The position numbers and the translations under genes were made by a program. Positions 1-64,000 of a stretch of 64,000 bases of DNA are shown here, piece by piece (positions within the stretch are counted from its first letter, which is position 1; each line of letters opens with the position of its first letter). The stretch spans positions 10,508,501 through 10,572,500 of the forward strand of contig LR990046.1 of assembly GCA_905147135.1 (NCBI GenBank). Direction: 5' to 3'. Source of the DNA: Blastobasis lacticolella. Its lineage: Eukaryota; Arthropoda; Insecta; Lepidoptera; Blastobasidae. Below the pieces are notes generated by a model. That model was not told the origin of the DNA and did not search any database. It worked only from the letters and a program-made list of their open reading frames with translations.

Positions 1-2000
1 CGACGCGCGACGGGCATAAGATAGATAAGTACGTAATTCAACACACATGTTTAAACCAAACGTACGAATCGTCAATGTCCATGAACGATAGTTACCACTT
101 ATTGTGACTGGTATACATAATTATAAATAATATACAGATTTAAAGCAAATGCAGAGAGCTCTGTGGTGTCAACACGGACATAGAGTAATACAGAGTTGAG
201 TTCATTCAATTAAATAAACCTATGGTTATACTTATTTAATAATTAGGTATGTCAAAGTTATTTTAATACTAAGTGTATATTAGTCATAAAGTACATTAGG
301 TATTTATTTCCGCAAAGTATAGTCATTATTTCTTGTTAAGTTAGAGTCACTTAAAAATTCGTTAATAGAATAATATGCTTTGTTATAGAATATAGAACAC
401 AACAAAATAAATAAAGTCCTAAACATACACCCAAAGTGTAAATTGAAGTGTAGGAGAATTGTGACATCGTAGCTGATGAATCTTGATTATGGTTCTACAG
501 AAAGAATAATCGCAATTTTATCCTGAGATAAACATATACAGACAGATAAACAAACACCACACACACTCACACTGAGTTTTCATTTTCTTCTTTTTTTTAT
601 TGTTTTTTTTTTTCATTTTGTCGATAATCATAATATTGTTCGCTTAAATAAGAAGCGCTGGCTGGGCGTCGTTAGAGTGACAAGCGTGCCAACGGACTCA
701 CCACTAAGGATGCCAAAGACCTAACGTAGTGGACTAAGAAAAGGAGGAAGGCGGACCCCGGGCCGATGACGATGATGAGAATAATATGCTTTTTATTAAT
801 AATGAATGAGAATAATCGCTTACAGCGATAAGGCCGCCTTTGCCCACATCTAGTTATGGTTTTTTGTCGGAACTTTTTAATGTAATTATTCTTGTGTGAG
901 CAATAAAGAATTTATCTATCTATCTATCTATCTTTTTTTATCAAATATTATTTTCTTCTTTTCACAATCCGATGTGTGCCGGTCGTTTGTTAAGATTTTT
1001 GACACCATAGTTATAACACTACTAGCTGTGCCCATGACTTCGTTCGCATAGACTACCGGATGTTTGGTATGTCTCATACTGCGGTCTGCGGTGAAGCACT
1101 CTTATAAAAAAGGAGCTTTTTGCTTTTTAAAGTAATATATGTATATCAAAACTTTGTTGTTGAAGTTTCTTGAATTTCATTCAATAAAAAAAATTTATGA
1201 TATAGCCTAAAGTTTTATATTTAATTCGGTTATTATTTTTAACTAAGGGACGGGTAACGTCCACTGTTATTATTTACTCACGAAATCACTATTACTTTGA
1301 AAAGAAAATTGACAAGTTATCTCGAGTTATTTTGAATGTAACGTGTAATATTATATTTGAAATAGAACAGCTTATTCTTCGTGCCTGTTTAAATTATGTA
1401 ACTTATTCATAACGACGACGGTTCTCACTGGATATTGATTACAACTCTCGCCATGTACTTTACCTATTATTTTTAAAGTTTACCATGAGCATGGGAAACC
1501 TCATAAAATAACATTTACCTATCTCACGCAAAAAGGCAAACAATCTACCAACGTCAAACATTCTTATTTAATCCCGCAGATCCCCCTTTTGTGGCTTAGT
1601 CGACACTATAGACAAACAGAGATTAAATACAGTCGTTTCTGTAGATTATTTTATTACAGGTATGACTGAGTACCTATGTATGGCTAGATTGTGTAAGATG
1701 AACAGCGATTTCAACAAATATGATAACTTAAACTTACAGTAACGTCAGTCAGTAGGTTACTGACATTTTACAGAGACTTCATGATCAACATTAGAGCGGT
1801 CGACCTAAGCTTCTGTCAACTCTTTCTCTTCCGCTTCGCCCGGCCTTCGGTATCGTTCCTTCCGTTGCCGTTGGCTATCGCATCTGACTCAGCCCTGCCA
1901 GTACATCACTTCTTGAGCCTATCGCGGGACCTCTTTCCTGATATGTCACCTATTTCTCACGAACCCCTGGGGCTTACGCAGCATCAAATCAGAGTATGCG
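1..2000. other. Intergenic, AT-rich; RTE tail and microsatellite only
   Basis: No coding exon is recognisable. About 650-785 (plus) translates in broken frames to the C-terminus of an RTE-type LINE ORF2 (KRW, WRK and KADPG-like signatures) followed by a GATGATGA run. About 907-933 is a TCTA tetranucleotide microsatellite. About 1020-1060 is a fragment of the CGACTTCGTCCGCG repeat. Nothing is seen in the remainder. Confidence 0.5.
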
Positions 2001-2740
2001 AGTTCCGAGGCGCGACTGCGTTCGCGTACACCTACTTTACCCCTACCTACCCTTTTTTCTACCTTATAAACCTGCCTCTTCAATCACTCTATCTCTTGTT
2101 GAAAACCGCATTAAAAAATCCGTTGCGTAGTTTAAAATATCTAAGCGCACATAGATACATACATAGAGACAGACGGCGGGAAACGACTGTGTATTATACT
2201 ATGTATAGATTATATGCATGTATTATACATATAAACCTTCCGGCAGAATTCTCCACATTGTAGTGAAATCCGCATTAAAATCCATTGGTTTAGGAGTCAG
2301 TGGCTATTCAGACAGACAGACAGCGACTTTATTTTATATGTTCTAGCTTTTGCCCGCGACTTCGTCCGCGTAAAATTAGGTTATACCATTCCAGACCCGT
2401 TCCCGCGGGATCCACATTGAATTTCGGGATAAATTATGGTCTAATGCTATGTTTCTGCCAAATTTCATCAAAATCAGTTCAGTAGTTTTGCGTGAAGGAT
2501 TTGCAAACATCCTTACAAAGTATCGCATTTATCTATTCACTAGTGGACCCGGCGCAATTTCGTTGGCGTACACCTACTTTACCACTACCTCCCTTTTTTC
2601 TTACAAATAAACCTTCCTCTTTAATCACTCTATCTTTTGTTGAAAACCGCATTAAAATCCGTTACGTAATATAAAAGATTTAAGCCTACAGACGGCGGAA
2701 AGTGACTTTGTTGTATACTATGTATAGCTAGTATCTTATC
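2001..2740. repeat. Direct repeat pair around a common lepidopteran interspersed repeat
   Basis: Segments 2001-2210 and 2541-2731 are about 80% alike: both carry GCGTACACCTACTTTACC, TGTTGAAAACCGCATTAAAA and GTATACTATGTATAG-like ends. Between them, 2340-2510 is the dispersed repeat starting TTTTGCCCGCGACTTCGTCC and ending with a TTCAGTAGTTTTGCGTGAA box. This is very common in lepidopteran genomes and has no coding capacity. The 160-residue open frame at 1781-2263 runs across the first copy and is not a gene. Confidence 0.65.
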
Positions 2741-5700
2741 TTCGTTTATCTCTATTGCTAACCATTGATTTTCTCCCAATATCTACTGGGAACTTTTCTC
2801 AACACGCTACACGGGTTTTATCATATCAATGAGGCCTGTGTAAAAATTCATCGGTCATTGATTACGTAGGTACGATAAGAAAATCAATACAGCGAGCACA
2901 CATTTGGCATGACTTTGCACTTGGCTATATGATTGATAGCGTCGGTTACGTAATGGCTAGGTTTAGGTTTATGGGCTCCTTTTTCTGCACTTGAACTCAA
3001 ACTTGGTACTTTGTACGTAGTTCACGCATGCTAATTTAGCCAGCCCAGCTCCCCCAGCAGTCTCTTCGGACGTTCGCAGATCTCTCGGAGGGATTCTGTT
3101 CCTAATGCGACTGTGGTCCATTATTCCCTCACACTCCATGGGCCGCTGTTTCTTCGTCTACTAGGCATCCCCTACACAAAAGACCGTCTGTAGCTCCTAT
3201 CGTAGATATGTAAGAACATTATCATACTCACTAACCAATGCTCTTACGGTGAAGGCGGACCCCGGGCCCTCATGCGCTCTAGCACAACCAGGAAGACAAC
3301 ATTTTTATTTTAAAAATGTCGGATACATACATGTATGTATAATGTATAATAATTTTTTTGTTCCGTCGTAAACATGGTAGTTTTCTGAAAATTTCGGTCA
3401 AGCTTTGTAACACTTTGTTGGCAATTTGTAACAATATCATATTCGTGACACTAATAAACATTTCTCTACTCATAGTCGTGTATTCTTAGAAACACAAATA
3501 GAGCATTTAAAAATTCAAAAATACCTACGCCGTAATTTAGGTTGTAGAAAAAAGATGCACTGTTTACCTACAATCTATCAAACCCATCGTAAAATTTGTA
3601 AGACAGGGGCTCTGTCTGAAGACTGATTAGAAATGGGCATTTCATATTTTTTATATATAATTAGCAATTTAATTTAGATTTTGCAATAATAAAACGTGAT
3701 ATATAGTATAAAATTCGGTTTCGCTGTGCCTCCGCAGACAGGACTCACACCACAAGGTTAAAATATTAAGTGTTACATGTTTTGTTGTTGGTAATGGTGA
3801 ACCCTTTGAGTGGAGTCCGTTCTGTTACAACACCAGCCAGAAATGCTTCTGCAAGGGTGTATGTAGATCATATCAGCAAGAACCAGATACGGCGTCGCCA
3901 TCATCGGTGGTTCCGTCGTCTGTACTTGTATTTTGAGCAACAAAGCCCAGTGGTTGTCACGGGTCTCACCCAAAAAGCTGGTTTGCCCCGGATACCCTTT
4001 GAGTTGAGTCATTTATAAATTAATTTTATTAATGTAGGTATTGTTTGCTTGACGGTGCAGTGTCGATGAGATATTACGGGGCCCACTGAAAACCAGCGTT
4101 GTGGTTCGCGGCAAGCGGCCACAACATTATGCTAAGGAGGGTGCATGTACGCTGAATGCCCACGAAAAATGCCGCTGGAAATTCCGTGTGTTATGTAGCG
4201 TTATTTTTAATATAATTGTATTGCAAAATTATCGTGTCGTTATATACAATATTTTATTTAAGTATCTGGCCCCAAAGCCGGAGACGAAATGTGTCTATAG
4301 GTACCTACTAAATATGGCCCCCACGTGTCTTCCCACATTTGGGGACAGATACTTGTATTAGGCGGGAATTATGGTGTTATGGTGGTTATGACACCAAGTT
4401 TTAATGGGTAATTTAGCATGTATCGACACCTACTTAGGTAAGTAGCAAATGAGCCATCTACTTAATTTACGTAGCAAAATGACACAGCAGTAGATTACGT
4501 AGCCCGACCAATGATTTGTATCAGTAGGGCGGCTAATTACGCTTATATAGCTACGTATGCAACATTGTGCCGACTATAAACGTCATGCTGTATAATTTTA
4601 TTACGTATTTTGAGCATGATTCCTACGTAATCTTTTCTTAGTATACTACTGTATGCACGATGTATCTCTATCTACTGGTGGCATCGCATTCCATAAGCGC
4701 ACATTCATTAAATTGTATGACGACATTAATTTAAGCTGTCTACACGCGGTTGCCTGGTAACTCCTAATAACAATTGAACGACTGCCTGAAACAGAGGGCA
4801 ATGTTCGTGTTTTGTTTGTAAATGAAGCTTATTTCGTCATCCATATATACTAAGACTATATCTTAGCTCTACTCTAACGACATCACTCAGTAGAGTAATT
4901 CAATAAGTACCTACTATGCGAATATTTGTGGACCTAGGATGGGCTGGATGTTTGTTACTCTTTCGCGCAAAAACTACTGAACGGTTATGTTATACTCGTT
5001 TCATCAGTTGTCAAAACTAATCAAACGAGCCTAAACTCGATGGGATCTAGTTTGTAGAGTACTAGTTTAGGAGTTCGTATGGCCACCTTCCGTCTCCATC
5101 ATCAGATTAGCTGGGTCGGTTGTCGCCGAACACACATAAGTATGCAAAATTTCAGCTCAATTGTAAAACGGGAAATTCATTTCGTACATGTAAAATTAAA
5201 TAATCCCGAAATTCAAAGTACCTAAGTAGGCTACTTAAAAATTTACTGAATTACGCGGATGAGCAGCGCGCAAAAACTAGTAAGCAAATAATGAGCATAG
5301 AAAAAGAGCTTTGCTTCTTTTCATAGCTCAATAATTGAATGTAGGTATAATTAATTATTTACGAAATATAAGCAAAACGTAGGGTTTAACATCGTGTCTT
5401 TGACTGATAATTTAACTACTAGCGCAAATAAAATAATATTTATATGGTATACTTATCTACAAATCTGGAACAAAATTTTACATGAGATGTAAAACACCGC
5501 CTACTCTGTTTATTCTATAGCGTGTGTGCCTATACGGATAACGGATCAATGAGATCGATGAGCCAGCCACTCGCTGGATTTTTTTATGTTATACTGCAGA
5601 CAAACAAGCAAGCGGACCACCTGATGGAAAGTGGTCACCGTTGCCTATAGACATTTATCAATGTTGCGCCAACCAACATTAAAAATAAGTACAGAATATA

Positions 5701-6690
5701 TCGACGTCATTTTGATGATAAGTGATTATTTCAGGAAAGTGAAACGAAACACGATGATGACAGTTTTGTCTGTTTAGACGCGATGATTTATGACTATGTA
5801 CACAAGAATATACTACTTATGTAGATAAAACGTTCACAATTTTAGGCTAATTTAAAATCGATAATAATTTACTAATGGAGAGTTGGCTTGTTCCTCGGAC
5901 AAATTAGGTATAATCCAACGTGGAACACAACGCAGTCAGCTTTCTGGCAGCTAGGCTAGGGGGTAGATCAGGGATGTAGGGTTCGACAAATCAGGCCTAT
6001 TAGAGTTTGAGCACAAAATAGGCAACTAACAGAAGGTCCACTCCCGTCGTCTTCGAAAATTTATTTATTTATTTATTTTACAGTTTATTGTGCACAATAA
6101 CATTATACAATATTGACATAAGGGAAACAACACAACAGGTACAGCTTATTTCATAAGAAATTATTACTTAAACCTGCTGACTCACTAGGGTTGCTACTGT
6201 ATTTTTCTGAATTTTGAAAAGAGTATTTATAAGAACTAATATTTATCAATAATAATATCGTTTAATTAAATACTATTCAATTTAAGTCGACACTACAACG
6301 TATTCTCGAGTTAACAATGCGACCGAGCACTGCTTAAAACTGCTTGAGAATGCCTGTAAACGTAACGTCAATGTGTGCGTGACCGAAATGGCGCTTTGTT
6401 TCCAGTGGACCTTCGGCTTGAGGCGGGCCGTTCTTTATTTTGTGGTTTGAGGGTATTTAAAATACGACCTTAGAGCAAGTGCGACAAGATCTCAGGAGCT
6501 GCGAGCCAAATCTCGCGCTGCAAAAAATGTCCTTGAAAACAATCTTTGACAATAGAGGATTGGCGAAGATCGTTGAGAATAATCTTTTACTGATTTCAGT
6601 TAAAAAATATTTGTGGATAAAATGTTGAGTTTAAATGTGGAAAGGGCGAGAAAAGGGCCAGAGCCAGGCCATGGCGCCTAGCGGGGCGAC
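2741..6690. other. Intergenic, no gene; retroelement tail fragments
   Basis: The sequence is AT-rich without splice-consistent coding blocks. About 3236-3290 is the tail of the tRNA-headed SINE family (CTCTTACGGTGA, GCGGACCCCGGGCCCTC). About 5585-5680 (minus sense) is a LINE 3' tail with the CCACCTGATGGAAAGTGGTC box. About 6058-6078 is an ATTT microsatellite. The open frames at 3770-4018 and 4101-4361 match nothing I know and lack neighbouring exons. Confidence 0.5.
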
Positions 6691-6694
6691 TCTC

Positions 6695-6902
6695 GCGCTG
6701 TCACATCTCAAATTCAACATTTTCTCTAACCAAAAAACTGTATTAAATCGTCACTGAAATTGATCTTCGACAATATACGACTGTCGAAGGTAGTTGAGAA
6801 AATATGTGTTGGCTGCAATAGACATTTCAATGTCATTAATAATCTCTTCAATATCTCCAATATGTGGTTAGAAAAAAATATCGAATTCAAGATGTCACAG
6901 CG
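6695..6902. mobile_element. MITE, family A, copy 1
   Basis: The terminal inverted repeats read GCGCTGTCACATCTCAAATTC at the left and GAATTCAAGATGTCACAGCG at the right. The interior matches the copy at 35816-36003, for example TCACTGAAATTGATCTTCGA and GTTGAGAAAATAT. It has no coding capacity. The sequence just downstream (6925-6990) repeats an internal 60-bp piece of the element, so this copy has been rearranged. Confidence 0.7.
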
Positions 6903-6982
6903 AGTATTAAGCCCCAGGATTGGGGCATCAATGTCATTAATAATCTCTGCAATATCTCCAATACGGGGATTTTTAGAGAAAA

Positions 6983-7030
6983 AAATATGAAAACAATTCT
7001 TGTAGGTAGCTACAAGAATTGTTTTCATAT
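6983..7030. repeat. Perfect inverted repeat, 21-bp arms
   Basis: ATATGAAAACAATTCTTGTAG is followed by GTAG and then its exact reverse complement. A further partly matching A/T run on each side lengthens the stem to about 28 bp. It sits at the edge of the rearranged MITE at 6695. Confidence 0.9.
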
Positions 7031-7060
7031 CTTTTTCTATTCTATTCATATTGTGTAGAC

Positions 7061-8935
7061 AATGATTGAGAATGATGAACGAATTCCCCCGCCTACGCAG
7101 AAAAGAGGCGTCATTTTTTCACAAATAAGTAGTAAATTTGTTTTCTTGCTTTTGTGCTATATTGAATAAGTTTCCAACTTACAATGTCCAAACATATAAT
7201 TAAATGAAAGTGAAAAACAATTCACCGCAATTCACCTAAATGCACGATGCCGTGTTATTTCTTAAGCGTGCGTGTTTGACTATAGTTAAGCACTTATTTA
7301 ATTTACTTATAGTAGGGCCAATTTAATGTAGTAAGGACTGGAATCTAAAAAATCGACACTAGGTTTGATCGCTTTCTTTTATACAAAAAGTCATATATTG
7401 AAAGGAGAACACTTTTAGGCTTTTCAAATGTTAGCATCAGTCAGTCAGTAGTGTCATTAAGATGCCGAAATCGGAACAAGGTAATAAACACGGCAATTTT
7501 AAAACCATTTGCGAAAAACACGTCCGGGAAACAGGTAAAGTATATTTGAAGTCAATAGGAACAAAATGAACAAATGAAAATAAATGAAATAATCCAAATT
7601 AAACACAATGTTGGTTTTTGGAAACTGCTTATTTAAAGAGCTTGCAATTTCTGTGCAATGGTGTCAATTGGTCCTTACTTCGTCCGAGGCTGATTCCAAC
7701 TTTTCCTTCAATTAACGAAACGAACGAACAAGTATATCCCGAATTGGGAAAATCGCTAATAGGTCCAAAAACGACTGAAGGCCATTTTGAGATTATAAGT
7801 TTATCATCGAATTGCCGAATTTTGTGACAAAATTCCGTGCCCACAGTTTATCTAATTTTAAAAGATGGCAAAAAGGTGCAAATAAAATGTCCAAAGAAAT
7901 AGTTACCGGTTAATAGGTAGTTCTTCCTACTATGAGAATAACCAATTAAAACTTAAGTTTAAGTCATGTGCGACGGTTACCCTTTCCTTCCATCATCAGT
8001 TTCTAGCGCGCGCATAGCAACCGAGACCCAACTTCTCATACAATAGTTTTAGCAAACTTAGTTCTTTCGTTATGTTGTATCTATTAGTACCTATTTAATA
8101 GTCTTTTATTAAACTTAGTACAAAACGGAAGACAATATTGTTTGGCGGTACCTACCTAGTAAAAGTTTTAATAGCAGCGCTGTGATTTTACTATACCACC
8201 TAAACACTTATCTTACGTGAGATATTGATAAACATACCTTGATTAACCTTCATTCAAAAATCAAAAATAAATCGTAGTAATTTTTATAAAAATAAATCAT
8301 AACATTTGTGTATATTGTTGTTTAACTAGGTAGGTACTGTAATAAGTTACTACGAGTAGGTATACTTATAGTCCTCTGTGCTACCATGTACTTTGAGGAA
8401 TTTCAAGAATTTCAAAAAATTCATATTTACTTAACCGTATATTGTTATTGTAGTTATGTAATTACTTACATAAAAAATGCTTTGGAGAAGCAGTTTGCGT
8501 AGTCATGGGGATTTTTTTGTTTCAATATCACTTTTGAGTCCATGTTTCACTCGGGAAACTGTTTAACACACAATTTAAAATGCTAAAATATCCGTTATGT
8601 ATGTTAGTAGACGTACACTAGGTACCTATAAGTATATTTAAGTGTTTACTCGGCGGCGACACTTCTCGGAATGCAAGTACGACAATACTGCCAACACTTT
8701 TAAGCAGCAGAAATCTGTATATGCTCTTCAGGAAGGTACACAACAGCAGTGACATATGATCATTGTTTTACCAATGGTTATCTTCACAAATAACTAACAG
8801 CCGAACTAACTAAACTGGCCGCCACGAAATGTCTAACTATCACTTTTACAGTATCGTAATATTTATTTAGTATTTAATAGAAAACATTAACTAATTTGTA
8901 AATTTAAGGCCCGATAGGTGACTTATTTATCACAG
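7061..8935. other. Intergenic, nothing recognisable
   Basis: AT-rich sequence with many stops in all frames. The open frame at 7618-7827 has no recognisable motif. No repeat family was identified. Confidence 0.4.
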
Positions 8936-9096
8936 CTGATTGAGGCAAAATGGCGTCCGGAGCGCGCGCGGTGACGCGAAGTCGGAACTGGCGGGAGCCC
9001 CGATCGCCGGCGGCTGACTGGCGCGTGGCGGCGTGCCGGCCGCCGCCGTATTATCAACCTAAAAAAAACCTTCGCAGTTCACGGAACCGTGTATGA
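8936..9096 (+). other. Isolated GC-rich island with a 48-codon ORF
   Basis: A sharply GC- and CpG-rich block of about 120 bp (about 8936-9055) is embedded in AT-rich DNA. From ATG 8950 an ORF of 48 codons runs to TGA 9094, beginning MASGARAVTRSRNWREP and rich in Arg, Ala and Pro. The context CAAAATGG is a fair start context. It could be a first exon or promoter of an unannotated transcript. I recognise no protein family and see no donor that proves splicing. Confidence 0.25.
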
Positions 9097-10335
9097 GTGA
9101 ATATAAATAAATGTCAAATCATCTACCATGATCTACCGGCCGGCACACCTAACCATCAATTTTGAAGGAGCTTCTTAGTAGTATTTGCTCCTGAAACCTA
9201 TTTACAGGATAACTACCTATAGTAATAATAACGTAGCTAACCAACTTTTAATTTAAATGAATAGGTAAGACATTGATTTATATGTACGCTAATATATAGA
9301 AGTCTTTGGTGAGACATGTTTTATTTCAACTCAACTCTCATAAATACTTAAAACGCCTAGAGACAAACTTCAAGATTTATCCAGATTGCCTATATAATTG
9401 TCTGAAATATGAATGTGAAACTTGGACATCATTTTATAAAACTTGCACTAACTATTGAGAGAGGCCCTCCTCTCTCTCATTCCCGATTCTCACTCTTAGG
9501 AATAACAGTAATGTGTAAGTACACGCAAATGTACACCACGGTGCCCCATATATGAATAAATTTTCGCACTTGGTTTCCTTAGTTTAACCCCGATGTACAG
9601 AGTGTTTACGTATATTGAAGGTCATCTTCTTTGCAATCACCACGTTAGGTATATTCTTATGTAAGATCAATCTATTCAACATAATATCACAGTAAGAATG
9701 ATTGTGCAGTTTTTAAAGAGCATGAGTCAGCACACTCGATCGTGAGTGACGTATAATGTCTACCTAACCCGCGAAATGTATAGCTGCCCCAAAATATCCC
9801 GTTACAGCCAAGTATAGACGCGCGAGTAGAAGACGCCATAAAAAGTCAACTAGTTTCGCGTTACGAATAACAATAATTAGTACCTACTAAATACTAGGTA
9901 TGCATTTAGGTGTATTAATCATGAAAGTTAGATACTTACAAATTCGTAATACGAGCATACTGACCAATAATGTCATACCCCACTTGAAAATAAATAATTC
10001 CTTGGTCGTCACTGAAGGAATTATTTTTCTATTCATGATTATATGTAACCGTGTACCATGGTTACAAAGTAGTTATAGAGTTTATTATTAAGGTTATTTA
10101 TTAATTATTAACCTAATTGCTACTTAGATCGCTAATTATAACCTATTATTAATGAACTCGATTTAAGTCTATTAATTTAATATATAAAATCAGATGATAT
10201 ATTTGGATAGACGCTTAACATGTGTCTTACAAGATTACAACAGCATATTACTACACAAAATGTAGGGGGAGTCCGCGAGAGTTAAAAGAGTCTCAAAAGA
10301 CACTGTAAGAGACTATCACATAGATCAGAACCTAC
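9097..10335. other. Intergenic, nothing recognisable except a short hairpin
   Basis: AT-rich and without coding signal. At about 9987-10020, AATAATTCCTT and AAGGAATTATT form an 11-bp stem around an 11-nt loop. Confidence 0.4.
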
Positions 10336-10343
10336 GGTAACAG

Positions 10344-11798
10344 CAGGGGCGTAGCTACCGCCGTATCTGCCGTATCAATTATATGGGGCCCCCGATCTAT
10401 AGGGGCCCCCAAATGTGTGAAAGCAAAAACACGTTATCTCTTAAACTCAGGCCAGGGTCGGGGGCTCCCTCCGCCAAAATAGCAAATGAAATCAAGTGAT
10501 ACAATCCGTTTTCAATCACCTTTCGTTTAAGAGATAATTAAAATTTTTATTATCATGTTTATATTTAACACCAAAGGCAGAGCTCCGTTCTTTTCTAAAT
10601 GGGTCATGTGGATCAGGCTTATAATAACCTTGGTCCACACGCTCACACGCATAATCGTCTTGGCTCCGAGCCCTCAACCTTTGAATTTGACTGTTGTCAA
10701 GTTAATAATGGAAGGTTTTGATAGCCATAATTTCAGAAATTTAGAGCTCGCTACACTCGCTCATTAATTGTACGCAAACTTGATTTTATTATACAATCTC
10801 CTAAAAAATTTCGAGATAGCCCGATTTCGATATTGCTGGTTTTACGGTATTTTTCAACGAAAACGCGCAATGTTTTAATGTATATATACAAAATTGCGAG
10901 CTCGCTACGCTCGCTCATTCATAATCATGCAAGGTTTTAATAAAGTTGTTATTCAAGATCGCCAATAATCTAGTAAACTGTTCACAATTGCTGGAACAGT
11001 TAAAGTTCAATGTTCCGCGGATAAACAGTCGTATCAGGGACAGCAGAACCTTTGCCATTAAGTTTTACAGGACTAATCTGGGGCTTCATTCCACATTTCC
11101 CCGTATTTGTCGAGAGTACAATATTGTGTGTGGGTGGCGGATGTAGACCTTTTCTACAACAAAAGCACAACCTTTAAAACCATCTTATTCAGGCGTATTT
11201 CTGATGGACTCTGATCTTGTAAGCGTAAATTGAAGTACCTACCTATTTAAAAATGTATTGTTCACTTTCTTAAATTGTTTATTTACTTTGTTAATCAGTC
11301 ACATAATTTGTTAACTTTGGTTTTTGTTTATTTGCATTTGAACAATGTTAAAACTTTAAATAATATAATTTCTTTTTTGCACTCTGTACAGTTAGATGAT
11401 GTCCAGTTGTGATAACAATTCATTGTAAACGCATGCAGTGTTTACCTATCATTGGTTTTATACTTAAAACTAGATAAATGCTGTTACTCTACATACTATA
11501 AGATTTTTATGTAGTGTATAAACTGTTGGTGAACCTAATAAATAAAATAAAATAAAAATAAAGCCAAGTCAAGGGCCAATATATCAAAAATTCCGAGCTC
11601 TACCTAGCCTCGTGGACCCGACTTTTAGAGTATATATTCACACAAATGTAGAGCGCGCTAGGCTAGTCCATTTATTGACTTAAGCTGAGACTAGGATTTA
11701 TGTTACTCATTAGTACACCCCGTAGTTGGGGGTATTTGCTAGGGGGGGCCCTACACAATTATCGATACGGGGCCCCCAGATGGCAAGCTACGCCACTG
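10344..11798. mobile_element. Non-autonomous hAT-type DNA transposon with perfect 8-bp target duplication
   Basis: The ends read CAGGGGCGTAGCT and AGCTACGCCACTG: 13-bp inverted repeats with one mismatch and a CAGnGGCGTAGC start typical of hAT elements. GGTAACAG flanks both ends exactly (10336-10343 and 11799-11806). Runs of GGGGCCCCC lie just inside both termini. No transposase is present. The interior carries a 5'-truncated LINE fragment and two copies of a GCGAGCTCGCTACGCTCGCTC-like motif (about 10743-10765 and 10897-10917). Confidence 0.85.
10946..11563 (+). mobile_element. 5'-truncated LINE 3' end nested in the hAT element
   Basis: The open frame at 10946-11146 has the C-terminal pattern of insect non-LTR ORF2 (SQLLEQLKFNVPR, FYRTNLGLHSTFPRICREYN). 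It is followed by a 3' UTR and an AATAA-rich tail at 11538-11563. It lies wholly inside the hAT element, so it inserted there or is part of its cargo. Confidence 0.6.
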
Positions 11799-12436
11799 GG
11801 TAACAGTGACAATATTACGACTTATCTAGCTTTCATTTACTACATAACAGTACAGGTTCGTATTTACTAAGTTTGTCGGTTTTACCCGTTTCCCATTCAA
11901 CGATGACATTTCATGATTATATTATAGGTATCACATGAATATAGGCTATCAGAGAGGAGTGTGTCATAAAAACATCCTTGTATTTTGTTGTAATAAATGT
12001 TGCAGTAAATAATAGTCATTTTCTCGCTGCCTGCCGCTATCAGCATCAGCGGCAAACTTAGAGCCAACGGGTGTCGGGTACTTTATGTCCGACTATATAT
12101 TTCTAAATCGTTTGGAAATTGATTTTTGTGTTTTTCATACTAGGCAGGCATTTGCCCGCCATCTTACCTGATGAAAAGCGACGATGCAGTCGAAGATGGA
12201 GCATACCTTTATAAACAGCCAATTCGCTCTGGCTAAGTTCTACTCTTCCGGGACCATCAGCAGACAAAGTTCCATTCCTTAGCCAAACACATTAGGAAGG
12301 TCTGTTCATAAAAGTTACTCATTCTGAATAGGTAGTCATCTCTGAGGCTCAACTCTAATAGTGAAGAGTCCGCTGTTTGTGCTGTTGATGACGATATAGG
12401 CATAGTGTATTCACAATTTCCCGGTCACTGCTCATT

Positions 12437-12865
12437 AATGAGGAGTTTTCCAGTAGGTATTGATAGTTTGTTTCAAAAAGCATCAATAGATGGCGCTCCT
12501 ACAATTTTGGTAATCTTTTTTAAATCTTTTTAAATCTGTATGATGGTGGCAGTGATTTCATGCAGCCAAGTAATACTAAACTTGAAAATAAAGTGTTTAT
12601 TAATATAAACATAACTGTTAAAGGTTGAACGAAGTGTAAAAAGAAATATTTATAGAAGTTGGCACTATGTTCCATTATTATTACAACCTCTAAATGAGTT
12701 GAAAACTATTGACAAATATAATATTATTCAATACAACGTACCCAGTGTTTATATCCTGTTTGCTAAGAACCTATTTCAAGCGATTATCAATTACCAACAT
12801 TGTCGGGGCGCCATCTAGCGAGTGGTTAGGAATGCCTTAAATACCTATTGGAAAACTCCTCATTC
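12437..12865. mobile_element. MITE, family B (AGTTTTCC ends), full copy
   Basis: The left end AATGAGGAGTTTTCCAGTAG is the near-perfect inverse of the right end CTATTGGAAAACTCCTCATT. Weaker symmetry extends about 90 bp inward through GATGGCGCTCC and GGGGCGCCATC. Related copies lie at 52.7-53.8 kb and 63.1 kb. It has no coding capacity. Confidence 0.8.
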
Positions 12866-12869
12866 CAAT

Positions 12870-14090
12870 CAGCTGTTCACAAAAGTCAAAGTGGTCGTTG
12901 ATCGCTGTTCAGCGAAGTACCCGACTGCCATCGCACTCGGGCGGATCTAGAGACCAGGATCAGTAAACACGTGCCAGAAAAGATGTAGGTTTAAAGCTGA
13001 GCAAACCAAGTGGGTCAGTTAAGAGAAAACTGAAACAATAAAAGATAGACTAACGTCCGTCCCTGGGGACACGTGAGAAATTGGTGCCTAAACCTGACGG
13101 TATTTGGAAAGATACCAACAGGAAGCGATTGATATCGCTGTCCGACAGGAGAGCGGACGTCCATTTGTTGTATGGTATAGTAAATATCTACCATCTGACT
13201 CGCAACATCCCGTTAGAGAATCATCATCTCAGAATCTCATCCGTCTGTCAGCAGAGGGACCACGAGCAGGTGAGGTTCGTTTGGGCTGTTTGCCCCAAAT
13301 ATGATCGTCACGCGACCCCATATCCTCCCTTTAAATTAATACTAATCTGAACAACTGGACCTTTTTTTACTGCCTAGGAAGGCACACGGCCATACCTACT
13401 AACGACACGGTCCACTGTTGGAAAGCCGCTACCGTCAACCAGAACGTCCTAAATACACGACATACGTCTTACGTGTTTTAAAATATTGCCCAAGAAATGA
13501 CAATAAATTATGTAAATCAAAACTACTCGAAACTGATATGTCATACTATATATAATACCTAGTATAACTTATACCTACCTACTTATGAGTCGGAACTCGG
13601 CAGAGCGTGTGATAACCTTTTCTGATAACGGCAGCGTCCTGGCAATAATAATTTAATGCTGTAGCACAGTTCGCTACAAAAAATATCAATCCATACAATC
13701 TGTAAAAGATTTTTGTGAATTAAGTTGTGTTGACTATACTTAACTTATATCATCTTATATGTACTTAAGTGTTTATGAGATAAAAAATAAATCATTAGGT
13801 ACGTCCTACAGTAATTACAACTAATAACAATTGTAATTAATGAAAATGATAATCGAAATAATTGTAATAATTATAAATAAGAATCTGTAAGAGAGGTGAC
13901 ATTACGGTCCCACCCAGTGTTCGCATTGACGTGAAATATCGATCTCCCATCGTACTCCACGCCGAGGTCTTGCCTGTGTACGATTGTGGAGGCACTACGT
14001 TATTGTGCCGTAAGTTGTCACTCGCTATGACAAAGCACAACGATCAAAACACATCCTTTTAACATACCTAGTGGGACCGGGAATAAACGT
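12870..14090. other. Intergenic; possible LTR-retroelement leader remnant
   Basis: At 13078-13100 AAATTGGTGCCTAAACCTGA resembles the primer-binding-site region that follows a 5' LTR in insect LTR elements. The two overlapping open frames at 13081-13350 belong to that stretch and match no known protein. The rest is featureless. Confidence 0.25.
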
Positions 14091-14093
14091 TAG

Positions 14094-14128
14094 ATATTCA
14101 TTAGGTATTTTAAATACCTAATGAATAT
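14094..14128. repeat. Perfect palindrome, 17-bp arms
   Basis: ATATTCATTAGGTATTT, a central T, then the exact reverse complement. It abuts the 5' end of the tRNA-headed SINE at 14130. Confidence 0.9.
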
Positions 14129-14129
14129 C

Positions 14130-14468
14130 GGTGGCCGAGCAGTTAGAGTATGCAACTCGTAAGCCAGAGGTCCCGCGTTCGAATCCCGCTCCGGCCATCT
14201 ACCAATGACTGTTTTCTGAGTTATGTACATTAGTTGAATACTAATCGATGCTCTTACGGTGAGGGAAAACATCGTGATGAAACCTGCACATTCAGGCGAC
14301 TGGATGTGTAACCATGATCCAATCTGGTCAGGTTCCCCAAGTAGCAGGGTCATGGAGGTCAGATGGCAGTCGCTCCACTATAATTACCTGACCTGCCGAA
14401 TCCTGGATCATGATCAAGGCGGACCCTGGGCCCTCGTGCGCGAGAGCACAACCGGGACATTAACAACA
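14130..14468 (+). mobile_element. tRNA-derived SINE
   Basis: The head carries an A-box-like GGTGGCCGAGCAG and a B-box-like GCGTTCGAATCCC, 72 nt ending CTCCGGCCA. A tRNA-unrelated body follows (CTCTTACGGTGAGGGAAAAC, TGGTCAGGTTCCCC, GCGGACCCTGGGCCCTC). The head would have a CGT anticodon in a degraded cloverleaf. Body relatives lie at 15085-15300 (minus), 46362-46520 (plus) and 61158-61665 (plus, interrupted). Confidence 0.75.
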
Positions 14469-14725
14469 TGATTATTATTTTTAATCATTGGGTATTTTAA
14501 AGTTATTGTTTAATTTGTATATAAACCCGTTTCAATTACGGGTGTCGTAGCATATGGCGACTAGGTAACGAATGTACCTATTTATTATTATTATTTGATG
14601 CAGATACTCTATCTTTAGACAGAAAAACGTGTATCTAGCAACGTTTTGCTTTTTCAACTTTGCATTCTCGATGTAGAGACTATGGCAAAACCTTTCACTG
14701 ATGCAGAGGAGGTTCGAGTCCAGTA

Positions 14726-14967
14726 GTGGATCATCATCATCATCTCGGCGTCATGTCCCGGTTGCGCTCCCGCGCGGCACGTGAGGGCCCGGGGTTCGCC
14801 TTACTACTCTTCCTGGTCCACTTCGCTCGATCTTCGGCATTCTTAGTGCTTGTTGGCACGCATGTCATTCTTGACGACGTCAAGCCATCGCTTCTTAGGC
14901 CGACCTCTCCTTCCCGTGCCTGGAGGAGGTGGTATTGTCTGTCATTTGCCCAGTAGTAATAGTCCAC
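14726..14967 (-). pseudogene. RTE-type LINE ORF2 C-terminal remnant
   Basis: Read on the minus strand, broken frames give GRRGRPKKRWLDVVKNDMRA, then KWTRK, ending in an ATGATGATG run. This is the C-terminus and tail of an RTE-like endonuclease-reverse transcriptase. Frameshifts and stops are present. Confidence 0.7.
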
Positions 14968-15084
14968 GGTTTGGGATTGATATTGTATTCATAATTTCCT
15001 GGTCACTGGCAATTAATTCATCGTCGTATTTACTAGTCTTTCTCAAAAGTGGACCAGGTTTAAAAATGAATAATCTAAAGTCCT

Positions 15085-15300
15085 GGCTGTGCTCTCACGC
15101 ACGAAGGACCGGTGTCCGCCTTGACCATGATCCAAGATTTGGCAAATCAGATAATTGCAGTGGAGCGATTCCCATCTGACCTCCGTGACCCTGCTACCCG
15201 GGGAACCTGCCCAGATTGAATGTGCAGGTTTCATCACGATGTTTTCCCTCACCTTAAGAGCATCGGTTAGTATTCTTCTAATATACAAAACTCAGCTGAG
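15085..15300 (-). mobile_element. SINE body fragment
   Basis: The reverse complement matches the body of the SINE at 14130 (GAGGGAAAACATCGTGATGA and TCCACTGCAATTATCTGA-like boxes). The tRNA head is missing. Confidence 0.65.
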
Positions 15301-15676
15301 TCATTGGTACTTGGCAGCAATGGGTTATGAAACAGTTCCTCTCGCTTGCGAGTTAATTTATCCCGTAGACTGTTACTGGTCGAGTTTGTAGAAGATTATT
15401 AATGAGGCAGCTAGGACGGCCCTAAACTAGAAAATGGAGAGCACGCCTGCCAGGGGATTTCGGCAAAACCCTCCACTGATGTGAAGGAGGCTCAAGTCCC
15501 GTTATAGGCTGTTTCTGTCGACTTGAGCCCAGTTAGGAGCATTTCTTTATAAGTTTTTTTTTTCCCAGAAATATGATTCCTTGTTTGTGGAAGCTCCTTG
15601 TTTGAACTATGAGATCGCTAGAGTGCTCTCCGGACACTGGAGATCGATAGTGAACGAGAAGCGGAGTGGAACAGTA

Positions 15677-15890
15677 GCCTAATTACGTATCTCTTTTGCT
15701 AACCATTTTCTGATTTCAATGACTGAGATTGTTACTTTTAATACTCCGTATCATCGATTTCATGGGTTCAGTTGCTAACAAAGTTCCATTGCAATAAACT
15801 GAAACTATTAAATCGATCATACGTAATCGCAAAAGTAACAATTTCAATCATTGAAATCAGAGAATTGTTTGCAGAGTTACGTGATAAGCC
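15677..15890. mobile_element. MITE, family C, with about 55-bp inverted repeats
   Basis: The left arm contains TCTGATTTCAATGACTGAGA and the right arm the inverse of TCTGATTTCAATGATTGAAA; each arm lies next to TGTTACTTTT. The interior GATTTCATGGGTTCAGTTGC recurs at 61240-61372, where half an element is left inside another SINE. No coding capacity. Confidence 0.7.
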
Positions 15891-16729
15891 TAAAGCTATC
15901 GTCGTCATAGCCGTAGTGCAGTCATGCGATGCGGTGAATATGTGGCGAAGCTCTGGCGTGAGGTTGCCTTGTTAGCCGTGCCGATGCGACTCTGTCCCCG
16001 GTCTACGGTGAGTCGAGACTGGGTGGAGACAGTGGAAGACCGAAAGTTAACAAGAAAGCAGGTCGCGTGCTGACAATAGTCGTAACCAGAACGCACGCGA
16101 CCGTGATGACGACGGTCAAGAAGCTCTGACCGCTTGTTTCGAACGTCGTTATGATCAAGTCGGGGTCACCACTTTGATGGTAAAGGTGAGGAAAGAAATC
16201 CACGGCGATGGAAAAGGGTAAGTGGCCTCGATCGAGTTGCCAGGGGATCACAGTCAAATGGACACTTCTTGGACTTTGTAAAAAGCATTGTAAGTAGATA
16301 AGATGGGACACTCCGTTAGCACGTGTTTGTGCGAGGTACTTGGTTGAACTATAGACATCGTATCAATCGCTTGATACGCTTAGATCAACTAAGATAGTTG
16401 ATCTAAGTTACCAACTTAATCTCTTTTCATTCTTCGCAACTAAAGGTTCAAGTGCTCCAATTTTGTCTTTTGTCCACTTACTTCTTCCTGCTGAGTAAAA
16501 TAAAATTGTATCTGTGTTTGTATGACACGCCACAATCACACTGCAATCACTCAACGCGATGCGATTCTCCACACTCCCTAATAATAGTATGATAAAACAG
16601 CATTTGGTTTTGATATGCACTGAACCGTTATCAGTTTAAAAAATAACACCACAAGTGACATAATATGACGCAATAGTCAACAATATGACGCATAGTCTAT
16701 ACCGCTTTACGCACGTGATGAAGCGACGA
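15891..16729. other. Intergenic, no gene; two small hairpins
   Basis: No coding signal. GTATCAATCGCTTGATAC (about 16359-16376) and CTTAGATCAACT...AGTTGATCTAAG (about 16378-16406) are adjacent short stems. Confidence 0.4.
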
Positions 16730-16737
16730 TGCACGCC

Positions 16738-16805
16738 AAAGAGATTGGAAAGTTAGCTACCTTCATAGACTGGCAAGAAGGTAGCTAACTTTCCAATCTC
16801 TTTGT
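16738..16805. mobile_element. 68-bp palindromic insertion with 8-bp target duplication
   Basis: AAAGAGATTGGAAAGTTAGC... is repeated as an exact inverse after a 14-nt centre, giving 26-27-bp perfect arms. TGCACGCC stands immediately on both sides (16730-16737 and 16806-16813). The element is almost nothing but inverted repeat. A minimal MITE is the simplest reading. Confidence 0.75.
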
Positions 16806-16813
16806 TGCACGCC

Positions 16814-17756
16814 ATGATAATAGATGAATCTACTGCGTTCAACCTGTAGTGGGCTGAAGTGAGGAAGTCGCATGGCGTCGCGTTTAATAAGTGTGTCAGG
16901 CCATTTATTATTTTTCAATTCATCTAAAGTAATTTACAATTCACTTTCTCTCGATACATAGATTACATAGGTATTATAGGTTCTAAAGACATCAGTTTAA
17001 TAAAAATTGAAACATTTTGATAAATTGGGTAAAAAACTCTAAAAATATACTAACACTCATATTTATTATCAGCTCGCGTGCAGGCGACCCACCGGCCGCA
17101 GCTTGTCGAGTGTCATGAAAATGGTCATTGTGACTTATTAGTTGTTTGTTTATTTATAGGCAAGTAATTGAGACAATCAAGACGGGTGCGACAACCACAC
17201 GCGAGCGGTTAAGAGCCTTGTCGTTGTTGCTCTGTGTACCTATAACCATTTCCTTGTGAATGAGTTAACCCATCCACCCAAAACTGTTTTCCCATAACCT
17301 TGACTGCTTATTTCGTAGAAAAACATTTACAATTGCATACCATGAATACCTAGATTTTTTTTTTATACCACTAAGGTGGCAAACAAGCTTGCGGCCTGCC
17401 TGATGGTAAGCAGTCACCGCAGCCTATGGACGTTTGCAATACCAGGGGCATCACCCACGCGTTGCCGACCCCGTAAAAACCTTTTAACTCTTTTCTTTTT
17501 TCTTTCTTTCTTTTAACTAGTTTCAGCCTGCATAGCATGACGGGCTTTGTCGCGCGAACTATAACTTTGTGGCTCACTTAGTTCAATGCAAATCGAGAGA
17601 GCTAGTTCAAATTATTGCGCTCTACAAGGATAAAGCCCTTCATGCTAGGGGTGCAGATATTTTTTTACATTGACCCTTCATAATAAATAATTCTGTATTA
17701 AATATTTTAAATTTATGGCATAATCTCATTTCAACCCTAACATTATCTTAAAAGTA
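16814..17756. other. Intergenic; LINE tail fragment
   Basis: About 17355-17490 (minus sense) is a LINE 3' tail with GGGGTCGGCAACGCG and TTACCATCAGGCAGGCC boxes; a sister copy lies at 26280-26405 in an AP3D1 intron. Nothing else is recognised. Confidence 0.5.
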
Positions 17757-17766
17757 TTTATTTATT
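17757..17766 (-). terminator. Overlapping poly(A) signals of COMMD2
   Basis: Two overlapping AATAAA hexamers are read on the minus strand, about 75 nt past the COMMD2 stop codon. This is the expected position for 3'-end formation with a short 3' UTR. The link to the gene is inferred. Confidence 0.5.
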
Positions 17767-17840
17767 TACACAACCTCATACAATATTGTAGAAGAGATTC
17801 TCTTAAAAGTATGTATATCAAACTAATAATTTAATATCAA

Positions 17841-19371
17841 CTACAGCGCTCTTTGTACTTGTCTCACGTGTTGACTCTTTGATTCCTTTAAGGCCTGGTC
17901 AAGTTTGTTGGTGATATGTATCAAATTTGTCAAGTCACATTGTAACAAAACATGGTTGATAATATTTTGACAATGACTGGCAGCTTTAGCATCTTGTATA
18001 GACGAATTTATCTTTACAGATGTCAACTGGTTGTTGTCCTTAGTGTTGTCAACTGATGAAACTGCTCCATCCTCTTTACCTTGCCCGAAATTTTTAGGGG
18101 CCATCAATACGAAATCCATGGCGACCATTGGCTTTATTTCTTCTTCACAACCTCTAGATGCAACCTGTAAAATTATTGTTAATCAATACTTTTACATTTT
18201 TGGTATAAATTGATACAAATTTTAGAAATACATACTTGAACTTCAAATCTCCATGTCAAATCTTGATAGGTAGGATCTCTCTGCTGAAGCAAATGCAATG
18301 CGGATGACAATTCAGACTTCTTGGTTATGTATAACTTGAGTAGCACTTCTTGCTGGTCAGAAGAGAATCCAGCAATGGCCAGTGATGACTTGAAATCTGG
18401 GTCGGACAGCTTAACATGACAAAAATATATTTGTATTGTAATCTAGGTAGAAATATTTTTTGCAAATTCTACGTAATATAATACTTACATTATATTTACA
18501 CCCTTCAACAATTAGATATACTAAAGCATGTACTACATTCTGCACAGATGTTAAACTAACATCCAATTTATCTGAAATAAATAGAACTTATAAAGTAACT
18601 CCATCTTGCAGTCACAGAGTACAGAGAATAGTTATTTGACTTACCAGCGGCAATGCTGTATTTTTTGGGATTACAACCATTGTTCAAATAATCAATAGCT
18701 AATTTACAAAAGTCTACCAGTACTGAAAAAGAAAGGCACAGTGATTATGTGATTGTGGTTGTCAAAGTTCAGTTTAATATGATGAAATTTGTCTAAGCTT
18801 AGGATAATTGGCATGTTATTAACATAAATACAATAGCAAGTACAATACACAGTACAGTAGTTAACATAAATACATTACAATACTTTAGTAATTCAATAAT
18901 AATTCTATTACCAGTTGGTTAAATTTGCCAGGTAATTTAAGACTTTTTAAGCAATTATTTAATTGAAAATTTGGGAAATTTTTGAAGTTTGAAGTAATAC
19001 TTTTAAAGACAGACATTGCCCCGAGTTTACGGAGTCAAAATAATAACCACAATAACCTCAAACAATAACAGTTTTAATATAAAAAAATATGTTTTAATTC
19101 GGTTTGGTTAGGTTAGTGTTGTGACAATGCCTGAAGGAGCTCCGTAAACTCGGGTCAATAAATTTCGTTAGACATTACTTTAAAGTTCATGAATTTGGCA
19201 AATTTTCAATGAATAATTGCTTATAAAGCTAGCCGTTTAATTAAACGGCTAATTTAACCATCCGTCTCCGACATTTGAAATGGTTTAATTTAAGTATAAC
19301 AAACCTTGAGTGGAGTGGCGGTTTAAAAGGCTTAGATGCTCCTTTTGTAAATCGCTTAGAAAAATGATCAT
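17841..19371 (-). CDS. COMMD2: COMM domain-containing protein 2 (COMMD2 orthologue), 5 exons
   Basis: I joined five exons on the minus strand: 19371-19305, 18722-18645, 18571-18489, 18409-18236 and 18164-17841. All have GT-AG borders and matching phases, giving 241 residues. The N-terminus (MIIFLSDLQKEHLSLL) and the helical segment DFCKLAIDYLNNGCNPKKY follow vertebrate COMMD2 closely. The C-terminal COMM domain starts near residue 126 with DLTWRFEVQVASRG and ends LDQALKESKSQHVRQVQRAL. COMMD proteins form hetero-oligomers and join the CCC complex, which works with Retriever in endosomal recycling and also influences NF-kB. That role is known for the family and is not visible here. The protein is about 40 residues longer than human COMMD2 because a polar loop inside the COMM domain is expanded. 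The start is the only Met in frame at the conserved N-terminus. The gene is divergent from AP3D1. Confidence 0.9.
18914..19262. mobile_element. MITE in intron 1 of COMMD2
   Basis: Long imperfect inverted repeats: TTGGTTAAATTTGCC at the left against the inverse of GGCTAATTTAACCA at the right. Matching inner blocks are GCAATTATTTAATTGAAAAT and CCCCGAGTTTACGGAG with CTCCGTAAACTCGGG. The right end also holds the perfect 22-bp palindrome TAGCCGTTTAATTAAACGGC plus TA at 19230-19251. Confidence 0.65.
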
Positions 19372-19805
19372 TGTGTAGCGTATAAGAAAACGTATCTTCC
19401 AATTTCAATATAAAAGAAAAATTAAAAGAAACCAGTTAAAACGCCTACTAAAACACAAGTTCACAATAAACAAATCTAAAATTTGACAACCGTGACAGTC
19501 GTAAGTCTAAGTTGGTACACCTGCATTTATGTCATTCATATGGCTGCGTTCACAAATAAGACTTAAAGCTTTCTATTCACTATCTAATAGGATCCAACTG
19601 CGTAGTAAAGATGGGACGATAACCGTTATTCCGGTTTTTAGATCTCCAGCCCTTTTACGTCCCTAATGCCAACATTGCATGGAGAAACGTCATTTTGACA
19701 GTTCATTTCATTTCATTTCATTTTTCAATTTCACGAAAAATACTTCGAAACACGGTCATGCATTTTCTTTTTCTTATTACATGGTAAAAAAATATTTACA
19801 GCACC
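19372..19805. promoter_or_regulatory. Shared divergent promoter region of COMMD2 and AP3D1
   Basis: Only 434 bp separate the two start codons, which point away from each other, so both 5' UTRs and both core promoters should lie here. I see no TATA box at a convincing position. A short CATTT tandem repeat lies at about 19703-19724 and TTTGACAG occurs near 19692. A head-to-head pair this close is the usual form of a bidirectional housekeeping promoter. This is an inference from arrangement. Confidence 0.55.
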
Positions 19806-22800
19806 ATGGCTTTGAAAAAAGTAAAAGGAAACTTCGAAAGAATGTTTGATAAAAACCTAACGGATTTAGTGCGAGGAATCAGGAATAACAAGGATAACGA
19901 GGTATCTAAGGTGTACATTAGTTTATGTGCTAATTCCTTTTTTAACACAAACGTAATAAATAAGAAACTAATATTAAATACAACTTAACTTCTAGGCGAA
20001 ATACATAGCACAATGTATGGAAGAAATTAAAGTGGAATTACGTCAAGATAATATTGCAGTGAAAGCGAATGCTGTAGCTAAACTGACATACGTAAGTACA
20101 CACATAAACAAGACATGTAAATTGTATGTTTTGTAAGAATGGCGGTACTTTAATACATTTATTTGTTTACAGTTGCAAATGTTAGGATATGATATATCAT
20201 GGGCTATATTCAACATAATTGAAGTTATGAGTTCAAATAAATTTACATACAAGAGAATTGGCTATTTAGCAGCTAGTCAGTCATTTCATGCAGATTCTGA
20301 ACTTCTAATGCTCACCACAAACATGATAAGAAAAGATCTTAATGCTCAAAATCAATATGAGGCTGGATTGGCTCTCAGTGGGCTCAGCTGTTTTATATCG
20401 CATGACTTAGCTAAGGATCTTGCCAATGATATTATGACACTGGTAAGTGGTTTCATATGTTTTTATGTTCCTTGGTAGGTGAAACATGAAAGTTGTAACT
20501 GTTGCAAGGACAGTAGCAACACCGGGTGTATCACCTCTTTAAGCCCTGGGACTCATGGCTGTAGCAGTAAATAGGCAATTGCTAGGCCCCTTTACTGCCA
20601 AAGCCATGAAGTGGAAAGTGTATGAATATGTTTTTTTGCGATGTGATAAATAGATTTGTTGAATGAACCTTGGTATACACATACATCATGACCTAGATTA
20701 TTATTTTAGGTCAGGTCCTAGGATACTTTTTCCCGGTATTGTGTTCCCAATTGTTGAATAAGTAATTGAAGGATTAAACCCGTCACAACCTGGTCACTCA
20801 GTATCGGGTCATGAGAACAATAGATAACAATAGATTTGCGGATGCATACTTGGGATGTGAGAACTTGTGAAATGTATTTTTCTGCAAAACTTTTTCTCTT
20901 AATAGGAGCTAAATAGTGTTGAACAGTAAGAATTTCAAAATTCCCTTTGTCCATAATCAAATTTGAACAACCCAAGAGCTACATACAAATAAATTGTATT
21001 ATAAATTTTAGATGAGTTCTACTAAACCATATTTGAGGATGAAAGCAGTTTTGATGATGTACAAGGTGTTTTTAAGATATCCAGAAGCCCTAAGGCCAGC
21101 ATTTCCAAAGTTAAAGGAAAAATTAGAAGACCCAGATCCTGGTAAGATCAACATTATCAAATAAATAATACAATAGTTCATTTGTTATTAAATATTTATT
21201 GCTAACATTAGCACAGATTATGTACTCTTTTGATAAACTATTTTAGTTGCTTCTCTTCCTGACCTTATTAATTTGATAATTATTTTCATAAACTTTTAAT
21301 ATTATTTGTTAATTTTTGACATGATAACTGAAATTACTTTGTATCTTTAAGTTCAATATTATTTTTATAATATTAAAATTCCGGTTTTGAAACTTACATA
21401 TAAAAAAAATTTAATATCACTTATATAACCCCCTTCATATTTTCAGGTGTACAATCAGCAGCAGTGAATGTAGTCTGTGAACTAGCAAGAAAAAACCCTA
21501 AAAACTACTTATCTCTAGCACCAGTGTTCTTTAAGCTGATGACTACATCCACTAATAACTGGATGCTCATTAAAATAATCAAACTGGTATGTTACCTTCA
21601 ATTAATATTTTTATATGTGATGTAGTATGTTAACTTACTCTTATTCCAGACAATTACTCGAATTCCGGCTATTAGTTCAATATCCTCAGTATTAAATATT
21701 TAAAGTGGTAAAAATTATGTATAAAAATATCATTTATTCTCAATAGTTCAATTAACATTAGGTGACAATCAAATTTAAAACTTTGAATCTGTACAATTAG
21801 ATATTAGAAATAACATATCCTAATGTAGAATATTTTATAATGTATATGTGAATTGTACTTTAATTTTACTAAAATAAATTCTTCGCAGTTTGGTTTAATG
21901 ACACAATATGAACCAGATATTGGAAGAAAAATTACTCAAAGCCTCATAGATCTAATTTGCAGGTACCACTAATGAATATGAAAAGAGTTTACCAGCTGCT
22001 AGATTCATTCACCACACCTTGCCACAGTCAGTCTTATATTTTAGTGATATACACTTTTATCAATACAGGTATACTTACAAAATATGGTACAACCATTTCT
22101 ACATTTTGAAGCAATGGTTCAATAACATTACAAACATAATCCGAAAGTGAAAATACTAGGATCAAATGCAACCAGATTTAGTATCATGTAGAAATGGTTG
22201 AAATTACCAATTACGCATGCCAGTGGAGTATACAACATAAAATGATCTCACAAAGAACACAATAATTGGCACACACAATCACATTATATTATGTTTGCTG
22301 CTGATAAATATCTGGTTACAAAAATACATCTGTCTGGTTGTTTAGTGATGCCGTAGCCAGGTGTAGGCCTGCTGTGTACAGGAGAACATGTATCGCGAAC
22401 ATGATGACTATTTAGGAATGAATCAAACTAATGACTGTATACAGAAGCCTCATATATCATCTAGTGATTGGTTGCTCACATAAGCTAGTCTTATGTAGTG
22501 TTGTGTTTGTTGCAGTTTGGTGCCTTAACCCCATTAGAGCCTCGACTTGGCAAGAAACTGATAGAACCATTAACTAATTTAATTCATAGGTGAGTCAGTT
22601 TTTGTCAATCCACACTTGGTACTCAGTCAGAGTAGAGTGTAACCATATTTGGACTCTATGGGGTGAAAGGAAGATAGTAATCATATGCTGTAAGGCCTAT
22701 AAAGCATAGATAAACTTAACATTGTGAATATTATGGTCTGTGTGGTTCAAATTGGCTTGCTTGTCCTGCTTTTTCTTTGTTTATTTTTAGACTCTCTGTT

Positions 22801-25800
22801 TTACCCAAAAAATTATTCATGTTAGTTTCAGTATTGTTACTGCTCTCATTGTTGCATGTGTGATCTGCTTGTCTAAATTATTTACGTTCACTAATACATA
22901 TGAGTTAAATACCTTTCTATTATTTATTACTAAAATAAGTCTGTCAAATCAAGCCTGTGACATATTCATCTGGGTAAATCTATTCCAATTAAAGCATAAT
23001 TCAATATGAATTTGTTTTGAGTCTGTTATTACTATAACCATGTTTGTTACAGTTGTCTGAATGCTATACATGGTTATTAATAATGAAACTTCATTATCTA
23101 CTTATTATCACTCTCTGCATGTGACTATGTGTAGAAGTAAGATCAGTCAAACTTCACACTCACAATTCCTTTTACCACTTGTCATAATTGTTTCATAGAA
23201 TGTACAGTTGACATGTTATGAAAAGTGTATTTCGACATCCCTTTCTCAACTTCTAAGAGCTCAGTCCTACTAAAATCTTTACACAACATAATGTATCAGT
23301 GGTGGAATGGAAACCTGTAAACTAAAGTGCATGATAGAACCTCGTACAATTTTAACTGCACTATGTAACCTTTGCCTGTCGCGCGCAGTACGTCAGCGAT
23401 GTCGCTACTGTACGAGTGCATCAACACGGTGATCGCGGTGCTGATCAGCATCAGCAGCGGGATGCCGGGACACGCCGCCTCCGTGCAGCTCTGCGTGCAG
23501 AAGCTAAGGATACTGATCGAGGACAGCGACCAAAACCGTGAGCATTGATAGGGAAACTGAGGCACTTGTGCTTTTTTTATTTAAGTAATATGGCAGACAA
23601 ACAGTCATGCGGGCCACCTGATGGAAAGTGGTCACCGCCGCCTATGGACAACATCAGCAACACCATTGCGTGCTATCATTGCGTCGCCCACCTCTAAGGA
23701 GACATCTAATATACCTCTTGAACGATCCCATGTCATAGTCCAAAGGAAACAATGTGGCTAGCTTATTCCACATCCGAATCGTATCAGCGAGAAACGTTGT
23801 TCGAATCTTCGCTTGACGAAACGCAGCGTGATGCGGTGGTTTGAGCATAATAAGAGCGATTCCTTTGCCAAGTATAGTTACCGATACCACCGCTCTTTGT
23901 GTCTCTCGCCGACGCATATCGTATTGCCGCGTTTGTCTCTCGATTCGATGAGTCGAGCACGAGACGACGATTCGCGTCTTACGTATATCTCGAAGTTATC
24001 AATGCTGCTAACTACGCGTGAAATTGATAATTCAAGGCTTGAACTTCAAACTCAGAAGCGAGGTAGGGCATAGCAGGGTATCTCGTTCGAATTGGAGCCA
24101 GCCGACTGGGGAAGTACCTCCACCTTACAGAATATCGCAGCTAAATAATACTCTCTTAAATAGTATTGTGTTTCTGCTGGTGAGTAAGGTTTCCAGTGCT
24201 CCATGGGGTGGGGATTTGGCTTTGGCAGTGGAGTGGCATTTGCCTTTTTGCGGCCAGAGCAACGTGTTATAGAGGTGGGCTACGCATTGGCGATACTCTT
24301 GGTGTTGCTAATGTCTATAGGCAGTGGTGACCACTATCCATCAGGTGGCCCGCTTGCCTGTTTGCCTACCGTATGACATAAAAAAGCTGTTCTATACAAA
24401 ATCGCACCGCGGTGGGCAGGGCTTAACCGTTGATTATACTCTGTATAGTACCATACTACAGTATTAGTGCGCCCGGTGCCAAATCACCTGTTGCAATTAA
24501 TTCCCACAATAATTGAAGGCAGTGCTCTTTTTGACGAACGAAAGTAATACATCTAACGTCCAACCCTCTTTAAGTATCAAGAGGTTTATTAGAGGTCTCC
24601 TTAATGGCGGGCAACGCATTGGTAACGCCTCTATTGTTGCTGATGTCCATAGCCGACGGTGACCACTTTCCATCAGGTGGCCCGAATGCCTGTTGCCCGC
24701 CGTATTACATAAAAAGTAATAAATGGACTTGCCAAACCAAGTTGTGGCACCTACATAACTATAGCTCTAACCGGCCTACCAAACCCACTAACCAAAGTCC
24801 ACGTTTCCAGTGAAGTACCTCGGGCTACTGGCGATGTCGCGCATCCTCAAGTCGCACCCGAAGTCTGTGCAGGCGCACAAGGACCTAGTGCTGGCCTGCC
24901 TCGATGACAAGGACGAGTCGATACGGCTGCGGGCGTTGGGTTTGCTCTATGGCATGGTGAGTGGTTGCAGGTTTTAGATGATCATTCATATGTAACGTTA
25001 TGTCTTTTGGAGGTAGTCAGAGACTACATTGTTATTGCTACGAACCTGATAAACCTCTCGCTTTAGTGGAATTTAATGTATTTGGTTAAAACAGCCGCAG
25101 GGAACGAGCGAGCGAGTTTGTTTTTATATGAAACTGCATGTTTAGACTAAATATTACAAACTTTATCGCTGAGCGTAAAGGTTAGGTACCTTAGAAACTC
25201 TAGACCTCCTCCATCCATGCTCTAGATATGCATAATTAGATTGCGCCCAGAAAGTTCCCACATGGAGATCCAAGTTCTTCAAAAAAGGCAGAGTCGATTT
25301 TTAGACCACCAGTGTATTATTTAACAAAAATAAATGCACAAATGTGTGTACAAAAATAATAACCACCACGATTCCGTCCATCAGGTCTCCAAAAAGAACC
25401 TAATGGAGATAGTGAAGAAGCTAATGGTGCACATGGAGCGCGCCGAAGGCACGCTGTACCGCGACGAGTTGCTCACGCGCATGGTCGAGATTTGCGCGCA
25501 GAATAACTATCAGCACGTCGTCGACTTCGAGTGGTACGTCACGGTGCTTGTCGAGCTCACCGAGATGGAGACGAGTGCTAAGCATGGTAAGATATTTTGT
25601 ATTATGACAGCTACTAATGTCGGAAAGCACCTGGCAGAGTCTACCCTAAAGATACTTGAATATTTCCGAAATTGCTGAACGGTTTTTTTGTTATGTTTAG
25701 TTATGAACAGACACATTTTAGAATAAATAAAACCGCATCAAATTCGGTTCTTCCGTTCGGTCGCTACGATGCGAAACACATATCAAACTTATAACAGTTG

Positions 25801-28800
25801 TGTTTTGGCATCGGTGGATTAATAAGAACTATTCATGTGTGAGTAAAATATATATTGTATAACTATTGTGTAGTATATAGATATGTTGTAATAACTGCAC
25901 TTTATTGCGACTACACAGAAAATACGCCATACATACTACCTGATTTTTTTGCCAATAGGACTTGACAATAACGTCACTAGTATCAGCGGCATGTTAGTTC
26001 CTTGTAACGCCATATTCATTACTTTCCTACATGTCGCCGATAGGGAAACTAGTGAAACTACTGATGAAAAGATACTGACACTAGTACTTATTCGACTGAT
26101 GTTAGTCCAGTCCAGTCCTATTACTATTTTAACAGGATAGTATGCGATGTTTCTCGTAACAATACGAACAAATAAAGAACACGATGCTGAACATCCAATT
26201 TCGTCGACTGTACAATATTTTTAGAACTAGAAGAAATCCCCCTGCGGGATAAGTCCGCCTTTGTAATTCCTACGTAACATTTTTTACACCACTAAGGCGC
26301 AAACAAGCTAACGACCTGCCTGATAGTAAGCAGTCACTGCAGTCTCAGGGCGTTTGCAATACCAAGGGCATCACCCCGCGTTGCCGACCCCGTAAAAACC
26401 TTTAACATGTATATTTTCTTTGTACAATAAAGATTACATCAATCAATTCCCCTGCGGCATAAGTCCGCCTTTGTACATTCCTCTGTAGCATTTATATGAT
26501 TACAATCACGATTACATCAATCAATCAATCCTCCCCAGGCATAATCCTAGCGGGCCAACTGGTGGAGGTGGGCGCGCGTGTGGCCGCGGTGCGGGCGTTC
26601 GCGGCGCGCGAGTGCGGGGCGCTGTGCGCGCGCGCCGCCGCCGCCCCGCCCGGGCCCGCCTCCCGGGAGGTGCTCTACGCCGCCGGATACGTGCTCGCCG
26701 AGTATTGCGGGTACGTATGCTCCAACAGACACTGTGAAATGGTCCTGTACAGCTGAACACTGCAACGAGTGGGGCTGCGTTGTCCAGCATGGCATACACA
26801 CACTCAAGCATCTACCCGTGTTACCTCTCAGGTTGGCTGGATTTCTTATAGAGATAAGCTCGCCAATGCAAACGATATTTAAAGTAAAACTGTATAATTT
26901 TTTTTGGTATAATAGAGAATACATATAAGTGTACTCGTGACATAGCTAGCACCACAACAAAGCCATTATTTCCTACACTCAATTCTAATATGAAAGACGG
27001 CTTACATAAGTGTACTCGCGATATAGCTAGCGCCGCGAGAGAGTCCTTATTTCTTTGACTCAATACTAAGATAAAAGAGCTAGCATGATTTGTGTCGCGC
27101 ATTTCCCTTCCAAATATTTTTCTTAAGTTGTTAAAAGGATTTGAAAACACCCCTTTTTCAGTTATTTATTTATTTAAAACTTTATGCACATTACAGTTAT
27201 CGTCAAAGTTGCCTCTTTAACTTTTTGTGTAATTTTATCAAGAGACTACTTACCACAATAAAATGATACGCACCAGTTAGCTGAATCTTGTCTGATTATA
27301 CCTACAAAGTTGCATTGTAATCAGATTTGCCATTTCCAAGAAATTGAAAAAATTGCTTGTATGAAAGCCAGCTTCCGTCATTTTCGCCATACAAAACCCT
27401 AATTTCATAGATAAGGACCTATCAGTCCTTGTATCCATGCCGTAAACAAACCCTATATGCTCCCACCCCCCAGCGAGGAGCAAGTGATGCGCGAAGCGGT
27501 CCCCTCGCTGCTGTCCGTGGCGGGCGCGATGGCGGGCGGCGGCGCGATGCGCGCGCGCGCCGTGTGCGTCCACGCCGCGTTCAAGCTGGCCGCGCGCCTG
27601 CTGCGGATCTACGAGCTTAGGGGGGACAAGGAGAATGCTGTACAGGTGATATACACACTCACACACTCGACGATTCTACATACAATCGACTGCCGCGGTC
27701 CTGATACAACTCTTTTGCCTTCTCCTTACTTCGTATTCCTGCTCTTTCGATTTACGCCGAAATAAGCGATACACAAATCGACAAAGTCAAGCGCAGGGGG
27801 GACAAGTAGCTTGCTGTACAGGTGATATACACACTCGCACACACACGCGTACACTTACACACACACGCACATATTGTTTCATTCCACAGGGGTAAGAGAC
27901 AATCGAGTGCCATGGTCCTGATACAACTTTTTTGCCGTTTCTCTGTCTCCTTACTTTGTGTTCCTGCTTCGATTTACGTTGCAGTAAGCGAGACACAAAG
28001 CGACAAAGTCAAGCTCAGGAGACAAGGAGCCTGCTATATAGGGTATACACACACTTTCTGCCTCTACATCATCATCTTGGCGTTAATGTCCCGGTTATGC
28101 TCGACAAAATTGCTGAAAATATTTTCCGGATTTGACAAGAACTATTAATAGTATTTATTTTGGGTCGGAAGCAGTTTGCATTCGTTACTTATTGTCAACT
28201 CGGTAACAATTTAATGGTGTTACACTTCAGCGGTTCGCTCTGACAGAACTATGCAATACGCATATATTACATACCATCATGCCTCATTCCCGAAGGAAGA
28301 CAGAGACTCCAAAGTTGTTTCTATAATCAGTTTCGTAGTAAAATAAAGGAAAGTAGGATAACTCCGAACAAAGTATTTCGCGCGACTTTGACATTGAATT
28401 GTGTTAAGATTTAATGTCGTGCATGCGTAGGTACAGAGCGCGCGGCGCCGTGCACACATACAAGCCGCGCAATGCACCTTATACGGAGTTACCCTACATT
28501 TCTTTTCTTACTATGACCAGTGTTGGTAGCTCTAATAACCCCATTATTCTTCAGCTAGTGGACGAGACCCTCATCGGTCTGCGAGACCTGCTCTGCAGCG
28601 AAGACATGGAGGTGCAGGAACGGGCGCACAATGCTCACGCGTTGCTCTCTCTCGTACTGCGGCGGCTGCGGCCCGATGGCGAGACCGATAGTACAATGCT
28701 ACCGGACGAGGCGCTTATCGATCATCATGATAGGTAAATTGTATATTCCATTTACATCCGGCGACCTGGAAAAGATCGCAGGTACCAGCTGGATGCGGAA

Positions 28801-31800
28801 GGCATAGGACCGGCCTTTGTGGAGATCTCTGGGGGAGGCCTATGCCCAGCAGTGGGCGTCTTTCGGCTGATATGATGATGTGATACTCCATTTTTAATTC
28901 CGTGGAATTTGGACGTTTCTTGATTTTAATAGCCTCTTTAGGAAATGTAAGAATGTCAAGTGAAATAAATGTATCGGTTAATGATTATTATATTTGATTA
29001 TGAAAATTCTAATTTTCATGATAGTTTCTTGATTTACCCTAGTTTACCCTAGCTAATTTACCAGATGTCCTTCCATACCTCTACCAAAAAAAACAGCGAT
29101 TCTGCAAGAAACCTCCTTGCTCGCAACAATGAACTGATGATGAACTTATTCATTCATTTCTTCCCCTTATTCATCATTCGTCCTTCATCAGTTTTTTAGG
29201 ACGTTCACCATAGTTTTCAAAAATTTTATGTACGACTATATGCATAAAGATTCTTCCTTCCATCAACAATTTTTTTGAAATATTTCCAGCATCGGAAACG
29301 GCGACGGCTTAGAGCTCGAGGCGGAAGGGGCCGAGGGCGTGAACGGCGAGCGCGCGGACTTCAGCGGCGGACTCATCGAGGAGCTGGTGGATCTCTTCGA
29401 CGGGGAACTGAAGCCTGTGGCGCCCAAGGCGCAGAAGAAAGTGCCCATGCCGCCCGAGTGAGTGTTCGCTTTGAGTGTTGTGCTTTGATAATAACGGTGT
29501 CTAATTGAGTCTGGTAGTGGAGGGTTTTGGGGGTTTCCTGAAATAAAATAGCATCAACTTCCTTGGTGGTTTGAAATTAAGGGAGTAAAGTAGTCCATGA
29601 GTATTCGGAAATCGGAAAGAACAATGTTTATCGATTATGGCTTATGTAAATTAAGGCAAAGCCATTTTATTATTAAAAAATAATTTCCGAAGTCTTTCCT
29701 CTGTACTACTACATAGGGCTCTTCAAAAGGCATGTCTACGGATACCTTAAGGCTGGCACCGCATCCGCTCCCCTTATCGTGTGGATGGTGGATCGTCCTG
29801 ACCATCCCAAGGCAATAGTTTATTTATTTATTTTGGTAACACTATATGAAACTTGAAGTGTCTGTCCACTTAAATAGGATCCACCGTCTTATATATTTAT
29901 GTTTAAGCAACAACTGCGTTGCGTCAGTGACAAACCTTGTCAGACGCAAGCAGCTTTGCACCTTTTACACCAAAGTAGACCAGAAAGTTGCCATAAACCC
30001 ACTTCTCTCTTAGTGTTGAAGATAGCTATTGCTCACGCGATCCAAATGCCCATAGGTTGGATCTGGACCGGTGGCTGTCCCGGGACCGCTGGTCCTCAGA
30101 CAGCTCAAGCTCGGAGGAGGAACCTACAAGCGCAGTGTTCGCACCACCCGCGCCGGACGCCAACGACGCCCGGCCACTTACGAAACTCACGCCTGAGGAA
30201 CTGCAGATGGTAAGCGAATATTGTTTTTTTTACAATTTACACAGCGCCATCTAGCCCCAAAGTAAGCAAAGCTTGTTATGTGAACGGGGGTGCAACCATG
30301 TGCTGTGCGCGCGTTAATTTATGTCTATGAGGCACGACCGCTTAAATAATTCAAGTAGCAATTATTCTCTGAGAGTCTGTTCTATGAGAGCCATAGATAC
30401 AGACAGGGAGGTGATAGAATAAAGAGAACGAAACGACAGGCTGCCGCGCGCTTGGCGATGTGGGACGCGCCGTTCGCTCACAGAATACTTCTGCATTTGC
30501 CCGATCGGTTACACGGCTCTGGCAACGCTAGACCCGCAAGAGGCTAACTTCGTTTAGGTAATAAATATTACAAGACTTTGTTACAGAGGCGGCTTTCGTC
30601 AACATCAATCTATGCCTTCCTGATAAATTATGAAAATAAACCATTATCATCATCCGAGGGGTATGTATGTATGTATGTATGTAATCTCTTTATTGCATCA
30701 ATTTATAACATTACAGGAAATAAAAATACAGTTTATAATGCAAGGGCGAGCTTATCCCACAGCGGGATTTCTTCCAGCTAACCTTTGATAAGCCGAGAAG
30801 ACCTTTGATGAGCGGTGAAGGCAATTAAGAGTAAAAACACAGGGGTCAGTCGCGGCTTCTGCCAGGGTTCGCTTTCCGACACATTTTCCTCCATTTCTCC
30901 CGGTCTTGGGCAACCTTGCGTCGTAAGCCATTGGCTCTCGCATCAGACTCTATTACAAATTATTATAAAAAATGTGTAATCCAATCACAGTTGCGCGAAG
31001 CCCGCCGAGCGGAGCAAGCGCACAATCCACACTACCTGAAGGACGACTCGCCGCGCTCCTACCAGCAAGACGACACGCCCGTCGCTGAGATAGCTTTGGA
31101 GGTGCCGTTGCAAGTCTACAGTGAGTATCGCAACCGTAGTTTTTGCCTTAGCTATCCTTACGTCCTTTGCCGCTACAGCCACACAGTATTTGGTGCATCT
31201 TTAGCCAAAATCTGTTTTCTAAAAGATCATTCATTAGCTGTCTTTTATGCTCAAAGGACTCGTCGTTTAGTTACTCTTACTTCCAGTTTCTAAAACGCTT
31301 GTCGAAATTAAACCAGACAGTGCTCCAGTCTCTACAGCGGTGCCAAATTGACTATCGATATATCGAAGCACTGAAGTGTTTGTACGAAAACGCCACGATG
31401 TCAGTTCGTCTCCAAGAGAAGACCACAGAACCTATTCAGCTGCAGCGAGGTGTTAGACAAGGTGATGTCATATCACCGAAGTTGTTCACCGCTGCGCTGG
31501 CGGATATATTTAGGCTTCTGGACTGGGACGGACTTGGCATCAATATTAACGGCGAGTACCTCACTCACCTCAGATTTGCTGACGATATCGTAGTCATGTG
31601 CTGAAACCCTGGAAGACTTGAGCAAAATGACCGATGCTCGATGACCTCTGTAGTGCCTCTCAACAAGTAGGTCTTAAAATGAACATGGACAAGACGAAAA
31701 TTATGTCGAACGTCAATGTTGTGCCTACTCCAGTGACAGTTGGAGGCACTCCATTTGAAGTTGTTGACGACTATACATACCTAGGACAAATAGTCCAGCT

Positions 31801-34800
31801 AGGTAGGTCCAATTTCGAGAAAGAGGGCAATCTACGAATCCAACTCGGTTGGGCAGCGTTCGGGAAGCTACGGTACATATTTTCGTCCCAATTGCCGCAG
31901 TGTCCCAAGACGAAGGTCTTCGACCAATGTATGTTGCCAGTGATGACTTACGGAACTGAAACGTGGCCGCTCACTGTGGGCCTTAAAAGAAAGCTCACTG
32001 TTACCCAAAGGGCAATGGGAAGAGCAATGCTCGGAGTTTCATTGCGCGATCGAATCAGAAATGAGAAGATTCGCAAGCAAACCAAGACCACCGACATAGC
32101 TCTAAGGATTGCCAGACTGAAGTGGTAGTGGGCAGGGCATATAGCTCGAAGAACAGATGGCCGAAGGGGCAGTAAAGTTCTCGAGTGGCGACCACGTACC
32201 GGTAGACGCAGCGTGGGTAGGCCTCCTACAAGGTGGACCGACCACCTTGTAAGGATCGCAGGTACCAGCTGGATGCGGAAAGCACAGGACCGGCCTTTGT
32301 GGAGATCCTGATATGATGATGATGACACCTATACACCTTTTACGCTGTGTGCTACCAATTTCGGGTGGATAACTCATTTTCATAAGATATTTTATTTTCA
32401 TTAATCCTGTATTTAATTTTCTATTTCAGCTAAGAGATCTGACAAGTACTTAATTTCGAAGGAGAACTCGAAGAAGGCGAAAAAAGAGAAGAGAACGTCA
32501 AAGAAGCGCAAGAGCAAAAAAGACAGGCATTCCACCGAATCTGAGAGTGAAGGTAACAATTTAGTGATTCTATATGATTCTAATGAGATGATGATGAAAA
32601 AAGCAACAATTACAAATGGTTTTGTTATTCCTCTTTATTTTTTAAGAATATTTATTATGATTAATGTCATTATTTCATTTTACCGGTTATAGAACAATGT
32701 GAACGATGTGTATGGGGTGGGGTATGCAGTGACGTCAATTGATTACCGCCAACCTATAGAAGATGCTATATCAGATTTTACTCGCGCCCATGTCGGTTCC
32801 ATACCGCAGAAAACTGCTGGGCCAGTAGTATATTTTACTTGCGTTTTGCGTAAGCCCTAGGAAACCAGGTATCAGATAGGCCTAAGAAGCGATGGGTTCA
32901 TTGCCGAGTCCAATGCGAGAGTCAACAGCTTACGAACGCGAGAATGCAGATAAATTATTTATGTCAAACCAACAGCTACAGGAATTTGGATAAACTCAGT
33001 TCCTCGACCGTAGTAGTAGGATTGACCTCGACCCTCTTTGTACGTAATATTTTTCCCTCATGAACGACTACAGTACATATCCCACTGACATACAGGTCTA
33101 CTCGTGCAATGTTATTGGCTAAATGGCATTTTGTGGCGACACTATCGAACACTGTCTCTTTATGATACAGGATTTATTCCTAGTTTAGGAGGCAGGGCTG
33201 TAAATTTTTGCCCTACCATTGTCACTTTGTAAAGCTATATTATCAAAATGTTATATTCGTGTCAATAAATTCATTTTTTTTTTCCCCAGACGAGGTGTCC
33301 CGGCGGCCGGCCGTGGCGGAGGGCGGGGAGCTGCCCGAGGGCGCGGCGCCGTCGGACGAGGACGCGCCCGCCGCCGGCGACGACCCGCACCGCGCGCTCG
33401 ACCTCGACCTCGACCTGTGAGTACTGCCCGGGCCGGGGGGCGCAGGTTGACCTACGTCGTCGAGTACGAGAGTTCTACTTTTTAGTGATTGTAGACGTTC
33501 AGGAGACACAAAAGGATGGTCTACCAGTGCACGACCTGGCGCAAGACATTCGGGAGACACGAAACGTTGGTATGCCCGTGCACGACCTGGCGCAATTTTT
33601 TTTATTAATATTTTGTTTATTTAATACTTTATTCATCATCACAGCTCATAACAGTCCACTGCAGGACTTAGGGCCTCTCCCATGAGAGGAAGGTCATTGC
33701 TATAATCTCCACGCTTGGCAGGCAGGTTGGTGGTCGCAATGTTATAAATATAACAATGGAAAACGCTGCTTCCCATTTTCCAGCATACGAAGACTTACAC
33801 CTTTTGCTTCTAAAATATTATTCGCCTTGTACGACTCCCACGAATGTAAGGGGTTGGTGCTATTCTACTCTGCTGAACATCAGCTAACACTTTATTGCAC
33901 ACAATAAAGTACATTGAGAAATATCATACATCTAAACAACACAACATTCACTACTGATTTCTAAAAATAAATTTTAGGGACCCAAACTTCAACTTTTCGT
34001 AGCGATTATACTTACGTATCCGCTTTGTGTGGGTTCTATAAGTAAAAGAAACCGGGGTGACACACATCCTCTTGGTTTTGGTTTTTAGCTACATTAAAGT
34101 CACTTTTCTTTTTGTCTCATAAACGTCTACTATCACTACAAAGTGGAGTTTCTCTTGTACTCGATGACGTAAGATAACATACGGCGCCCTCACTGTCCAT
34201 AAGACTTATAAAGCCTTCCCGGTTTCAGTTGGCCATCCCGGCTTTCCACGTGGCTACTTATAATCTTTGGAGTCACAAGTTACCAAAAACATCGTCGATG
34301 TTTACAAAAAAACGAGAATATTTAGTAATCTCATTTCTGTTATTTTATTATATAGAGTCGCACTATTATATGGGCCGATCGGTGTTTTTCTCGTAATCAC
34401 ACATTTGCTCAAATATTTTTAATTGTACATAACATATTAAAATTATTACTCGATATCGAAAAAAGAGTATGTTTAGATGCCAGTAAGTCCCCGAAATTGA
34501 ATAAAAAATATTTTCTCAAGTTTTTATGAGGGTTTCAAAGTACCCCTTTTCATTTGTCGTCAGTTTTGTCTCTTTAACCAGATGTAACTTTATGAAAAGG
34601 ATAGTTATCAAAATGAAATGGTATGCACTAGTTAGCTTAATGTTGTCTGATTATACCTACAAAGTTACATAGTAATCGGATTTGCCATTTCTAAGAAATT
34701 TAAAAATTTGCTTGTATGATTGAAAATGTTTGAATTCCATTTCATAGGTAAAGACCTAATTCATTATTTTTATTCCCTAAACAGACCGCTCCGTGAGGAC

Positions 34801-35484
34801 GAGCTGTTGTCATCCAGGATCAACCAGTACCCGTCTCCGGAAACCGGTCTGCTCAACCAGAAAACCGCCGAGCCAAAGAAGAAGGCCAAGTCGCGGGCTT
34901 CTACAGACAAGTCACTGAAAAAGAAGAAGGAGAAGAAATCCAAGCACAAGAAGGAGTTAAACCTCATCATACCAGAGACTGGTAACGACGTAGCGAGTGA
35001 CTTAATTATAACCGACGACTCGAATGTGGAGAAAATGAAAGAAAGCGGCGCGGGCGACGAGCCCCGAGTGAACAGCACCAAGACTGAAAAACATAAGAAA
35101 TCCAAGAAAGACTCCAACGACAAAGACTCCAAGAAAAAGAAGTCCAAAAAAGGTAATGTGTAATGGTTTTTATTTCTACTGTTTTTATGTAGTAGCCAGG
35201 CTAAATGCGATTTCATTCCATGTCGTATTCAGCAATAAGATAGATAGCGTAACGATTATTATCAGACAGTTTATGAGTAGTAGCTTGACCTTGCTTTTTT
35301 CCTTTGAAAGGGAATTATATCTGACCCTATACAATATGACCCTATACAAGATAGCGACTTTTGTTTACCCTTTTAACGCTATGTCAAATAAATGGTATGG
35401 TTTCCTATTCCAGATAAATATGAAACAAAGCTGGGATATGAAGAAGCCCTGGGCATCTCGACGCCCAGCAAAGAAGTCGTATAG
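19806..35484 (+). CDS. AP3D1: AP-3 complex subunit delta (garnet/AP3D1 orthologue), 19 exons with an alternative exon 6
   Basis: Exons: 19806-19901, 19996-20091, 20173-20442, 21012-21141, 21447-21586, exon 6 (21889-21962 or 22516-22589), 23389-23537, 24811-24956, 25385-25586, 26539-26710, 27474-27645, 28555-28733, 29290-29457, 30056-30209, 30991-31120, 32430-32552, 33290-33416, 34785-35152, 35414-35484. Every junction is GT-AG and keeps phase, giving 988 residues. Residues 1-580 form the adaptin HEAT-repeat trunk, nearly identical to vertebrates in places (LQMLGYDISW, NYLSLAP, LRILIEDSDQN). An acidic/Ser-rich hinge and Lys-rich stretches follow (residues 680-965). Delta is one of the two large chains of AP-3, which sorts cargo to lysosomes and lysosome-related organelles; garnet mutants lose eye pigment in flies. 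Exons 7-17 are far GC-richer than exons 1-6. The frame ends at TAG 35482 after STPSKEVV, with no recognisable ear domain. A possible donor at 35479 could lead to exons I did not find. Confidence 0.93.
21889..21962 (+). CDS. AP3D1: AP3D1 alternative exon 6a (diverged copy)
   Basis: This is a 74-nt open segment preceded by TTCTTCGCAG and followed by the donor GTACCA. It encodes FGLMTQYEPDIGRKITQSLI plus DLIC, then a split Ser codon. It enters in phase 0 and leaves in phase 2, exactly like exon 6b 553 nt downstream. About 10 of 24 residues match 6b, including F, G, T, EP, G, K and LI at the same positions. It encodes roughly residues 245-269 of the trunk. Length, phase and spacing of conserved residues indicate a duplicated exon that has stayed coding. 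Confidence 0.8.
22516..22589 (+). CDS. AP3D1: AP3D1 alternative exon 6b (conserved copy)
   Basis: This is a 74-nt exon preceded by TTTGTTGCAG and followed by the strong donor GTGAGT. It encodes FGALTPLEPRLGKK and then LIEPLTNLIH, which is the sequence I remember for vertebrate AP-3 delta at this position. It is therefore the ancestral form of exon 6. Confidence 0.93.
23565..24150 (-). pseudogene. LINE ORF2 C-terminal fragment in AP3D1 intron 7
   Basis: On the minus strand the frame from 23917 gives FRQAKIRTTFLADTIRMWNK then FKRYIRCLLRGGRR, the usual end of an insect LINE ORF2, followed by the GGTGGCCCGC tail near 23610. It is inserted antisense to AP3D1. Confidence 0.65.
24180..24725 (+). 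mobile_element. Two LINE 3'-tail fragments in AP3D1 intron 7
   Basis: Both 24290-24385 and 24595-24720 carry GTGACCACT and CCATCAGGTGGCCCG followed by GCC-rich and ATAAAAA ends in sense orientation. The stretch between them is featureless. Confidence 0.6.
26216..26475. mobile_element. LINE tail interrupted by another LINE tail, AP3D1 intron 9
   Basis: CCCCTGCGG...ATAAGTCCGCCTTTGTA occurs twice (about 26238-26266 and 26449-26476), in each case as a LINE 3' tail. Between them lies a minus-sense tail at 26280-26405 matching 17355-17490. It ends within about 60 nt of the exon 10 acceptor. Confidence 0.55.
26926..27427. repeat. Tandem and dispersed repeats ending next to the exon 11 acceptor
   Basis: 26926-27000 and 27007-27080 are a tandem pair (ATAAGTGTACTCG, ATAGCTAGC). 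27100-27427 is closely related to 34490-34768: both contain TCTGATTATACCTACAAAGT and GATTTGCCATTTC. Each copy ends shortly before an AP3D1 exon. Confidence 0.65.
27621..28070 (+). repeat. Tandem repeat that duplicates the end of AP3D1 exon 11 with its donor
   Basis: The unit starts GGGGGACAAG, contains GCTGTACAGGTGATATACAC (exon end plus donor) and the downstream GTCCTGATACAACT block. It recurs from 27796 and, in part, from about 28018. An intact decoy donor stands at 27822. Simple CA repeats lie at about 27832-27870. Confidence 0.75.
28745..28882 (+). pseudogene. RTE LINE 3' end in AP3D1 intron 12
   Basis: ATCGCAGGTACCAGCTGGAT and ATAGGACCGGCCTTTGTGG are nearly identical to 32253-32307. In translation the stretch reads as the last residues of RTE ORF2 (IAGTSWMRKA, AYAQQWASFG) followed by GATGATG. 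Confidence 0.7.
30660..30955. mobile_element. GTAT microsatellite and RTE tail in AP3D1 intron 14
   Basis: 30661-30682 is a GTAT repeat. 30752-30950 on the minus strand reads as an RTE ORF2 end (DARANGLRRKVAQDREKWRK, MCRKANPG). Confidence 0.6.
31288..32325 (+). pseudogene. RTE-type LINE reverse transcriptase fragment in AP3D1 intron 15
   Basis: The sequence encodes reverse transcriptase blocks GVRQGDVISPKLF and LRFADDIVVM, containing the catalytic FADD, then a frameshift near 31603. Downstream comes GLKMNMDKTKIMSN, DYTYLGQIV and the C-terminal region to LRIARLKW, then a tail ending ATGATGATGATG at about 32323. The endonuclease and 5' half are missing. It is in sense orientation with the host gene. 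Confidence 0.85.
33490..34768. repeat. Repeat-filled AP3D1 intron 17
   Basis: 33500-33596 is a two-unit tandem repeat of about 51 bp (GTGCACGACCTGGCGCAA at the end of each unit). 33635-33740 is the common GTCCACTGCAGGACTTAGGG repeat. 33980-34250 has an inverted and shuffled relative at 43080-43400. 34490-34768 is the relative of 27100-27427. Confidence 0.55.
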
Positions 35485-36792
35485 TGTTCAGCACGGGAAA
35501 TGCCCTTTGATTCTTGTCACACGTTCCATGTTGTCTCAGTGCAATTTGTTAATTTTGAACAATTAATAGGTAAATATTTTTTATTATAGTTTCTTGATTA
35601 AAATATTTATAGACATTGTATTCATTCATAACTGAAAGTGAAACGTGTCCATACGATAAATGTTATATTTCATTAAGTCAATGTAGTTACTAAAGCTATA
35701 TATACCTATAATCATGTACAGTTTTATTATATACGATTAATGACATTGTAATTGTTTTGTTCAGCCTACGTTAGTGTGCGTATTCGTGATTTACCCATCC
35801 AGGGGGGCGATTCCCGCGCTGTGACATCTCACATTCATTTTCTGTAGCCAAAAACGGTATTACGTCACTGAAATTGATCTTCGATAATACACGACTGTCG
35901 AAGATAGTTGAGAAAATATTTTTGGCTACAATAGAGATTTCAATGTCACTATTAATGAAGATATGTGGCTTATAAAAATTTCGAATTCGAGATGTCACAG
36001 CGCAATAATTAGCTCCAGCCGCAGCAGCGGTTCGGAACACATGAAGTTTTACTAAATAAATATCGACGACGAAGTACCAATATCTCCTAACTAAAAAATT
36101 ACAACTTTTCAAGGTACGAAAAAAATGTCTCACATTTTTATTTTTTATAGAAGTTTATTTTATTAGTGTATAAAGTTACGAAAAATCGAATATCAAATTT
36201 AGGGGTCTTGCCAGCACGTGCGAAATTGCATTCTGCGTCGATTAACATTAAAAACTAAAAATCGCCAAAATGGAACTTAAGAGGTATTGGTACTACGTCG
36301 TCGATATGACGTAGCGGCACCGTATTCTTACGTCAATAAATAGACTCGCCCTTCGACTTCACCCCACCCGCACCGTTCCGCTACCCCAGCAAATATTCTT
36401 CAAAATCATCCGAGCATCGGCGAAAATTAATTTTTATCTCAATAGTTTAAAATGCTTTGTTGATTGTCAGTTTTGTTGGTTACCCGAACTAATCACTAAT
36501 GGCAATAGTCTTCGTCAAACTCGGTAGTGTATTGTTGTAACAGAAATATATCTTGTGGGCACCCTCCGTGTCCTTCGTCAGACCTTGGGTAATTTCTAAA
36601 ACAAACATACCATCAGACAGGCTGTGAGTTCCAAGGCCACCTTTTGTTTCCATCATCTGATCAGCTAACTTGCATTTCAATACAATCGAATAATGGGATC
36701 TGGGTCAAATACTGTTTAAGATGGTCCAACATAGTGCCAAGGTTCGTATTGACCTACTTCTCAGTAAACGATTGAATTGAAATTGTGCACGC
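35485..36792. other. Region downstream of AP3D1, with one MITE
   Basis: This should include the AP3D1 3' UTR. The first clean AATAAA is at 36335. I searched it for the AP-3 delta ear and found nothing resembling it. 36489-36680 (minus frame) is a repeat, partly echoed near 5080-5120. Confidence 0.4.
35816..36003. mobile_element. MITE, family A, copy 2
   Basis: The inverted ends GCGCTGTGACATCTCACATT and GAATTCGAGATGTCACAGCG match the element at 6695-6902, with the same interior. Confidence 0.75.
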
Positions 36793-37432
36793 GTTCTCGG
36801 CGTGCGCGCATGAAAGTTACATGGATGACATATTCGAACTAGCGATGCGTAATACAATAACGTTGTAGTTGGATCTTCCCAACTTATAAATTTAATCGTA
36901 AACCAGGTTCAACTTGAAAGAGCTACGAGAAGTGCCTACAAAGGATTTGACAACCTAGGTACGTATAAGATTACTATAGCAGCGTCGGCTTTAGTATCGC
37001 GGCGCCCGGGAAATATAGAGTACTCGACATCGTTAAAACTTGTCAAATGTAACCGACAAAGAAAATGCGATTAAAATAAAAGAATAAAATCTTTATATTT
37101 TTTATTTGAAAAAATTAGTCTTCAGATTTTAAATAAATTAAAGAAGCTCATAATACATAACTACACTACTAAAATCCAGACAGCCGCGGGCGCTGACTCG
37201 GCGGCCGACGCCGACGCCGACGGTTCGCGCTCCCTAAAGCCGGTACTGTCCCTACGCAACAAAATATTTCGGTATCAATAAAAGAGGACACTTCAGCTCT
37301 TGTGTACGGAAAGTTTATTCGTGACAATTACAAACAACTCACAGTTGTATAAGCTAGTATGCTTCAAAAGTGTCTAGAGATCAAGCACGTTTTATGTCAA
37401 TCATTAACTATTAATTGTTACAATGTATTTTT

Positions 37433-37498
37433 AAAACCATAACAAAAATCGTTTCCAGGGATATGCTTTATCCCTGGATACGATTTTGGTATGGTTTT
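37433..37498. repeat. Hairpin with about 30-bp arms
   Basis: AAAACCATAACAAAAATCGT...CCAGGGATA, a loop of about 5 nt, then TATCCCTGGATACGATTTTG...GGTTTT. Only two mismatches and one bulge interrupt the stem. It is present in copy A only. Confidence 0.85.
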
Positions 37499-38418
37499 GT
37501 AATTACTAAAAAAACAGGTTTTTGCTATATTTAAAAAAATATAATTTAAAAAAACTTAATTCTCAGTAGTTGGCAAAATAGTATTCTTAGACAGTTTTGA
37601 GTATAAAAAAACACTTGTTGTTAACAAGTTTTATTTCACACCTTCAAAATTCAATCGCTTACTATTCCTCTTCTTGTAAGTCGAAGTGTGTACAAAGTCG
37701 TGCGGATTGGTATCGAGCTTCCGTTAGAGATAATGTATTGGTGACGCCACTGAAATTACAGTCAATAATTTATATTCATAGGCGGCGGGGATTTCCATTT
37801 TATCATTTTTCATCAGGTAGCTCGAGTGTTCATTTGTCTACCGCACGCATAACATGAAAAAATACAACAGTTCGATTTGACAACGACTAAAAAGGTACCG
37901 GAGTAAACAATCGAAGTACCAGAGATTATTGTCACCTACCGATGAAGAGTTGGGTGTTTTTCTGATTTCATTACATATTTGATTAATTTTTTTTCTTTAT
38001 AAGTAATTACACTTTTTTTTATTATATAATAAAAAGATAAATTACAATCCATAATAAAAATACACCTTATAAAAAAATCTATAACTTTGAACACTGCATC
38101 AATAACGATTAAAAGAGTGGCAATTTATAAATTAATACGCAATACTAAATGAGTATCAAAACAAAATTATGTAAATTTCACAAAAATAACTAAAAACAAG
38201 TGAACTATCCAATGTCTTGACTGGCTCGCTCGCACGGTGTGAGTATAGTAAGTATTTGGGAACACAGTGTGGGCCAATTGAAGAGGTTCTGAAGTCGACA
38301 CGTGCGCCGCCGTCGCAGCAACGCAGACTCTGTCTTCCACCGAGGCAGCCAATCAGCATTCGCAGTCGTCGAACCCGCCGCCACCGCTGCTTTTGCCGCC
38401 GCCACTGCCGCCTCCGCC

Positions 38419-38457
38419 GGCGCCTTTTTTATGCGTAAAGTGTACCTATTGGTCCAT
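38419..38457 (-). promoter_or_regulatory. Candidate CCAAT/TATA promoter, copy A
   Basis: On the minus strand GACCAATAGG is followed about 12 nt later by CATAAAAAAGGCGCC and then a GC-rich run, as in a Pol II core promoter reading towards lower coordinates. The identical arrangement is at 39878-39916. No transcript is demonstrated. Confidence 0.25.
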
Positions 38458-38631
38458 ACTTCAATATTTATAAACAGCAATTTTAAATAGCAAGCATAGT
38501 TTTGTATTCCCATCTATAAAATCCTTACGGGGCAGTGCAACGAAGATTTATTTGATATAATATCATCGTCCACAAAACAAGATTATTTATAGGTAGGTAC
38601 TCCTAAAGATAGAGACGAGATAAAATATAGA

Positions 38632-40090
38632 CTTTCTCGGCGGGCGCGCATAAAATTACCTACTTTGACGACATATTCGAACTAGCCACCAATGTTATAG
38701 TTAGATCTTCTCAACTTGCAAATTTAATCGTAAATCAGAAGTTGAAATCAGAAGAGCTACGAGAAGTAAGGATATGACAAACTAGGTACTAGTACGATAG
38801 CAGCGTCGGCTTTAGTATCGCGACTCCCGACTATCAATTTTCATTAAACTTGTCAAATGTAACCGACAAAGAAAAATGCGAACCAAATAAAATATTAAGA
38901 TCTTGAATTTTTTATTTTCAAATAAATTAAACGTCAGCTTTAAAATAAATTAAAGAAGTTCGTAATAAATAACTACACTACTAAAATCCAGACCCAGCCG
39001 GGGGCGCTGACTCGGCGGCCGACGCCGACGCCGACGGTTCCCTAAAGCCGGCACTGTCACTACGCAACAAAATATTTCGGCATCAATAAAAGAGGATACT
39101 TCAGTTCTTGTGTACGGAAAGTTTATTCGTTACATAACTACAAATGAACTCAAAAATATATCAATTGTATAAAAGAAACAGTTGTCGTAAACAAGATTTA
39201 TTTCATACCTACTTAAAAATGACTAATTCAATTACATCGCTTGCTTGCTATTCCTCTAGTTAGTAAATCGGTTGGTCAGTCCTGGTACCGAACTGCAGTG
39301 TCCGGGAATATAATAGGATCCCGCGCACGAGAAAGCCGCTGCATAGTCGACTATAAACAGAGCAGTAGTTCAGTACCAGAGTAACCACCCGAAGTACCAG
39401 TCCAGGTGGCCTGTAAGTGCTCTTTATCTACACATATTTTACTTCATTTTTTTCTATATAATAACTTTCACTTTTTAGTTTACTTAATAAAAAAATATAA
39501 ATTACAATCCATTATAGATAAAATCGTTAACTCGAAACACTGCATGAAAATAACAATCAAAAGAGTTGCAATTTATAAATATAAAATACACAATACCAAA
39601 CCAATAAGACTAACAAAAGAAATTATGTAAACGTCACAAAAAGGATTGAAAACAAGTGAAGTAGAAAATGTCTTGAATCTGTCGCTCTCTTGGGGTGGGT
39701 AGGTAGGTACTTGGGAACATAGTGTGGTTCGATTGGGGTGGTTTAGAATCCGACGCGAGCGCGATCTCAGCTGCGCACGCTCAGTCCGTCACCGAGACGC
39801 TCGGAGTCGTCGGGGCAGCCGGCGCGGCCGCCGCCGCCACTGCCTCCGCCACCGCCACCGCTGCTTCCGCCTCCGCCGGCGCCTTTTTTATGCGTAAAGT
39901 GTACCTATTGGTCCATACTTCAACGTTCAATCAATCAATTCTGATAGAATTAGCATAGTTATTGTGTATTCGCATTAAAGGGTAGGTAAAGCAACGAAAA
40001 CCCCTGTAGTGTTATTACCTGCCTAACTAGCCATCGTCCACACAACCAGATTCTTTACCACTCTTAAACAAGATAAAAGTAACTTGCTTT
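38632..40090. repeat. Tandem segmental duplication, copy B
   Basis: This is the adjacent partner of 36793-38631. The GC-rich block at 38990-39070 and the Ala/Pro-coding-like GC block at 39740-39890 correspond to those of copy A. A 53-bp stretch (39871-39923) is identical in both copies, although flanks differ by roughly a fifth to a quarter of sites by eye. Confidence 0.75.
39878..39916 (-). promoter_or_regulatory. Candidate CCAAT/TATA promoter, copy B
   Basis: Same CCAAT and CATAAAAAAGG pair as at 38419-38457, fully identical in sequence. Prediction from motifs only. Confidence 0.25.
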
Positions 40091-40139
40091 AGTGTACCTG
40101 CTTTAAATATCTACTGCCGCAGTCTGTAATAACCTGTGG

Positions 40140-40975
40140 CAATAACTGCGTTAGTAGATAGAACATCCGCTGCTGAACATAGGCCCCCACGGCTTCCCGC
40201 CGATCGACTCTGGGTCTCCTGCATTTATCGGCTCCTCACGACCTTAACGAGATCATTTGTCCGTCTCGTGGGGTGACGTCCAACGCCGCGATTGCCAGTA
40301 CGTGGTCGCCACACGAGAATCTTTCGCTCCATCGGACAACGGTTCTGCGAGCTACTTACATGGCCAGCCCATTGCCACTTCAGTTTTGGGACACTGGAAC
40401 CTGTGTCGGAAACCTTAGTTCTGCTACGGATATGTTCATGTCTGATATCACGTAGACAACTCTCCATCGCACGCTGACTGACCCTGAACCATCTTATGAA
40501 GGCCTTCGTGAGGCACCACATCTCTGATCCGTAACTTACACTGGCAACACACGTTAATCATTGGAATACTGTGACTTTTGAACGACAAAGATCTTACGCA
40601 ATATTCCGAAAGCTGCCCAACCGAGTTGCATGCGTCTATTGATTCTTTCTCGAAGTTGGATCTACGTTTGGTCAAACTTCGACAAGAGCCCCCGACCATT
40701 ACTAGGACGAGTGTGACGTGCACATTAGACTTTAGGTTCGTCTTGTCTATGTTTATTTTAAGACCCACCTCATTCCGCCATGACTACAATATCGCCAGCA
40801 AACCGAATGTAAGAACGGTCCTCGCCATTGACATTGATGCGGGATGCATTTCTAGAGCTTGAAATAACGTTTCGGAGAGATGACATCTTGTCTCACGCCT
40901 CGCTGCAGTTGGATCGGTCCCGTCATTGCTCTTGGACAGATCGTCATTAGTGTTCGGTGTACGAGACACATTTTG
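40140..40975 (-). pseudogene. Degenerate RTE reverse transcriptase fragment
   Basis: On the minus strand broken frames give INVNGED, then FAGDIVVM where the catalytic FADD has become FAGD. GLKINIDKTNLKSN, GQLSEYCVRSL and VWRPRTGNRGVGRHPTRRT follow. Several frameshifts and stops are present. It is related to the copy at 31288-32325 in opposite orientation. Confidence 0.8.
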
Positions 40976-41545
40976 TTCAATTCTGCAAATCGATGTACAA
41001 GCTCAAATGGCTAGCTAGCACACATGTACTAGATGTCAAGACAATCATTTTGACCCACAATAATGCCGCCATTTTTCTTTTATATGGAAACAAAATTGTT
41101 TTCTCTGAATCCTATGGAGTGTGGTATCAAATGAAACGGTCTTTCCGAGCTAATTCCTAAAATAAACCACTATTTTTTATACCCCACTCGACAGGTTTCT
41201 CGATCTAATACACTAGTGCCAAATGGCTAGCTTGTTCATCAGTTTGCAGTTTTTTTAGATGTAGGCGTTTTAGTATAGGCTTCTCAACACTTCGACGTAC
41301 CGATAGTCAACGTGGCACCTCTGGAGAGACTGAAACACGGTCCGTCTCCATTAAGCATTTGAGCCAAACGCACTTGTGCTGCGCTGCGCGACGCCTCATC
41401 ATTAAAAAAATATGGATACTGAAATCAACTTACCTCGGGAGAATTATTCTCGAAATCCCTCTCGTTGGATGTTTGGCGACCATAGCGAATGATACTAATG
41501 ATGGAACTACTTAGTAAAACTACAATCGAATCAGATCTAATTAAG
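40976..41545. other. Intergenic, nothing recognisable
   Basis: AT-rich sequence between the RTE fragment and the SUCLA2 3' UTR. The frame at 40957-41160 has no known motif. Confidence 0.4.
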
Positions 41546-42435
41546 TTTATTCAAAATGACCTCAAAAAGCCAATAAATAAATATAAATTGTAATAATGTT
41601 GTACTTTCAACTTTCCAAAATACTTCTTATTAGTACACTGTAGATTATATACTGAACAACATAATTTATATATGCTATTTACAATTATACATATTCATAT
41701 GCATGTATTGCAAAAAATACATGACTCGATTATTGCGCTGATACACGTACGGGGCCGATCGACGGCCTCGCTCCCGATATAATGAAAATAACACTGCGCT
41801 GTAATTGATCATTGTTGCGAACAAACAACATAGAACACACTACATTCTTTAATTAGTTTCTATAGTCTAGTCTACAATAGTCAACAATGCTTAGATACTA
41901 AATGTAATAAATAGTTAAGGAAATTACTCTAACGTCTAATATAATGAAATAGTTGTCACACAACTTATTCTCTTCTTCCGAGATACGCAATCCTTATACA
42001 TCGACATATACCGGTAACAAAAGCGTGTCGTTCTTATAAAAAAATAACAGTAATATATAGACAATTATCACTTGGGATCCACATCCCTCAATCAACATTG
42101 CAAATTCCACCCTATCTACAATATAGCGAAGGGACACAAGAAGCAGCGTGTGTAAATTCGTAATAGGGAATGGTGCATCACTAGACATACAGTATAAGAG
42201 GTATATTTAAATATCATAATCTACGGTTATGTCATTACTTTACGGATGTTTAAAATACTGTCGTAAATGAGTTCGATATTAATATTACGGATATAGAACT
42301 AAATACGTGTACCACGTTGCGGAGAACGAGTCAAGTCGAGAATCGAAGGAAGATATCCACGGTTGAGAATAGTACGAGTCGAGTATTAGAAGGGAGACGC
42401 TAAGATGGCGGTGTGCGGCGGAATACTGGTGCGGT
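41546..42435 (-). other. Probable 3' UTR of SUCLA2
   Basis: This stretch lies downstream of the stop at 42436 and is AT-rich with no coding signal. The AATAAA read on the minus strand at 41551-41546 is a candidate poly(A) signal; an ATTAAA near 41850 is another. The extent is a guess from the signals only. Confidence 0.35.
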
Positions 42436-45400
42436 CTACTTCTCGAGGAACTGTTTTGGTATATCGAATTTAACCTCGACGCCGGCCTTCTTGGCGAGGG
42501 CCACGATCTCCGAGAGCTGGACCACGAGCTGGGCGGCCTCGTCCAGGTCGTCGCGAGGCACGATGCGAAGCCCCGACTCCGCAACCAGCTTTCGAGCTTC
42601 GTTCACCTTCGTGCCCTGGATACAAAGTTCATGGTATAAAAATATTTCATCGTCTGCCAGAAAACATAATCGTAGCGAACAAGGCAATAAATTCTAAAAG
42701 GAACTCAAAAATTGATTGCTTGACAAATCGTTTTTTGACTGGACGAATTTTGGTTGTACAAAAATACTGGAATTAATGTTTTAATCATTTCTGCTTGACG
42801 TTGTACTAAAATGTGACATTGTACCTATGTTATTTTTAATGTTGACATTATTAAAATTGATTAATATGACATTATTATATAATTGGACATTAATTTTATT
42901 ATTTTGTTATAACTATTATTTAATTTAAATTATGGGACATCAGTATTGTATTATTTGTACGAGCTTCAATCATTTAGAGAGCACTAAAAATTGTTTTATC
43001 ATCGTCTAATATATGGTACGACCAGAATGGACAGACTGTTAGGATTTCTGTGGGGAATACGGAGGTTGCCTGACACTGAATAAAAAAAACCTATAGACTG
43101 AGGGCGCCGCAATAAAAAAAAGAAACCGACTTTAAAGTGCCTGTGAAACTTCCAGGAGGATGTGAGGCCGACCGTTTCTTTTTCATTTCTAGAACCCACA
43201 CAAGAGGATATGAAAGTACTATCGCTACGAAAAGTTTGGGTCACTAAAATACTTTATTTTTGTGTCAGGTTGTGCACGGGCCGACCAACGTTTTATGGGT
43301 TTTCCTATACCTCTACTATCGCTACAAAGTGAAAATCTCTGGTACTTGATGATTAGGATAACCTAAGGCGCCCTCATAATCTATAAGCTTATCTTACTGA
43401 AAATAGCTTTTAGAGATTACTGGAATTCCAGTTTAAAAAATTTGTTTACATTGTGTACGTCACTAGCGGTCATCGCCTCCCGTCTTAAACAATTTTTATC
43501 TTGCTAGTTAATAATTTTTTTTTTAATTGGACTTGTCAGGCATTTGACCGCCATCTCACCCGGCAGCAAGCGACGAGGCGGCCGATGATGGGATGTATGC
43601 CTGTCTAGAAAAAGCCTATTCACTCTGGCCTAGTATTATAATGTCATGGAATTAAAATCGAAACTCGAGTAGCAAATTGCTACGAGTTTTAGGTCGTACA
43701 ACCACAAAGTTACAGACCGCGGCACGTATCTTGAGCGGTGACCGTTATTGCGCAGAAGTCAAAAATAAGGTGTCGTGGGGGAGGAAAACCGCGGGGCGGC
43801 CGCAGCGACATACGTAAGCGCTGATTGGCTATCATTAGCTCCGTGCGCCGATTGGATTGGTGCGCGACTGTGCCCATGCACAGGTATTCCCTCCGAGTTT
43901 CAACCGCTCAACTTACGTGCCGCTAGGTATATCTGCTGTAAAACCGCTACTCAAAAAGAAAGCTGCTGTAAAATCATAAGTTCCAATAAAGACACGACCG
44001 TTGGCGCGCACTCACCTGCAAGCGCACGATGACCGGGATCTGGATGTTGAGGTTCTTAGCGGCGGTGATGATGCCCTCCGCGATGACGTCACACCTCATG
44101 ATGCCACCGAAGATGTTAACCATGATGGCAGACACGTTCGGGTCAGACAGGATGATTTTGAAGGCTTCCTGCGGACGTCATGCGATGACGATTCGTCAAT
44201 AAACACCCATGTTCCGCCACAATTGTAAAATAAACATGTGTCGCTAACTAGGCTAAGCGAGAACATAATATCAGTTGGTCACGATATATTCGTGTCGCAG
44301 CCAACTCTAATGTTAAAGGGAATGGCTACAGACTTTTTTAAATTGCAGTTCTGGAATTCTGTCTGCTAGATAACTCTTACGTTTCACACACAAATTGGAA
44401 AACGTAAAAGCTACACCTATTTTTAGGAAACTATTTATGAAAAAGGGTTCAAATACACCTAGAAGGCTCTCTTGAAATTCAAGAGTTACGAGGCCACTTA
44501 ATCTCCGAATAATTAACCTCCAATCTTTGTCTAGATTAGACTATTGACTCAAACTCTCGTTTCTTTAAATTGTAGACTGTGGTTTGTCCGTGTGGAAGTG
44601 GTGGGTGATGGAAATGAACTTGTAGTAGAACTGCAAATGCGATCGCGGTCGCAGCTCTCGTCCTTGGGTTGGGGTCTTTCAGTGCTATAGATTCGTAAAA
44701 AGAATTCTGAGCAACAGAAAGACCCCTGAGGATAGACATAGTCTTTTATTCCCCTCCATTTGCAAGTCGCAACATACAAGTACTATAGTCGAGTTTCTGT
44801 TTTATAAATAAGGCCAGCGTTCATTTGACGTGACAAGCGCCGCGCTACACGCCCATAGGCTACGAGGGTTTTCGCAATCCCAAAACCCACGAGATGGGCT
44901 TACTGCGACGTAAGATCTGTGGTCAAAATAAAACCGTGTCATTGGACGAAAACGCTGACTCTTCGTGCATAAAAGAGGTGTTTACCGAGACGGCCTGAGC
45001 AGTGGCGCCGCCGCCGACGTCGAGGAAGTTGGCCGGGTCGCCGCCGTACAGCTTGATGATGTCCATGGTGGCCATGGCCAGCCCGGCGCCGTTCACCATG
45101 CACCCGATGTTGCCTGACGGACATCGTACCATACATACATACCATACACACAAAACATCTAGCCTTTTTCCCGTACGGGTAGACAGAGGCAGTACCTTAC
45201 ATACCAGTACATTATAAAGAACTTCGAGTATCGACTTTCATCAATTAAAATCGATTGTTGAATCAATTTAGTCGCTTACGTTCTTATCGTACATAGTGTA
45301 TGAAATAATAGTTCTAATCTTTTCTTCTATTATTGGCACGTGGCAATATTACTGTGCTAGTTGAGTATCACTACTCAACTCACACTCGACTGATTAACGA

Positions 45401-48400
45401 ATATGCTTCCTGCGTTTTCTTTATGACTTAAAAATGGATGATTAAATCACTAGAGTAGGATGCTTTCATTTCAGCGTGAACAACGGGTGTTTTTGTACAG
45501 GTTTCAGTTATCCGCGACCAGCCAGTAGCCTTTCGATAGTACAGTCAGCTGCTGAGTAAACTAATCCCCCTACAATACATTAAATATATGCTAAGGGTCC
45601 AGTCACTCTACAGGTGACAATACCTACAGAATAATAATACGAGTATTACCAAGACTGTACATGCTGTGTTAAAAAAGTCATTTTTCAGTCTAACAGACTT
45701 TCATACAAAGTTACTTTCATAAAAACTCTTTATTAGCAGATGTTTTTACTGTATCATACATCGGATACCTAGAAATAAGTATCGATCGAGCACAGCTTAT
45801 CGTCAACAGCCCATGGGAAGGTCTCCTGAGGGGAAACGATAAGTCCTAATCGACATTCGCGCGGTAATCCATCAACACTCTTATTATTAGTAATAATATA
45901 TTATCTGTGCGCTTACCTATGCCTATTTTGCCACCTGCCGACACATTGATAACAAAATATATACCAAAATAGCATTCTAGTAAATCAAAGTGATGTCATT
46001 GTTTTGGTTGCTAAAGAGCCAAGTCGACGAGAGGAGATAAAGATTGTAAACAAAATACTTCTCATACGAAACTGTAATGTGGACATTTGTCACAGACATG
46101 CGACATGACAGCTTTGTACAAAAAGACAGGTGTAGTCGCGCACATATGTTTACTATGTTTATCTAAAGTTTCTCATCTTATCTGAGGATCTTTATCATTA
46201 CAGTATAACAGGATCTTGACCATATTCGACGCAGTATGAGAAGGACACCATTTGAATGTTGTAAAGACGCTACTGCGCGCTCTCGGGTCTTATTCAAGAA
46301 GATTTACCTATACTCGTTCGATTGTAAGATGTAAATATGTAATTTAAATACATTATACTTAACTATGATTTAATCTGGTCAGATTCCCCTTGTAACAGGG
46401 TCACGGAGGACAGATGGCAGTCGCTCCACTGTAATTATCTGATCTGCCAAATCCTGGATCATAGTCAAGGCGGACCTTGGGTCCTCGTCGGGAGAGCCAA
46501 CTGGGACATTAACACCAAGATTATATATTAATGTTATACATTATAAGTACCAATTTGGAGCCCAGTGACGGTATTTATTAATTTATTATACATACCATCA
46601 AGAGCGATATAGTTGAGCTCGAACTTGGCGGCCTCAATTTCCTTCTTATCTTCCTGAGTAGTATCCCTTAGCTTAAATAATTCTTGTTGGCGGAACTGAG
46701 CGTTGTCGTCAAACCTAAATTTGGCATCAAGGCAGTAAACTGGAACAAGTTTTTGAAATATAATAAATTGTTAATATAGTTTGGGATAATTGAATTAGGT
46801 AAGGAATTTCTATTTACATTGGCCAGTGATGGCGTCTTCCGCGTACGGGTTAATTTCTATTAGGAGAGCATCTTTCTTGAGGAAAAGATCGTACATCTTT
46901 TTAATTAAACCCGTAGCCTCTTCCATTTCCTCACTGAGGCCTATCTGAAAAGGAATATTGAACAATTGGTCACTATTAAAAGCGAATGCAGTTTTGGAAG
47001 CCAAGCACGTGCTGCGTACCCTGAATATTCTTAAATTGTAATTCTAAGGCTCCTACGCAGTATTATAATAAAACCACGCTAAGACCGAATCGCTTATTAA
47101 AAAAATATCTGTATGACAAGTTTATTAAAAGTAATAGAACGTCATTACTAAAAGTCATAACAAACCAATTGATTTCTGTAGGATTGTTTATTTTCGTGAG
47201 TTATGAAAAATATGATTAAATAATAGGCAAAACAATTAAAAAGGAAATGAGAGAGATAATTTTCAGCATGATTAATAATTTAGTCCATCAAAAGTACAAG
47301 TTCAAGTCAAATAACTGAATGTTTACAAGAAGGACTGACAAGGACAGATTATCCCCAGATTATTGCCATATCCCCATTTTATAATTTTTACTACTGTCAG
47401 TCAATACGGCCTTATCGTGGTCCTATTCTAGCACCATCGGTGGTACGCCTGCAGCGGACGCCAAAGGAAACGAAGGCAAAGCGATGCTGTGGCTGCCAGT
47501 GCCTTGCGGCGACTGTGGCGCGACCGTGTCCATATTGCCGCATCGATGTGGGTGTTTGGTAAATGTACCTTTTCAATAACTCGTCTCGCTTGTTCATCAG
47601 TGATGCCTGTCTTGATGTCGATTGGTTCATACGTGATAGCATCAGGGTTCTCCGCAGCCACATCCTCGATGTTCACACCGCCTTGGGACGATGCAATTAT
47701 CACCGGACCCTAAAACAGTAAAGCTTGCCTTACAACTATTCGCGTCGTGAAAAATTACAAATCGTCCATTCGCTTCAAGAAAATAGTGAGTAAATGTGTT
47801 TTCACAGTGGAGTAAACATTCAAACAATGTATATTTAAAAAAGATTAGGTCAATTTATTTGTCTCAAATTAAAAATAAAATCTCGGATATCCCTTTGCTC
47901 AGCAGCCAGCTTAGTATTTTCTGTTTATTCCAACCGGCGATATATTCTTTATTATTATTTTTTGCTGTCGAGGGGCAACAACGAAGGGCAGGGGACTACG
48001 ATGACTCTAGCTATTTTCTTATCATGAATGAACATAAGTGCAACAAAAATGATAGGTCTTACATTGAAGCTGCGCTCCATCATTACGGCCAAGTAAAACT
48101 CTCTCCGAGGAAACTTGCGCTCGGTAACCATGACCATGTTGCAAATGCGGCCACCGGCCCCTGTCTGCTTCGTAACCAGGTATTCGTTCAGCATTTTGCT
48201 GGCCAATTCACCGGCCTTTTGAGGTCTATCATGGGAAAGGAATGAAATATGTAGGTATCGAGTATAGAATACAGCATATCGACCTATACAAAACCAGTAT
48301 TAAAAAGCTAACATTGCTATGCGCATCTATAGAGACGCTAGCTTATCTTATACTGGTTTCAGTAGGTCGATATGCTGTTGATTGTACCATAGGTCTAGAA

Positions 48401-51400
48401 CAAAGTCAGTTATTCATACTATATGAGAGCAGCACAGGAGGGAGCATTGACATCAATTTATTGCTGTGAGCCCATACCGCTCTAGTACCGAATAAACGTA
48501 TTAAATAAAGTCCGATGGACTTGAAACTCCTCCGGATACATTTGCCATAATCTCCGCGCTTGGCACGGGTTGGAAAAAACAGAATGCGTAATCTAATAGA
48601 AAATGGGTACGTTTTCTGACATTTGTATCTTCCGTATAATACTAGAAAATGGGCAAACCCTCTAAAACCGTAGTGGCCTTCCTTGAGATCGGAAGGGGTT
48701 AATCTATGCAATATTGCAATATTCTACTCTGCTGGACATCATGTCATCATAAGCTTACTTTGGCTGAAAACTACTGCTATGCTCGGAAAGGATAAAATTC
48801 GCAACTAATTAATCTGACAGAAAACCAAAATTACCGACATAGCGTACGGAATTAATAAGCTGAAAGGACAATGGGCTACATCTGTCCAAGAACCGCCAAC
48901 CACTGGGGTAAAAGAGTTTTTGAGAAACCGCGACTCGGCAAGCGAGTGTAGGACGTTCTCCGGCTACGGTGGAGTGAAGATTTGCGGGCGGCTGCTGGTA
49001 GATGCTGGATGTGGCAACCCGGAGGACAGGGTGCATTGGAGCTCCTTGGAGGATTGCAGACGGCGTAACGGCGACGGCGGTTAGACCGACTGGGGTTCAC
49101 GCCTGGCACATATGTCACAGCTGTGCTATCGCGCGCGAGGGTCTGGAACCCTTGACCATAATCCAGAATTTAGCAGATCAGGTAATTACATACATATCAA
49201 CCATAAATTGCGGTGACGTAATTATAATGCAAAGGACTATTTCTACTTCTGCTAATTTTATAAATACGCAAGTTTGTAAGGATGGATGTTTTACTCTTTC
49301 ACGCAAAAGCTACTTAACAAATTTTGATGAATCATGGCACTTTTTAGATAGATTTAGATAGGCTACATAACAACAACTTACAACTCGAACTTTAATGTGG
49401 TTCCCGCGGGAATGGGTCCGGACCGTAACAATCGTATTTTACGCAGACGAAGTCGCGGGCAAAAGATAACATAAGAAATAAAAATTATAAAATTGGAAAC
49501 CCATACTCACGTGTCAACCATACGCACACCCCCCTTCAGCCCACTTTTGAAGGATCCTCTGCCTCGTCCGCCGGCAAGGACCTATAAAAAAATTAAGCAC
49601 TGTAACTTCATAATTACTGTTTGGTTCTACAATTTGAGAAGCAAGATTTTTAAGATTGCTGGTTTGGTGCATTTGCATAAGGGTTATGAGTAGGGTTGCC
49701 AACCCTACTATATAATATAGTATCCTACTATATTAGAAGTATACCTACTATAAATTAAAAATTAAAATATAGTAGGCGAAACTACTATATTTAATTAGCA
49801 CAACATTACTACTTACCGCAAAACGGAACGTATCTATAAGATCCTCAAAAGAAAAAAATTCCTGATGCAAATCTAATATTTCAGAACGACAAACTCAAGT
49901 CAAATAAAACAAAACAGCTATGAAGCTCAATGTAGTAGAAAATATACATTTAGGAAAAAATATAGGTACGAACATTTTATTTAAAAAAACCTACTATATA
50001 TTTTTTTATTAATTCCCTAACTACTATATTTTTATGGTTTCTATACCGGAAAACCCTATATTTGGTCTAAAAAAAAGTTGGCAACCCTAGTTATGAGTGG
50101 CAAACTAAAAATATTATATTTATATGAATTTGTGCTATAATATACGTTTTCGAGGGACATATCCCACACAGGTGTAAATTTATCCTTGAAATGCACAATT
50201 TGCACCAAAGGAAAAATTAATTACAAATTACTGATCTATACTGTGAAATAAAAATATAATAAAACCCAAATTGACTTCTACTTCCCATGAATTCACAACA
50301 TTCACATAGTAGTCTATAATATAGGCTGCACTAAGCATATTATGTAACATACACTGACGTCAGTGTAAGTTATGTCCTATTTTATGTATGTATTTGTCTG
50401 AAAGTGAAAGGTCATAGAATGTCTGTTTATGAAAGGTCATTAAATATGTCTGTTTAATCTATTCCCATAAAATTATCCCATCTTCCCATTTCCTACATCC
50501 CATCAATCCCAATCTTCTATGGGAGTGGAGTACTGTGTGCCATAGGTATTAGGTACCCTTTTCATAATAGGCAGTCATACGCCATCAGAGTCAAGTAAAA
50601 AAACCAAATAGAAGAGACCTGTACCTGTACCTGAACTAAAGTGAACCACAATAAACAAAAAAAGTTTGTTTATTATTGCCATTATCTAATCACTCCACTC
50701 ATTTGGTTTTACTGCACCTTTAGACTTTAGACTACCAATAACTTATCTATAACTGACACCAATACAAAATAAATAGAAGTGTAGTGAATAACCCACGGAA
50801 GTCATAAAACCTTTTATGTAGTGAACCTTTAGACTTTAGACTACCAATAACTTATCTGTAACTGACACCAAAACTAAGTAAATAGAAGAAATATGCTCTT
50901 CTTGTAGGATCATGTATCCATTATAAATATGTACAAGTATAGCAGCTTACAGCCTGTACAATCACTTGTGGTGCTTACAACATACTTTCACAAAAAACTG
51001 AGGTCTTTTAGCTCTTAGACCTGAGTGGTTGGTTGTTTAACATGACAGTCAGCCACGCAGAGGCCCCAGGTTCTGGCCTGGCCAGGCAGAAATTGAAATG
51101 GTGAATTTTAATTTCTGTTCTGGTAAAAAAAGTGTCTGGGTGTATAATAAGAGTGAGACTAAAAAGTATAGCAGTTGTTAATTAGTTTTCTGGCACCCAT
51201 AATACAAGCTGTGCTTACTTTAAAAGGGCTAGATGGTGTTGTGGGAATTATCCTAAGGCTAAATGTTTTCCTGTTCATGATTTTTGCCTAATTTCACCAA
51301 TATTCATACAATATATAAAAGTAAATTTAGAAGTATTAAGTAGTTAATTGATTTGAAACTTACCTGAGCTTTGAGGACAATATCCTTGGTGTTTAGGTCT

Positions 51401-52455
51401 GTGGCATACTTAACCACCTCATCCTTGGTCTTGGCAACATTGAATTTAGGTACAGGGATTCCATGGTCCCTTAGGAGTGTGTAACTGATGTATTCATGTA
51501 CATTCAGGTGTCGCACCTGCTGCTTATTCAGGTTACTATTCACAGCTACTGCAGCCCACTGTAAAATAAACTCGTTTATATTATAAATATTATTAATATA
51601 TCCAGTCACAGCAGCCGACTGCAAAACATAAAACACAATCATATTACAAATATAAACATTTAATTGATATTTTTAAAGATAAAAAAACTAAACTAATTTA
51701 AATATTGTTTTTTTAGAACTAAGATGTAAGGAGTTGCCACAAAATAACTACAATTAATTTGTATTCATAACAAATATTATCAACGAAATATTGTTTTAAG
51801 AAACAATACAAAACAACCAAGACCAAATTAAAATTATTTTCTTCATTTCTAATTAATTAAGTAAGTTGCTACTAATAAATATTATTACTAATTAAATGTT
51901 GTAAAATTTATGTTTATACTTATCTAAGTATGGTTAAAGATTTAGATTCATTACTAAGATTGGTCCTTTAGAGAGATCAAAGAGCAAGTTCCAGGAATGT
52001 TTGTACTGTACAATTAATAGGTACTTGGGAATTTTTAAAACCCTAACTCAACAGCAATATTGAAAATTTATTTTATTATTGTTTTCTCAAAAAACTTTAC
52101 ATTTTAAGAAAAAGTACAGTTCTATCTCGATGACGTAAGGTTTAAATGGACTGAAAAACTACAAGGTCAAATTTATAAATAATTTTGTGTTTTGTGTTCA
52201 AGGTACCTATGAGAACTGTTATTCTATGAATTCAACATTCAAAATAAGAGTTGATTTCAAAAGTCTTTACGAATATTATGATGAAAAAAGCAAAGTATCA
52301 AATTTCGGGATAGAAAAATCTTGCTGACTTAGTGGTTAGATTGTACTATGGCAATGTTTAGTGAAAAGTTATATTGATATTGTATTTACCTTAGGGCCAC
52401 TTTTCACCAAAACATTTTCCACAAGGCCCAAGGTACGAGGCAGTAGAGTCGCCAT
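42436..52455 (-). CDS. SUCLA2: Succinate-CoA ligase [ADP-forming] subunit beta, mitochondrial (SUCLA2-like), 10 exons
   Basis: Exons on the minus strand: 52455-52390, 51558-51364, 49581-49511, 48225-48063, 47709-47569, 46944-46818, 46739-46596, 45113-44986, 44168-44016, 42615-42436. All are GT-AG and in phase, giving 455 residues. The protein converts succinyl-CoA, ADP and phosphate to succinate, CoA and ATP with the alpha subunit in the mitochondrial matrix (TCA cycle). Residues 1-40 are basic and lack acidic residues apart from one Glu, as in a mitochondrial presequence. The ATP-grasp part begins [13 protein letters not shown] and includes the loop GGRGRGSF and EINPYAED, which carries Mg ligands. 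The ligase-CoA domain includes [18 protein letters not shown] and [10 protein letters not shown]. Residues such as [10 protein letters not shown] fit SUCLA2 better than the GDP-forming SUCLG2. Exon 2 has a second in-frame acceptor 60 nt upstream. Introns are full of transposon remnants. Confidence 0.94.
42616..44015. other. SUCLA2 intron 9 contents
   Basis: 43080-43400 contains the relative of the AP3D1 intron 17 repeat (33980-34250). 43540-43630 is a dispersed repeat with a partner at about 12150-12290 (GGCATTTGACCGCCATCTCA). 43770-43900 is a GC-richer block with three ATTGG/CCAAT-type boxes. Confidence 0.4.
45114..46595. other. SUCLA2 intron 7 contents
   Basis: The intron is AT-rich. 46362-46520 is a plus-strand SINE body fragment (GGTCAGATTCCCCTTGTAAC, GGCGGACCTTGGG). 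Nothing else is recognised. Confidence 0.5.
48271..48379. repeat. Hairpin with about 43-nt arms in SUCLA2 intron 3
   Basis: ACAGCATATCGACCTATACA...AAGCTAAC pairs with GCTAGCTTATC...GGTCGATATGCTGT around a loop of about 23 nt, with few mismatches. It could be a small MITE or a precursor-like RNA hairpin. Confidence 0.75.
48830..49465. mobile_element. RTE remnant (plus) and GCCCGCGAC-type repeat (minus) in SUCLA2 intron 3
   Basis: 48830-49090 reads in broken frames as an RTE ORF2 C-terminus. 49255-49465 is, inverted, the interspersed repeat seen at 2340-2510 (TTACTCTTTCACGCAAAAGC, ACGAAGTCGCGGGCAAAAG). Confidence 0.55.
49691..50089. mobile_element. hAT-type MITE with perfect 8-bp target duplication, SUCLA2 intron 2
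   Basis: The ends TAGGGTTGCCAAC and GTTGGCAACCCTA are exact inverted repeats. GTTATGAG flanks both sides (49683-49690 and 50090-50097). The interior contains many copies of CTACTATAT in both orientations. No coding capacity. Confidence 0.85.
50717..50890. repeat. Tandem duplication of about 108 bp, SUCLA2 intron 2
   Basis: CCTTTAGACTTTAGACTACC and the following AATAACTTATCT and AACTGACACCAA occur twice, near 50717 and 50825. Confidence 0.7.
51559..51618 (-). CDS. SUCLA2: Possible in-frame 5' extension of SUCLA2 exon 2 (alternative acceptor)
   Basis: A second acceptor TTTTGCAG|TCGGCTGCTGTGACTG lies 60 nt upstream of TTTTACAG|TGGGCTGCAGTAGCTGTG. The two acceptor regions look like copies of each other. 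The 60 nt are open and in phase and would add 20 residues beginning [10 protein letters not shown] just after the presequence. Use of this site is not shown. Confidence 0.35.
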
Positions 52456-52701
52456 TTTCACTAGATTTGATTTGATTGAAATAAATCGGAGCACTACGGA
52501 GGGAAGGTCGAGAAAAAATATTGAACGTGATGACCTCTCATGTCAATGTCAAGTCAAGTCACGTCCACGATCCACCGAGTAATAACGTACTACAGACCCA
52601 ATGTAAAGTTGGATATTCATGGCCTGACTTCGACTATAAGAGACGTTCCAGTCAGGCGCGGATCCAGGATTTAGTTGAGAGGCGGGGGGGGGGCAATATC
52701 T

Positions 52702-53806
52702 AATGAGCAGTTTTCCAATAGGTATCTTAAGCATTCCTAACCACTCACTAGATGGCGCCCCGACAATTTAGGTAATGAGGAGTTTTCAGTAGGTATTGTC
52801 AATTGGTTTCAAAAAGCATCAATAGATGGCGCTCCTACAATTTTGGTAATTTTTTACCAAAAGGTTTAACGAAATGTATTTTAATACAAACCTTTCATAT
52901 TATCTGGGATTTGTATTGCGTCCATTCTTGATCCTAGTATCCATAAAACGAATTGACTCAGTCAAATTGATGTTTGTTTTGTCTGTAGGTAATAATTTAT
53001 TACAACCTCTAAAATGGTTAAAAACTATTGATAAATACAATTTTATCCAATACAACGTACCCGGTACATATATCCTCTTTGCTAAGAACATATTTCAAGC
53101 GATTATCAATTACCAAAATTGTCGGGGCGCCATCTAGGGAGTGGTTAGGAATGCTTTAGATACCTATTGGAAAACTGCTCAATCGCTTGAAATAGATTCT
53201 TAGCAAAGAGGATATAAACACTGGGTACGTTGTATTGGATAATATTGTATTTGTCAATAGTTTTCAACCATTTTAGATGTTGTAATAATAATGGAGCATA
53301 GTGCCATCTTCAATATATTTCATTTTACATTTCGTTCAACCTTAAACAGTTATGTTTATATTAATAAACATTTTATTTTTAAGTTTAGTATTAGTTGGCT
53401 GCATGAAATCACTGCCACCATCATACAGATTAAAAAAAGATTACCAAAATGGTAGGAGCGCCATCTACTGGAAAACTCCTCATTATAGGTATTCTCTACT
53501 CAATGAGCGAGCGCCTTGAGTAAAAAAAAATTGCCTTTTTTAGTTGGGTGAACAATCAATGAGGAGTTTTCCAGTAGGTATCTAAAGCATTCCTAACCAC
53601 TCACAAGGTGGCGCCCTGACAATTTTGGTAATTGATAATTGCTTGAAATAGGGTATATTTTATTTTTAGGTTTAGTATTAGATGGCTGCATGATATCACT
53701 ACCAAAATCATACAGATTATTAAAAAATTACCAGAATTGTAGGAGCGCCATCTATTGATGCATTTTGAAACCAACTGACAATACCTACTGGAAAACTCCT
53801 CATTAA
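52702..53806. mobile_element. Cluster of nested MITE family B copies
   Basis: Ends of the form AGTTTTCC...GGAAAACT occur at about 52702 and 53183, 52776, 53480, 53557 and 53806, with interior GATGGCGCTCC and GGGGCGCCATC boxes. At least one copy sits inside another. They lie just upstream of the SUCLA2 start. Confidence 0.7.
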
Positions 53807-53919
53807 TGAGCTCCTGATTTTAAAACTGGGGGGAGAACAACGAATGTGTGAGAAATTTTTACCATTTTGGATCTTTTAAGCTGCGGTGATCAGTGCGAGA
53901 TCGACATTTTTACGTTTGA

Positions 53920-54560
53920 GGTCTCAAAAGCTAGAGTTAATTAGATGAATGAGTGAGCGGAGTGAGCTTGTAATATGTGATATTTTGGGTTATAAAAGCT
54001 CGAGGTGATCATTAAATTAATGAACCAGCGAAGCGAGCTATTTCATATATTTTTGGTCTTAACAGCAATGGGTGATCCTCACAATAGTAATCAATAAATG
54101 AGTAACCGCAACGAGCTAGGTGAAAGGTAAGAAAAGTAACTGAAACCTATGAATGAACGAGCGAAGCGAGCTCGATATTTTTAATATTATGGGTCTTAAG
54201 CAATAAATGAGTGAGCGGAGCGAACTCGGAGTTTTTATTATTTTGGCCTAGTTGCTGAGATGATGTGTGATGCTGATCGTCATAAAATACAATAAGAGAT
54301 ATTAAAGTTATTGAATGAGCAATCGGAGCGCGCACGAAACTTTTAACATTATGGTTCTTAAAAGCTGGGATGATTGTTAAAATTAATATTTGTGCAAGCG
54401 GAACGAGCTCGCGGAATTTTAGGTTTTAGAATATTGGTGAATAGTATGACAAAACTGAAGGCAATGAATGCAATGGCAAATGCAATGCAATGTTTTAACA
54501 TTTCTGTTCTTAAAAGTTGGAGTGATTGAAAAAATTGAGCGAGCGAGCTTCGAATTATTG
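53920..54560. repeat. Degenerate minisatellite built on AGCGAGCGGAGCGAGCTC
   Basis: Variants of GAGTGAGCGGAGCGAGCTCG, each followed by an AT-rich spacer with TTTTAATATTATGGGTCTTA-like sequence, recur roughly every 60-80 bp about eight times. The same core is seen inverted in the hAT element at 10743-10917. Confidence 0.65.
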
Positions 54561-54654
54561 GCCTTTTGATTGCACCCATTGCCCCCCCGGATCCGCGCGT
54601 GGTTCCAGTTGGTACAATTGGTAAAATAAAGTCACTTATGAATCTCGGAAACAT

Positions 54655-55031
54655 CATCATCATCATCCGAGCGCTCAATCCCGGCTATTGTCAGGGTCCG
54701 CTTTCCTGCTTTGCTTTCTCCACTTTGCCTGATCTTCGGCATCCTCAGGTCGTAAGCCGTTGGCTCTCGTGTCCGACTCGGGGATGTCAATCCATCGCTT
54801 CTTGGGCCTTCCGCGGGATCTCTTTCCTGATACCGGCAGATTCAGGCAGGGCTTGCGCAACACGTGACCATACCAGCGCAGCCGTGCCTCTTCGATCTTA
54901 TCCGCGATATCTCTTACGCCAAAGCTACCACGGATGTACTCGTTACGCACTCGATCCAGTCGCGTTACGCCACATATCCATCGCAGCATTTTCATTTCGT
55001 TGGCGTGGAGATCGCGGACGTGCTTTGTCAT
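54655..55031 (-). pseudogene. RTE-like LINE ORF2 C-terminal fragment
   Basis: The minus-strand frame reads MKMLRWICGVTRLDRVRNEY, RLRWYGHVLRK and RGRPKKRWIDIPESDTRANG, then DQAKWRK: the C-terminus of an RTE-type ORF2, ending in ATGATGATG at 54655. It meets the following LINE head to head. Confidence 0.8.
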
Positions 55032-55877
55032 GCGGAAGAGGAATCGCCAAAGGACCAGCTGAAGATGGCTCCTAAGACCACTATTAGGGGTAGGGCAAGA
55101 CCGACCTTCACTGAAGTGGCAGGGTCATCCAAAGTTGGATTCCGTGGCGAATTCCCACTAACTGAGGAACAGGTGGGGCTTGTGCGCCGCTCCCTTATAC
55201 TTCTTATTCATAAGGAGGGTAGGGGGAGGGGCCCAAGTTCGTGTCCTTCTCGCATAGACATCGCATCGGTATGCGAGAATGATAACAGCAAGAACTGGCT
55301 TACGAAGGTGGTACCGGATTTAAAATCCTGGCCCGAAGCAAAATTCTCGGTTTTGCAGTAGTGCGAATTGCCCAAGCCAGCGGTAGTCACCACCTTTATT
55401 CCCAGCAGTGACGCCCAGTCCTAGGACGAGGCGGTAAGCCTGCGTATATAGAGTGGGGGCTTCAACACTGAACTCTGGAAGGTTCTGCACAGTAGGAAAG
55501 AAGAGGGGAGTGTAATCGCCACCTTTGCGGTAGACGACGCCTCTGTGGAGACTCTGAAAGGGAATCAGGGTAAGGCCGCCCTTGGTTTTAGGAGTATAAT
55601 CTTCAGAATTAAGGGCGACCAAAACAATGAGGAACCTGTACAACCAGGTACCTCCACCTCCAACAATACGTAGGCTTCAGTGAGCCGCAAGGAGTGTCCG
55701 GGACCTAGACCTCCTCTAAACTTTGATGCCAGAGGGCGGGGTACTCTTGGAGGTAAAGGAACTAGACGGGTACAAACACGGGGAGTGACTCGGGGCATGG
55801 TCCAGACTGGACGCGGACGAACTCGTCCACCGAAGGGAGGGGGTAGGCCCGGGGTCGGGGCACAACCCAAAAAATAA
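55032..55877 (+). pseudogene. LINE ORF1, DUF4780-like, with stops and a frameshift
   Basis: The first part (LTEEQVGLVRRSLI..., NSKNWLTKVVPDLKSWPEAK) and, after an in-frame TAG at 55359 and a frameshift, GGFNTELWKVLHSRKEEGSV and FAVDDASVETL follow the DUF4780 pattern of ORF1 proteins in some insect LINEs. The end is basic and Gly/Arg-rich (GKGTRRVQTRGVTRG). The TAA at 55875 overlaps the next ATG. Confidence 0.65.
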
Positions 55878-56638
55878 TGGCAACCCAGGGCAAAAAGGTG
55901 AGGTTCTTGCAAGCCAATCTACACCACGCTGCGGCAGCAAGCACTGTGGTTGAGAAATGGCTTTGCGAGAAAAGGGCTGACCTCGCCCTTATACAAGAGC
56001 CCTGGGTGTCACATTCCAAAATTGTGGGACTCAACACTGCCGGTAAGATCATTTTTAACAAAGGCAGCAACAGACCCAGAGCCTGTATTGTTTTCAATAA
56101 AAACATTGACTTATTGACTGTTGCAGAGTTTTGTAACGATGACATTATAGCAGCCATTTTAGCCATCAAAGAGAGCACAGCCAGGTCTCTTCCAGGCGAA
56201 AAGGAAGACCCTGCTGAAGACCTGGCGCGTGTGACGGAATACGCCCGCCGACATAAGCTGCAGCTGCTCATAGGATGCGACGCGAACGCCCATCACACCG
56301 CATGGGGTAGCTCAGATGTCAACAGCAGAGGTAGTAGATTATATGACTTTCTACTAACAAATGTCTTGCATGCGGTGAATAGGGGATGTAAATCGACCTT
56401 TGTAACCCGTGCACGTCAAGAGGTGTTGGACATAACCATTGCGACTAATGATCTGGATAGACGTATTATAGACTGGCACGTTAGCGATGAGCCGTCAATG
56501 TCTGACCATAATCATATCCGTTTTGATTTGTTAGGATCATTTGCAAATCAGAAAATCAACTTTAGGAATCCTAGAATCATGGACTGGGCTGTTTTTAGAG
56601 ACAAACTTAAATCGTATCTACATAGTAGGTGTTCCTAA
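55877..56638 (+). CDS. LINE ORF2 endonuclease domain (EEP family), truncated
   Basis: An open frame of 253 residues with endonuclease/exonuclease/phosphatase motifs: FLQANLHHAAAA, LALIQEPWV, IGCDANAHHTAWGS (the catalytic D-N region) and SDHNHIRFDL (the terminal SDH). This is the apurinic-type endonuclease of R1/I/jockey-group LINEs, which nicks the target DNA. It starts at the ATG of a TAATG overlap with ORF1. The frame ends soon after the domain because the continuation is damaged. Confidence 0.85.
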   Translation: MATQGKKVRFLQANLHHAAAASTVVEKWLCEKRADLALIQEPWVSHSKIVGLNTAGKIIFNKGSNRPRACIVFNKNIDLLTVAEFCNDDIIAAILAIKESTARSLPGEKEDPAEDLARVTEYARRHKLQLLIGCDANAHHTAWGSSDVNSRGSRLYDFLLTNVLHAVNRGCKSTFVTRARQEVLDITIATNDLDRRIIDWHVSDEPSMSDHNHIRFDLLGSFANQKINFRNPRIMDWAVFRDKLKSYLHSRCS

Positions 56639-56639
56639 A

Positions 56640-58690
56640 ACAATAAAGACCAAAGATAAAAAGACTCTAGACATAGCAGTGGCGGTTACCTCGAATGGCA
56701 TAATCAAAGCCGTCGTCCAAGAGGACAGTACCGTGGTGGAACTCTAAGCTGGAAAGGCTCAGAAGTAAAACTCGAAAACTGTTCAATAAGGCTAAAATGA
56801 CCCTCGATTGGGAGGAATATCGAAAAGCCTCAACAGAATATAATAATGAAATTAGAAAGTCTAAGCGAGAGACATGGAAGAAGTTTTGCGAGGGGGTTAA
56901 CAACACACCGCAATGTGCAAGAATCCACAAGTTCCTCGCGAAAGACAAACCTAACCAAATAGTACTGCTCAAGTACCCAAATGGAGACTATACAGCAGAC
57001 GAGAAACAAACTTTAAGTTTATTGGTATCGACCCATTTTCCTGGTGCTTCTGCTGGGAAAGTGCACTCCGCTCAACCACGTCGACCAAGTGTCGATGACT
57101 CTGGAGGAGGCGGAGGGCCTCTCTCATTATCAGACCTGTTCCCGTATTCGCAATGATTCGAAACCGTTTCCGAACGATTCGACACGAAATTCGTGAGCGG
57201 CGAATCCATGTCGATCGATTCGAAAACTGTTATTCAGAATCCCGATAGATTCCACGGAAACTCTACTCTCTATAACATATGAAAATTTCATCAATATTAA
57301 CTAAAACCACATATGTTAAATACATTGAAAAAAATTCTGGATACTCATATTAGGGAAACAATAACAACTGTAAACCCTATTCATTACATTCAACATGCTT
57401 ACACAAAAGGAAGGTCGACTGAAACTGCCCTTTGGTAGAACTTGGTAGATAAGGTCGAAAAGGCATTAGGGGATAAACAAATTGCACTATGTGCGTTTCT
57501 GGATATTTAGGGCGCTTTTGACAATACCCCAACAAAGACCCTTATCCAAGGACTCACTGAAAAGAAGATTGACAGCACAACAGTCAGATGGATGGAAGCA
57601 ATGCTCTCAAACCAAAAAGCGAAGGTTGCCTTACATGGAAGATCGCTTCAAGTATTTACTACCACAGGCTGTCCACAAGGGACCCCGGCTCTGGATGGGA
57701 TTTTGGATATTTCGCCGCTACATCTGCATTTGCAAATGGGGGCGGCGGCCAGTATGTACAGGTTAACCGTCCAGGGTGAGGGAAACTGGCTCTCACGGTC
57801 TCTGAAGTCTTTTCAGGAAAAAATAATGGGCAATAAAATACTAGGTATGCATACAGACACCATGATTCCTCAGTGTAAACACCAAAAATTTTACACTGTA
57901 GAGCTCCCTGACAGGGATGAATGGCTTAAAAGCCAAATTTCCTGGAGAAAAGAAAGCCTGATCTGGTACACAGATGGATCCAAATCGGGCCATCACGTGG
58001 GGAGCGAATGCGCGGGTATAAACCTCAAAAGGCACTACGTGAACCATTGTATTTATATACACTCAGACAGTCAAGCAGCTCTATTAGCTCTATCATCAAA
58101 CTCTGTTAGTTCCAGATTGGTGCTAAACTGTGTGAATGTTCTCAATTCCTTGGGTGAGAAAAACTAAGTGATTTTACGTGGGTGCCCAGGACATGAAGGG
58201 ATAGAGGGCATTGAAATTGCAAACGATCTAGCTAATGCTGGTAGTGTTTCCGCAACACATGGTCCAGAACCATTTTGTGGCATACCAAAAAGCCTAGTCA
58301 AACTGACCCTACGGACAAATTGCAAAGAGCAATCATTAGAGCACTGGAATAAGCAGCCAGGCTTAAACCACTCTAAAGCATTAATCAAGACGTATAATAC
58401 ACTTTATGCCAAAGAATGATTACTACTCAGTAGAAATAAATTGCGGATCTTGGTAAACGCGCTGTATGGTCACTGTGAGCTGCATAAGCTCATGTTTAAC
58501 TTAAAGATTAGCAGTACAAAGAACTGCAGATTTCAGTTTGTAGACGAGCTTTTGCCCCTCCACAGTATCCAACGCATCGTAGAGCGAGCCAGCTGGGCCG
58601 ACCGCGCTTTTGCCACCGCCATTTTAGCTCGCCGCTTTGCTCCCAAGTACATCTCCTTTCCGATAGAGAGCTACTGCGCTGCCATTTCAT
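56640..58690 (+). pseudogene. LINE ORF2 reverse transcriptase/RNase H remnant
   Basis: Broken frames give the linker (LFNKAKMTLDWEEYRKASTE), RT blocks (HYIQHAYTKGRSTETAL, CAFLDI*GAFDNTP, GCPQGTP) and an RNase H domain (LIWYTDGSKSG, YIHSDSQAALLAL, GHEGIEGIEIANDLA). The FADD block of RT is deleted between about 57720 and 57780. An unrelated GATTCGAAA-rich stretch interrupts at 57130-57340. It belongs to the same element as the ORFs at 55032 and 55877. Confidence 0.8.
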
Positions 58691-58909
58691 GAAACATGCC
58701 TTTTTGTGCCTTACTGCTTCCTTACCATCCCGTATCCTTGTCAATTCTTCGGCTACCTTTCGATGTTTTTAGCTGGGCATGTTTCTGGGATCCATATGGA
58801 TGGAATAAAAATACTATTGCGTCATTATTCAAAACCCTGGCGCCAAACATCTCCTTTGTCAACAAGAGCACGCTTCACCTCCTAGGTGTCCCAAAAGAAA
58901 CAGTCTATA

Positions 58910-60500
58910 ATTTTCCTTACCACCAGCCGGCATAATGAGAGTTGTAATGGATAAAGCTTATAAAACGTAATGTCCTGTCGTTATTATTTAAATTCTTTAG
59001 CTAGCCAACTTTTTATATTAATGTTTAAAATATTACTAATTTGCTATGAAACGAACGCATTCTTGGCATGAAATTAGGAACACACCCGAAAAAAGCTATG
59101 GATGCACAAACTTATCTGACCCGGTGGCCAAAACTGGAACCAAGTGTCGCCATTTTGAAATGTCATGTCAATGCCATTAACAGCGACGCTGTCGTTGGGT
59201 CAGATTAAGTTTGTGGCACTGCATAGACAGACAGGTAAAAAAAATCCTAGGTTTGGATATTGACAATGACAGCCATGTCATTGCTTTGTCATACACTGCC
59301 ACTAATGACGAATGAAACTCCATACTCCGTTAGGAAGACCTGCCCTGTGGTTGTGATTTCTATGGCGGTGATAGGCTGTGAGCGAGTTAGTTAGCCATAA
59401 TAATATGTATTATGATGCTGGGGAATTCTAGTTATTATTTTAGTTTCTTTTTGGCCACATCCGTCGGCCATTTTATGTTTCAAAAGGTGTGTGTCACGCA
59501 TTCTACGCATTTTTGCCGTTGTGCCCCTTAAAAGGAGTTTTCTTACAGAGCCATAAACTTGTCAGACCATGTGACAGGCATTGGCATTGGCATGACATTT
59601 CAAAATGACGAGACTTAATTCCAGTTTTGGCCATTGCGTCAGATAAGTTTTTTATTATGTAGTGAAAACCAAGGTTAAGCAATGTTAGTAATGCAAGGGA
59701 GCTGGAAGGGTGACCATTTCGTATTTGAGGGTAGGGAAACGTTAGCACCGCAACGAGTTGGAAACTCGTTATGTGTGCCCCTTAATACCGTTGGCGAAGC
59801 GAGGTCGACCGAGGTGTTGTACATGCCATGATTCTAAGGAAATCTAGATCTTGTGCTAGTTCATTTTGGGCACATCCGTCGGCTATTTTATGTAGCATCA
59901 AAAGGTATGTCACGCGGCACGCCGGATTACCAGTGTTTTCCCAAAGCGAAAGCATTACACGCATTATTGAACATAATGCCCTCTCCTCTTGAAAGGAGTT
60001 TTTTTTTCCTCATTGATTTCTCTTTCGCTATGACGAAAATAACTTCTTACTCCGGGCGTAAAAGGAGTTTCTTCTTTCACCGTTTACTCTACGGCTTGTT
60101 CCAGTATTGCATGAGTGTCGCGTGAGTGTTGCAGTTTTGCTAAAATATTTAGTTTTCAAAAAATAATTGTGAAGAATTGGCTAGACTTAGATTTCTTTTT
60201 GCAACTGATACGTGTTCCGTATTTTACATACTTCCGTTTTTCATGCACTTTGTACCGGCTAGATCTTAGTAAACATCTTGTATGAACCGATAGACCGTAT
60301 CTTTTAAAGTAAATCCGTAAATCTTTTACTTTTTATGTTAACCTTAAAATTCAAAATTTTACAACGGTTTTGGATCGCCTTCACGATATCCTTATCGTTC
60401 TACGTCATCATTTTGCCTCTGTCCCCCAATTTACGTATGTTTTACGGTGCTGTCAAACATTCATTAATGACGTTCCTAAATTTAAAGGAGACAGTCTAAA
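58910..60500. repeat. Tandem duplication 2, copy 1 (repeat-derived)
   Basis: It starts CACCAGCCGGCATAATGAGA and matches 60511 onward. It contains a MITE-like inverted pair: CTTATCTGACCCGGTGGCCA near 59115 against the inverse of TTTTGGCCATTGCGTCAGAT near 59625. The second half (59815-60480, TACTCCGGGCGTAAAAGGAG) matches 61670-62260. No gene is seen. Confidence 0.75.
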
Positions 60501-62260
60501 ATATTCCTGACCACCAGCCGACATAATGAGAGTTGTTATAGATAAAGCTTATTAAACGTAATATCCTCGCGTAATTATTTAAATTCTTTAGATAGCCAAT
60601 TTTTTTATATTGATGTTTAAAATATTACTAATTCGCTATGAAACAAACGCATTCTTGGCATGAAATTATGAACACACCCGGAAAAAGGCATGAATGCACA
60701 AACTTATCTGACCCGGTGTCCAAACCGGGAACCAAGTGTCGCCATTTTGAAATGTCATGTCAATGCTATTAACAGCGACGCTGTCACCGGGTTAAATTAA
60801 GTTTGTGGCACTGCATAGATAGACGGATAAAAAAGTCCTAGGTTTGGACATTGACAATGACAGGCATGTCAATGTCTTTGTTATACACTGCCACTAATGA
60901 CGAATGAAATTCCTTACTCCGTTAGAAGGATCTGCCCTGTGGTTATGATTTCTATGACAATGACAGGCTGTAAAACCAAGTTTCGCTAATGACTCTTTTA
61001 TTTATTTATTTTTAGTTTGTCGTTTATGGGAACTCAATGGCCATTTCTGTATACTTTACAAGCTATATTTATTATGACGTGTTGGTGTCACTTTATTAGT
61101 CTTTTGCAACATCGCTACATAGCGGAAGCCACAACTTAAAACGAAGAAGAAGTAGAAATATCTTTTCTGAGTTATGTACATTAGTTGAACACTAAGCGAT
61201 GCTCTTACGGTGAGGGAAAACATCGTGATGAAACCAATGGGCTAGTTACGTAACGCTGTTGCCAACAATTCTCTGATTTCAATTATTGAAATTGTTACTT
61301 TTTCGATTCTGTGTTATCGATTTCATGGGTTCAGTTGCTAACAAAGTTCCATTGCAATAAACTCAAGAATCCATGATCCAATCAGCGGGGCTATTGGCTA
61401 ACTCAGTTGACAACTGTATTTGACACTAGATAATTCTACACCACGTCATCTACGTTGAAAACTGACAATAGCGTCTACCAAATTAGAGTAGTGTCAGATT
61501 TTTTTATGTCAAATTCAGTTGTCCACTGAGATAGCCGATAGGCCCTCTGGTCAGGTTCCCCGGTTAACAGGGTCACGGAGATCAGATGGCACTCGCGCCT
61601 CTGTAATTACCTGATCTACCAAATCCTGGGTCATGGTCAAAGCAGACCCCGGGCCCTCACGCGTGACCATGTTGTACATACCATGATTCTAAGAAAATCT
61701 AGTTCTTATGCTAGTTCATTTTGGGCACATCCGGTTATTTTATGTAACGTCAAAAGGTATGCGGCACGCCACAATACCAGTGTTTTCTCAATGCTTTTAC
61801 ACGATTTATTGAACATAATGCCTTCTCCTCTTTAAAGGAGTTTTTTCTTTCCTCATAGATTTCTATTCAATATGACGAAAAAAACTTCTTACTCCGGGCA
61901 TAAAAGGAGTTTCTTCTTTCGTCATTTACTCTACGGCTTGTTCCAGTGTTGCATGAGTGTCGCATGAGAGTGTTGCAGTTTTGCTAAAAATATTTAGTTT
62001 TCAAAAAATAATTGTGAAGAATTGGCTAGACTTAGATTTCTTTTTGCAACTGATACGAGTTCCGTATTTTACATACTTCCGTCTTTCATTCACTTTGTAC
62101 CGGCTAGATCTTAGTGAACATCTTGTATGAACCGATAGACCGTATCTTTAAAGTAAATCCGTAAATCTTTTCCTTATTATGTTAACCTTAAAATTCAAAA
62201 TTTTACAACGGTTATGGATCGCCTTCACGATATCCTTATCATTCTGGATCTTAGTGAACC
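60501..62260. repeat. Tandem duplication 2, copy 2, with SINE/MITE insertion
   Basis: Same order of blocks as 58910-60500. It is interrupted at about 61158-61665 by the SINE body family, itself split by half of a family C MITE (61240-61372). The copy lacks some of the middle of copy 1. Confidence 0.75.
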
Positions 62261-63107
62261 ACTAGACCGCATCCTTTGGGACGAGCCGCTCTGCAGGTTC
62301 GTGCGGAACGGATCCAGCCAAATCGGAGCGTCTGTTACTAGTTTTCTTTCCCGTGTATAGAAGAGAGGATTGCCACGGCAGCAAGAACGTCTGCGCGCGC
62401 CCGAATTTTATACCGTCGTAGTGTGCGGCAAACCAGAATAAACTTTATTAATTAGAAAATAAGGTCTATAGTTACTTTACTCAAGGCCGTCTGCAATATA
62501 CCCAAGAAAAATCGCCTTCAGTCGTCTATAGGGAGAATAAAAGAGAATATAATTACGTTATGGGATCAATCATGATTCCAGTCCCTTGGACAAAATATAT
62601 TGATGTGGTTCAATAGTACTTAACCACCGGCTTACCACGCAACTCACGCAAGAGGGGTTCGATTCGGGTCAGAAATTGAAATTTTAAATTTTAGTGTCTT
62701 TTACGGATGTGTTTTTTTTTATACCACAGTTATAATAAGTACCTACTTACCTATATATATAACTAACCCGTTACTATCCACTCATAGTACAAACTGGTGT
62801 CAAGTAAGATAAGACTAGGCGGGTCACGTGGCTCGACTTGCTTTGATTAGTTTGGGGCTAGATGGCGCTGTGTGTGAATTTGTCCGAGTGAATAAATCAT
62901 TATTTATTAGTAAAGCCTAGCGTACTGAGCATTCCCACCGTACCTTCGTCGCCTCGGAGTTGGAGTGGTGGTGGTGGTGGTATCCGCTAAAATCCGCTTT
63001 GTGCAGATGGCGGCCGGCCGGCAGTCCGGAAGAGCGTTGAATATTCTATATTTTTGCAGCTGCTATGCTAATATAAGGATAGGTGGCGCGAAACGTAGTG
63101 TTTGTGT
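62261..63107. other. Intergenic, SINE-like fragment only
   Basis: 62610-62700 resembles the repeat at 51030-51130 (GGGTTCGATTCGGGTCAGAA, followed by AAATTGAAATT). 62860-62875 carries GGGGCTAGATGGCGCTGTG, also found inverted at 30243. No gene. Confidence 0.4.
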
Positions 63108-63280
63108 GAGCAGTTTTCCAATAGGTATCTAAAGCATTCCTAACCACTCCCTAGATGGCGCCCCGACAATTTTGATAATTGATAATCGCTTAAAATAGGT
63201 TCTTAGCAAAAAGGATATAAACACTGGGTACGTTGTATTGGATCATATTGTATTTATCAATAGTTTTTAACCATTTTAGA
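63108..63280. mobile_element. MITE family B, half copy
   Basis: The left end GAGCAGTTTTCCAATAGGTA and the GGCGCCCCGACAATTTTG box are present. The copy stops at ACCATTTTAGA, directly at the FP-like ORF. Confidence 0.7.
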
Positions 63281-63638
63281 CATCTACCGCATCCCCGCCA
63301 AACCGGGCGCCAATAAAATAATCGTTACAGAATTCTCATCGGTTGCAAAGAAGAGCACATTCCTAAATGCCGTCAGGCAATACAACAAATCTCACAAAGA
63401 AAATAAGCTAAACACCGAAAGTATTGACATCTCTGGTAATCGCCAACGTATATATATCGAAGAACACCTTCCATTATCTGCAAAAAAATTGTTATTTCGA
63501 GCCAGAAAGTTTGCTGCCGATAACAAGTACGAGTTCTGTTGGATATCGAATGAGAAGATTTTTCTACGTAAAGAAGCAAATTCCAAACACATACTTATCA
63601 ACTCAGACCAGTGCCTACTCAAACTGGGGGATAAATAA
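63264..63638 (+). pseudogene. 5'-truncated ORF with baculovirus FP-like C-terminal domain (retroelement ORF1 type)
   Basis: From the MITE junction at 63280 the frame is open for about 120 codons to TAA 63636, without an initial Met. Residues such as RIYIEEHLPLSAKKLLFRAR, KYEFCWISNEKIFLRKE and KHILINSDQ match the C-terminal domain shared by baculovirus FP proteins and ORF1 proteins of insect LINEs. The N-terminal part is missing, evidently cut by the MITE. The AT-rich 63640-64000 after it could be an ORF1-ORF2 spacer. Confidence 0.6.
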
Positions 63639-64000
63639 ATATATCCTAACTTTTCTCTTTGTGCTGTACATAGTATCTGGCTGTCACTATACTCCGTACT
63701 ATCTTAAACTTAAACTGTGGATCAAATGTAAACATTATCCATACACTTTAAACAATAAGTTGCACTTATCTTTATACCATACAAATATGAAATCAAACAT
63801 CACATCACATCATACACAAACAAAACTGCATCTAAAACTTAACTATTCTAATTACACTCTCAAACAAATATTTACACAAAACGTATATTTTATGATTAGT
63901 GGCACGACAAAAATACTCTGTGAGTCCTACTACCGCACATATAGGTATCTACTGCTGTTCTTGGGAATCCTATATAAAACAAATGTCTATATATTAAATG

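Follow-up and report, generated by a model that had tools for sequence, protein, structure and literature searches.

An apparently old, probably mutually exclusive exon pair in the AP-3 delta (garnet) gene of Blastobasis lacticolella

The AP-3 delta (garnet) gene of the lepidopteran Blastobasis lacticolella carries two diverged versions of its sixth exon. These very probably constitute an old mutually exclusive pair that several insect orders have in common, probably together with crustaceans, and that results in two AP-3 complexes. AP-3 handles cargo for lysosomes, pigment granules and synaptic vesicles, and garnet is one of the classic genes for eye colour in Drosophila. The pair was first noticed in a model-generated annotation of a 64,000-nucleotide stretch of genomic DNA (taken from contig LR990046.1 and here called the window; positions are counted from its first letter), which read the two exons as a probable mutually exclusive pair. 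This reading is supported by the presence of the same alternative peptide in an isoform of the butterfly Aricia agestis, and by a homologous swap that is annotated in flies and wasps.

Two versions of exon 6 and their reading frame

The gene was modelled as 18 exons on the forward strand (19806–35152), with a frame free of stops through 961 codons whichever exon 6 is used; the model stops short of the 3′ end. The best PDB sequence match of the window protein is AP-3 delta-1 (E 1.9e-179), compared with E 2.6e-28 for AP-1 gamma-1, and the Pfam domains Adaptin_N and AP3D1 are found on the A. agestis orthologue (P0003). By sequence similarity, the gene is a lepidopteran AP-3 delta whose adaptin N-terminal solenoid is closest to AP3D1. 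A genome search places AP-3 delta at one locus in the 577-Mb assembly. A protein search of the same assembly returned the three pieces of this gene and, on contig 8, a single weak match (E 0.002, 41% identity, four internal stops). The idea that the alternative exon came from a paralogue or a retrocopy was rejected because these searches found no second locus in the assembly.

Several other elements share the window. Upstream of AP-3 delta, exons of a gene for a COMM-domain protein occupy 17841–18744 on the reverse strand, where Pfam COMM_domain and COMM_HN score above their cut-offs in pieces joined by eye. Two fragments whose motifs we take to be reverse-transcriptase-like lie at 31152–32128 (forward strand), within the AP-3 delta intron between model exons 15 and 16, and at 40225–41010 (reverse strand). 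Open reading frame pieces at 42436–45237 (reverse strand) presumably resemble the beta subunit of succinate-CoA ligase.

Exon 5 (21447–21586), common to both forms, ends in phase 0, and exon 7 (23389–23537), likewise common, accepts phase 2. Between them lie exon 6a (21889–21962), the alternative form, and exon 6b (22516–22589), the canonical form, separated by an intron of 553 nucleotides (21963–22515). Both are 74 nucleotides long, enter in phase 0 and leave in phase 2, and both are flanked by AG and GT sites, which agrees in every respect with the first-pass annotation. Specifically, exon 6a is bounded by ttcgcag/TTTGGT and TTGCAG/gtaccact (donor CAG/gtacca) and encodes FGLMTQYEPDIGRKITQSLIDLIC followed by a split Ser, and exon 6b is bounded by gttgcag/TTTGGT and TCATAG/gtgagtca (donor TAG/gtgagt) and encodes FGALTPLEPRLGKKLIEPLTNLIH, also followed by a split Ser. 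On reading the sequence, the 6a donor is off consensus at positions +4 to +6 and the 6a acceptor is pyrimidine-poor.

Adjoining internal exons that match in length and phase, each with AG and GT sites, are one hallmark of a mutually exclusive pair; another is that using both exons or neither gives no productive mRNA. The frame yields precisely this outcome. With 6a alone or 6b alone, the 961 modelled codons contain no stop. Including both places the first stop at codon 273, within 6b and ahead of 12 exon junctions, and leaving out both places it at codon 326, in exon 8 and ahead of ten exon junctions. It had been claimed that both departures shift the frame, and the early stops bear this out. 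Because many exon junctions follow each early stop, mRNAs of either kind would be expected to be destroyed. We infer that each productive mRNA of B. lacticolella would take one of the two exons, with the reading frame removing mistakes in splicing. Exon 6b, unchanged in human, would be the default form, and exon 6a, with its weaker-looking splice sites, would be a regulated form whose use splicing factors probably increase in some cells.

The pair resembles those of Dscam and muscle myosin heavy chain in that its exons are internal, adjacent and homologous and match in length and phase, and differs from them in having two exons only. It also differs from mutually exclusive exons in general in the kind of protein encoded, which is a vesicle coat subunit and not a receptor, channel or motor, and in that a test of low power found no competing RNA structures. 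In that test, no 13-mer of the intron between 6a and 6b pairs at 12 or more of 13 positions with both flanking introns, and none does in 15 shuffles, such that this candidate exclusion device was set aside with little power behind the decision. Steric or U2/U12 exclusion is unlikely given the 553-nucleotide spacing and the GT–AG sites at both exons. The region 21500–23600 has no Rfam match at the gathering score. The same intron holds a stable hairpin (22085–22209, forward strand) with a perfect stem of 15 base pairs that extends to 20 pairs. Its z score is -4.75, one copy was found in the genome, and its stem is the longest perfect inverted repeat (15, compared with a maximum of 12 in 60 shuffles). 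This hairpin is one among several AT-rich inverted repeats that were noticed.

Constraint on exon 6a and its counterparts in other arthropods

Exons 6a and 6b are identical at 39 of 74 nucleotides (35 differ) and at 10 of 24 residues (14 differ), and the two peptides have a BLOSUM62 score of 52. When 6b is allowed to decay neutrally until it is equally distant, the mean score is 15 ± 11. Stop-free products arise in 30% of 20,000 such runs, and products that combine freedom from stops with at least the observed similarity arise in 4 of 20,000. The simulation starts from 6b and considers the coding letters apart from the splice sites, which are also kept in 6a. As judged from these comparisons, the exons are homologous and their differences appear to respect the fold. 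The absence of a stop from 6a, noted in the first-pass annotation, is confirmed.

Counted with its Ser, the 6b segment matches residues 245–269 of human AP3D1 at 25 of 25 positions, just as had been noted for vertebrates, and we know of no vertebrate AP3D1 counterpart of 6a. A term search of the main text of a human catalogue (PMC5740500) returns none of AP3D1, AP-3 or adaptor. The 6a peptide is identical at 24 of 24 residues in the annotated A. agestis isoform X2 (P0003). Over residues 438–961, the window protein is 63% identical to that of A. agestis (312/495) and 67% identical to that of the nymphalid Nymphalis io (345/512). Residues 1–244 are 99% identical between the window and A. agestis proteins as well, and hence the match in A. 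agestis shows 6a to be constrained like the rest of the trunk, at no special rate.

To survey the exon 6 segment more broadly, proteins were searched with the 6a isoform, with scoring over residues 230–284 (best 120 of 2078 significant proteins), and with a fly alternative isoform (P0030, residues 236–280; best 120 of 898). The segment was extracted from all 153 distinct proteins in the two lists, and orders were assigned by species names. Canonical or near-canonical segments are carried by 112/153 and alternative-type segments by 41/153 (Diptera 29, Hymenoptera 9, and one each from Lepidoptera, Stomatopoda and Acari), counts that are not frequencies since the lists were picked by similarity and limited in length. 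The singletons are A. agestis X2, which is the only lepidopteran 6a-type protein among the matches listed, the mantis shrimp Oratosquilla and the mite Dermatophagoides. A psyllid protein (P0005, Diaphorina citri) that was counted as canonical carries, in addition, a displaced alternative-type segment at about residues 435–458, far downstream of its canonical one, which probably reflects a faulty gene model or assembly. A third search, aimed at shorter proteins that carry 6a, gave one candidate and nothing significant. Looking for the 6a peptide in other insects had been proposed at the outset, and when carried out as a protein search it recovers the complete peptide in A. agestis and related segments in Diptera and Hymenoptera.

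Fifteen same-species isoform pairs were taken from the database proteins. Two D. melanogaster pairs, one residue apart in length, were left out of the position-by-position comparison. The 13 pairs of equal length come from eight Drosophila species, Haematobia, Lucilia, two Vespa and Polistes, and in every one of them the two proteins differ at just 12 or 14 positions, none of which lies outside exon 6, so that in 13/13 pairs each annotated isoform has one exon 6. Thus, the annotated AP-3 delta or garnet isoforms (M9PHJ5_DROME; NCBI X1/X2 of Drosophila, Vespa, Polistes, Lucilia and Haematobia; Aricia X2) vary at the same protein position and length as 6a and 6b, by exchange of a single 24-residue segment, with the remainder unchanged in the 13 pairs of equal length. 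The likeness has a limit: the fly alternative segment matches 6a at 12 of 24 residues and the wasp segment at 13 of 24, and in these insects the forms were compared as proteins.

The first-pass annotation knew of no description of the pair for AP-3 delta. This stands for the literature covered, in which we found no published description, but not for the databases, where the alternative isoform is already present in UniProt (M9PHJ5_DROME) and NCBI for Drosophila and others. No recognisable description of the exon 6 pair emerged from the portions of the literature covered, which included term searches in the available text of PMC3923563, PMC3303723, PMC5740500, PMC3228551, PMC13178560, PMC13322080, PMC7954323 and PMC9741552; garnet may be in table S4 of PMC9741552 or in Hatje & Kollmar 2013. 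In kind, the pair is nothing out of the ordinary for mutually exclusive exons, and the databases already contain its isoforms, those of D. melanogaster included.

Two other explanations of exon 6a deserve consideration. The exon could be a tandem copy of exon 6 that is decaying or goes unused and is open by chance, as its weaker-looking splice sites might suggest. A single other lepidopteran protein with 6a appears among the matches listed, and for B. lacticolella the case is made from genomic DNA. An unused copy would have to match the similarity that neutral simulation equals in so few runs, share its entire peptide with A. agestis and have annotated counterparts in other orders by coincidence, and we consider it highly improbable. 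Exon 6a could instead serve as a poison exon, used together with 6b to lower AP-3 delta through a frame-shifted mRNA, and the stop that this combination creates in 6b, with 12 junctions beyond it, would fit such a role. However, a poison exon needs no open, fold-preserving peptide, whereas 6a leaves the frame intact when used by itself and encodes a constrained peptide, and the two forms in relatives are annotated as alternatives. There is accordingly very little to recommend this explanation over mutually exclusive use.

Age and origin of the pair

The alternative segments of different lineages share many residues that differ from the canonical segment. Six alternative lineages have 51 shared derived residues over 15 pairs, compared with 11.7 ± 3.7 (maximum 28) when each changed residue is redrawn independently in 5000 runs. 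With the mite removed, 42 are shared compared with 7.5 expected, or with 13.6 under a much stricter exchange model, and for Lepidoptera, Hymenoptera and Diptera alone the values are 15 observed and 2.7 to 4.9 expected. Because this sharing far exceeds what independent change gives, the pair is probably ancient.

The main rival to common origin is convergence under shared fold constraint, wherein the exon pairs of the different orders arose by independent duplications and acquired the same residues since few changes fit the helix. Exons 6a and 6b would still be mutually exclusive but young. The segments are just 24 residues long, which leaves some room for this explanation, and the signal is not uniform. 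The mite alone shares no more derived residues than expected (P 0.18), the sharing is weak when Lepidoptera are compared with the stomatopod and mite alone (P 0.0085, rising to 0.09 under the stricter model), and, at 15 of 24 residues, the segments of the stomatopod and the psyllid match the canonical one about as closely as they match several alternative ones. The excess of shared residues stands against convergence, both across the six lineages and among the three insect orders alone, and we judge it unlikely, albeit less so than the two explanations weighed above. On the sequence comparisons, a single origin of the pair is well supported within insects, probable for insects and crustaceans together and possible for arthropods as a whole.

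The exchanged helix face and its meaning

In AlphaFold models of low confidence, exon 6 runs from the last part of one solenoid helix through a turn into the helix that follows. This second helix is present in both models, at residues 253–267 in the 6a form (P0003) and 253–269 in the canonical form (P0144). Mean pLDDT is 64 and 61, respectively, and is lower around exon 6, with ten-residue means over 241–270 of 71, 61 and 47 for the first model and 69, 60 and 44 for the second. Fold searches with the models place AP-3 delta and other adaptins on top. Along residues 254–268, the mostly changed positions (257, 260, 261, 264, 265 and 268) tend to one side of the helix and the little-changed positions (255, 256, 259, 262, 263, 266 and 267) tend to the opposite side, with 258 as an exception. 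The helical moment of change is above that of shuffles (P 0.004). We therefore favour a model in which the fold is kept and one face of one helix is exchanged. Such an exchange would be in line with the trend reported for mutually exclusive exons in general, whose changes keep the fold and alter the surface (PMC7954323).

In the mammalian AP-3 coat, the delta residues listed as contacting ARF1, mu3 and beta3 are 77, 110 and 111; 157, 159, 163 and 187; 313, 314 and 316; and 342, 371, 378, 379 and 386 (PMC13178560). Three of these 15 human residues differ in the window protein (H157 is S, R187 is K and K386 is R) and 12 are kept. None of the interface residues given there falls inside 245–269, so that overlap with these delta interfaces assigns the segment no function. 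With all of them outside the segment, the switched face may be a contact or stability element beyond those interfaces. If this model is correct, the two AP-3 complexes would have the same delta solenoid and differ in one helix face (about residues 253–268), most likely serving, in certain cells, to tune a contact that lies within the AP-3 core or that is made with a neighbour in the lattice or with a partner.

The interest of the pair lies in its apparent age and in the coat that it alters. If it is an old, constrained switch in the delta trunk, it would point to a contact site outside the interfaces described for the mammalian coat (PMC13178560). Insects probably build two kinds of AP-3 coat. 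A bolder proposal, which we advance tentatively and with rather less than even confidence, is that two AP-3 coats have existed in arthropods since before the split of insects, crustaceans and chelicerates, that these differ through one delta helix face acting as an unmapped regulatory contact, and that AP-3 sorting is switched by splicing. If true, sorting by AP-3 to lysosomes, pigment granules and synaptic vesicles would be under the control of a splicing switch in arthropods.
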